A DNA stretch of 34,254 bases. Origin: Spirochaetota bacterium. GTDB lineage: Bacteria > Spirochaetota > Spirochaetia > B11-G9. The DNA lies in contig JAJRQE010000213.1 of the NCBI GenBank assembly GCA_024280415.1, positions 1 through 34,254 of the forward strand. The letters are read 5' to 3'. This document shows positions 1-34,254 of this stretch, in pieces. The notes under the pieces are model-generated. The model saw only the letters and a list, made by a program, of their open reading frames with translations. It was not told the DNA's origin and did no database searches. Numbering within the stretch: the first letter of the stretch is position 1; every line of letters starts with the position of its first letter. The position numbers and the translations under genes are program-made.

Positions 1-84
1 AACAGAATTTACTGCATACATAAGCCCGGCCTTTGCCTTTTCGGCATCTGAAGTACTTATTACAACAACTACACGATCATTCAT
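1..84 (-). CDS. DsrE-like family protein, N-terminal fragment
   Basis: Only the first 28 codons lie in the window; the gene runs off the left edge. The start ATG at 84 has a strong ribosome site (AAAGGAG, 7 bases upstream). The visible part is a short beta strand of valines and isoleucines followed by Ser-Thr-Ser-Asp and an Ala/Lys-rich helix. This resembles the N-terminus of DsrE/DsrF-like small sulfur-relay proteins. It lies 48 bases downstream of the phosphatase gene on the same strand, so the two may be cotranscribed. The family call is an inference from very little sequence; an unrelated alpha/beta protein is possible. Confidence 0.5.
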   Translation of the reverse strand, partial: MNDRVVVVISTSDAEKAKAGLMYAVNSV

Positions 85-132
85 TTACAGCTCCTTTTCA
101 TTCGATTCATTTTTTTACAGGATTTTCCCATA

Positions 133-612
133 TTAAAGACTTACAGGAATAACAATAGAATCCACAAGAGGTTTAATTGTCCTTTCAATCATATTATATA
201 CCATTTCAGATTCACCCCTTCCTCCATACCAGGGATCGGGGACTTCATCACTTCCATCCTGTACTGGATCATAGTAACGAAAATAACGGACTATTCCAGG
301 ATTATCTACACCTTTTACAGTGTTCTTTATTCTCGACATTGTAGTATGATCCATTGCAAGAATCAAATTATACTCCTCTCCGTCCGAGGAATAAAAGCGC
401 CTGGAATAGTGCTTAATGGCAAGACCGCGTTTTGCAGCAGTATGGATAATATTATCACACATGGCCTGTCCCTCGCTGAAAACATTTACCCCGGAAGATT
501 CAACAGTTATCTTATTATCCAATCCATTTTTTTTTAGATAAATATTCAGTAGAATATGAGCAAGGGGAGACCTGCATACATTTCCCATACAAACAAACAT
601 TACTTTAAACAT
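133..612 (-). CDS. Low-molecular-weight protein tyrosine phosphatase
   Basis: A 159-residue protein of typical family length. The P-loop signature C-X5-R-S is at the N-terminus, with nucleophile Cys8, Arg14 and Ser15. The general-acid loop Pro125-Asp126-Pro127-Trp-Tyr-Gly supplies the catalytic aspartate. The family removes phosphate from protein tyrosine, and some members act on phosphoarginine or regulate polysaccharide export; the substrate cannot be told from the sequence. The protein has no signal peptide and should be cytoplasmic. The DsrE-like gene follows 48 bases downstream. The long spacer upstream (613-867) is shared with a divergent dehydrogenase gene. No matching tyrosine kinase gene is visible in the window. 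Confidence 0.93.
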   Translation of the reverse strand: MFKVMFVCMGNVCRSPLAHILLNIYLKKNGLDNKITVESSGVNVFSEGQAMCDNIIHTAAKRGLAIKHYSRRFYSSDGEEYNLILAMDHTTMSRIKNTVKGVDNPGIVRYFRYYDPVQDGSDEVPDPWYGGRGESEMVYNMIERTIKPLVDSIVIPVSL

Positions 613-651
613 CCAGCTAATCCTTCTTGATTTTTCAAACTTAAACTTTGG

Positions 652-685
652 AGCTTCTTGAAAAACTACACTTTTTCAAGAAGCT
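652..685. repeat. Perfect 14-bp inverted repeat (hairpin)
   Basis: Arms AGCTTCTTGAAAAA at 652-665 and its exact complement at 672-685 enclose the 6-base loop CTACAC. No T-run follows on either strand, so it is not a standard intrinsic terminator. It lies in the 255-bp divergent spacer between the phosphatase and the dehydrogenase, about 40 bases upstream of the phosphatase start. It could be an operator, a cruciform or one copy of a dispersed repeat. Confidence 0.75.
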
Positions 686-745
686 GTTACGGGGTCGAAA
701 AATTAACCTGTTACTTTGTACATTTTAACTTTTCTAAAGATCCCT

Positions 746-779
746 GCCAATTTCAAAGCCAGTGAGTTTTGAAATTGGC
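746..779. repeat. 12-bp perfect inverted repeat (hairpin)
   Basis: Arms GCCAATTTCAAA at 746-757 and TTTGAAATTGGC at 768-779 enclose a 10-base loop. This is the second strong hairpin in the same divergent spacer and is unrelated in sequence to the first. The + strand continues with CTCTTTGAAT and no U-tract. It sits about 90 bases upstream of the dehydrogenase start, so it could lie in that gene's promoter or leader. The rest of 613-867 shows no gene. Confidence 0.7.
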
Positions 780-867
780 TCTTTGAATCTAAATTTCTAG
801 CAGTTTTATCTGATTTAATCTATACTTGCTAATAGATATATTAATGATTCAGGTAGAGGAGTGGAAG

Positions 868-1869
868 ATGAAGATAAACTGGGGAATTATAGGAGATGCA
901 AGAATTGCAAGAAATTTTGTTATACCCGGAATGCAGGCCGGTAAGTACAGTAAAATTGTTGCAATAGCTTCCAGAAACATTTTAAAAGCAGAAAAAACAG
1001 CAGATAATATGGGAATTGAAAAGGCCTATGGCTCCTATGAAGATCTTCTGGCAGATAAATCTATAGATGCAGTCTACATCCCCCTGCCGAATCATCTTCA
1101 TGTGGAATGGAGCATAAAGGCTATGGAAGCAGGAAAACATGTACTCTGCGAGAAGCCATTTGCACTATCCATAGATGATGTTGAAAAAGCAATTAAGGTC
1201 AGGGACAGAACCGGCAAAAAAATATCGGAAGCCTTTATGGTCAGATCCAACCTCCAGTGGTTAAAGGCAAAGGAACTGATTAAAAAAGATGAGTTCGGGA
1301 AACTACGAGCTGTCCAGGGCTTTTTCAGCTATAACAACACCGATCCGGATAATATAAGAAACTCAGCAGAGATGGGAGGTGGAGGAATATGGGATATTGG
1401 CTGTTATCCTGTAAATACTTCCCGCTTTATATTTGATGAAGAACCACTCAGGGTCGTATCCAGTATCGAATATGATCCGGTTTTTAAAGTAGATCGTCTG
1501 GCTTCTGTCCTTATGGAATATCCCGGAGGCCAGGCACAGTTTATAAGCTCAACCCAGATTACTCCCTTTCAGAGAATGCTTTTTGTGGGAACAAAGGAAC
1601 ACCTGGAGGTGGAAATTCCCTTTAATGCTCCGGATAAAGTATCTGCAAGGATATTTATAAGTGATAATTTTACAAGAGCTGAGGAAAGAGAGCTTATTGA
1701 ACTTCCTGTCTGTAATCAGTATACCCTTCAGGGTGATGCTTTCTCCAAAGCTATAATTGAAAACACTGAGGTACCTGTCACCCTGGAAGATACTCTTAAA
1801 AATAGTGCTGTTTTATTGGCAATATTCAGATCCGCACAAACAGGCAGATGGGAGAATGTTTCTATATGA
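868..1869 (+). CDS. Gfo/Idh/MocA family NAD(P)-dependent oxidoreductase
   Basis: The frame is open from 826, but the ATG at 868 is the better start: GAGGAG lies just upstream and the protein then begins directly with the Rossmann strand. That gives 333 residues, usual for the family. The N-terminal dinucleotide motif reads Gly-Ile-Ile-Gly-Asp-Ala-Arg-Ile-Ala. The family's Glu-Lys-Pro catalytic motif appears as Cys-Glu-Lys-Pro-Phe, and a Gly-rich Trp-Asp-Ile-Gly-Cys-Tyr motif follows in the C-terminal domain. Members oxidise or reduce sugars, inositols or related polyols; the substrate here is unknown. The stop overlaps the marC start (ATGA), so the two genes are translationally coupled although functionally unrelated. 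Confidence 0.92.
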   Translation: MKINWGIIGDARIARNFVIPGMQAGKYSKIVAIASRNILKAEKTADNMGIEKAYGSYEDLLADKSIDAVYIPLPNHLHVEWSIKAMEAGKHVLCEKPFALSIDDVEKAIKVRDRTGKKISEAFMVRSNLQWLKAKELIKKDEFGKLRAVQGFFSYNNTDPDNIRNSAEMGGGGIWDIGCYPVNTSRFIFDEEPLRVVSSIEYDPVFKVDRLASVLMEYPGGQAQFISSTQITPFQRMLFVGTKEHLEVEIPFNAPDKVSARIFISDNFTRAEERELIELPVCNQYTLQGDAFSKAIIENTEVPVTLEDTLKNSAVLLAIFRSAQTGRWENVSI

Positions 1870-2462
1870 CATTTTACAGTGCTGCTATAATGCTCTTTCT
1901 TGTAATGGATCCATTCGGGAATATACCTGTTTTTCTATCTGTCCTGTCACATGTTGAGCCTGAAAAACGGATAAAAATAATTATCAGAGAGCTGCTTATA
2001 GCCCTTATCTTTCTTTTATTCTTCCTTTTCTTCGGTAAGTACATATTAACAGGTATGCATATTACAGAACCTGCTCTGGGAATTGCAGGGGGAACAATAC
2101 TGTTTCTTATTGCAATAAAAATGATTTTTCCAGGATCAAATTCATCCTTTGTAAATGAGGATGACAGGGAGAGCGACCCTCTGATAGTTCCTCTGGCAGT
2201 ACCCATGGTAGCAGGCCCCTCATCAATGGCTATGGTAATTCTTTTAAGTACCCAGTATCCCCATCAGCTTTTCAGCTGGCTGGGAGCACTGCTCACAGCC
2301 TGGTCTGTGGGTTTTATTATCCTGATTATGGCAGAAAAACTTAGTAAAATTGTCGGACGGAGGACACTGAAAGCCATTGAAAGACTAATGGGTATGATCC
2401 TTACAACAATGGCCGTTCAAATGCTTCTAACAGGAATAGAGACATTTATAGCATCGGTGTAA
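1866..2462 (+). CDS. MarC family integral membrane protein
   Basis: The ATG at 1866 overlaps the upstream TGA and has GGGAGA about 10 bases upstream; it is preferred over an ATG at 1848 that lacks a good ribosome site. The protein is about 198 residues, almost entirely hydrophobic, with about six membrane segments. It carries the family signature Met-Asp-Pro-Phe-Gly-Asn-Ile-Pro near the N-terminus and a second hydrophobic half with Pro-Leu-Ala-Val-Pro-Met-Val-Ala-Gly-Pro. MarC/SNARE-like proteins are inner-membrane proteins of uncertain function, and some have been proposed as amino-acid exporters. The last 13 codons are duplicated about 830 bases downstream (3251-3291). Confidence 0.92.
   Translation: MTFYSAAIMLFLVMDPFGNIPVFLSVLSHVEPEKRIKIIIRELLIALIFLLFFLFFGKYILTGMHITEPALGIAGGTILFLIAIKMIFPGSNSSFVNEDDRESDPLIVPLAVPMVAGPSSMAMVILLSTQYPHQLFSWLGALLTAWSVGFIILIMAEKLSKIVGRRTLKAIERLMGMILTTMAVQMLLTGIETFIASV
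2421..2461 (+). repeat. Direct repeat, copy A (3' end of marC)
   Basis: These 41 bases are the last codons of marC. They recur at 3251-3291 with three mismatches. Including the neighbouring stop codons (TAA here, TAG there), both copies encode nearly the same peptide tail: Leu to Phe and Val to Met are the only changes. The copies flank the BrnT/BrnA-type module. Confidence 0.9.
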
Positions 2463-2473
2463 CCGGTGTCTCG

Positions 2474-2487
2474 ATACATTAATGTAT
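2474..2487. repeat. 14-bp perfect palindrome after marC
   Basis: ATACATTAATGTAT is fully self-complementary. It lies in the 37-base gap between the convergent ends of marC and the BrnA-like antitoxin gene. It is AT-rich with no GC stem, so it would be a weak terminator at best. A protein-binding site is also possible. Confidence 0.5.
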
Positions 2488-2499
2488 ATAGATGACGGT

Positions 2500-2817
2500 T
2501 TACAACTCTATCTTTATTTCGTTTTTTACATACTTATGAATAATAGCTGCAAGTAAAGGCTGATAATCAATTCCAGACTGTCTTGCCTTTGCTTTCAGAC
2601 CAATAAGGTCATCTTTTGGCAGACGAAAGGTTATTTTACTGTCTTTTTTCTTCTTCGACCGGAGAGCAGCTTCTTTTAGCTTTAACAGAAGCCGATCTTC
2701 TTCAACAGGGGATAAACTGTTGCCAGGGATCCAGGCACTTTCTATTTCCTGTATTTCATTTTTTTCATCTTCATTAAAATACCGAATATTATATAAATCC
2801 TTAGTCCTGTTATCCAT
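2500..2817 (-). CDS. BrnA/CopG-like antitoxin
   Basis: A 105-residue charged protein. The C-terminal third holds the DNA-binding part: a short strand Lys-Ile-Thr-Phe-Arg-Leu-Pro, then two helices ending in Ile-His-Lys-Tyr-Val, as in BrnA-type ribbon-helix-helix antitoxins. The N-terminal half (acidic, with Trp-Ile-Pro-Gly) would be the toxin-binding part. Its start overlaps the end of the upstream toxin gene by 8 bases. That toxin-first order is the BrnT-BrnA arrangement and suggests one mRNA repressed by the complex. The 3' 100 bases of this gene are duplicated at 4010-4117. Confidence 0.82.
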   Translation of the reverse strand: MDNRTKDLYNIRYFNEDEKNEIQEIESAWIPGNSLSPVEEDRLLLKLKEAALRSKKKKDSKITFRLPKDDLIGLKAKARQSGIDYQPLLAAIIHKYVKNEIKIEL

Positions 2818-3076
2818 CAGACATCTCCTTCTTAATTTTTCTGCTGGGATAAATAGTTTTAAGAAAAAAACCTTCCTCTAATTCCACAGCCGGACATACC
2901 CACCAGTATTCATCATACTGAAATAAAATAATTATCTGACCAGAATATTTTTCCTGGTTTGGATGGGGCTCAATAATAACTGACCCATCAATTATCATCT
3001 CACAGACAATTTCAAAAGAGATATCCCTGGTTTTTAATAAATACTGATTTTTTTCTTCATTCCAATCAATGGTCAT
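2810..3076 (-). CDS. BrnT-like toxin
   Basis: An 88-residue protein that starts Thr-Ile-Asp-Trp-Asn-Glu-Glu-Lys-Asn, close to the N-terminal signature of BrnT-type RNase toxins. It goes on with Ile-Ser-Phe-Glu and a helix, then beta strands, and ends with Phe-Leu-Lys-Thr-Ile-Tyr-Pro-Ser-Arg-Lys. This C-terminal form is common in the BrnT relatives that pair with CopG-like antitoxins. The gene overlaps the antitoxin by 8 bases. The ribosome site is weak, which is common for toxins. RNase activity is inferred from the family only. Confidence 0.8.
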   Translation of the reverse strand: MTIDWNEEKNQYLLKTRDISFEIVCEMIIDGSVIIEPHPNQEKYSGQIIILFQYDEYWWVCPAVELEEGFFLKTIYPSRKIKKEMSDG

Positions 3077-3250
3077 CTATTTAACAGTACCACTTCAGAT
3101 GGCCATTGTCCATACATTTAGTAATCCAGCTCGGAAGCTGTTGTAAAAATTTACCGGGAGATATACCCATTAATAATTCCCGCTCTTAAACTAAACTATT
3201 AACTCTTTTTCCCCGAAATGAATTTTTGAAAAGAAATTAAATAAGGGAGA

Positions 3251-3291
3251 ATGTTTCTGACAGGAATAGAGACATTTATAGCATCGATGTA
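3251..3291 (+). repeat. Direct repeat, copy B (orphan marC tail)
   Basis: This copy matches 2421-2461 at 38 of 41 positions and keeps the marC reading frame through to a TAG stop. The DNA upstream of it (3077-3250) shows no other marC similarity, and I saw no gene there. The repeat therefore represents only the gene tail. It sits directly before the VapC stop codon side of the second toxin-antitoxin module. Confidence 0.88.
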
Positions 3292-3305
3292 GTGGAAATA
3301 ATTGT

Positions 3306-3680
3306 TTAAATCAACTGAAGACCAAAGTCAACAAAATGTTTAAAGTCAATAATATTTTCGGTTGCCAGACTGGCATTACTGATAATTGCAGCAGATGCTA
3401 TCATGGCATCCACACGCAAATGTCTCTTCCTTCCGGATTTATTGAACAAATGTGCCGCTTCTGCTGAATGATCCGATGTAAAGGGAATTACCCTTTCTTC
3501 GAGTAAAGAATGCACAACAATTATTCCTTCATCATCTACAGGACCGCAGAGGAATTCATACCAGGCTACTCCGGAGGTACAAAGGATCTCACCATTTTGT
3601 ATCCATTCAATAATACGGATTGCTTCTATTGTTTCTGGTATAAGAGATCTTATTAAGTAGTTTGTATCGAGAAGAATCAT
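3306..3680 (-). CDS. VapC-like PIN-domain toxin
   Basis: A 124-residue PIN-domain protein of normal length. The acidic residues that bind metal are present: Asp5 in Leu-Leu-Asp-Thr-Asn-Tyr-Leu, Glu42 after Ala-Trp-Tyr, and Asp91 in Arg-Val-Asp-Ala-Met-Ile-Ala. A C-terminal Ala-Thr-Glu-Asn plus Asp112-Phe replaces the usual Thr-X-Asn-X-X-Asp-Phe. VapC toxins are metal-dependent RNases acting on tRNA or rRNA; the target here is unknown. The gene starts 2 bases after the antitoxin stop codon, so the pair is translationally coupled. All key residues are present, so it is probably active. Confidence 0.9.
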   Translation of the reverse strand: MILLDTNYLIRSLIPETIEAIRIIEWIQNGEILCTSGVAWYEFLCGPVDDEGIIVVHSLLEERVIPFTSDHSAEAAHLFNKSGRKRHLRVDAMIASAAIISNASLATENIIDFKHFVDFGLQLI

Positions 3681-3682
3681 TA

Positions 3683-3937
3683 CTAACGACCCCAGTCAGA
3701 GCGGTTTTCAGCAACTTCATCAAGATATTCATTGACAGCATTAATCTTAAGATTGCTTCGTTTATGGTACTGCCTAAGGCTGTCAAGTTTATCTTCAGTT
3801 TCAGTTTTTATTTCACTTTCTGCCTGTTTAATAGCTTTCCGTACAACCTCAGCCTGGGAGACATGCCATATAGCCGCCAGTTTTCTTAACCTGAGAATAG
3901 TCGCTTCATCCAGTGCAAAGGTCGTTCGTTTATTCAT
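3683..3937 (-). CDS. VapB-like ribbon-helix-helix antitoxin
   Basis: The N-terminus from the ATG at 3937 reads Met-Asn-Lys-Arg-Thr-Thr-Phe-Ala-Leu-Asp, a typical CopG/Arc strand. It is followed by two helices with Val-Ser-Gln-Ala-Glu-Val-Val-Arg-Lys-Ala-Ile. The charged, acidic C-terminus would wrap VapC. In-frame ATGs at 3946 and 3964 are also possible; none of the three has a convincing ribosome site. The gene lies directly upstream of vapC. The complex normally represses its own promoter, so the regulatory site should lie in 3938-4009. Confidence 0.85.
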   Translation of the reverse strand: MNKRTTFALDEATILRLRKLAAIWHVSQAEVVRKAIKQAESEIKTETEDKLDSLRQYHKRSNLKINAVNEYLDEVAENRSDWGR

Positions 3938-4009
3938 TATCGCCATACCATAAGGATGTACCATAAGCTATCATCTGTCAAGTGTGAAAAGTCATATCAA
4001 CCTGGCAGT

Positions 4010-4117
4010 TTACAACTCTAATTTAATTTCATTTTTTACATACTTATGAATAATAACTGTAGGTAAGGGCTGATAATCAATTCCAGACTGTCTGTCCTTT
4101 GCTTTTGCAATGTCCAT
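4010..4117 (-). pseudogene. Duplicated 3' end of the BrnA-like antitoxin gene
   Basis: About 98 bases here match the 3' end of the antitoxin gene at 2500-2600, with roughly one mismatch in nine. The frame is kept: an ATG at 4117 opens a 35-codon frame whose last 30 or so residues nearly match the antitoxin C-terminus, including Ser-Gly-Ile-Asp-Tyr-Gln-Pro-Leu and Ile-His-Lys-Tyr-Val, and it stops at the same codon. The N-terminal two thirds and the toxin are missing. It may be dead, or it could make a mini-antitoxin consisting only of the second DNA-binding helix region. No clear ribosome site is visible. Confidence 0.85.
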
Positions 4118-4136
4118 GAATTAACCAGTTACTGAT

Positions 4137-4781
4137 TCAAATATTTTTATCTGTATGAAATTGTTCCATCTTATTCCTGACTTCAATTCTTTTTAGCCGG
4201 AAATGATTCTTTAAATCTGATTTACTTATTGTACATGGTTCATGAAAGTGAAAGTTGAGTTTGTTAAAAGGGAGTGGAATAGTATAATCATCCCACCGCT
4301 TTGTTAATTTGATTTTATATTTTATATCAGGTGTTATTAAAAGTAGTTTATAATTCAGAAGCATACCCATAAATAAGGGAAATTCCTTTGGTTCGTGATA
4401 TGGGCCAAGGGGACCATCAAGAGTAATTACTAAATTACCTCCGTCCCCTTCCTGTAATCTCTGTTTTATTCTATGAATATATTTTCCATCTTCAAAATTG
4501 TCCGGTATACGGATTGTGGTGTATCCATAATAATTGCACAGGGAAGTTATGTAATCGCCTCGTGGGTCTTTTGTGGTAAGAATGTACTGCTTTTTACCTT
4601 TGAGTAATGGGTACAAACAATAGCTGTCTCCATGCCAGAATGAAACTATATAATTCCCTTCCTTAGAATTACGATTTAAAAGAAGATCAAATGAACCGGA
4701 ATAGCTTATTTTGCTGGTTTTATACACAAAATTAATATAGCGGATATTTATCAGATTCAATAACTTACTAAAAATATTCAA
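4137..4781 (-). CDS. DUF374/LPLAT-like acyltransferase
   Basis: A 214-residue protein. Ser-Phe-Trp-His-Gly-Asp supplies the acyltransferase histidine (about residue 50), and Thr-Leu-Asp-Gly-Pro-Leu-Gly-Pro matches the Asp-Gly-Pro-X-Gly-Pro signature of the DUF374 branch of lysophospholipid acyltransferases. The family is thought to attach acyl chains to lipid A-like or glycerolipid acceptors at the inner membrane; the acceptor is unknown. The start is taken as TTG at 4781, because no ATG exists before the His motif and a GGATA element lies 13 bases upstream. It is minus-strand, downstream of a broken phosphoesterase gene and back-to-back with the glycolipid genes. Confidence 0.8.
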   Translation of the reverse strand: MNIFSKLLNLINIRYINFVYKTSKISYSGSFDLLLNRNSKEGNYIVSFWHGDSYCLYPLLKGKKQYILTTKDPRGDYITSLCNYYGYTTIRIPDNFEDGKYIHRIKQRLQEGDGGNLVITLDGPLGPYHEPKEFPLFMGMLLNYKLLLITPDIKYKIKLTKRWDDYTIPLPFNKLNFHFHEPCTISKSDLKNHFRLKRIEVRNKMEQFHTDKNI

Positions 4782-5043
4782 TTAATTTTATATCCTTTTT
4801 ACCTGATTTTCTTTTTCTTAGCCCAAAAATGTTTTGATACCGGACTATTCCTCTGTCTGCAATATCATGATTTCCTGGTATAGAAATCATCGGGTTCTTA
4901 AATAGTTTAAGTAGTTTTGAAACTCCATTTTAAATTTCATTCTTTTCAAAATCGCTGAATAAAAGGTTATAGCTCTTTATGAGTGATAAAAGTGCGATAA
5001 CAGTTATTATAATAACAATCAGTCTGTTGCTTTTAAAATTCAT
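4768..5043 (-). pseudogene. Metallophosphoesterase remnant
   Basis: From an ATG at 5043 the frame encodes a membrane anchor (Arg-Leu-Ile-Val-Ile then a hydrophobic run), then a TAA stop after about 36 codons. The same frame continues with Lys-Asn-Pro-Met-Ile-Ser-Ile-Pro-Gly-Asn-His-Asp-Ile-Ala-Asp. That is the Gly-Asn-His-Asp metal-binding motif of calcineurin-like phosphoesterases and its downstream Phe-Gly. The region that would carry the first metal motifs (DxH and GDxxD) is missing, as is everything after about residue 85, so an internal deletion and a nonsense change are both evident. The layout (anchor, then phosphoesterase) mirrors the N-terminus of the large gene at 6172. It fills most of the 4782-5138 gap. 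Confidence 0.7.
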
Positions 5044-5082
5044 AATTTCGTAATTCCAGATACTTATAATCTATAGTATAAT

Positions 5083-5112
5083 TTGAACTTATGGAATATA
5101 ATTCTATATACT
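5083..5112 (+). promoter_or_regulatory. Candidate sigma-70 promoter for the glycolipid genes
   Basis: TTGAAC at 5083-5088 and TATACT at 5107-5112 are separated by 18 bases. Transcription would start near 5119, giving a short leader before the AAGGA ribosome site at 5128-5132. The region is very AT-rich, so other -10-like hexamers occur and this choice is tentative. Confidence 0.42.
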
Positions 5113-5138
5113 ACAAATAACAATTTTAAGGAATATGT

Positions 5139-6182
5139 TTGTTCAGAAGAGTTAAACTAAAAAGAGAATACTTAATGTATGTAATTGGCAGTCTGGTATT
5201 TATGAGTCTCGCTGTAATTACATTATTTTTGATATTTAAAGGGTTTAAGGGATCCGAAGGATTGGTCATTCCAGGTTTATTTACCCTGGCAAGCGGAATA
5301 AAGCTGGTGATTCTGCTCCTTCTTTTCTATACTTTTGACGGCCTCAGGCTCCTCTGTGTATTTAAAACATTCGGTACTGATGTTTCCTTTCTCCTGATGA
5401 TTAAACTAATTTTTATAAATGTATTTGCATCCGGCGTTACCCCTCTGGCAACAGGTGGTGGATTTGCACAGATCTATTTCCTTAATAAGAATAAAGTCCC
5501 TGTGGGAACGGCAACTGCTGCAACGACAATACGGACTGTTATTGCCTCAATTATTATCTTTGCTTCTGTACCTGTGATACTTACCCTGGAAAAGGGGCTT
5601 AAGGCTGTAATTCCAATACAGCATGGAATAATTTATTCACTCCTGCTGATTTTAATGTACGCCTTACTCTTCTATGGACTTATAAAACAAAAAAACCTGT
5701 TAAAGAAGGTGGTATATTCAATCCTGCGATTATTACGAAGAGTGCATCTGTTAAAATCTGAGAAATATGAAAAGGTAAAAGCTTCTGTTGATAAAGAAAT
5801 ATCCCACTTTGCAGAGAGTCTGTTACGTTTTTGGTACGGCCGCAAAATATACTTTTTCCTTTCAATACTTAGTTCTGTTGTGTATCTTTTCCTCCTCTTC
5901 GTTTTTCCCTTCTTTTTATTACGACTAATGAAGGTTAAGGTTCATATTCTTACGGTAATTTCGATTCAGGTTCTTATAACCTTTCTCATTTACTTTACAC
6001 CAACCCCCGGGGGTAGTGGTGTGGCAGAAGGGGGCTTCGCTTTAATTTTTGCCCATTTCGTCACGTCTGCCTATATCGCTCCCCTTACATTTTACTGGCG
6101 TTTTTTCACTATGTATCTTGGAATGATTATTGGATTTATTGTATTTTACCGGGAAGTATGGAAAAAAGATAATGGCGTATAA
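5139..6182 (+). CDS. AglD/MprF-type integral membrane protein (lysylphosphatidylglycerol synthase TM family)
   Basis: A 347-residue protein with about eight membrane segments. It has the family landmarks: Ser-Gly-Val-Thr-Pro-Leu-Ala-Thr-Gly-Gly-Gly-Phe in the first half and Pro-Thr-Pro-Gly-Gly-Ser-Gly-Val-Ala-Glu-Gly-Gly in the second. The family (UPF0104; the MprF flippase domain) is linked to transfer or flipping of modified lipids. It lacks the soluble aminoacyl-transferase domain of MprF, so it is not a full LPG synthase. The start is TTG at 5139, 6 bases after AAGGA; the nearby ATG at 5135 is out of frame, and an in-frame ATG at 5175 is the alternative. The stop overlaps the next gene by 11 bases. 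Confidence 0.87.
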   Translation: MFRRVKLKREYLMYVIGSLVFMSLAVITLFLIFKGFKGSEGLVIPGLFTLASGIKLVILLLLFYTFDGLRLLCVFKTFGTDVSFLLMIKLIFINVFASGVTPLATGGGFAQIYFLNKNKVPVGTATAATTIRTVIASIIIFASVPVILTLEKGLKAVIPIQHGIIYSLLLILMYALLFYGLIKQKNLLKKVVYSILRLLRRVHLLKSEKYEKVKASVDKEISHFAESLLRFWYGRKIYFFLSILSSVVYLFLLFVFPFFLLRLMKVKVHILTVISIQVLITFLIYFTPTPGGSGVAEGGFALIFAHFVTSAYIAPLTFYWRFFTMYLGMIIGFIVFYREVWKKDNGV

Positions 6183-8409
6183 AATAAAAAGAAGAATTAT
6201 AATTGCCTTTTTTATTATTCTGTATATTATCTTTTTGGGTTTGAAAATTAATATTACCCTTAGTAATTCTGAGTTTATTGATTACAATGCCAGGAATGCA
6301 GCCAGAATTGAGAATATACTCAATTTAAAGAATGACTATTCATTTATTGTTGTGGGTAATGCACGGAATTCCATTGGTGTTTTTGAAAAAAAATTGCTTC
6401 CCCTTATTAATAGTTCAGATGCTGATTTTGTTGTGTTCCTTGGTGATATGCTGTTGGATGGCGCAAATGATAAATATGGTGCATTAAACAGAACCCTCCG
6501 CAAGATCACTAAACCTGTTTTGTTTACGATTGGTGATACAGAGATATCTGATGGTGGAATTAAAAATTATTTCAGACACATAGGATCGCCAAGAATATTT
6601 TTTATTTCAGGGAAATCTGAATTTATCTTTCTTGACACGACAGGTTATACAGAAGAAGAATATCAGATAAACTGGTTGAAGGATCTGCTTGACAATATTC
6701 AGAATGTGTCCAGACGATTTGTTTTTATGAACCGACCTCCTCTAACAGAAACAAATAGGGAATCTGTCTCAGAGAATAAGTATCGGATGAGTACAGCTTT
6801 CAGAAGCACTCTTCTTAAAATTTTTGAAAAAAGCAATGTCTCGGCAGTTGTATCATCCAATAACGGCAGCTTTAACCAAATCACCAGGAATGGAGTGCTT
6901 TATGTAAGTAGTGGTGGTGGTGGTGGTGGAACACTTACTCATCAGAACAGAGAAAGTTTTTTCCACCTCACAATAATAGATGTTACAGATTCAGAAATTA
7001 CTGTGTCTGTGCTTAAGCCTGAAACGGGTGATCTATCTGGGAATATGAACCTTTTTGATTATTTGTGGAACAAAATATTTTCCTGGGTCTATGTATATTT
7101 TCTCAATGTTATTTTGATAATATCACTCCTGTTCTTTGCTGTGTATCTTATCTATACACAATTAATTGAAAAAATTGATTACTATCCTGAATTTAATGAA
7201 TCATTAAAGAAAGATTATCCCTTAACAATAGCAATGTTCACAAATAATTATCTTCCATTCATAGGAGGAGTTCCCCTTTCGATTGCCCGTCTCAAGCAAG
7301 GACTGGAGGCAAAGGGACATACAGTGTATATTTTTGCTCCCCGGTATGGTTCTGGTAACGAGATGAAACCAGAAAAAGGAATTATCCGTTGTTCGCCTCT
7401 GTTCCACTATAAAAAAGGGGAATTAATTGTTCCTGTTTCAAATATTTTTTCTTCAAAAATAAGAAGCGAGTTTAAGAAAATAAATCCTGATATTATTCAT
7501 GTACATCACCCTTACTGGCTGGGGAGGGTTGGAAAAAAACTGGCAGCTGAATATAAAAAACCTGTTGTCTTTACCTATCACACACGTCTTGAGCAGTATA
7601 ATCATTATGTACCCGTTTTTCATCGTCTTGCCGGTGGACAGGTGCCTCACATACTCATTAAGTTTTTTGCCGGAGCATGTGATGCTGTGGTTGCACCAAC
7701 AAAGTCAGCTAAACGATATCTAAGGAATTTAGGTATTGGAAAGTTGATTATTGTTCAGCCTACCGGTATTGATATGAACCTATATATATCCGATAAACCC
7801 AATATATTAAAAACGAAAGATATTGATGATGATAAACTTATTCTGTTCAGTGTTTTTCGACTTTCCAAGGAAAAGAACCCGTACTTCCTTCTGGATGGAA
7901 TTAAAAAACTTAGCAGGCTTAGTTCGGTACCATTTAAGTGTTTTATAGCAGGTACAGGACCTGAAGAAGATACAATCCTTGAGTACATCAAAGATAATAA
8001 CATGGAGGAATATGTGGTTATGCTGGGAAAGGTGTCTCCAGAAAAAATTCCCGAGTACTATGCCGGAACTGATATATTTATCTTTTCTTCCCAGTCAGAA
8101 ACTCAGGGGATGGTAATACTGGAAGCTATGGCAGGGAGAACTCCTGTTGTCGCTGTGGATTCAAGTGGAATTTCGGATATAGTTAAAAATGGAATAAATG
8201 GATATAAGACCCCGGCAAATCTGGATGAATGGATTCAAAAAATAAAGTATCTCCTGGAAAATAAAGCAAAACGTTCTGAATTAGGCGATCAGGCTCTTGA
8301 AACAGCAGGTGAAAACTCAATTGCAGGTATGAGTAAAAACATTCAGGATATGTATTACGAAATAATTGATTGGAAGAAAAAACACCCCCATCAAATTTTT
8401 ATTCGTTGA
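6172..8409 (+). CDS. Degenerate metallophosphoesterase fused to a GT4 glycosyltransferase
   Basis: A 745-residue protein starting at the ATG at 6172 (GGAAAAAAG upstream). Layout: membrane anchor (about 8-26), calcineurin-like phosphoesterase fold (about 55-290), second membrane helix (about 305-331), then a full GT-B glycosyltransferase (about 350-745). The phosphoesterase part keeps Gly91-Asp92 but has lost other metal ligands: the DxH site reads Gly-Asn-Ala-Arg (62-65) and the GNHD site reads Gly-Asp-Thr-Glu (121-124). It is probably catalytically dead. The GT4 part keeps a Gly-Gly-Val-Pro donor loop, Thr-Tyr-His-Thr-Arg, and the EX7E pair Glu643/Glu651. It resembles diacylglycerol glucosyltransferases. 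Two helices would place the phosphoesterase fold outside the membrane and the transferase in the cytoplasm. Confidence 0.85.
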   Translation: MAYKIKRRIIIAFFIILYIIFLGLKINITLSNSEFIDYNARNAARIENILNLKNDYSFIVVGNARNSIGVFEKKLLPLINSSDADFVVFLGDMLLDGANDKYGALNRTLRKITKPVLFTIGDTEISDGGIKNYFRHIGSPRIFFISGKSEFIFLDTTGYTEEEYQINWLKDLLDNIQNVSRRFVFMNRPPLTETNRESVSENKYRMSTAFRSTLLKIFEKSNVSAVVSSNNGSFNQITRNGVLYVSSGGGGGGTLTHQNRESFFHLTIIDVTDSEITVSVLKPETGDLSGNMNLFDYLWNKIFSWVYVYFLNVILIISLLFFAVYLIYTQLIEKIDYYPEFNESLKKDYPLTIAMFTNNYLPFIGGVPLSIARLKQGLEAKGHTVYIFAPRYGSGNEMKPEKGIIRCSPLFHYKKGELIVPVSNIFSSKIRSEFKKINPDIIHVHHPYWLGRVGKKLAAEYKKPVVFTYHTRLEQYNHYVPVFHRLAGGQVPHILIKFFAGACDAVVAPTKSAKRYLRNLGIGKLIIVQPTGIDMNLYISDKPNILKTKDIDDDKLILFSVFRLSKEKNPYFLLDGIKKLSRLSSVPFKCFIAGTGPEEDTILEYIKDNNMEEYVVMLGKVSPEKIPEYYAGTDIFIFSSQSETQGMVILEAMAGRTPVVAVDSSGISDIVKNGINGYKTPANLDEWIQKIKYLLENKAKRSELGDQALETAGENSIAGMSKNIQDMYYEIIDWKKKHPHQIFIR
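6913..6930 (+). repeat. In-frame GGT repeat encoding six glycines
   Basis: Five GGT codons and one GGA follow two AGT codons inside the phosphoesterase-like domain (residues 248-253). Slippage here would change the glycine number but not the frame, so it could alter the protein without switching it off. Confidence 0.85.
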
Positions 8410-8423
8410 TTTCTATCCTCCTG

Positions 8424-8789
8424 CTATTCAACCTCGGACACTGTCAGTGTATTGCCATCCGGATCCTGAAATTTAAACATTCTCATCCCCTGCTCTGCAA
8501 ATTCCCGTATTTCACCAATTATTTTTACATTCTGCGATTCCAGAAATTTCCTGAACTCATCCAGATTCTCAATCCCAAGGGTGAGAAAATTATTTTTTGG
8601 CGACTCTTCCCCTCCTGCCCATTTATTAAGGGCAAAGAAGGTATTAGGTGCTCCCGGAACAGACAGTTCAGCCCAGCCGTCAGACTCAAAAACAATCTTG
8701 CATCCCAGAATATCAGAATAAAAATCGAGCGAAGATTTTGTATCTTTTACCCATAAAAAGGATATTATATTTTTATAAACCGGCTTCAT
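8424..8789 (-). CDS. VOC (glyoxalase/bleomycin-resistance-like) protein
   Basis: A 121-residue protein with the paired beta-alpha-beta-beta-beta modules of the vicinal oxygen chelate fold. It has Phe-Leu-Trp-Val-Lys-Asp-Thr near the start, Phe-Tyr-Ser-Asp-Ile-Leu-Gly in the first helix and Phe-Gln-Asp-Pro-Asp-Gly-Asn at the C-terminus. The activity (lyase, dioxygenase or antibiotic binding) cannot be read. The ATG overlaps the 3' end of the StnC-like gene by 17 bases and uses a GGAG inside that gene, so it is the last gene of the redox operon and translationally coupled. It converges with the glycosyltransferase gene, 14 bases away. Confidence 0.85.
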   Translation of the reverse strand: MKPVYKNIISFLWVKDTKSSLDFYSDILGCKIVFESDGWAELSVPGAPNTFFALNKWAGGEESPKNNFLTLGIENLDEFRKFLESQNVKIIGEIREFAEQGMRMFKFQDPDGNTLTVSEVE

Positions 8790-10845
8790 TTCCTGCTCCT
8801 TTTTTATACATAATTCCTGCTGTAGGACATACTGTCACACATTCACCGCAGCCGTCGCATATAGTGTCAACAAGAGATCTTCCAAATGGTGCGACCATCC
8901 TTGTTCCAAAGCCCCTGCCTACATATGCCAGAACATTAAATCCTTTAATTTCTGCACAGGCTCTTACACAGGCACCACAGTTAATACACTTATTAACTTC
9001 CATTTTGATAGTTGCATGAGTATGATCATTCTGAAAATCACGAATATCACCCGCAAAGTAGGACTGATCGGCTCCGTACTCTGTCGAATATATACGGAGC
9101 TTACATTCTAAGGCAGCTTCACATCCACATTCAAGGCACCGCTCTGCCTCTGATTTTGCCTTGTCTCTTGCAAATCCTGTTTCAATTTCAACAAATGTAG
9201 TGACTCTTTGTTTATCACCAATGAGGGGCATTTCCACTTTTGGGGTTTTTTCATAATGCTTAAAAACTTCCTCACTGATATCTTCCAAAGCACCCATGGT
9301 AGAATTGAACTGTTCCGGCTCTCCGGTAACATCCTCGCCATTTAAATACTGGTTTACCGAATATGCCGCTTTTCTGGCATTTCCAACAGCCCGGACAGCA
9401 ATATCGGCTCCAGTCTGACAGTCACCACAGGTAAAAATCCCGGGTCTGTCTGTCATAAAGGTATCAGGATCTGCAACTATAGTTCCCCATCGGGTAAGTC
9501 CTACACCAGTTTCAACAATACTGTCTGTAACAACCTTCTGGCCAATAGCACTTATTACAGAAGATGCTTCTATTTCATACTCAGATCCTTCAACAGGCAT
9601 AGGTCTTCTTCGGCCACTGGCATCTGGTTCTCCCAATTCCATGCGGATAGTCCGGACACTAACCCCCTTTCCCTTCTGTTCAACTTTAACAGGAGCTGCA
9701 AGAAACTCAATATTTACACCTTCATGAAGAGCTTCATCAATTTCAAAACTACTTGCAGGCATTTCTGCTCTTGTTCTCCTGTAAAGAACAGTAACTTCCG
9801 CACCCTTTCTAACAGCAGTTCTGGCTACATCAATAGCTGTATTTCCACCACCGACTACAACTACTTTATTACCAATATCAGGATCACCTCCGTCCCCAAT
9901 CTGGCCCAGGTAATCTATTCCCGAATAAACACCAGGCAGATCCTCGCCTTCAACTCTCATTGAAGAAGCTCCCTGAGCACCTATGGCAATAACAAGTGCA
10001 TCATAATCTGCTTCAAGATGTTTGACACTCATATCGCGGCCTATTACAGTATTGTACCTAACTTCTATACCCAGACCTTCAATAGCATCAAACTCATCTT
10101 TTAAAGTCTGATCTGTTAAACGATAGTAGGGAATACCATACCTCAGCATTCCCCCGGATTTTGCATGCGCTTCAAACACTGTAACAGAATGGCCATTTAA
10201 TCTCAGATAATATGCTGCAGTCATGCCAGCAGGGCCGGCACCTATGACAGCAACACTCCTTCCTGTTGAAGGTGAGGGATCAGGAAGCTGAACTTCTCCA
10301 AACTCTTTTATCTCTGTATCCGAAATATGTCTCTTCATATAACAGATAGAAATTGATTCCTCTACTCTGCTCCTTCTGCATGCTGTTTCACATGGTCTTG
10401 GACAGATCCGTCCAAGTGCTCCGGGGATAGGTGCTGTCTCTCTAATTAATTTTGCTGCATCAGATTCTCTTCCCTCCCGTACAAGAGTAAGAAAACCCTG
10501 AATATCGATAGAAGATGGACATGCAACGGTGCAGGGTGCGACGCAGTCACCTGAATGGTCAGAAAGTAAAAGATTAAGGTTCATTCGTCTGCTCTCAGCA
10601 ATCTCATCAGATTCTACTGTCACGGAGATCCCTTCTGTTACCTTTGTTGCACAGGAAGGAACAAGGTTGCCCCTTCCCCCTTCTATTTTTACAACACAGA
10701 GAAAGCAGCTTGTAAATGGCTCCAGTCCATCTGCATGACATAGTGTTGGAACCTCATATCCTGCAATTTCTGAAGCTTCAAGTATTGTTGATCCTTCCTC
10801 TATCTCTACATCAATTCCGTTTATCTTTAGATTAACTAATGCCAT
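8773..10845 (-). CDS. StnC-like NAD(P)-binding flavoprotein with iron-sulfur domains
   Basis: A 690-residue multidomain protein. The N-terminus is a [2Fe-2S] plant-type ferredoxin domain (Cys36, Cys47, Cys50, Cys65). Next is a GltD-type [4Fe-4S] helical domain with Cys101/105/109 and a Cys148-X3-Cys152-X3-Cys156 set. Then come the FAD site Gly-Ala-Gly-Pro-Ala-Gly (202-207) and the NAD(P) site Gly-Gly-Gly-Asn-Thr-Ala (332-337). The C-terminus has two [4Fe-4S] ferredoxin motifs (Cys620/623/626/630 and Cys663/666/669/673). In the Stn transhydrogenase the NfnB-like subunit has this role, exchanging electrons with NADP(H). It starts 1 base after the StnB-like gene. A GltD-like partner of formate dehydrogenase or another oxidoreductase is the alternative. 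Confidence 0.85.
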   Translation of the reverse strand: MALVNLKINGIDVEIEEGSTILEASEIAGYEVPTLCHADGLEPFTSCFLCVVKIEGGRGNLVPSCATKVTEGISVTVESDEIAESRRMNLNLLLSDHSGDCVAPCTVACPSSIDIQGFLTLVREGRESDAAKLIRETAPIPGALGRICPRPCETACRRSRVEESISICYMKRHISDTEIKEFGEVQLPDPSPSTGRSVAVIGAGPAGMTAAYYLRLNGHSVTVFEAHAKSGGMLRYGIPYYRLTDQTLKDEFDAIEGLGIEVRYNTVIGRDMSVKHLEADYDALVIAIGAQGASSMRVEGEDLPGVYSGIDYLGQIGDGGDPDIGNKVVVVGGGNTAIDVARTAVRKGAEVTVLYRRTRAEMPASSFEIDEALHEGVNIEFLAAPVKVEQKGKGVSVRTIRMELGEPDASGRRRPMPVEGSEYEIEASSVISAIGQKVVTDSIVETGVGLTRWGTIVADPDTFMTDRPGIFTCGDCQTGADIAVRAVGNARKAAYSVNQYLNGEDVTGEPEQFNSTMGALEDISEEVFKHYEKTPKVEMPLIGDKQRVTTFVEIETGFARDKAKSEAERCLECGCEAALECKLRIYSTEYGADQSYFAGDIRDFQNDHTHATIKMEVNKCINCGACVRACAEIKGFNVLAYVGRGFGTRMVAPFGRSLVDTICDGCGECVTVCPTAGIMYKKGAGNEAGL

Positions 10846-10846
10846 C

Positions 10847-12703
10847 TTATACTACCTCTATTGCATCAAAATTACATGCTTCAATACAGAGTCCGCATCG
10901 GGTACATGTTTCAGGGTCTATTACATGGATCTTTTTTCTCATCCCTTCAATTGCACTGACAGGACAAACCCTTGCACATAAAGTACAGCCGGTACAATTA
11001 TCAGGTATAACCTGAATGGTAATTAACGACTTACAAACACCAGCAGGACACTCACGGTTCTTTATATGCGCTTCATACTCCTCACGAAAATATTTTATGG
11101 TTGTCAGAACAGGATTAGGTGCAAGCTGCCCAAGACCACAAAGTGAAGTTTTGGTTATATGCCCTGCAAGCTCTTCAAGTTTGTCCAGATCCTCCAGCTT
11201 ACCATTACCCTCTGTAATTCTGATCAAAATCTCCAGCATACGTTTCGTACCTATACGGCAGAATGTACATTTACCACAGCTTTCATTCTGAGTAAATGAC
11301 AGGAAGTACCTTGCAACATCAACCATACAGGTAGAGTCATCCATAACAACCATACCGCCGGAACCCATAATTGCACCGGTTTCATTGATTGAATCGTAGT
11401 CAATTGGGGTATCAAACAATCGTTCGGGTATACACCCGCCTGCAGGACCTCCCATCTGAACAGCTTTTACAGGTCGCCCGGAAGAGGTTCCACCACCAAT
11501 ATCAGTAACAATTTCTCTAATAGACAGACCCATAGGGACTTCTATTAAACCACCACGTTTTATTTTACCAGCTAAGGCAAATACTTTTGTGCCATAACTG
11601 TTTTTAAAAGCATATTTATTAAATGCGTCTGCACCGTTTAAAATAATAAAGGGTACATTCCCGTAAGTTTCCACATTATTAATATTGGTAGGAGATTTAT
11701 TTATACCGGAATTTGCAGGAAAAGGAGGCCTTAACCTGGGCATCCCCCGCTTCCCTTCAATAGAGGCCATAAGGGCAGTCTCTTCACCACAGACAAAAGC
11801 ACCTGCACCCTCTTTTACATGAAGATGAAAAGAAAAATCAGTTCCTAATATATTATCACCAATATAATTTTTCTCTTCTCCGGCAGCTATTGCAATATTA
11901 AGTCTTTTAATAGCCAGAGGATATTCTGCTCTGCAGTAAATAATCCCTTCCTTTGCACCTGTTGCATATGCTCCTATAAGCATCCCCTCAATTACCTTAT
12001 GAGGATCTCCCTCTAAAATTGATCTGTCCATAAATGCACCGGGATCACCTTCATCTGCATTACAGACTAAATATTTATAATCTCCCTTACGACTAAGAAC
12101 GGGATCCCGACACTCTGTGTCGCCCGTTTTATCTCCCTTACGACTAAGAACGGGATCCCGACACTCTGTGTCGCCCGTTTTATCTCCCTTAGCGCCTGCA
12201 AGAAAAGACCATTTAAGACCTGTAAGAAACCCTGCTCCTCCCCGCCCCTTAAGACCCGATGCTTTTACAATAGAAACCACCTCTTCTGGTTTATATTCCT
12301 CTATACATTTTGTTAAAGCTTTATATCCATCTGCTTCCAGATATTCATCTATACACTCTGGATTAATAATTCCACAATTTTGCAGAACAATCTTTACCTG
12401 CCTGTCCAGATATTTTTTTCCATCCTCAGACAGCGCAATCATATTCTTTTCAGGGAAAGTCCCTGTTTTTACTGATTCAAGTAATTCATCAGCAAATTTC
12501 TTATCCACATAGCCATATCTGCGGCGCTCACCGTTATGCTCGATCTCTACTATGGGTTCCGCATAACACATTCCAACACAGGAGGTAACTTCCAGATCCA
12601 ATCCACCGCTTTTAAGATCAGGTGCCATGTAATCATAGATATCCTGAGCCCCGGCAGCTATTCCACAGGAACCAAGGCCGACAAATACTCTAGTGTTTTC
12701 CAT
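10847..12703 (-). CDS. StnB/NuoF/HydB-like NADH-binding flavoprotein
   Basis: A 618-residue NuoF-type subunit. It has an N-terminal thioredoxin-like [2Fe-2S] domain (Cys13, Cys42, Cys46), then the FMN loop Gly-Arg-Gly-Gly-Ala-Gly-Phe (153-159) and the NADH-site motif Asn-Ala-Asp-Glu-Gly-Asp-Pro-Gly (215-222). An SLBB region follows, then the Cys-Gly-Lys-Cys-X2-Cys cluster and two C-terminal [4Fe-4S] ferredoxin motifs. NADH oxidation at FMN, possibly with electron bifurcation, is the family role. Between the FMN loop and the Asn-Ala-Asp-Glu motif, two identical 17-residue segments (173-189 and 190-206) are inserted; they are encoded by a palindromic DNA repeat and have no counterpart in the family as I know it. 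The start overlaps the StnA-like gene by 14 bases. Confidence 0.9.
   Translation of the reverse strand: MENTRVFVGLGSCGIAAGAQDIYDYMAPDLKSGGLDLEVTSCVGMCYAEPIVEIEHNGERRRYGYVDKKFADELLESVKTGTFPEKNMIALSEDGKKYLDRQVKIVLQNCGIINPECIDEYLEADGYKALTKCIEEYKPEEVVSIVKASGLKGRGGAGFLTGLKWSFLAGAKGDKTGDTECRDPVLSRKGDKTGDTECRDPVLSRKGDYKYLVCNADEGDPGAFMDRSILEGDPHKVIEGMLIGAYATGAKEGIIYCRAEYPLAIKRLNIAIAAGEEKNYIGDNILGTDFSFHLHVKEGAGAFVCGEETALMASIEGKRGMPRLRPPFPANSGINKSPTNINNVETYGNVPFIILNGADAFNKYAFKNSYGTKVFALAGKIKRGGLIEVPMGLSIREIVTDIGGGTSSGRPVKAVQMGGPAGGCIPERLFDTPIDYDSINETGAIMGSGGMVVMDDSTCMVDVARYFLSFTQNESCGKCTFCRIGTKRMLEILIRITEGNGKLEDLDKLEELAGHITKTSLCGLGQLAPNPVLTTIKYFREEYEAHIKNRECPAGVCKSLITIQVIPDNCTGCTLCARVCPVSAIEGMRKKIHVIDPETCTRCGLCIEACNFDAIEVV
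12081..12182 (-). repeat. Tandem 51-bp palindromic element inside the stnB-like gene
   Basis: Two identical 51-bp units occupy 12081-12131 and 12132-12182. On the + strand each begins with TCTCCCTTA, and a third copy of these 9 bases follows at 12183-12191, so each 42-bp core is flanked by a 9-bp direct repeat like a target-site duplication. The core forms a two-step hairpin: outer arms AACGGG/CCCGTT and inner arms CGACAC/GTGTCG with a 3-base loop. The unit length is a multiple of three, so the reading frame continues and adds 17 residues per copy. A diverged relative is at 31565-31605. Confidence 0.92.
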
Positions 12704-13178
12704 CTTTATATTCCTTTACAATCTTTCGAACCTTACTGGAAGTAAGTTTTCCATAAACCTTGTCATCGATCATAACTACAGGTGCAAGGGAACAGCATCC
12801 CAGACAGGCAACTGTTTCCAGAGTAAAAAGCATATCTTCTGTAGTTCCGCCCTCTTCAACACCCAGTTCATCGCTAATTGAAGCTGTAAGAAGATCTGCA
12901 CCGGAAACGTGGCAGGCAGTTCCCTTACATACCTTTATCAGGTGTTTCCCCATGGGAGTAAAACGGAACTGTGAGTAGAAGGTTGCAACACCATAGATAT
13001 CCGCTGCAGGAACCTCCATAACATCAGCAACTGCTTCTACAAGGTCATCAGGAAGATAACTATGCCTGTTTTGAATTTCCTGAAGAAGGGGAATGACCTT
13101 TTCCGGTTCACTGCCCACCTCATTTACTATCTGCCGTGCTTCCTCAAGTACGGCACTACTGCAATCCTTACATGCCAT
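12690..13178 (-). CDS. StnA/NuoE/HydC-like [2Fe-2S] subunit
   Basis: The frame is open from 13235, but the ATG at 13178 has GGAG 6 bases upstream and gives a normal 162-residue NuoE-type protein beginning Met-Ala-Cys-Lys-Asp-Cys. The helical N-terminal half is followed by the thioredoxin-like [2Fe-2S] domain, with ligands in Cys-Lys-Gly-Thr-Ala-Cys and Cys-Leu-Gly-Cys-Cys. The signature Gly-Val-Ala-Thr-Phe-Tyr-Ser-Gln-Phe is also present. The subunit passes electrons to or from the NuoF-like partner. It is the first gene of the operon NuoE-NuoF-GltD-VOC; its promoter should lie in 13180-13340, which is AT-rich with several -10-like hexamers. Confidence 0.9.
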   Translation of the reverse strand: MACKDCSSAVLEEARQIVNEVGSEPEKVIPLLQEIQNRHSYLPDDLVEAVADVMEVPAADIYGVATFYSQFRFTPMGKHLIKVCKGTACHVSGADLLTASISDELGVEEGGTTEDMLFTLETVACLGCCSLAPVVMIDDKVYGKLTSSKVRKIVKEYKDGKH

Positions 13179-13342
13179 GAAAGACTCCTGAAAATCAATT
13201 ATTAATGGGGTTATTTCAAAAATGCTATTCTGCAAGAACCCTCGAGTATATTAGTATATATAATTGGAAAAATATATAAAAAAAATGATTATTTTTTGGG
13301 GGATATTATTGGGAGATTTAAAAATTATGAGAGAGAGCAGAG

Positions 13343-13374
13343 ATAACTTAAGTTGTATTTGTACTTTAAGTTAT
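13343..13374. terminator. Hairpin at the end of the DUF1858 gene
   Basis: ATAACTTAAGT at 13343-13353 pairs with ACTTTAAGTTAT at 13363-13374 (one bulged T), and the right arm includes the DUF1858 stop codon. No U-tract follows on the minus strand, so it may only stabilise the mRNA end or attenuate read-through into the NuoE-like gene. Confidence 0.35.
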
Positions 13375-13589
13375 TTCTTTTGTTCAACAGCCTTATTTAG
13401 GGTTACAAGAAATTCTTCCAGGGGCTTTTTATGTATTTTTGCAGCTTTTTCCACAGAAATAAATCTTGTAATAATTCTTCGCAATGAATATCTGCCCACA
13501 CTTTTTATACCCATTGCTTCCATAACACCCGCAATATCACCGTACTCATTTAAGATATCAAACACTCTGGTTTCTTTTGTTATTGTCAT
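13371..13589 (-). CDS. DUF1858 domain protein
   Basis: A 72-residue protein from the ATG at 13589, which has GGAG 6 bases upstream (an earlier in-frame ATG at 13601 has none). The sequence is a single small helical domain with the DUF1858 pattern Val-Phe-Asp-Ile-Leu-Asn-Glu-Tyr, Met-Glu-Ala-Met-Gly-Ile and Ile-Ser-Val-Glu-Lys-Ala-Ala. It lacks the Cys pair found in many DUF1858 members. The family is often a small accessory next to redox enzymes, but its function is not known. It is on the same strand as, and about 190 bases upstream of, the NuoE-like gene. Confidence 0.75.
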   Translation of the reverse strand: MTITKETRVFDILNEYGDIAGVMEAMGIKSVGRYSLRRIITRFISVEKAAKIHKKPLEEFLVTLNKAVEQKK

Positions 13590-13616
13590 ACTTGTCTCCA
13601 TTAATTTTCTTAATCT

Positions 13617-13649
13617 AAAAATATCCCCAGGTAATTACACCCGGGGATA
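13617..13649 (-). terminator. Intrinsic terminator upstream of DUF1858
   Basis: On the minus strand TATCCCC pairs with GGGGATA (13643-13649 and 13622-13628) around a 14-base loop that can add two more GC pairs. Five T residues follow (13617-13621). It would end transcription coming from the nicotinamidase and CMD genes. A second A-tract/T-tract hairpin at 13670-13699 may reinforce it. Confidence 0.6.
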
Positions 13650-13754
13650 AAAACAATAAAAGGAGGATGAAAAAAATGCTCTGGTGATGCAATTTTTTTC
13701 TGTCTGCCTTAAAGATGATAAACAATACTATTTTAGTCAAGTATAAAATAGTAT

Positions 13755-14078
13755 TTATTGCAAGTTATCTTCAAAAACCTCACGAAAAATCATAAGCCCG
13801 GTCATCATAGCAGGAAACCCTGCAGTTGAAGCAGTAAGAAGTATAGCATGCTCAATCTCTTCCATCGAACAGCCTGCTCTCTCTGCTTTCTGAAGGTGTG
13901 TACGTAAAGCAAGCTCATGTCTGCCTGTTGTGGAAACAGATACTTTTATCAGCCACCGTGTTTTCTCATCCAGTGGACCTCCCTGTAAGTGTATCAATTT
14001 TCCGAAATCCTCATAAGCGCTGGCTATCTCTTTATGCCGTTTAATAAAAAATCCAAAATTATCCTCTTTCTTTCCCAT
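13755..14078 (-). CDS. Carboxymuconolactone decarboxylase (CMD/AhpD-like) family protein
   Basis: A 107-residue all-helical protein. It has the family core Leu-Ile-Lys-Val-Ser-Val-Ser-Thr then a His-containing helix Leu-Arg-Thr-His-Leu-Gln-Lys-Ala, and Glu-Glu-Ile-Glu-His-Ala-Ile-Leu-Leu in the last helix. The peroxidase-type Cys-X2-Cys pair is absent, so AhpD-like disulfide chemistry is not expected. AGGGGG lies 7 bases before the ATG and overlaps the stop of the nicotinamidase gene 11 bases away, so the two are one operon. Function unknown. Confidence 0.85.
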   Translation of the reverse strand: MGKKEDNFGFFIKRHKEIASAYEDFGKLIHLQGGPLDEKTRWLIKVSVSTTGRHELALRTHLQKAERAGCSMEEIEHAILLTASTAGFPAMMTGLMIFREVFEDNLQ

Positions 14079-14089
14079 TTCGCAGCCCC

Positions 14090-14737
14090 CTATAAATAAT
14101 TGACTTTAACTATTTTTACACCTTCATCAGCCATCTCTTTCTCTTTCACATCTGCATAACCGGGAGGTATATTAACTGATCTGGTTAGATCCTTAAGAAC
14201 AAAAGTCGAAAACCCAAGAGTCAGGGCATCCATTGCCGAGAAGTAAACACACCAGTCAAAGGCAAGACCACAGAAGTAAACATTACTAATACGATGATTT
14301 TCGAGATATCCAGCCAAACCAGTAGGAGTTTTCCTGTCATTTTCAAAAAAAGCAGAATATGAATCCATATTCCTGCTCCTCCCTTTTCGTATTAGCAGAT
14401 CTGCTTTGCCAATATTAAGAGTAGGAAAAAATTCTGCCCCACCTGTTTCTTCAATACAATGATCAGGCCAGAGAGTAGTCTTACTGCCGTTAATTGTTTT
14501 TATACTGTAGGGTTCAAGACCATGGGATGAAGCAAATGAGATATGTCCTGGAGGATGCCAGTCTGCTGTTGCTATTGTTTTATAGAACAACTTATTTTTA
14601 TCTTTTTGATCCCTCTCCAGCAGAGTATTTATCCCGGGAATAATCTCTTCCCCCCCCTCTACTGCAAGCACACCATCAGAACAAAAATCCACTTGAATAT
14701 CAATTATTACCAGTGCGCTCCGCTCATTATAATCCAC
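14090..14737 (-). CDS. pncA: Nicotinamidase (isochorismatase-like hydrolase)
   Basis: With the GTG start at 14737 the protein is 215 residues, the normal nicotinamidase length. Catalytic Asp13 lies in Ile-Ile-Asp-Ile-Gln-Val-Asp-Phe. The metal motif includes Thr-Ala-Asp-Trp-His-Pro, Leu-Trp-Pro-Asp-His-Cys is present, and a Lys-Gly motif and the nucleophile in Phe-Asp-Trp-Cys-Val follow. PncA turns nicotinamide into nicotinate for NAD salvage. The frame is open upstream to 14827 and would add a hydrophobic, helix-like 30-residue N-terminus; I judge this to be untranslated, but a membrane-anchored form cannot be excluded. The GTG has no clear ribosome site, so the start is uncertain. Confidence 0.85.
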   Translation of the reverse strand: MDYNERSALVIIDIQVDFCSDGVLAVEGGEEIIPGINTLLERDQKDKNKLFYKTIATADWHPPGHISFASSHGLEPYSIKTINGSKTTLWPDHCIEETGGAEFFPTLNIGKADLLIRKGRSRNMDSYSAFFENDRKTPTGLAGYLENHRISNVYFCGLAFDWCVYFSAMDALTLGFSTFVLKDLTRSVNIPPGYADVKEKEMADEGVKIVKVNYL

Positions 14738-14896
14738 AACAATAACTTTACTGTAAAAAACATAAAATGACCAGTAGCAGAGAGATAAGAGTAATAAAAG
14801 ATTGACTAAGGGGCGTGACAAAACCACTTTTTTACTGTAGTGTATCCTTACATTATATTATTACTTTAACAGCTGTAAAAATTTCTGGAGATATAT

Positions 14897-15289
14897 ATGC
14901 CGTCCATAATGATCGTAGATGATGAACCATTAATTCGAAGTTTAGTCAGAAAAAGTTTAATAAGAATTGGTTATGATGTAGTAGAAGCCGAAAATGGCAG
15001 GCAAGCAATGGAACTGATTCAGAAAACTGAGATTGACCTGATTATTGCAGATATGGTTATGCCGGAAAAAGGAGGGCTTGAAGTAATAATGGAACTTAAT
15101 ACCCTTTTTCCAAAAATAAAAAAAATTGCTATTTCAGGAAAACTACCCACAGATAATACATCTATTTCCGGACTTACAGAAGAGTTCGGTGTGAATGCTG
15201 TATTTGCAAAACCCTTTGAAATTTTTGAGCTCCTCAAGGTGATAAAAAAACTTGTACCCCTTTCAGAACCGGTAAACAGGGATTCCTAG
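14897..15289 (+). CDS. Single-domain response regulator (CheY-like)
   Basis: A 130-residue receiver domain with no output domain. Acidic pocket Asp8-Asp9, phosphorylation site Asp52 in Ile-Ile-Ala-Asp-Met-Val-Met-Pro, switch Ser80 and Lys105 in Ala-Lys-Pro-Phe are all present, so it should be phosphorylated normally. GGAG lies 6 bases before the ATG. The TAG stop shares one base with the GTG start of bioY, so the regulator is translationally coupled to the biotin transporter genes. No histidine kinase is encoded nearby. It is divergent from the nicotinamidase gene. Confidence 0.93.
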   Translation: MPSIMIVDDEPLIRSLVRKSLIRIGYDVVEAENGRQAMELIQKTEIDLIIADMVMPEKGGLEVIMELNTLFPKIKKIAISGKLPTDNTSISGLTEEFGVNAVFAKPFEIFELLKVIKKLVPLSEPVNRDS

Positions 15290-15849
15290 TGGAGAAACCT
15301 GTTTCTGTCAAAAAAACTATCCTTATTTCCATCTTTACTGCCCTGACTGTAATTGGAGGCTATATAGCGATTCCCATTGGTCCCGTACCAATAGTTCTTA
15401 GTAATTTCATGATACTCCTTTCCGCGGTATTACTGGGAGGAAAAATGGGATCCGCAGTGGCATTAACCTATCTGATTCTAGGTCTGTCAGGTCTCCCCGT
15501 GTTTGCAGGTGGAACTTCCGGCTTAGCTCACCTTACAGGACCAACAGGAGGATATCTTCTTGCATATCTGCCTGCTGCTTTTACAGCAGGAGCAATAGCA
15601 AATAGGGGAAAGCATTCATTATTTAAATATTTTACAGCTCTATCTGCCGGAGCACTTATCATCTACATTGCAGGTATTCCGTGGTTAAAGTTTTCCCTGA
15701 ATATGGAGTGGAGAAAAGCTATTTTTGCCGGGATGGTTCCCTTCTTACCAGGAGATTTAATAAAAGTAACTGCAGGGGCATTGATTGCTACTAAAATGGA
15801 TGGTCTTATTGATAACTTTTCTTTGTCAGATAATTCTGAAGATCAATGA
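15289..15849 (+). CDS. bioY: BioY biotin transporter S component
   Basis: A 186-residue membrane protein with six hydrophobic segments. It has BioY landmarks: Pro-Ile-Gly-Pro-Val-Pro-Ile-Val near the first helix, Gly-Leu-Pro-Val-Phe-Ala-Gly-Gly, and Leu-Thr-Gly-Pro-Thr-Gly-Gly-Tyr-Leu. It binds biotin in the membrane. The start is GTG at 15289 with AGGGA 7 bases upstream. The ATGA overlap with the ATPase gene and the downstream EcfT make a complete BioYMN system, so this is not a solitary BioY. No biotin synthesis gene is seen in the window. Confidence 0.94.
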   Translation: MEKPVSVKKTILISIFTALTVIGGYIAIPIGPVPIVLSNFMILLSAVLLGGKMGSAVALTYLILGLSGLPVFAGGTSGLAHLTGPTGGYLLAYLPAAFTAGAIANRGKHSLFKYFTALSAGALIIYIAGIPWLKFSLNMEWRKAIFAGMVPFLPGDLIKVTAGALIATKMDGLIDNFSLSDNSEDQ

Positions 15850-16604
15850 GTTTACTTGAGGTAAGAAACCTAAAACATAAATTCAGAGATGGAACCGAAG
15901 CTTTGCGAGGGGTTTCATTTAAAGTTAACAGTGGTGACTTTATAATCCTGGCGGGTAAAAACGGTTCAGGCAAAACTGTTCTTATCAGGCATCTTAACGG
16001 TCTCTACATACCCTCTGAGGGAGAAATATTCTTTGAAGGGAAACCGATTCATAAACAGATAAAATGGGTCAGACAAAATATCGGGATGGTATTTCAGGAT
16101 GCAGACAGTCAAATTGTATCCCAGACAGTCTGGAATGATACTGCTTTTGGTCCCGAAAATTTAAGGCTCCCGAAAGCTGATATTGAAAAAAGAGTTTCCA
16201 ACGCACTCCTTGCAGTAGGTATGATGGAATTGAAAGATCACAGCCCTCACAATCTTTCCGGAGGCGAAAAGAGAAAACTGGCAATTGCCGGAATTCTGGC
16301 AATGGATCCAAGGATCATTATTCTGGACGAACCTTTTACAAACCTTGATTACACAGGAATAATTGATATCCTGGGACAAATTGTAAAACTCCATAAAAGC
16401 GGGCATACAATAATATGTGTTACCCATGAAATTGAAAAAGTCCTTTACCACTCAAACAGACTTATTATTATGGACAGGGGTCTTATTGCAGAGGATACTC
16501 TACCGGAAAAGGGGATTTTCAACACCCATAAATATGGTATTACACCACCTATGGAAGAAAGAGAAGGAATTGAAATAGTACGGGATATGACATGGCTGAA
16601 ATAA
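15846..16604 (+). CDS. bioM: ECF transporter ATPase (BioM/EcfA-like)
   Basis: A 252-residue ABC ATPase. Walker A Gly-Lys-Asn-Gly-Ser-Gly-Lys-Thr is at 37-44, the Q-loop Phe-Gln-Asp-Ala-Asp-Ser-Gln near 83-89, the signature Leu-Ser-Gly-Gly-Glu at 137-141, Walker B ends in Asp161-Glu162, and the switch His is in Thr-His-Glu-Ile-Glu. All catalytic residues are present. Only one ATPase gene is present, as in BioMNY, so it would work as a homodimer energising BioY and BioN. It overlaps bioY by 4 and bioN by 13 bases. Confidence 0.92.
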   Translation: MSLLEVRNLKHKFRDGTEALRGVSFKVNSGDFIILAGKNGSGKTVLIRHLNGLYIPSEGEIFFEGKPIHKQIKWVRQNIGMVFQDADSQIVSQTVWNDTAFGPENLRLPKADIEKRVSNALLAVGMMELKDHSPHNLSGGEKRKLAIAGILAMDPRIIILDEPFTNLDYTGIIDILGQIVKLHKSGHTIICVTHEIEKVLYHSNRLIIMDRGLIAEDTLPEKGIFNTHKYGITPPMEEREGIEIVRDMTWLK

Positions 16605-17344
16605 CAGTATTCCATTTCCAGGCAGGAAATACTCTAATTTACAGACTGAATACTAAATTAAAACTACTTCTCCTTCTGATCTATTCTTTTTCTATCTACC
16701 AGCTTAGTTTGAAAGGGGTTTTATTCTTATCCGCTTTTATTTTTATTGCTGTTTCGGGAACACTTACTAAACCTGCAGGACTCATCAGGCAGATGAAGGG
16801 ATTTATTTTTATTCTGATTCTTATAGTTGCAGCCTCCATGACCTCGGTAACAGGAGATCCTTTATTCACGGGACTACCTTTTCCAACCAGAGAGGGATTA
16901 TTATCAGGAATGTTAGCAGGATGGCGATTTGTGATGATAATTATTCTCGGACTAATCTTTACAACAACAACCCGACCGAATCAGATTCATGCAGCAGTTG
17001 GAGAAATTTTAAAACCTTTTCCTCTCGTGAATGAATCCGCCATTGCCGCAAGAATGAGTCTTACAATAATGTTTATCCCTATTCTCATGGATATGCTGAA
17101 TGAGATTCGTGAAGCGAGAAAAGCACGATACATAGAGGGAAGCAGAAATCCTGTTAAAAATATCAGTACTATCACAGTTCCACTAATTTCAGGGGTTATA
17201 TTGAGGGCTGGAGAAACATCTATGGCCATGGAATCAAGACTCTACAGTGGAGCATTACCTGGGACAAAACAAGCTGTCCAAAGGAAGGAATATTTACTCT
17301 TTGCAGCCTGCCTGGTTCCTGTTGTTCCTGCCTTCCTTCTTTAA
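16592..17344 (+). CDS. bioN: ECF transporter transmembrane component (BioN/EcfT-like)
   Basis: A 250-residue protein with about five or six membrane segments. The cytoplasmic coupling helix carries Glu-Ala-Arg-Lys-Ala-Arg-Tyr-Ile-Glu-Gly, equivalent to the Ala-Arg-X motifs that dock on the ATPase, and a second motif near Met-Glu-Ser-Arg-Leu-Tyr. The N-terminus Phe-His-X-Gly-Asn-Thr is also typical of EcfT. It completes the BioYMN transporter. Its last 51 bases overlap, antisense, the end of the ArgA-like gene. Confidence 0.9.
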   Translation: MAEITVFHFQAGNTLIYRLNTKLKLLLLLIYSFSIYQLSLKGVLFLSAFIFIAVSGTLTKPAGLIRQMKGFIFILILIVAASMTSVTGDPLFTGLPFPTREGLLSGMLAGWRFVMIIILGLIFTTTTRPNQIHAAVGEILKPFPLVNESAIAARMSLTIMFIPILMDMLNEIREARKARYIEGSRNPVKNISTITVPLISGVILRAGETSMAMESRLYSGALPGTKQAVQRKEYLLFAACLVPVVPAFLL

Positions 17345-18658
17345 ATCATAGACAAGAACCTTCGAGTTCCTGCTGTTATTATAACTTTCCTGCCTTTCAC
17401 GGGGAAGATCTGTGACGTCAACTTCCCTGAACCCAATATTTTCAAACCAATCTGAGGTTCTTGTTGTCAGAAGAAAAATTTGCTTTAAGTTCTTATGCAG
17501 TGCGGCTTCAATCAGATAGCTTACCAGTTTACTGCCTATTCCAAGTTTAATATATTTCCGGTCAACAGCTACAGCCGAAATCTCAGCCAGCCCGGAAGGG
17601 TATACGGTCAGAGCCGCAGATCCATGGATAACTCCGTCTGTTTCATATATTACAAAATCATCTATCTTATTGAGTAAAGATCTTCTATCCCGTAAAACAA
17701 GGGTACCATCCTTTACAAAGGGTTCCATAATCCGGAGAACGCCTGAGATATCCGAAGGAACCATTTTTCGGATGCGTTCAAATTCATTTCCATAAATCAT
17801 TGTCCCCACACCAAGATTTGAAAAAATTTCTTCCAGAAGAACACCCTTACTTCTGCCATTCAGAATATGTATTCTGTGGACTCCTCTTTTTGCTGCACCA
17901 AGAGCTATGACAACCTTCTCCAGATCCTGGTTACCCATGGAATTAAGTTTAAGAAATTCTTCAACAGCTATAATATCCATTCTGGAGATTCTTCCCTCGT
18001 GATCAATGCCGGAATCTCCTGGAAAGGTATAGTTTTCCGACTTAAGAACAGGATCTGAACCAATAAAAAATAACTTATCCGCCTGCACTATCTCCCCAAT
18101 AGATACAGCAAGTTCATCGGAAGATATATTATAAGGCTTACCTTTATAGTTCCAGCCAATACATGGGAAAATCGGAATAAAAGAGTTTTCCATAACAGTA
18201 AGAAGTGGTTCCTTCTCTATTTTTTCCACTGTACCGGAATTCATAAAATCAATACCGTCTATTACTCCAAGGGTGCGTGCTTTAACCCAGTTTCCTACAA
18301 CAGCATTGATATTATTTCCGGAAAGTCCGGTCATTATCTTATTGGAAACATCAAATGCAGCCATCTTTACAAAGGAGATCATTCCGGAATCGGTAATTCG
18401 GATATTATTATGAAATCTACTCTCAATATTGTACTGATACAGTACTTCATCAATTCTGGTTCTTGCCCCGGGAACAATTATTATTCTTATCCCTGACTGG
18501 TGAAGAATTGATATATCTTTTAACAGTACAGGAAAGTATTCATAATCTATAATATCATTATCAATTTTAATTACAAAAGTCTTTCCCTTAAACCTGCTAA
18601 TATATGCAAATACCTCTCGTATAACTTCAATATTTTTTAAGTCAGTGGCATTATCCAA
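17294..18658 (-). CDS. argA: ArgA-like N-acetylglutamate synthase
   Basis: A 454-residue protein with an amino-acid-kinase-like domain (about 1-290) and a GNAT acetyltransferase domain (about 300-440). Lys-Gly-Lys-Thr-Phe-Val-Ile-Lys and Val-Pro-Gly-Ala-Arg-Thr-Arg-Ile match the N-terminal domain. Ile-Ser-Ala-Val-Ala-Val-Asp-Arg-Lys-Tyr then Gly-Ile-Gly-Ser-Lys-Leu, and Leu-Leu-Thr-Thr-Arg-Thr-X2-Trp-Phe, match the acetyl-CoA site of ArgA. The enzyme acetylates glutamate, the first step of arginine synthesis. The start is TTG at 18658 with AGGA 8-9 bases upstream, 3 bases after the lipoprotein stop. No other arginine gene is nearby, so the context does not confirm the pathway. Confidence 0.82.
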   Translation of the reverse strand: MDNATDLKNIEVIREVFAYISRFKGKTFVIKIDNDIIDYEYFPVLLKDISILHQSGIRIIIVPGARTRIDEVLYQYNIESRFHNNIRITDSGMISFVKMAAFDVSNKIMTGLSGNNINAVVGNWVKARTLGVIDGIDFMNSGTVEKIEKEPLLTVMENSFIPIFPCIGWNYKGKPYNISSDELAVSIGEIVQADKLFFIGSDPVLKSENYTFPGDSGIDHEGRISRMDIIAVEEFLKLNSMGNQDLEKVVIALGAAKRGVHRIHILNGRSKGVLLEEIFSNLGVGTMIYGNEFERIRKMVPSDISGVLRIMEPFVKDGTLVLRDRRSLLNKIDDFVIYETDGVIHGSAALTVYPSGLAEISAVAVDRKYIKLGIGSKLVSYLIEAALHKNLKQIFLLTTRTSDWFENIGFREVDVTDLPRERQESYNNSRNSKVLVYDLKKEGRNNRNQAGCKE

Positions 18659-18661
18659 TTT

Positions 18662-20416
18662 TTATTCCTGGAGTACAATCTGATCAATATTTATCTCAAA
18701 ATCCAAAGAACCATATTCGACAGCTTCTTCTATAGAAGCCTCTGGAATGGTAAAGACTAGACTCAGCCAAACCTGTTCCGTTTCCAGAGGGATCTCGTCA
18801 AGAGAACCATTATCTGTGATAATATCACTATAGGGAATCTTAATGCTGCTCCAGCTTGAGTTCAGATTAAAACTGGAACTGTAGTACTGATCCGTCCCAT
18901 TTCCGATTATTTCAACATAGCAGTTCTCAAATAATTCTGATCTGATAAGAAGAGACAAATTATTAAAACTATTCCAATCCAGACCAGTACTTAATCTGTA
19001 AACCACATAAAGACTCTGATCATCTTCAAAATAATCAAGGATCTGTTCGTTTAGCTCCAATTCCCCGAAAAGACGCAGAAAATTACCTGCCGGTCCATCC
19101 TCTTCGACGGATGTTTCAATATACTGCCACTCAAGCCCTTCGTTCTCCTTGAGCACACCCTCGTCTGAATCGGTATAGTCGACATACAAACCACTGCCCC
19201 CAATTACAAACAGTGCAGGGGCTCTTACAACCTCATCTTCAAATGCATCAATCAGACCCGGAGGATCAGATTCTTTCAGCTTGAAAAAACCAAGATTATC
19301 AACTCTTAAGCGTTTCTCCAGATATAAACCGTCTCTGAAGTAAAAGCTGGAATAATTATCCAGAAAAGGGACACCAAAACCTATTATAACCGGCTTCTCT
19401 GTATCCAGTACCCCGAGATCAGCTGCATCTTTAAAAGAATCAAAAGGAACAAGAAACTTGTTCCACTCATCCGGAGTAACAGTAACCGGTGCAATAAAGG
19501 TTTTTAGATTATCACCATCAGCCTGCTGCAGAACAAGTGTGATCCTTGAAAAATCTTCCGGATATATATCCATGGCAAGACCGGTCTGGTTCAGGGGGAT
19601 CCAGTCTGTTTTATAGGTAAGATAAAATGTCAAATCGCTGTCATCCCATCCGTTAAGCATATCAAGGTTATCAAATTCTGCATTAAAGTCGAGGAAACCG
19701 TAACCGTCGTCATCGGTGCCGGTTCTGGCAGAGGCACTGAGAATCCGTTCACCCCAGAATTCCTCAAAATGAATGGGATTTGCCCGGGTAACAGAACCTT
19801 CAAAATCCTCATAAACAGTAGTAATAGTCGAAACACCGGAAACCTGAAGGGTATTATCTCCCAATACAACTACACTGCTGGAACCATCCCTGGAAAATCC
19901 GGTTTCGAGAATATAATCAAGAAAAAAACCTCCAAGTACAGCTCCGGTCTCAACATCCAGCAATTGAATATTTATTTTATCATACTCTTCGAGAGGATTA
20001 ATAAATCCAATTAAAATTATATCCGCACCCAACAGTTCACCAATATCGACCTGGGTTTCTTCAGAAACAAGGTCTGAGACTCTAAAAGAATACTCTGACA
20101 TAACTCTGTCCAGCCCCTGTCGACTGACCATGGTAGTTCTATCCCCGGATAAATTGGCAATTTCGGTGGTTATCCCGGTAATCAGATAATCACTTATTTT
20201 ACTTTCTTTTCCATCAACTGTAAAATAGTAGACAGCCATGGAGACATCACTTTCAGAGGGGATAATCTCTACGGCTCTATACGCAATTTCTGAAACAAGG
20301 GAATCAATACCATATATAACATCGGAATTTGTGAAAGCAATTCCAGCACACCCGGACATCAGAGTCATAACCATTACTATAATTGCAATACTCAGTTTTA
20401 GTTTTGTATTATTCAT
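18662..20416 (-). CDS. Lipoprotein with a CsgG/FlgO-like domain and beta-rich C-terminal domains
   Basis: From the ATG at 20416 the protein is 584 residues. A lipobox Leu-Met-Ser-Gly-Cys gives lipidation at Cys23. Residues about 55-165 look like the CsgG/TolB-type fold of spirochaete lipoproteins: Ile-Thr-Thr-Glu-Ile-Ala-Asn-Leu, Val-Ser-Arg-Gln-Gly-Leu-Asp-Arg-Val, then Leu-Leu-Gly-Ala-Asp-Ile-Ile-Leu-Ile-Gly. The rest is acidic and beta-rich. It contains two stretches with Trp-Asn-X-Phe-Leu-Val-Pro-Phe and Trp-Ser-Ser-Ile-Lys-Ile-Pro patterns, similar to carbohydrate-binding jelly rolls. It probably sits on the outer membrane or cell surface. No partner is visible except the cotranscribed ArgA-like gene. 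Exact function unknown. Confidence 0.75.
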   Translation of the reverse strand: MNNTKLKLSIAIIVMVMTLMSGCAGIAFTNSDVIYGIDSLVSEIAYRAVEIIPSESDVSMAVYYFTVDGKESKISDYLITGITTEIANLSGDRTTMVSRQGLDRVMSEYSFRVSDLVSEETQVDIGELLGADIILIGFINPLEEYDKINIQLLDVETGAVLGGFFLDYILETGFSRDGSSSVVVLGDNTLQVSGVSTITTVYEDFEGSVTRANPIHFEEFWGERILSASARTGTDDDGYGFLDFNAEFDNLDMLNGWDDSDLTFYLTYKTDWIPLNQTGLAMDIYPEDFSRITLVLQQADGDNLKTFIAPVTVTPDEWNKFLVPFDSFKDAADLGVLDTEKPVIIGFGVPFLDNYSSFYFRDGLYLEKRLRVDNLGFFKLKESDPPGLIDAFEDEVVRAPALFVIGGSGLYVDYTDSDEGVLKENEGLEWQYIETSVEEDGPAGNFLRLFGELELNEQILDYFEDDQSLYVVYRLSTGLDWNSFNNLSLLIRSELFENCYVEIIGNGTDQYYSSSFNLNSSWSSIKIPYSDIITDNGSLDEIPLETEQVWLSLVFTIPEASIEEAVEYGSLDFEINIDQIVLQE

Positions 20417-20514
20417 GACTCTAATTATATCCACAAACCAGATTATTTCCAGTCATTTAGGATAGAGGCTTCTAAAATATATATTAAATTAGTCTGCTTT
20501 TTAATTCAAAATAT

Positions 20515-20537
20515 AATACAGCCCGGAAAGCTGTATT
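20515..20537. terminator. Hairpin terminator downstream of xdhC
   Basis: AATACAGC at 20515-20522 and GCTGTATT at 20530-20537 form an 8-bp stem with a 7-base loop. A T6-type run follows on the + strand, and a weaker T-rich stretch on the minus strand. It lies 3 bases past the xdhC stop, before the lipoprotein gene, so it likely separates these two minus-strand genes. Confidence 0.55.
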
Positions 20538-20539
20538 TT

Positions 20540-21595
20540 TTAACTGTGTTTTCCATATTTCAACCTGTATTCTCTAATAATTTCCGCCATTATGGAAATG
20601 GCGATCTCTTCAGGATTTGCAGAATCAATCCTGATTCCAATAGGACTATGAATTTTACCACAATCCGACTCCGAAAGTCCCTGAGCCACAAGTCTTTCAA
20701 CTCTCTCTTTATGTGTAGAACTGCTTCCAAGTGCACCAATATAGAAATTATTCGTTTCAAAAGCGAGCCTTAATGCCTGATCATCAATTTTTGTATCATG
20801 GGTAATCACAGCAATGGCGGTATAGGGAGTAAAATTAATTGTTTTAAATGCTTTTCTCGGCCATGCATTTAATAGATGAACACTACTTTCAAATCGATCA
20901 ACTCTGGCAAATACGGCTCTGGGATCAACAACAGTAACCCGGTATCCTGTAACTTTCGCTGTTTTTGCAAGGGCAGTACCTATATGGGAAGCCCCTACAA
21001 TGACTAATTGAGGGGAGGGTTTTAATAAAACAGAAAAAACCTGATACCCGCCAAGTGATCTAATACCTGTTTTTTCGCTTTCACGAACTTTATTTCCAAT
21101 TTTAACTGTCTCTTCAGGAAAATCTGCTTCCAGCTCTCTAAAAGATCCAGGCATAAGCAGTCCATTGCTATCCATTACGAACATAGCACCTGCATCAGTC
21201 TTACGGGGACCGGAACTTACAAGACCCCATCTCCCTCCTCTCCCGGATTCCAACAGTATGGAAAACGAATTCAAAATTTCAGGATCAAGAATCCCAACTG
21301 CGACAGTAAGCTCCCCTCCACAGGGAGATACCGACCCTAAAATCTCATCATCTATCTGGCAAAACTTAATTATCTCAGGTCTGCGGGTTTTAAAAACTCT
21401 TTCCGAAACATTTAGAACAGTCGATTCTATACATCCGCCGCTAATAGAACCAGTCATTAAACCGTCAGAATTGACAGCCATAACAGCACCCTTCCCCCTT
21501 ACAGCAGAACCCTCTATCTCTATAAGAACAGCAATAACAACAGCTGTCTCCTTAGTCTCCATCCACTTCTGTGCATCTTCCAAAATCTCAACCAT
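20540..21595 (-). CDS. XdhC/CoxI family protein
   Basis: From the ATG at 21595 the protein is 351 residues and starts like other XdhC proteins: Met-Val-Glu-Ile-Leu-Glu-Asp-Ala. An in-frame ATG at 21655 would add a hydrophobic 20-residue leader with no family match, and neither start has a good ribosome site. The N-terminal XdhC domain has Gly-Ser-Ala-Val-Arg-Gly-Lys-Gly-Ala and Gly-Ser-Ile-Ser-Gly-Gly-Cys-Ile-Glu. The C-terminal Rossmann domain has Ile-Val-Gly-Ala-Ser-His-Ile-Gly. The family matures molybdenum hydroxylases by inserting or sulfurating molybdopterin cofactor. No hydroxylase is in the window, so its client is elsewhere. Confidence 0.88.
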   Translation of the reverse strand: MVEILEDAQKWMETKETAVVIAVLIEIEGSAVRGKGAVMAVNSDGLMTGSISGGCIESTVLNVSERVFKTRRPEIIKFCQIDDEILGSVSPCGGELTVAVGILDPEILNSFSILLESGRGGRWGLVSSGPRKTDAGAMFVMDSNGLLMPGSFRELEADFPEETVKIGNKVRESEKTGIRSLGGYQVFSVLLKPSPQLVIVGASHIGTALAKTAKVTGYRVTVVDPRAVFARVDRFESSVHLLNAWPRKAFKTINFTPYTAIAVITHDTKIDDQALRLAFETNNFYIGALGSSSTHKERVERLVAQGLSESDCGKIHSPIGIRIDSANPEEIAISIMAEIIREYRLKYGKHS

Positions 21596-21797
21596 AGGAA
21601 GAATATAACCCAATGTACCCAGGAAGAAAAGAGTTTTAAAAGGGAACTTTCCCATTGGAAACTGTGCATTTGGATGGAGAGTTTATCTGAAGAGACAAAA
21701 GCAATCCAGGTGAACCAGAGTGATATATTGTATTCTATGTGTATAATACTGATTTTGTGATTATAGTGATGCTAAAAATCAACTTTTTTTATATTTA

Positions 21798-21812
21798 TCG
21801 GTTATAAACCGA
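21798..21812. promoter_or_regulatory. Palindromic candidate operator upstream of tetR
   Basis: TCGGTT at 21798-21803 and AACCGA at 21807-21812 are perfect inverted half-sites with a 3-base spacer; TTT and AAA extend the symmetry. It lies about 19 bases upstream of the -35 box of the TetR gene and in the region shared with xdhC. TetR-family operators often look like this, so it may be the autoregulatory site. Confidence 0.55.
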
Positions 21813-21830
21813 CAAATCGCTTTGTAGATA

Positions 21831-21859
21831 TTGACTCATTTGCCAAGTCGAAATATTCT
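21831..21859 (+). promoter_or_regulatory. Sigma-70-like promoter of the TetR gene
   Basis: TTGACT (21831-21836) and TATTCT (21854-21859) are 17 bases apart. The -10 box ends only 9 bases before the ATG at 21869 and there is no ribosome site, so the mRNA would start almost at the start codon. Confidence 0.6.
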
Positions 21860-21868
21860 CTTAACAGA

Positions 21869-22435
21869 ATGCAGAAAAGCAAACAGGACTATTCAAATGT
21901 CGATAACAGGCAGCGAATCATCGATACTGCCACAAAACTCTTTATTAAACAGGGGGCGCATAATACAAGCCTCGCAGATATCGCTAAGGATCTGAAAATA
22001 AGCAAGGGAACACTATACTACTACTATTCCTCAAAATCCGATTTAATTTTTGATGTAACCGATATATATATGAAAAAGCTTAGTGCAAAACTGCTAAACT
22101 GGATTAAGCGGCATGACAGTAGAGAACAGCCTGCAGAAATAATATCTGTAGTGTTTAAGACTATGTTTAAGACAACATCCAGAGGTAAACTTCATATATA
22201 CCTTATCTATGAAGCAATAACACACAACGATGCACTGAAAACACGAATCAGACAGGCATATTCCAAATGGCAGGAAATGCTGGAAGATGGGCTAAAGAAA
22301 ATACTCTCAGATAAAAAAGACCCTGTAATAATCGCTGAAATTATACTTACAATGATAACAGGGGGAGTCGTCCATTCGGCTCTTGGAATAAAGATGAGCC
22401 CCATGAACGAAGTACTTCCCCCTATTGTGGAATAG
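21869..22435 (+). CDS. TetR/AcrR family regulator
   Basis: A 188-residue protein. The N-terminal helix-turn-helix reads Arg-Ile-Ile-Asp-Thr-Ala-X2-Leu-Phe, then Thr-Ser-Leu-Ala-Asp-Ile-Ala and Ile-Ser-Lys-Gly-Thr-Leu-Tyr-Tyr-Tyr-Tyr, a standard TetR domain. The helical C-terminal ligand domain gives no hint of the ligand. No efflux or other obvious target gene lies next to it; the divergent xdhC gene is the nearest candidate besides itself. The stop is 1 base from the stop of the convergent thioredoxin gene. Confidence 0.92.
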   Translation: MQKSKQDYSNVDNRQRIIDTATKLFIKQGAHNTSLADIAKDLKISKGTLYYYYSSKSDLIFDVTDIYMKKLSAKLLNWIKRHDSREQPAEIISVVFKTMFKTTSRGKLHIYLIYEAITHNDALKTRIRQAYSKWQEMLEDGLKKILSDKKDPVIIAEIILTMITGGVVHSALGIKMSPMNEVLPPIVE

Positions 22436-22436
22436 G

Positions 22437-22805
22437 TTACTCTTTTGAACCGCCTGTAAGAAGCTCTTTCTCAATAACTTCCACAAAGGATGCTTTAGGA
22501 AGAGCGCCGGCAGCCATCTGAGGCTTTCCGTCTACGGGAATAAAAAGCAGGGAAGGAATACTCTGTATCCCGAAAGCTCCGGCAAGTTCCTGCTGAGCCT
22601 CGGTATCAACCTTAAAAAAGTTGACCTTACCCTCATATTCAGTGGAAAGTTCCTCGATTATTGGAGCTACCATTTTACAGGGCTGACACCAGTCTGCATA
22701 GAAATCTATAACTGCAGGAAGTTTACCCTCAAATTTCCACTCTTTATTACTTTCGTAATCAAATATTTCTTTTATAAACGTATCTTTTGTTAGTTGTGTT
22801 GCCAT
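22437..22805 (-). CDS. Thioredoxin with a Trp-Cys-Gln-Pro-Cys active site
   Basis: A 122-residue thioredoxin fold. The active site is Ala-Asp-Trp-Cys40-Gln-Pro-Cys43-Lys, with Gln in place of the usual Gly, followed by Met-Val-Ala-Pro-Ile. The cis-proline is in Gln-Ser-Ile-Pro-Ser-Leu. It is slightly longer than E. coli thioredoxin at the N-terminus. It has no signal peptide, so it is cytoplasmic and should reduce protein disulfides. GAGGAG lies 8 bases before the ATG and a good promoter lies just upstream (22836-22864), so it is transcribed on its own. Confidence 0.92.
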   Translation of the reverse strand: MATQLTKDTFIKEIFDYESNKEWKFEGKLPAVIDFYADWCQPCKMVAPIIEELSTEYEGKVNFFKVDTEAQQELAGAFGIQSIPSLLFIPVDGKPQMAAGALPKASFVEVIEKELLTGGSKE

Positions 22806-22835
22806 ATTCTCATCTCCTCAATTCTTTATATATGG

Positions 22836-22864
22836 AATATACTATATACTGATTATTTAATCAA
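22836..22864 (-). promoter_or_regulatory. Sigma-70 promoter of the thioredoxin gene
   Basis: On the minus strand TTGATT (22859-22864) and TATATT (22836-22841) are separated by exactly 17 bases. The -10 box is 30 bases upstream of the ATG, leaving room for the GAGGAG ribosome site. This is one of the best promoter matches in the window. Confidence 0.65.
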
Positions 22865-22883
22865 GTCTTTGCCCAAATTTTAT

Positions 22884-23942
22884 CTAAGGTACAAGAATCT
22901 CAATTACTGCATCGGGTTTTATAGTTGCAACATATCCATTAATCATTTCCGCCATTTTCAGCTGTTTAAGATGATCTGAGATCTGACCTTTAACCTCTTC
23001 CAAAGGAACACTGCCTGGGGCATTCTTTGAAGTAAGACGTATTAGGTGATACCCAAACTGGGTCTCCACAACATCACTCACATCTCCAACATTCATAGCA
23101 AAAACAACATCTTCAAAGGATTTAACCATCTGACCCCGCCCAAAAGTTCCAAGATCCCCGCCATTCACATTACTGGGACCTTCAGACATGGTTCGTGCAA
23201 GCTCTGAAAACTCCTCTCCTGATTCCAGACGTGCTTTAATCTCATTAATTCTCGAAAGAGCATCCTTTTTTACAGATTCTTCCGCGTCTGGTTCTACTTT
23301 GATCAGTATATGGCTGGCTCGAACCTGCTCAGGTGTAGAAAAATACTGACTGTTTTCGGTATAAAAATCTATAATGTCAGATTCCTCAATCTTTATTAAT
23401 GGTCCGAATTTACCGGTTACATAATCTTCGACAAGAAGTGACTTTCCAATATCATTCCTGACCGCTTCTTCAGTCATACCCTGGGAAGAGAGAACATTTA
23501 AATATGTAGCTTCATCAGGGAATTGTCCTTTGATAGCATCAAGCTGTGCCGCGACTGCTTCATCACTGACTTTAATACCTTTTGCAACAGCATCCTGATA
23601 TATAAGCTCCTGATCAACAAGATTATTAATTATCTTCAGCTTAAGATCACCCAGCTGGTCTTCGGGAATATTAATACCCTGCCCCGCATACTGCTGAATA
23701 ATTGCCTGAACCTGTCCGTTAAATGCTTTAAGAGGTATAACAGACCCATTCACAACTGCAGCGGCTTCTCCGGCTACCCCACCGATAGGCTCTCTCTCAG
23801 CAGTTGAATTATCAGTCTGAACCTCTACTGAAACATCTTCCTTAGGTTCCTCTTTTTTTCCGCCCCCAAATACCGCAAGGGGAAGAATGATCAGCATCAG
23901 AACAATGAGTACTACACCCCGATTTAATTTACTATTAAACAT
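22884..23942 (-). CDS. PpiC/SurA-like peptidylprolyl isomerase (periplasmic foldase)
   Basis: A 352-residue protein from the ATG at 23942, with GGAG 7 bases upstream. The signal peptide ends in Leu-Ala-Val-Phe-Gly-Gly-Gly-Lys-Lys, the spirochaete style without a lipobox Cys. An acidic linker is followed by a SurA-N-like helical domain (about 60-200). A parvulin domain (about 205-310) follows with Ala-Ser-His-Ile-Leu-Ile-Lys, Gly-Gly-Asp-Leu-Gly-Thr-Phe-Gly and Phe-Gly-Tyr-His-Leu-Ile. It should assist folding of exported proteins in the periplasm. It lies upstream of thioredoxin on the same strand but separated by that gene's own promoter. Confidence 0.9.
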   Translation of the reverse strand: MFNSKLNRGVVLIVLMLIILPLAVFGGGKKEEPKEDVSVEVQTDNSTAEREPIGGVAGEAAAVVNGSVIPLKAFNGQVQAIIQQYAGQGINIPEDQLGDLKLKIINNLVDQELIYQDAVAKGIKVSDEAVAAQLDAIKGQFPDEATYLNVLSSQGMTEEAVRNDIGKSLLVEDYVTGKFGPLIKIEESDIIDFYTENSQYFSTPEQVRASHILIKVEPDAEESVKKDALSRINEIKARLESGEEFSELARTMSEGPSNVNGGDLGTFGRGQMVKSFEDVVFAMNVGDVSDVVETQFGYHLIRLTSKNAPGSVPLEEVKGQISDHLKQLKMAEMINGYVATIKPDAVIEILVP

Positions 23943-24050
23943 CAATAACTCCGTATTTTTATTAGAGAAGTTCAGAATACCTGCCTCCCCTTGAATTCAG
24001 TAATGAAGGAAAATATAATGCTAAATCCATTCAAAATCCAGTATAAATGG

Positions 24051-24428
24051 CTATTTCCCTGAATAAAACCCTAAAATAAGTCTGTTGGGATCTGCAACCT
24101 TGAAATCTCTGTCTCCCCACTCCCTTTTCTGTATGGCCTGGACAATATCAACTCCCTGTTTTTTGCAAAATTCATACTGAGCATCAATATCATCCACCTC
24201 AATAAGGAGAACTGCATCTATTAAAGGTTCAACCTGTTTTGTGGCACTCTGTAATACAACAATGTGTCCTGATGCAGCCTTAAAAAGATATCCGCTGTCA
24301 TTGAATCCTCTGTTCCAGTTGTAGACCACAGGAAGTTGAATTATATCCTTATAAAAGGCTATAGATTCCTTATATTTTTGTGTGTAAAAACTGAAACGGA
24401 ATTCCAGTTGTCTGTTTTCACTATCCAT
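24051..24428 (-). CDS. VOC (glyoxalase-like) family protein
   Basis: A 125-residue protein with the VOC pattern: Phe-Tyr-Lys-Asp-Ile-Ile-Gln-Leu-Pro in the first module, and Val-Asp-Asp-Ile-Asp-Ala-Gln-Tyr and Lys-Val-Ala-Asp-Pro-Asn in the second. GGAGGAAAGGG directly precedes the ATG, a strong ribosome site. It is unlike the VOC protein at 8424 in detail, so it is not a recent duplicate. Substrate unknown. Confidence 0.85.
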   Translation of the reverse strand: MDSENRQLEFRFSFYTQKYKESIAFYKDIIQLPVVYNWNRGFNDSGYLFKAASGHIVVLQSATKQVEPLIDAVLLIEVDDIDAQYEFCKKQGVDIVQAIQKREWGDRDFKVADPNRLILGFYSGK

Positions 24429-24529
24429 CCCTTTCCTCCGGAATTTATCTTAATCTATGTGGAAAATATTAGCAACTGAAGAATTTTTGGACTTTTTGCC
24501 CAGTTTGTGTGCACCTATAAGATGACTAA

Positions 24530-24886
24530 AAAGATGTTGAGCTGTCCAAAGAGAAAGATTTATCTGATATTGAACAACGGGGATTAATACATACATTTGA
24601 ATACACCTATGAACTTGCCTGGAACACTATAAAAGATTTTTACCAGTCAATCGGTGAAACAGATATTCAGGGAAGCCGCGATGCCTACAGAATAGCATTC
24701 AATCGTAAACTTGTATCCAATAAAACTCTAATAGAAACAGTTAGAAGCCGACAACTAACGAGCCTCACATACAACCAAGAAACTGCTGATGAAATTTACA
24801 ATGATATTATAAATAATAAATATTACGATGCATTTAATGAATTATTAAACAGCCTGGAAAAACAGAAAGAACAAAGAGATTTATAG
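24530..24886 (+). pseudogene. N-terminally truncated HI0074-type protein (MNT antitoxin partner)
   Basis: A continuous 118-residue frame without a Met or any usable start; a TAA immediately precedes it. It matches the nucleotidyltransferase substrate-binding (HI0074/KNTase C-like) family: Phe-Glu-Tyr-Thr-Tyr-Glu-Leu-Ala-Trp, then Ser-Arg-Asp-Ala-Tyr-Arg-Ile-Ala-Phe, Arg-Ser-Arg-Gln-Leu-Thr-Ser-Leu-Thr-Tyr and a final Tyr-Tyr-Asp-Ala-Phe. The family is normally 130-145 residues and begins with about 20 residues that are missing here. The partner MNT nucleotidyltransferase is also absent. It is probably the relic of a HEPN/MNT-like module. Confidence 0.75.
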
Positions 24887-25010
24887 ATAGAGTTGGTAAG
24901 GTGTTTTATACTTCCGGGAATTCCCTATAAACTTATAACTGTAGAATATCTGCGGTATATCTTCAGGGGAGTTGTTTAACTGTCCACAGATTTGCTTCTG
25001 CCTACCGGAA

Positions 25011-25069
25011 GGACGTAGTCCTGAGGAACGATCTCAGAGTCCCTGACTAATTGACTTTTACCCAGTCAG
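25011..25069. repeat. Hairpin-rich element upstream of rhomboid
   Basis: GGAC (25011) and GTCC (25039) enclose CTGAG (25021-25025) and CTCAG (25033-25037), giving a stepped hairpin. A second inverted pair, CTGACT (25043-25048) and AGTCAG (25064-25069), follows at once. The element is more GC-rich than its surroundings. The rest of 24887-25085 shows no gene. It could be a terminator, an mRNA leader or a dispersed repeat. Confidence 0.45.
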
Positions 25070-25085
25070 CCATTAATCTACAATA

Positions 25086-25670
25086 ATGAAAATTAGATAT
25101 AACGCTCCTGTAGTTTTAAGTTTTACCCTTCTTGCAGTTATTGTTCTCCTGGCAGATCCCCTGACAGGAGGCAATTTGATTCCTTCCTGGTTTATGGTTC
25201 CAGGAAGAGGATATTTCAATGCAGCCTCCCCAATCAGCTATATCCGTCTTTTCTCCCACATAGCCGGACATGCAAACTGGGAACACCTCCTGGGCAACTT
25301 TGCCATTATCCTGCTTATAGGACCCATTCTTGAAGAAAAATACGGATCCCTTTCCATACTGTTTATGATCCTGATAACAGCTCTGGTAACAGGTCTCCTG
25401 AACAGCTTTTTATTTTCCGGGGCACTTCTCGGAGCCAGCGGTGTTGCATTCATGATGATACTCCTGGCACCTTTTACAAATACAAAAAAAGGTGAGATTC
25501 CTCTGACATTTATTCTGATAATTGCCCTATATCTGGTAAAGGAAGTATTCCGATCTTTTCAAACCAACAATATTGCAGAATTTGCCCATATTGCAGGGGG
25601 GTTCTGCGGCAGTATCTTCGGATTTATCAGACTCAAACACTCTTCAGAAGTCACAGATATTCATGATTGA
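25086..25670 (+). CDS. Rhomboid family intramembrane serine protease
   Basis: A 194-residue protein with six hydrophobic segments, the minimal rhomboid core. Catalytic Ser118 is in Gly-Ala-Ser-Gly-Val-Ala-Phe, His168 is in Phe-Ala-His-Ile-Ala-Gly-Gly, and the oxyanion/loop motif is His-X3-His67-X3-Asn71 region (His-Ala-Asn-Trp-Glu-His-Leu-Leu-Gly-Asn). All catalytic residues are kept, so it should cleave membrane helices. The ATG has no clear ribosome site. It precedes the small Cys-rich ORF and prfA on the same strand. Confidence 0.9.
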   Translation: MKIRYNAPVVLSFTLLAVIVLLADPLTGGNLIPSWFMVPGRGYFNAASPISYIRLFSHIAGHANWEHLLGNFAIILLIGPILEEKYGSLSILFMILITALVTGLLNSFLFSGALLGASGVAFMMILLAPFTNTKKGEIPLTFILIIALYLVKEVFRSFQTNNIAEFAHIAGGFCGSIFGFIRLKHSSEVTDIHD

Positions 25671-25701
25671 ATGAGTTTCTCTATTCTGATAGGATACCTG
25701 G

Positions 25702-25869
25702 ATGGAACTACATATTAATCCTAGGGGAAACGGTGCATGCCCCCTTTGCAGAAAAAATGGTAACTGTCGAATAAGCAGAAAGCTCATCGCCTCAGTCACA
25801 GAGGGACAAAATAAAGATCATCTTGACTTAGTTATCTATACTTGCCCGGATTTTGAGGAGACTACTTAA
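25702..25869 (+). CDS. Small Cys-rich protein upstream of prfA
   Basis: A 55-residue ORF from the ATG at 25702 (AGGA, 7 bases upstream) to a TAA 3 bases before prfA. It has Ala-Cys-Pro-Leu-Cys-Arg, then Asn-Cys-Arg about ten residues on, and a fourth Cys in Tyr-Thr-Cys-Pro near the C-terminus. The four cysteines could bind zinc. It carries the prfA ribosome site (GAGGAG) in its last codons, which would couple prfA translation to it. I do not recognise the family. It is short enough to be chance, but spacing, start and cysteines argue it is real. Confidence 0.6.
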   Translation: MELHINPRGNGACPLCRKNGNCRISRKLIASVTEGQNKDHLDLVIYTCPDFEETT

Positions 25870-25872
25870 CAA

Positions 25873-26937
25873 ATGAAAAAAAAACTGGAATCTATAGTTA
25901 CACGATGTACTGAACTGGAAAAAGAGATCTCTGATCCTGACTTAATGAAAGACAGGGACCGATATAAGAAAGTTATGCAGGAATACAGTCATGTTAAGGA
26001 AACGGTTGATCTATACAACGAATACAAGGTTCTTCTGGGGGAAATCGAAGATGCCAAAACTCTTATCGAAGAGGAAAGTGACCCGGAGATGAGGGAAATG
26101 GCAAAAGAAGAACTTGCAGGACTGGAAACAGAAAGTGATAAACTGGAACAGAAAATAAAACTCCTCCTTGTCCCAAAAGACCCTATGGACGGGAAAAATA
26201 TAATCATGGAAATTCGGGCAGGAACCGGTGGAGACGAAGCAGCTCTTTTTGCGGCAGACCTGTACAGAATGTACTCACGCTTTGCTGAAGCAAACAACTG
26301 GAAAACAGAGGTTATGTCCACAAATGAGATCGGTATAGGAGGATTCAAGGAGATCGCATTTTCCATATCAGGAAAAGAGGTCTATGGAACTCTCAGATAT
26401 GAGAGCGGTGTACACAGAGTACAGAGAGTTCCAGCTACAGAATCCGGTGGTCGTGTACATACTTCAGCTGTCACTGTTGCTGTACTTCCGGAAGCAGAGG
26501 AAACAGACATTCAAATTAAAAACGAAGAGTTGAAAATTGATGTATACCGATCTTCAGGGCCAGGTGGTCAAAGTGTAAATACAACCGATTCTGCAGTAAG
26601 AATTACCCATATCCCCACAGGTCTTGTGGTAACCTGTCAGGATGAAAAGTCCCAGATTAAAAATAAAGCAAAAGCCTTCAGGGTACTCAGAGCAAGACTC
26701 TATGAAGCAGAAGCAGAAAAGAAAGCAAAAGAACGTTCAGAAAATCGAAAAAGTCAGGTAGGAAGCGGTGACAGGTCAGAAAGAATCCGAACATATAATT
26801 ACCCCCAGAACAGAGTTACTGATCATAGAATAAACCTTACTCTCTATAAACTTGAATACATAATGCAGGGGGATATGAACGAAATAGTAGATGGTTTAAA
26901 ATTTTCAGCAAGTCAGGAAGCTCTACAGGCAGAATGA
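25873..26937 (+). CDS. prfA: Peptide chain release factor 1
   Basis: A 354-residue class-I release factor of normal length. The peptidyl-transferase motif Gly231-Gly232-Gln233 is in Ser-Gly-Pro-Gly-Gly-Gln-Ser, and the stop-codon-recognition tripeptide Pro-Ala-Thr is in Val-Pro-Ala-Thr-Glu-Ser, typical of RF1 (UAA/UAG). GAGGAG lies about 13 bases before the ATG. The stop overlaps prmC by 4 bases, which is apt because PrmC methylates the GGQ glutamine. Gene order prfA-prmC-RSH is shared with Borrelia. Confidence 0.98.
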
Positions 26938-27788
26938 AAACTATCAGAGAGACTATTGCTGAAGGGACTGCTGTACTTCAAAATTCGGATCTCTCTTCAG
27001 ATACACCATTTCTGGATGCACTGGTACTTTTATCACATACCCTTGAGATCTCAAAAGAAAAACTGCTGGCCTCCTATCCCGATAGAATAGATAAAAATCA
27101 CTATGACTCATATATACTATCAATAAAAAAGAGAGTCCTAAATTATCCTGTTTCCTATATTACAGGAAAGAAGGAATTTTTCGGACTTACTTTCCATGTA
27201 AACGACAAAGTACTGGTTCCAAGGCCTGACTCAGAAACCCTGGTAGAGAGTGCCCTTGATATTCTGAATGGATCTCCAGATAAATTCAGTATTCTTGACC
27301 TCTGTACGGGATCAGGAGCAATTGGAATATCACTAAAACATTCCATTCCAGGGCTGGATCTTCTATGTTCGGATATTTCTAAGGAAGCATTGGAAGTATG
27401 CAGAAAAAACAGTAAATCTATTCTCGGATTGGAAATTCAAACATGCGAATCGAATTTGTTTGACAAAATTACCGGAGAATTTGATATTATTATTACAAAC
27501 CCCCCATATCTGACAGATATAGAAACATCCGATATGATAACGAAGGGCTTGCAGGAACCACCTATAGCCCTAAAAGGCGGCAAGGATGGACTTGATTATA
27601 TAAGGATCATTATAATGGAAGCCTCCGGATTCCTTAAAGAGGGGGGAGCTCTTCTAATAGAATCCAGCATTGATCAGACTGAGAGAATTGCTGAAATAAT
27701 GTTTTCCGAAGGCTACTGTAGTATAAAGATCATAAAGGATCTGACTGAAAGAAACAGAGTTATATCGGGACTAAGAGGATCACAATGA
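26934..27788 (+). CDS. prmC: Release factor glutamine methyltransferase
   Basis: A 284-residue SAM methyltransferase with a helical N-terminal domain. SAM motif I reads [10 protein letters not shown], and the catalytic Asn189-Pro-Pro-Tyr is present. Val-Pro-Arg-Pro-Asp-Ser-Glu-Thr-Leu is also typical of PrmC. It methylates the GGQ glutamine of release factors. It overlaps both prfA and the RSH gene by 4 bases (ATGA), so the three are a tight operon. Confidence 0.97.
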
Positions 27789-29785
27789 GGAATCAGCTGG
27801 AAATTTTCAGTACAAAATTGTCCGGATTCAGCAACAAAGAACAATTAAAAATAATGGATGCCGCAGAATGGGCAAAGGATCTCCACAAAGATCAAAAAAG
27901 AGCTAGCGGGGAACCCTATTTTATCCACCCTCTCAGAGTTTCTGAAATTCTTATAGATATGAAAATGGACTCGGATACTATTATCTCTGCACTCCTTCAT
28001 GATGTTCTGGAAGATACAAATATAGTTTTTAATGAAATAAAACGCCGTTATGGGAAAGAAGTAGCCAATATGGTAGAGGGAGTTACCAAAATTTCGATCC
28101 TCAAGGCTAAAAGTAAATCTATACAGGAAGCGGAGACTATACGAAAAATGCTTCTCGCCATGGCAAAAGATATCCGTGTTATAATAATTAAACTTGCAGA
28201 TAAACTTCATAATATGGGAACTCTGGAATTTCTTCCGGAGAAAAAACGCAGACTTATTGCTACTGAGTGCATTGAAATTTATGCTCCTCTTGCAGACAGA
28301 CTGGGTATCTCCTGGTTGAAAACCGAGCTGGAAGATTTATCTCTGAAAAATCTCAATCCTTCCACCTATGAGTATATAGAAAATTTTCTTGCAGCAAAAA
28401 AATCGGAACAACGTGTCTATCTGAAAAAAGTAGAACAGACTGTCCTGAAAGCAGCGGCAAAAGAGGGATTCAGGATAAATGCCAGTACACGGGCAAAACA
28501 TATATATTCGATATACAGAAAAATGAAGGGAAGGAAAAAGGATATAAGCGAGATTTATGATCTTCTGGGAATAAGGATTCTCTGCAGTACAAAAAATGAC
28601 TGCTATACTATTCTGGGAATAGTACATAAACTCTGGCCCCCTATTGAGGGCAGATTCAAAGACTATATTGCTATGCCTAAAGCAAACCAGTATCAGAGCC
28701 TTCATACGAGTGTAATGTGTTTTGGAGGAAAAATAACTGAAATACAAATTCGTACTGAGGAGATGCACTCTACAGCAGAATACGGTGTTGCGGCACATTG
28801 GATATATAAGGAAAATCCGAAGAAAATTAAATCTGATATACATCCAATAGTAAACCGATTCAAAAAATGGGATGGGGCTAAATCGAGTTCAGATGAATTC
28901 CTTGGTGATATACGGAGAGAATTCCTTAGAGATTCGATCTATGTATTTACCCCGGACGGCCATATAGTAGAGCTCCCTAAAAAATCTACTGCCATAGATT
29001 TTGCTTTCCATATTCATACAGAAATTGGGGCACACACAATTGGAGCCAAGGCTGATGGTTCGATTATTCCTCTTAATCAGCCTCTTAAAAATACTCAGGT
29101 CATAGAGATTAGGACCTCGAATTCCGCAAAACCCCATGTTAACTGGTTACGATTTGTTGCAACTACCAGAGCAAAAAACAAAATACGCCACTGGCTGAAC
29201 CAACATGAGGAAAACCTCTATATTGATAAGAATATAATTGCGAAGAAAAAAATCCAGAAAGAAGTTCCCCCTGCTGAAAATCCTGAAAAAACTATTCAGG
29301 AACCTGAACAAAAACAGACTATCATTAAACATGTCCTTGATCAGGCTCTGATTACTTTTAAAATTGGTGATGAAAAAAATATGATGATCAGCATTGCCGG
29401 CTGCTGCCACCCCACTACAGGAGATGATATAATCGGTTACATATCCCGGGGAAGAGGAATTATTGTACACAAAAGAAACTGCCCCAATCTAAAAAACATT
29501 GAAGAGATAAGTGACAGATGTATTGATGTGGAGTGGGAAGCAGTCTCACCTAAAGAAACCCATAGATTCAGAGTACTCTCAAAGATGACTTCCGATCTTT
29601 TCTCGGAAATTGAAGGGGCTGTAAGAAAATACAAGGGACACCTTATAGAGGGTCGTCTGGAAGAGGATGAAAGGGGCAAACTTACCGGAAGTTTTACAAT
29701 GGAACTGGACAGGAAAGAAGATTACAAGAAGATAATAAAGTGTATAAGAACAATTCCCTCAGTTTTAAATATCCAGTCACTATAA
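27785..29785 (+). CDS. rsh: RelA/SpoT homolog, bifunctional (p)ppGpp synthetase/hydrolase
   Basis: A 666-residue protein with an N-terminal HD hydrolase domain (His48, His72-Asp73, Glu-Asp at 76-77). The synthetase domain (about 200-340) has Arg-Phe-Lys-Asp-Tyr-Ile-Ala and Tyr-Gln-Ser-Leu-His-Thr-Ser. A TGS domain (about 380-440) and a C-terminal ACT domain follow. HD residues are intact, so both making and degrading (p)ppGpp are expected. It is somewhat shorter than typical RSH (700-740). It ends the prfA operon, and the stop overlaps the convergent unknown gene by 6 bases. Confidence 0.95.
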   Translation: MRNQLEIFSTKLSGFSNKEQLKIMDAAEWAKDLHKDQKRASGEPYFIHPLRVSEILIDMKMDSDTIISALLHDVLEDTNIVFNEIKRRYGKEVANMVEGVTKISILKAKSKSIQEAETIRKMLLAMAKDIRVIIIKLADKLHNMGTLEFLPEKKRRLIATECIEIYAPLADRLGISWLKTELEDLSLKNLNPSTYEYIENFLAAKKSEQRVYLKKVEQTVLKAAAKEGFRINASTRAKHIYSIYRKMKGRKKDISEIYDLLGIRILCSTKNDCYTILGIVHKLWPPIEGRFKDYIAMPKANQYQSLHTSVMCFGGKITEIQIRTEEMHSTAEYGVAAHWIYKENPKKIKSDIHPIVNRFKKWDGAKSSSDEFLGDIRREFLRDSIYVFTPDGHIVELPKKSTAIDFAFHIHTEIGAHTIGAKADGSIIPLNQPLKNTQVIEIRTSNSAKPHVNWLRFVATTRAKNKIRHWLNQHEENLYIDKNIIAKKKIQKEVPPAENPEKTIQEPEQKQTIIKHVLDQALITFKIGDEKNMMISIAGCCHPTTGDDIIGYISRGRGIIVHKRNCPNLKNIEEISDRCIDVEWEAVSPKETHRFRVLSKMTSDLFSEIEGAVRKYKGHLIEGRLEEDERGKLTGSFTMELDRKEDYKKIIKCIRTIPSVLNIQSL

Positions 29786-30349
29786 ATCAAGAACAGAATG
29801 AATCTTCTCCCAGCAAGCTTCTTCATCAATTGAACCTTTAATAAAAAGTGTAAGTATTTCACGAATCCCGTCAGGAAAGCGACGCCAGTATTCTTTCTGC
29901 CAATCCGGAATATTATTGTATAGTTCTGTCTGTTCAGATGCAGACATTGTCCCTGCACTGTAGGCCAGAAGCTGTCTGATCATTGTTAAAAGAACATCCA
30001 CAGGAACAGGTGGAGAATCGTTCCCACGGGTTTTCGTGGAGGGGTCGGGAATCCATGCCTCCAGAAGCTCCTGTATCTGATCAGCTCCCAACTCCGGAGC
30101 CTCCTTCTGTATTATTCCTACAGCAAATTCCTGAATCATTTTCCTTATACCCGCTACAGAGTAACTCATCTGGGAGTTAAGAACAGAGCCAGTCTCTTTT
30201 GCAAGACGTTCAGGATTTATCCCCCTGAAAGTACCACTGTTCCTCCCTTTTGCCCTTCGCTTAATAGCCTCTACAATAACTTCAATATCTCCATCACTGG
30301 AATTATTGAGTATGCGATCAACTATGGAAAACAACTCCTCCCTTTCCAT
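29780..30349 (-). CDS. Conserved-looking protein of unknown function
   Basis: A 189-residue soluble, mostly helical protein that I do not recognise. It has a Lys/Arg patch (Lys-Arg-Arg-Ala-Lys-Gly-Arg) near residue 30, a Pro-rich linker in the middle (Ser-Pro-Pro-Val-Pro-Val) and an aromatic C-terminal segment (Trp-Gln-Lys-Glu-Tyr-Trp-Arg-Arg-Phe). There is no signal peptide or membrane segment. It starts 3 bases after the stop of the aldo/keto reductase gene on the same strand, so it is coupled to that enzyme. Codon use and open length support a real gene. Confidence 0.75.
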   Translation of the reverse strand: MEREELFSIVDRILNNSSDGDIEVIVEAIKRRAKGRNSGTFRGINPERLAKETGSVLNSQMSYSVAGIRKMIQEFAVGIIQKEAPELGADQIQELLEAWIPDPSTKTRGNDSPPVPVDVLLTMIRQLLAYSAGTMSASEQTELYNNIPDWQKEYWRRFPDGIREILTLFIKGSIDEEACWEKIHSVLDL

Positions 30350-30352
30350 TAA

Positions 30353-31447
30353 CTATTTATTCTCTGCAATTGCAGCTTTTAGTTCTTCAAACCGCTCAAG
30401 TATGGGCAGATGCTGAGTACATACATCTTCACACAACCTGCATTCTGTACATAAGTCGAGAACACTAAGCTCTGTCCCCCAGTGATACTTGAGTCTGTCA
30501 GAAAGACTTCCGTCTGCTTTATAGTAGAGCCCGTTTGCAGATTCAACAAACTTCCATACAGGTATATCTACAGGACAGTTATTACAATACCTGCATGTTG
30601 TACACAGATTATTAAAATCACCTTCAATGTGTCTTTTTATCTTTTCAATCTCAACTGCTGTATAGGGTTCAAAGCTGTTTATGGAAGCAACCGCTGTATC
30701 AACATCATCCTTATTTCGAAAACCAGTCAAAATAACCGAAATATTTTTGTTGTTCATCAGAAAATGCAATGCACCATCCAGACTATTCTGTTCCGGTCTG
30801 ACACGGATAAAATCAAAAGTTCCGGGATTTTGAGTAATAGTTCCTCCACCCAAAGGATTCATGACAACAACACCCATCCCGTTATCCGCAGCTGCCTGGA
30901 TTCCTTCCTCTCTGAAAGGGAAATTGATAACTGAATAACCCAGGGTAACACCCCGAAAATAGCCCTCTTCAATTACCTGGCGAATCTCGTTTCCGGGAAG
31001 GTGAGTAGAAAAAACAGGATAGCGGATCAGACCTTCCTCATGTGCTTTAAGAATTTCGGCTACTGCCCCGCCCTTCTTACGTCCTTCCCAGTCCTCCATT
31101 GTCAGAACATACCAGCAGTTATAAAAATCAATATAATCTACATTTAAGCGTCTTAGAGAATCCTCCAGATTCTTACGGAGATCGGCTCCACTGGGTTTAT
31201 TTGATTTTGTAGAGATATAAAAAGGTTTATTCAGCTTTTTCATCTCTTTAACAGCAGTACCGAAAATATCCTCAGAATGATCACCGCAGTATCCGGGAGC
31301 GGTATCAAAATATGTTATACCTTTGTTTAATGCGTGTAAAAGAATCTCAGCAGAACTCTCAATATCCGAAGGATTCTCAAACCGCATTCCACCAAAACCT
31401 AAAATAGAAACTTTTTCTCCTGTATTACCATATTTTCTGTAAATCAC
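30353..31447 (-). CDS. Ferredoxin-type aldo/keto reductase
   Basis: A 364-residue protein with a TIM-barrel aldo/keto reductase domain (about 1-270) and a C-terminal iron-sulfur domain. Asp48, Tyr53 and Lys81 of the catalytic tetrad are present. The fourth residue, normally His in Asp-Phe-Tyr-X2-His, is Trp112. The C-terminal part has Cys-X2-Cys-X2-Cys-X2-Cys-Pro and a second Cys-X2-Cys-X2-Cys-X3-Cys, so two [4Fe-4S] clusters are likely. The start is GTG at 31447 with GGAG upstream. Substrate unknown; the cluster suggests electron transfer as well as NAD(P)H. Confidence 0.88.
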   Translation of the reverse strand: MIYRKYGNTGEKVSILGFGGMRFENPSDIESSAEILLHALNKGITYFDTAPGYCGDHSEDIFGTAVKEMKKLNKPFYISTKSNKPSGADLRKNLEDSLRRLNVDYIDFYNCWYVLTMEDWEGRKKGGAVAEILKAHEEGLIRYPVFSTHLPGNEIRQVIEEGYFRGVTLGYSVINFPFREEGIQAAADNGMGVVVMNPLGGGTITQNPGTFDFIRVRPEQNSLDGALHFLMNNKNISVILTGFRNKDDVDTAVASINSFEPYTAVEIEKIKRHIEGDFNNLCTTCRYCNNCPVDIPVWKFVESANGLYYKADGSLSDRLKYHWGTELSVLDLCTECRLCEDVCTQHLPILERFEELKAAIAENK

Positions 31448-31564
31448 TTTTAACTCCTAAATCAATTTATATTTCAGGGTATATTATAAACGTTATCGAG
31501 AACTTTCATTCGTTCCTCAAGTCAAACATAATGGGTATAAACTCATGAAAGTCTCTGTCGCTTT

Positions 31565-31605
31565 CGACTAAAACAGGTCCCCGGTACTTCGTACCGCCCG
31601 TTTTA
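31565..31605 (-). repeat. Diverged copy of the palindromic element, downstream of ychF
   Basis: This 41-base stretch shares the outer parts of the 12081-12182 element (CGACTAA at one end, CGCCCGTTTTA at the other). The inner stem is different but still perfect: CGGTAC/GTACCG with a 3-base loop instead of CGACAC/GTGTCG. It begins 4 bases past the ychF stop and could act as its terminator. It shows no clear target-site duplication. Confidence 0.8.
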
Positions 31606-31609
31606 TCGA

Positions 31610-32719
31610 TTATACGTTAAACCTGAAGTGCATTATATCACCGTCATTTACCAAATAGTCTTTACCTTCAATCCGCATCTTGCCCGCTTCTTTTACCTTC
31701 TGTTCCGTTTTATACAGAAAGAGATCTTCACAGTTATAAACCTCTGCCTTAATAAATCCTTTTTCAAAATCTGTATGAATTACTCCTGCTGCCTGGGGAG
31801 CTTTGTATCCCGTATGGAAAGTCCAGGCTCGATTCTCGTCTGCTCCAGCAGTAAAGAAAGTACGAAGTCCCAGCATTCTGTATCCTGTATGAATAAGGGT
31901 ATCCATTCCCGATTCAGTAAGTCCGGAAGCCTCCATAAATTCTACTTTCTCCTCTTTTGAATCCAGTGAGGCAATTTCTGCTTCCAGTTTTCCACAGATT
32001 ATAACAACCTCCGTCCCCTCTTCTTCGGCAATCTTCTTTACAGTATCTACATGAACATTAGAATTTTCGATAGATTCCTCATCTACATTACAGACATAGA
32101 GCTGCTTTTTAATTGTTATTAAATGAAGATCATAGATCTGAGCAAGCTGTTCATCTGTAAAATTCAGGGATCTGGCAGATCTGCCACTACCCAGAACCTC
32201 CATAAGTCTATCCAAAAGAGGTAATAGTGCATTAAGCTTCTTTACAGCCTCTTTATTACCTGCTCTAAGAGCCTTTTCTGTCTTATCCCTTCTTTTTTCC
32301 ACAGCTTCCAGATCTGCCAGAGCAAGCTCGATATTGATAGTTTCAATGTCAGATGCAGAATCTATCTTATTATCCACATGAACAACATCTTCATCTTCAA
32401 AACAGCGTACAACATGAACAATAACATCGACATCACGGATATGGGAGAGAAACCTGTTTCCAAGACCCTCACCTTTTGATGCTCCTTTAACCAGACCTGC
32501 TATATCAACAAATTCCACCACAGCAGGTATAACCTTTGCAGTAGGTATAAGTTCTGTTATCCTGTCCAGTCTCTCATCCGGAACAGCAACAATACCAACA
32601 TTAGGATCGATAGTACAGAAAGGATAGTTCGCAGCTTCTGCCGGAGCAGATGTCATAGCAGAGAAAATAGTCGACTTACCTACATTTGGCAATCCAACTA
32701 TACCGCAGTTTAAACCCAT
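31610..32719 (-). CDS. ychF: Redox-regulated ATPase YchF
   Basis: A 369-residue OBG-type P-loop protein of normal length. The P-loop Gly-Leu-Pro-Asn-Val-Gly-Lys-Ser-Thr is at the N-terminus, with Asp-Ile-Ala-Gly-Leu-Val (Walker B/G3) next. The C-terminal TGS domain follows and ends in Phe-Arg-Phe-Asn-Val. The usual GTP-specificity motif is changed to Cys-Asn-Val-Asp-Glu, as in YchF/OLA1, which bind ATP. AAGGA lies upstream of the ATG. It is a housekeeping gene, divergent from sbcB. Confidence 0.97.
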
Positions 32720-32886
32720 ATTTATTTCCTTTTATTCTAATTTCTTCTTGTATATTATGAAGGAGACGATCTGCTAAATTCTCTAATCCGCTCTCTGATC
32801 CTCCGTCCCTCATTAAATCCAATATACCAAAAATAATATCTTATGTCTGCCAGGACGGGAAGGATATTTGCTAAGGTAACTGAATT

Positions 32887-34254
32887 ATGATAGTGTTGCC
32901 TATGGCACAGACACTTTATTGGTATGATCTTGAAACTTTTGGACTCAACCCCAGACTGGACAGGGTTGCACAGTTTGCAGGGATAAGAACGAATGATAAT
33001 TTTGAGATAATTGGAGATCCCCTTGTTATTTACAATAAGATTACACAGGATTATGTACCTGATCCCAAAGCATGTCTGGTTACAGGTATTACACCTCAAA
33101 AAACTCTCGGGGAAGGCCTCCCTGAAAGAGAGTTTATTGCAAAAATCAATAAAGAGTTCTCCATACCCGGAACCTGTGTAACAGGATATAACAATATCAA
33201 CTTCGATGATGAATTTATCCGCAATCTCTATTACAGGAACTTTTATGATCCCTACCTGCGGGAATGGACAAACGGAAATTCAAGGTGGGATATAATAGAT
33301 CTTGTCCGGGCTGCCCATGATCTCAGACCTGATGGTATAAACTGGGTACGCAGCAAAGAAAATAAGCCTGTTTTCAAACTGGAAGCACTTACAAAGGCAA
33401 ATAATATTGAACATACCAATGCCCATGATGCACTATCAGATGTTTATGCCACTATCGCACTTGCCAAACTGATTTATGAAAAACAACCCAGATTATTACG
33501 GTATATATTTAACCACAGATCAAAAAACAGCATACGTCAGCTGATCAATCTTCAGACAAGAGATCCTCTCGTATACACATCTTCAGGATTTACTTCAGAA
33601 ACAGGATGCTCATCCATAGTCGCCCCCATTGCAGTAGATCCTGAAAACAGTAATGCAATCTATTTCTTCGATCTCAGATACGATCCCGGGAACATTCTGA
33701 ACCTCCCGGAAAATGAACTAAAAAAGAGACTGTTTACCCCAGTCAGAGAGCTTTCCAATGATGATCAGCTTCATATTTTAAAGATTCAGACAAATAAGTG
33801 TCCGGTTTTAAGTCCTGTAAGTACAATAGATATAAAAACAGAGAAAAGGCTTGGTCTTAATTTAAAAAAATGTCTTGAAAACAGTAAAAAATTAAATTCA
33901 GATCCTCTTCTTACTCAAAAATTTATAAAAATCTTTTCCAGCACCCCTTATACACGGTCTGATTCTGATCCGGATCTGCAAATATATTCAGGAGGATTTT
34001 TTAAGGATAAGGATAAAACCAGTTTTGAAATAATTAGAACAACACCAGGTGATAAATTACCCAATTTAAACCTTATTTTTCAGGACATGAGAATCCCGGA
34101 GATGTTTTGGCGTTATAAATGCAGAAACTACCCCGAGTATATGGATAACACTACCAAAAAAAAATGGAAAAGCTTCTGTGCCGGCAGAGTAATGTTCCCT
34201 CCTGAAAAACTAATAAATGACTACCAGTTTTTTCGGAGAAAAATTGAAGAAAAT
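32887..34254 (+). CDS. sbcB: Exodeoxyribonuclease I, C-terminus cut by window edge
   Basis: A 456-codon open frame from the ATG at 32887 to the window end (a second in-frame ATG at 32902 is equally possible; AAGG lies about 10 bases before the first). The DEDDh exonuclease residues are present: Asp and Glu in Tyr-Asp-Leu-Glu-Thr-Phe-Gly, Asp in Asn-Phe-Asp-Asp-Glu-Phe, and His with Asp in Asn-Ala-His-Asp-Ala-Leu-Ser-Asp-Val. The following domain matches the SH3-like and helical ExoI extension. It degrades single-stranded DNA 3' to 5'. E. coli ExoI has 475 residues, so only a little is missing. The spacer 32720-32886 shows nothing else. Confidence 0.92.
   Translation, partial: MIVLPMAQTLYWYDLETFGLNPRLDRVAQFAGIRTNDNFEIIGDPLVIYNKITQDYVPDPKACLVTGITPQKTLGEGLPEREFIAKINKEFSIPGTCVTGYNNINFDDEFIRNLYYRNFYDPYLREWTNGNSRWDIIDLVRAAHDLRPDGINWVRSKENKPVFKLEALTKANNIEHTNAHDALSDVYATIALAKLIYEKQPRLLRYIFNHRSKNSIRQLINLQTRDPLVYTSSGFTSETGCSSIVAPIAVDPENSNAIYFFDLRYDPGNILNLPENELKKRLFTPVRELSNDDQLHILKIQTNKCPVLSPVSTIDIKTEKRLGLNLKKCLENSKKLNSDPLLTQKFIKIFSSTPYTRSDSDPDLQIYSGGFFKDKDKTSFEIIRTTPGDKLPNLNLIFQDMRIPEMFWRYKCRNYPEYMDNTTKKKWKSFCAGRVMFPPEKLINDYQFFRRKIEEN

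Follow-up and report, generated by a model that had tools for sequence, protein, structure and literature searches.

The gap between marC and a convergent glyoxalase (VOC) gene in this uncultured spirochaete is an insertion hotspot, and the stretch of 34,254 nt that we analysed (the window) carries the left junction of the islet in this gap twice. In copy A, the marC tail faces the tail of a CopG/BrnA-like antitoxin gene across a short spacer, and in copy B remnants of the same two tails are separated by a complete vapBC cassette. The best explanation, which we regard as moderately probable, is a hotspot islet followed by tandem duplication of about 1850–3244, replacement of a spacer by vapBC, and decay of the copy. 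The features on which this reading is based are:

1848–2462, + strand: intact marC, encoding a MarC/YhgN-type membrane protein (PF01914, 183 bits)
1850–1863, + strand: GGGAGAATGTTTCT, end of the oxidoreductase gene and start of marC, putative origin of the left end of copy B (exact 14-mer shared with 3245–3258)
2420–2461, + strand: marC tail, copy A (direct repeat)
2463–2499, no strand: palindromic spacer of copy A, 37 nt; its right arm and the brnA end match the VOC end and palindrome of relative G001
2463–8423, no strand: islet in the marC–VOC gap, which relatives G003, G005, and G006 lack
2493–2595, − strand: antitoxin (brnA-like) tail, copy A (direct repeat)
2500–2817, − strand: intact CopG/BrnA-like antitoxin gene (PF12441, 23 bits, below the cut-off of 28; homologues in relatives)
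2810–3076, − strand: BrnT-like toxin gene (PF04365, 17.7 bits, below the cut-off of 34.5; 14 of 20 family members match)
3245–3258, + strand: remnant of the marC start region in copy B; it overlaps with the remnant of the tail in AATGTTTCT (exact 14-mer)
3250–3291, + strand: marC tail, copy B, a pseudogene remnant (direct repeat)
3306–3680, − strand: vapC, PIN-domain toxin (PF01850, 38.5 bits, curated cut-off 23.6; acidic residues invariant)
3683–3964, − strand: vapB-like ribbon-helix-helix antitoxin gene (PF01402, RHH_1, 17.9 bits, just under the cut-off of 20.5)
3306–3981, no strand: extent of the vapBC cassette, from DNA homology (78%) to G003, contig C346
4003–4105, − strand: antitoxin tail, copy B, a truncated remnant (direct repeat)
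8424–8789, − strand: glyoxalase (VOC) gene, in which the final Leu codon seen in relatives is absent (comparison with relatives)

The original prediction that the order marC tail to BrnA-like tail occurs twice was confirmed by two direct repeats, one of 42 nt in marC (93% identity) and one of 103 nt in the antitoxin gene (88%, gap-free). In a BLAST search of the 3.91-Mb, 338-contig assembly both tails are confined to this locus, where the second copies have E values of 1.7e-31 and 7.2e-11, which excludes chance as their origin. The spacing of 37 bases stated for copy A also holds, as the stop codons of marC (2460–2462) and brnA (2500–2502) lie tail to tail with 37 nt between them, and the tails of copy B are indeed split by vapC and vapB. 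The two copies have diverged by 7%–12% and share no exact stretch of 30 nt or more. In the brnA tail, 12 of 103 nt differ, affecting five codons nonsynonymously and four synonymously. Two marC sites can be polarised with relatives, and at both it is copy B that has the derived base, giving two amino acid changes (L to F and V to M). Together with the brnA differences, these derived changes favour the decay of a redundant copy, albeit on small numbers. A partial second marC-like frame, covering query residues 85–202 at 47% identity, was also seen 1 kb after the full marC of another spirochaete, G039 (L024, 1501–1842; C1:1800699–1801040), possibly an independent marC duplication.

Copy B extends further to the left than the original prediction recognised. 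The sequence GGGAGAATGTTTCT at 3245–3258 is identical to 1850–1863, at the junction of the upstream oxidoreductase gene with the start of marC (the true marC start is probably 1866, because relatives start at the equivalent position), with the caveat that this match is just 14 nt long and that nine of these positions are tail-like anyway. No other 14-mer starting in 3077–3249 has a second occurrence in the window, and across the full 34 kb, with simple repeats set aside, the unrelated 14-mers that recur number only about four. GGGAG appeared at the copy B position by chance in 0.075% of trials with shuffled upstream sequence (0.00075). The marC start region and the marC tail contain the near-identical 9-mers AATGTTTCT and AATGCTTCT, respectively, and a full second marC minus the 565 nt between them reproduces the sequence of copy B. 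The simplest reading would be a tandem duplication of about 1850–3244 and a subsequent deletion. Two further proposals were considered and dismissed: that 3077–3249 is left over from marC or the islet (p about 0.3), and that 4106–4200 continues the copy into the region upstream of brnTA (p 0.17).

Variability of the marC–VOC gap is also found among the relatives. A comparison of the region downstream of marC had been proposed along with the original prediction, and the empty sites that it expected are present in two relatives of the same genus (G003 and G005) and in one of the same family (G006), where the convergent VOC gene follows marC after about 20, 34, and 14 nt, respectively. G001, of the same genus, has an Unstab_antitox/ParE module between the same neighbours (L034, 1266–1759), and G004 has other genes downstream of marC. 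As the gap is empty in three relatives, holds a different toxin–antitoxin (TA) module in G001, and spans 5,961 nt in the window, it is an insertion hotspot. Beyond the TA genes, the whole of 2463–8423 is additional relative to these genomes, which the original prediction did not recognise. A gene cluster located elsewhere in G006, with an LPG-synthase-like membrane protein and a metallophosphoesterase–glycosyltransferase, is similar to the right part of the islet. Species of the same genus differ by 21%–30% in this region, and no intermediate strain, with the duplication lacking vapBC or with a full-length second marC, was found among the relatives compared. Within the islet, 4768–5043 is a divergent metallophosphoesterase gene remnant, internally deleted and truncated, which is intact beside the same neighbour genes in G006 (contig C86); its decay is of the same kind as that of copy B.

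The spacer of copy A (fold z −2.4) and its flanks indicate where the islet may have entered. The VOC gene of G001 ends in GAATTATAAACCGTCATCTCGATACATT and the brnA gene of the window in GAGTTGTAAACCGTCATCTATATACATT, and none of 2000 shuffles aligned as well. Furthermore, the VOC gene of the window ends in GAA TAG, without the final Leu codon of its relatives. Based on these two observations, the islet was apparently inserted inside the last VOC codons, leaving the old VOC end on brnA. Copy B retains this brnA end and a few bases past it, suggesting that it derives from the locus after islet insertion or from a sister allele of the same history.

Palindromes are found in several other contexts. 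The marC–VOC gap of G005 (L037, 8801–8834) is itself a palindrome with the core GCGAACGGCCGTTCGCC, which recurs at three other loci in G005 and at four in the window's genome. The copy A palindrome was rejected as a dispersed repeat of the window's genome, as its arm pattern had no match, and so was the palindrome core of G001, which was found at its own locus only. At 651–790 lies an intergenic repeat, about 133 nt long and made up of palindromes, which is dispersed in the genome with about 11 near-full-length copies and about 30 partial matches. Palindromic elements that insert in frame into protein-coding genes are known, and a 51-nt palindromic unit at 12080–12191 resembles these: it is present in 2.2 exact tandem copies, in frame in a nuoF/hoxF-like gene to which it adds DKTGDTECRDPVLSRKG twice, and contig C63 has a diverged copy within an intergenic repeat. 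A speculative and rather doubtful extension would be that palindromic spacers (REP- or terminator-like) between convergent genes are exchanged for TA cassettes in short-homology events beside stop codons, with the palindrome guiding the insertion. If this were true, copies A and B would be a snapshot of the process, with an unreplaced and a replaced spacer adjacent in one genome.

Judged from sequence features, both TA modules would be expected to act as ordinary type II pairs. The vapBC cassette shows no notable difference from its family (a PIN ribonuclease with an RHH antitoxin), with the conserved acidic active-site residues D5, E42, D91, and D112 unchanged across five homologues. A candidate antitoxin gene, the vapB-like gene with an RHH_1 score just under its cut-off, lies directly upstream of vapC and ends 2 nt before it; solved VapC chains match the protein distantly only, and single-sequence searches of the PDB gave no matches. 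VapC was found neither in viral contigs nor in plasmids. The closest vapBC among the relatives searched is that of G003 on contig C346 (vapC 78% identical), which lies between unrelated genes. DNA similarity between the two is restricted to 3306–3981, beginning 14 nt past the marC stop of copy B and ending about 28 nt short of its brnA stop; as the homology ends near both stops, vapBC is a discrete unit, and it occupies the position that the palindromic spacer has in copy A. The second module should be a BrnT-like ribonuclease with a CopG-type antitoxin. As in the BrnTA type II family, the toxin gene (3076–2810) precedes and overlaps, here by 8 nt, the gene of a CopG-type antitoxin (2817–2500), and the toxin has weak BrnT_toxin similarity, with 14 of 20 toxin homologues matching PF04365 at E ≤ 0.01 (best 4e-06). 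In contrast, the window proteins score under the curated Pfam cut-offs and belong to a divergent branch that is widespread in these spirochaetes. We name the toxin no more than BrnT-like, because it reaches 17.7 bits against a curated cut-off of 34.5. A search for the toxin in viral contigs gave nothing beyond one 16-residue match, and PADLOC reported nothing relevant.

The history that we favour would comprise four steps. An islet with the BrnTA-like module at its left end would have entered the last VOC codons, with the palindromic spacer and the Leu-stop staying on brnA. A tandem duplication of about 1850–3244, with its left end in the start region of marC and its right end a little upstream of brnT, would then have followed, and the vapBC cassette would have taken the place of the second copy's palindromic spacer, although these two events could have occurred in either order. 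Finally, the redundant copy would have decayed, with marC losing 565 nt between the near-identical 9-mers and brnA keeping its last 103 nt only. Illegitimate or short-homology recombination would most likely have driven these changes. Against this history, no recognisable continuation of the copy is found to the right of 4105 (p 0.17). The description of the locus as a nested duplication fits the vapBC insertion alone; flank deletions as well as insertion shaped copy B, and on the larger scale the event is an islet of 5.96 kb in an insertion hotspot. The original prediction offered either a duplication followed by VapBC insertion or the arrival of VapBC with its flanks from a related strain. 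Its interpretation as a whole is largely supported, and the duplicated junction with VapBC in its gap is well supported by the discrete cassette and the marC-start edge; of the two origins of copy B, local tandem duplication is more probable than import from a sister strain.

Import is a possible alternative, to which we give limited credence. Copy B would be a sister-strain allele that already had vapBC in place of the spacer and was transferred and joined beside the resident locus by illegitimate recombination, with its marC and brnA flanks trimmed. This would explain the presence of vapBC and the copy in one step, and the A–B divergence of 7%–12% fits a strain or sister-species distance, given the 21%–30% between species of the genus. 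However, with a homologous donor the normal outcome would be replacement of the junction, not a second one beside it, the polarisable marC changes of copy B are derived, as in a decaying copy, and a search for the donor genome found none.

An assembly artefact, in which metagenome assembly would have fused variants of the locus from two strains, is improbable, although the genome is in 338 contigs, the nearest named relatives are MAGs, and interleaved repeats (A-B-A'-B') are awkward for short-read assembly. The exact A/B stretches, all below 30 nt, are short for typical reads, and joining two strains would not yield an internally deleted marC. Moreover, the joints at 3244/3245 and 4105/4106 lie outside long shared sequence, which makes a chimera unlikely. 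Integrase elements leave their insert flanked by a directly repeated gene 3' end, and the 42-nt marC tails could be read as attachment repeats of a small element integrated site-specifically into the marC 3' end. We consider this very improbable, since the brnA tail is repeated as well, the marC start is also present in copy B, and the 42-nt marC repeat is absent from G001 and from the empty sites. In agreement with the original prediction, neither an integrase nor a transposase was found among the window ORFs read or scanned.

With an unfilled junction (A), a filled junction (B), three relatives with empty sites, and a fourth with another TA module, the locus allows a base-by-base comparison that limits the possible mechanisms. 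Being a single locus of a single draft genome, it serves as a useful example and is no surprise. A literature search for TA modules together with illegitimate recombination or tandem duplication found nothing on point. In enterobacteria, TA insertion loci are plastic, with mazEF or parDE between relA and mazG and with ccd or REP sequences in the folA–apaH gap, and the mechanism by which chromosomal TA modules integrate and move has been called unresolved (PMC7167474). The marC–VOC gap is similar in that the same neighbours enclose nothing, one TA family, another, or a REP-type palindrome, with no mobile-element gene, and the recurrent palindrome in the gap of G005 parallels the enterobacterial REP case. 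It differs in its spirochaete host, its convergent neighbours, the combination of two TA modules and lipid genes in one site, and the tandem junction copy. In E. coli, plastic intergenic sites of TA insertion are known at relA–mazG and folA–apaH; the present locus is a spirochaete case of this kind, of modest novelty and with unusually readable junctions.

Follow-up and report, generated by a model that had tools for sequence, protein, structure and literature searches.

The in-frame insert in the hydB gene of an uncultured member of the Spirochaetaceae most probably consists of two tandem copies of a 42-bp, non-autonomous, REP/MITE-like mobile palindrome, which is targeted to Shine-Dalgarno (SD)-like DNA, is accompanied by a duplication of about 9 bp, and forms its tandems locally; we give this reading a rough probability of 0.68. 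The insert itself is a real insertion and beyond chance, because the site is empty in six relatives (G001–G006), the inserted residues are absent from 108 of 109 homologue sequences, and the core belongs to a covarying family. So far the element has been found in one genus of uncultured Spirochaetaceae. The window, i.e., the whole 34,254-nucleotide stretch of DNA analysed, is contig C237 of a draft genome of 3.91 Mb in 338 contigs (G000); G001–G005 are five congeners and G006 represents another genus of the same family.

Structure of the insert in hydB

Tandem Repeats Finder detected a single array in the whole window (12080–12191, period 51, 2.2 copies, 100% matches), confirming the two perfect 51-bp units of the original prediction as identical. 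Read along the minus strand, the sense of the gene, the order is TAAGGGAGA, element, TAAGGGAGA, element, TAAGGGAGA. The SD-like TAAGGGAGA, which is TCTCCCTTA on the plus strand, stands first in gene sense at 12183–12191, again between the two elements at 12132–12140, and last at 12081–12089. The 42-bp elements, with gene-sense ends TAAAACGGG...TTAGTCG and the full sequence TAAAACGGGCGACACAGAGTGTCGGGATCCCGTTCTTAGTCG, occupy 12141–12182 and 12090–12131; they are identical and both were matched by the covariance model. The core had been expected to fold as a two-step hairpin, and the computed fold agrees, with an 8-bp outer stem, a 4-nt bulge, a 6-bp inner stem and a 3-nt loop, at −16.1 kcal/mol (z −3.2) on the plus strand and −15.9 kcal/mol (z −2.0) on the other strand.

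Between fixed anchors, hydB measures 130 nt here versus 28 nt in each of G001–G006, a net gain of 102 bp. The closest empty site, in G005, reads GCTAAGGGAGATTATAAA and holds TCTCCCTTA once, where the filled site holds it three times; therefore the 9 (or 10) bp TAAGGGAGA(T) are the duplicated target, in line with the predicted 9-bp duplication around the core. Because some letters are common to the target and the element ends, the line between the 9 bp and the 42 bp can be drawn only to within a few bp, and the duplication is perhaps 6–10 bp long.

The open reading frame at 10847–12703 continues uninterrupted across the insert, which encodes KTGDTECRDPVLSRKGD twice, so that the two extra 17-residue segments and the preserved frame both stood as predicted. 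Translational bypass, with the ribosome skipping the hairpin, was rejected as a candidate: nothing supports it, and the inserts in hydB and ilvB (see below) are both open and in frame.

Host gene and probable tolerance of the inserted residues

The host gene (10847–12703, minus strand) encodes a HydB/HoxF/StnB-type NADH-/FMN-binding 51-kDa subunit of 618 amino acids, including the 34 inserted residues (about 175–208). A profile scan found the Pfam domains Complex1_51K, NADH_4Fe-4S and Fer4, the PDB relatives are HoxF, HydB and NfnB, and the match to NCBIfam nuoF_fam fell under its cut-off; the NuoF/StnB-like label given earlier thus holds in the form of a HydB/StnB-type NADH/FMN subunit. Its neighbours are genes for a thioredoxin-like 2Fe-2S subunit and for a pyridine-nucleotide oxidoreductase that has iron-sulphur domains, a neighbourhood which fits the StnB label. 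The closest named orthologues come from Spirochaetaceae/Spirochaetia metagenome bins (DAOWEB010000061.1, JAOZPU010000068.1 and DAOWMA010000249.1). Elsewhere in the window, toxin-antitoxin-like genes lie at 2420–4105, with a CopG antitoxin at 2500–2817 (under its cut-off) and a PIN domain at 3306–3680; the last 42 bp of a MarC-family gene (its 3′ end) are repeated beside them at 3250–3291 (93%), and 103 bp of 2493–2595 are repeated at 4003–4105 (88%).

The loop ahead of the CNADE motif comprises 46 residues here versus 12–16 in 108 of the 109 homologue sequences, a set in which at least four contigs are present twice and one sequence is unreadable; none of the 108 readable homologues carries the 34 residues, whose presence in other taxa would have spoken against an insertion. 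The AlphaFold2 model of the host protein, built on a 33-sequence alignment, has a mean pLDDT of 84, with residues 175–206 below 50 and devoid of secondary structure. The 34 residues are therefore predicted to form a disordered loop just ahead of the strand opening the FMN/NADH domain. Such a floppy-loop model supports, short of proof, the suggestion that the insert is tolerated in a loop.

A dispersed family with a conserved fold

The 27-bp centre of the core, searched with up to three mismatches, occurs at two places in the whole genome, both in hydB, and an exact pattern and a gapped pattern returned two places and one, respectively. The private repeat suggested by the exact and gapped patterns was overturned by the covariance model, which revealed a family. 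Built from the two seed sequences and run on 59 genomes, the first model matched 19 copies in this genome, 35 in the five congeners and, weakly, one in G052; the other 52 genomes gave none. The refined model, built from 55 matches (44 distinct), found 58 copies in the six genomes of the genus, with 20, 7, 2, 12, 12 and 5 in G000–G005, and none in G008–G010, which were searched in the same way. Four of the 58 (G001:C42, G003:C116, G003:C414 and G000:C167:7358) lie outside the inspected set. Under stricter filters, this genome alone was matched among 392 genomes of the phylum, the 391 others giving none; G006 and G007, from genera of the same family, were covered under stricter filters only, both by the first model and G006 by the 392-genome search. 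The covariance-model search of genome and relatives that had been proposed thus recovered the family in all six genus genomes searched, and the unit is not confined to hydB, since this genome's 20 copies include the two in hydB, the exact copies being found there only.

The third copy in the window, a diverged one of 41 bp at 31565–31605 on the minus strand, lies just after the stop codon of the gene at 31610–32719, which we take to encode a YchF-like GTPase; its inner stem differs through compensatory changes, and the same gene also has a copy in G001 and G004. In the set of 44 distinct copies, the paired share of pair cells is 91.9%; shuffles give 82.4%, none of the 500 being as high as the real value, and a slid pairing gives at most 49%. 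Of the 14 pairs, 11 have changed on both sides, both stems included. Copies of the element are dispersed through the genomes with their structure conserved, and at orthologous sites one sister species may carry a copy that another lacks; the mobile palindrome of the original prediction is borne out by the empty sites in G001–G006 together with this dispersed covarying family.

The weak G052 match (L108, C69:31735–31775, E 3e-4) comes from a distant family and is also followed by an SD and start codon, AAGGAGATTTTATG; it may be chance or a remote cousin and is excluded from the genus counts. Viral contigs gave 0 matches to one 24-base degenerate pattern, and plasmids gave no match to the 103-bp tandem. 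Eleven copies (L074–L082, L093 and L105, in G004, G003 and G001) sit inside a longer repeat alignable over about 124–225 bp, mostly starting AGCTTTTTGCGCTG and often near contig ends in G004, and the element seems to be carried along there by a second repeat family. In addition, L065–L068 (G000:C77, C167 and C222) are tandem arrays of 96–97 bp made up of the element and another palindrome, CACTTTCC..GGAAAGT, in alternation, and in L067, L071 and L101 a third, GAGCAGNAANCTTGNTTNCGACCAG-like palindrome appears to interrupt element copies, so that repeat families would nest within one another.

Read-through copies and tandems

In G002, the element lies within the acetolactate synthase gene ilvB (TIGR00118, 7e-200). 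The congeners' protein reads EHPLR, two or three residues, and (K/N)EIS at this place, and that of G002 reads EHPLRTGDKTADAEHRRPVLSRQGGNEIS. The gain is 51 bp by anchors (64 versus 13 nt against G004, G003 and G005) and a 51-bp gap in the alignment against G001 and G006, and the copy is read in the same frame as those in hydB. At L072 and at a further locus shared by three species (L085/L087/L088), the upstream gene likewise reads across the element in the hydB frame and stops just behind it.

Tandem pairs at 50–52 bp spacing occur in hydB, at C105 and C102 of G000 and at C211 of G003, with remnants of an adjoining copy at C194, C132 and G005:C68; the partners are identical at hydB and C102, and alike except near one end at C105 and C211. 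The 96–97-bp pairs are a different array, that of the element alternating with another palindrome. Local duplication between short direct repeats explains the tandems better than repeated arrival. Short reads resolve the copy number of tandems poorly, and in a 338-contig metagenome bin the hydB tandem might be suspected of being an assembly artefact or contamination. We consider this very improbable, as the frame is intact, both copies match the genus-wide family, tandem pairs stand at three other loci and pair remnants at three more, and a single-copy version is present in ilvB of another genome.

Empty sites, net gain and flank duplication

Several sites filled in one genome are empty in others. 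The macB-like gene is filled in G000 and empty in G002, G001 and G004 (no G003 orthologue came up); DctM is filled in G000 and empty in G001, G003 and G005 (no orthologue came up in G002 or G004); rpmA is filled in G003 and empty in G005, G001, G002 and G004; and fliQ, filled in G003 and tandem in G000, is empty in G005, G002 and G004, G001 having a different 42-nt spacer. Ahead of the macB-like gene of G005 (L215, C42), the upstream flank and the element's TAAAAT run straight into the SD, apparently the scar of a deletion, and rpmA of G000 (L238, C127) is preceded by a longer stretch with an element-like start (GATAAAATGGGCGGTAC) and an SD at its end, which may be a decayed element copy with something inserted.

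Against the closest empty site, the net gain is 102 bp at hydB, 51 at ilvB, 52 at the macB-like gene, 50 at DctM, 51–52 at rpmA and 50 at fliQ. It shifts with the reference, to 47–52 bp at the macB-like gene (40 against the G005 scar) and 24–50 bp at fliQ, because spacers vary. One insertion thus adds about 51 bp, namely the 42-bp element and about 9 bp.

The target duplication is exact at hydB only and inexact at five further sites. Flank likeness, compared without gaps over 23 loci, gave p 0.02–0.03 for 8–10 bp and 0.66–0.96 for 5–7 and 11–12 bp; with shifts, 19 loci gave p 0.12–0.61, or 0.026–0.85 with two bases trimmed, the ilvB copy being included in both sets. The signal of flank duplication across loci is therefore weak. 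The upstream duplicate is without the GG of the SD in four intergenic loci compared with empty sites (L064, L072, L094 and L098), a loss that could possibly come from selection against a decoy ribosome-binding site; hydB and ilvB keep the GG, and since it is also kept at G002:C225, G004:C186, G005:C9:5271 and G003:C147, its loss is no rule. In all 19 of the 19 loci, whatever the target, the base just ahead of the element is A, and in 17 of them the last two bases are GA. Given this constancy and the GG loss, some of the 9 bp may be element rather than target sequence.

Contact with Shine-Dalgarno sequences

On the sense strand, the TTAGTCG end often stands directly before a NAAAGGAG-like sequence, with the start codon 11–17 nt further on. 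Scoring asked for an SD-like motif no more than 12 nt away and a start codon 8–24 nt away; by this measure, an SD and start codon directly follow the element in 14 of 20 intergenic copies versus 1 of 18 at the opposite end, where two rows had too little readable flank. The 20 rows were taken from 55, one per locus where possible, although two (G001:C31 and G003:C102) precede the same CheY-like gene; the 35 dropped were the copies in hydB (2), ilvB (1), the longer repeat (10), the 96-bp arrays (6) and tandem loci (9), orthologous repeats (5), one rearranged copy and that of G052. In six of the 20, the SD and start codon are missing where they would be expected, which counts against our reading: the SIS gene copy, the copy behind the YchF-like gene, G001:C26 (in a longer repeat), G004:C291, G000:C63 and G001:C90. 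A scan of ten of the 20 downstream proteins gave a Pfam match for each (L27, response regulator, FtsX/MacB permease, FliQ, NifU, desulfoferrodoxin, SIS-domain, TPR, POTRA and DctM); their functions are unrelated, and therefore they form no regulon.

The 14 copies directly ahead of an SD and start codon, together with the covarying base pairs, would also suit a hairpin that acts as a cis-regulatory 5′ leader RNA before ribosome-binding sites and is kept by selection, the hydB copy being accidental. At least five loci (YchF-like, NifU, TPR, CheY-like and FliQ) carry the element in two or three species, and wobbles over 12 of the 14 pairs, the two outermost left out, fit the mRNA strand, that of the downstream gene, by 21 to 7, a contrast mostly gone once pair 8-41, outside this count, adds 11 for the opposite strand. 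Nevertheless, the conservation expected of a leader RNA is wanting, as most orthologous genes examined in sister species are without the element, and the downstream genes share no function. A regulatory leader would also have to accommodate the tandem copies, the copies in coding DNA and those within other repeats. No Rfam family reached its gathering score in the window, the four weak matches in the hydB region being far under their cut-offs and not believed. We thus regard selected leader RNA as improbable, and co-option of single copies as regulators is possible.

The two sites in coding DNA bear on target choice, because there an SD-like motif has no translational use. Under a matrix built from the 20 intergenic rows, with hydB and ilvB left out, the hydB site comes third in SD-likeness among 1747 sense positions, with 2 antisense positions as high; the ilvB site is weaker, ranking 63 of 1828, with 37 antisense positions as high. 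Since the orientation is also the same as in intergenic copies, recognition of the SD-like motif by the inserting machinery is favoured, by two cases that are few and of which the second is modest.

Some of the contact might be due to harmless insertions having survived. Taken further, insertion might be untargeted and copies might survive only where harmless, just upstream of the SD in tight operons. Many copies do occupy tight stop-to-SD gaps, and the hydB insert falls in a predicted floppy loop; such filtering, however, leaves unexplained why the orientation to the SD is constant in the 14 copies with 1 of 18 at the other end, and why the SD-like motif recurs at the hydB and ilvB sites, where it has no translational role. 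Untargeted insertion therefore seems unlikely to us.

Proposed mechanism of insertion

If SD-like DNA is indeed the target, a sequence-specific recombinase or transposase would make a staggered cut in purine-rich NNAAGGAGN DNA, and the element would be inserted with its TTAGTCG end facing the SD. Gap repair would then duplicate the SD, so that the downstream gene would keep its ribosome-binding site. At an SD-like stretch in coding DNA, the same reaction would add 51 bp, i.e., 17 codons; the element is open in that frame, and the product would survive if the place is a tolerant loop. Tandems would then follow from slippage or unequal exchange involving the short direct repeats that flank the hairpin. 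We suggest only tentatively, at somewhat less than even odds, that a mobile palindrome choosing SD DNA in a fixed orientation and duplicating the SD, with the downstream ribosome-binding site kept and 17 codons added in coding DNA, follows a safe-haven strategy via an unrecognised recombinase.

Counting against the targeted mobile palindrome, no transposase tied to the element was found at the 20 Y1_Tnp loci examined, which come from 30 matches and include 15 from the genus and three of this genome's five. The element could alternatively be a REP mobilised by a RAYT (a Y1 tyrosine transposase), through single-stranded hairpin transposition into a short specific target in one orientation. Y1_Tnp genes occur in eight of nine genomes searched, with five matches in this genome, and the hairpin with an unpaired tail, the one-orientation insertion and the intragenic copies are REP-like according to parts of PMC3733652. 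Yet none of the 20 Y1_Tnp loci has an element within flanks of up to 1.5 kb, even at E ≤ 10, the GTAG tag is absent, and the perfect 9–10 bp at hydB is at odds with IS200/IS605 elements, which lack a larger target duplication in the portion of PMC2817692 that treats them. Mobilisation by RAYT is thus rather unlikely.

Comparison with known palindromic elements

Rickettsia palindromic elements (RPEs) lie in-frame in genes, as sections of PMC2229807 and PMC10969869 describe. The predicted likeness in principle to RPEs is upheld by the in-frame copies in hydB and ilvB, in two species: both kinds of element are short palindromes found in-frame in conserved genes as well as between genes, and open in the frame used. 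Judged, as this likeness is, by description, the differences are that the first-described RPEs measure 105–146 bp (PMC2229807, in part) versus 42 bp here, that they belong to a different phylum, and that SD targeting was not found in the portions of the RPE literature covered (PMC2229807 and PMC10969869).

CGTC-tagged REPs (Di Nocera et al. 2013, PMC3733652) also occur in Spirochaetes and cover RPE-4, RPE-6 and dRS3, according to sections of that paper. Like the element, they are described there as small hairpins tailed at one end by unpaired bases, with copies inside genes and with no dedicated transposase found. The same sections give them a terminal CGTC (or TGTC/CCTC), a single 8–9 bp stem, a 4–5 nt loop and a CCA tail, whereas the element has a two-step stem with a 4-nt bulge and a tail CGAC (sense GTCG) in 35 of 55 rows, with CGTC in none, and lacks a CCA tail. 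The element also forms head-to-tail tandems, which that account calls negligible for CGTC repeats, and unlike them has a target duplication at hydB; the words Shine, start codon and duplication are absent from the main text of PMC3733652. GTAG REPs mobilised by RAYT resemble the element as dispersed, tailed hairpins that are sometimes intragenic, but none of the 55 rows has a GTAG tag at an end, none of the 20 Y1_Tnp loci is flanked by the element (E ≤ 10), and the element has a target duplication at hydB.

Bacterial MITEs (RUP, BOX, Correia/NEMIS, ERIC), of which BOX and RUP are described with SPRITE in parts of PMC3049150, are likewise non-autonomous palindromes with a target duplication and possible effects on neighbouring mRNA. 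The duplication of the element is exact at hydB against the empty sites of six relatives, inexact at five sites and weak over all loci. MITEs measure 70–300 bp in the relevant portion of PMC3733652 versus 42 bp here, and the element has no terminal repeats beyond the hairpin itself. The element thus works like an RPE or a MITE and is a proven member of no tested family. Site-specific elements aim at tRNA genes, terminators or other repeats. A palindrome targeted to SD sequences was found in none of the titles and beginnings of abstracts among the matches listed for small palindromes, MITEs or insertion sequences together with SD or ribosome-binding site, a literature in which few subscription journals were covered.

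An element that aims at ribosome-binding sites and restores the site by duplication would, if true, explain how tiny palindromes can colonise tight operons and occasionally enter proteins. The movement of transposase-less palindromes such as RPEs becomes testable, as a target motif and a net gain of 51 bp are now concretely predicted. Moreover, with its natural series of empty, single, tandem and scar sites, this genus of uncultured Spirochaetaceae offers a setting for measuring the gain, doubling and loss of hairpin repeats.
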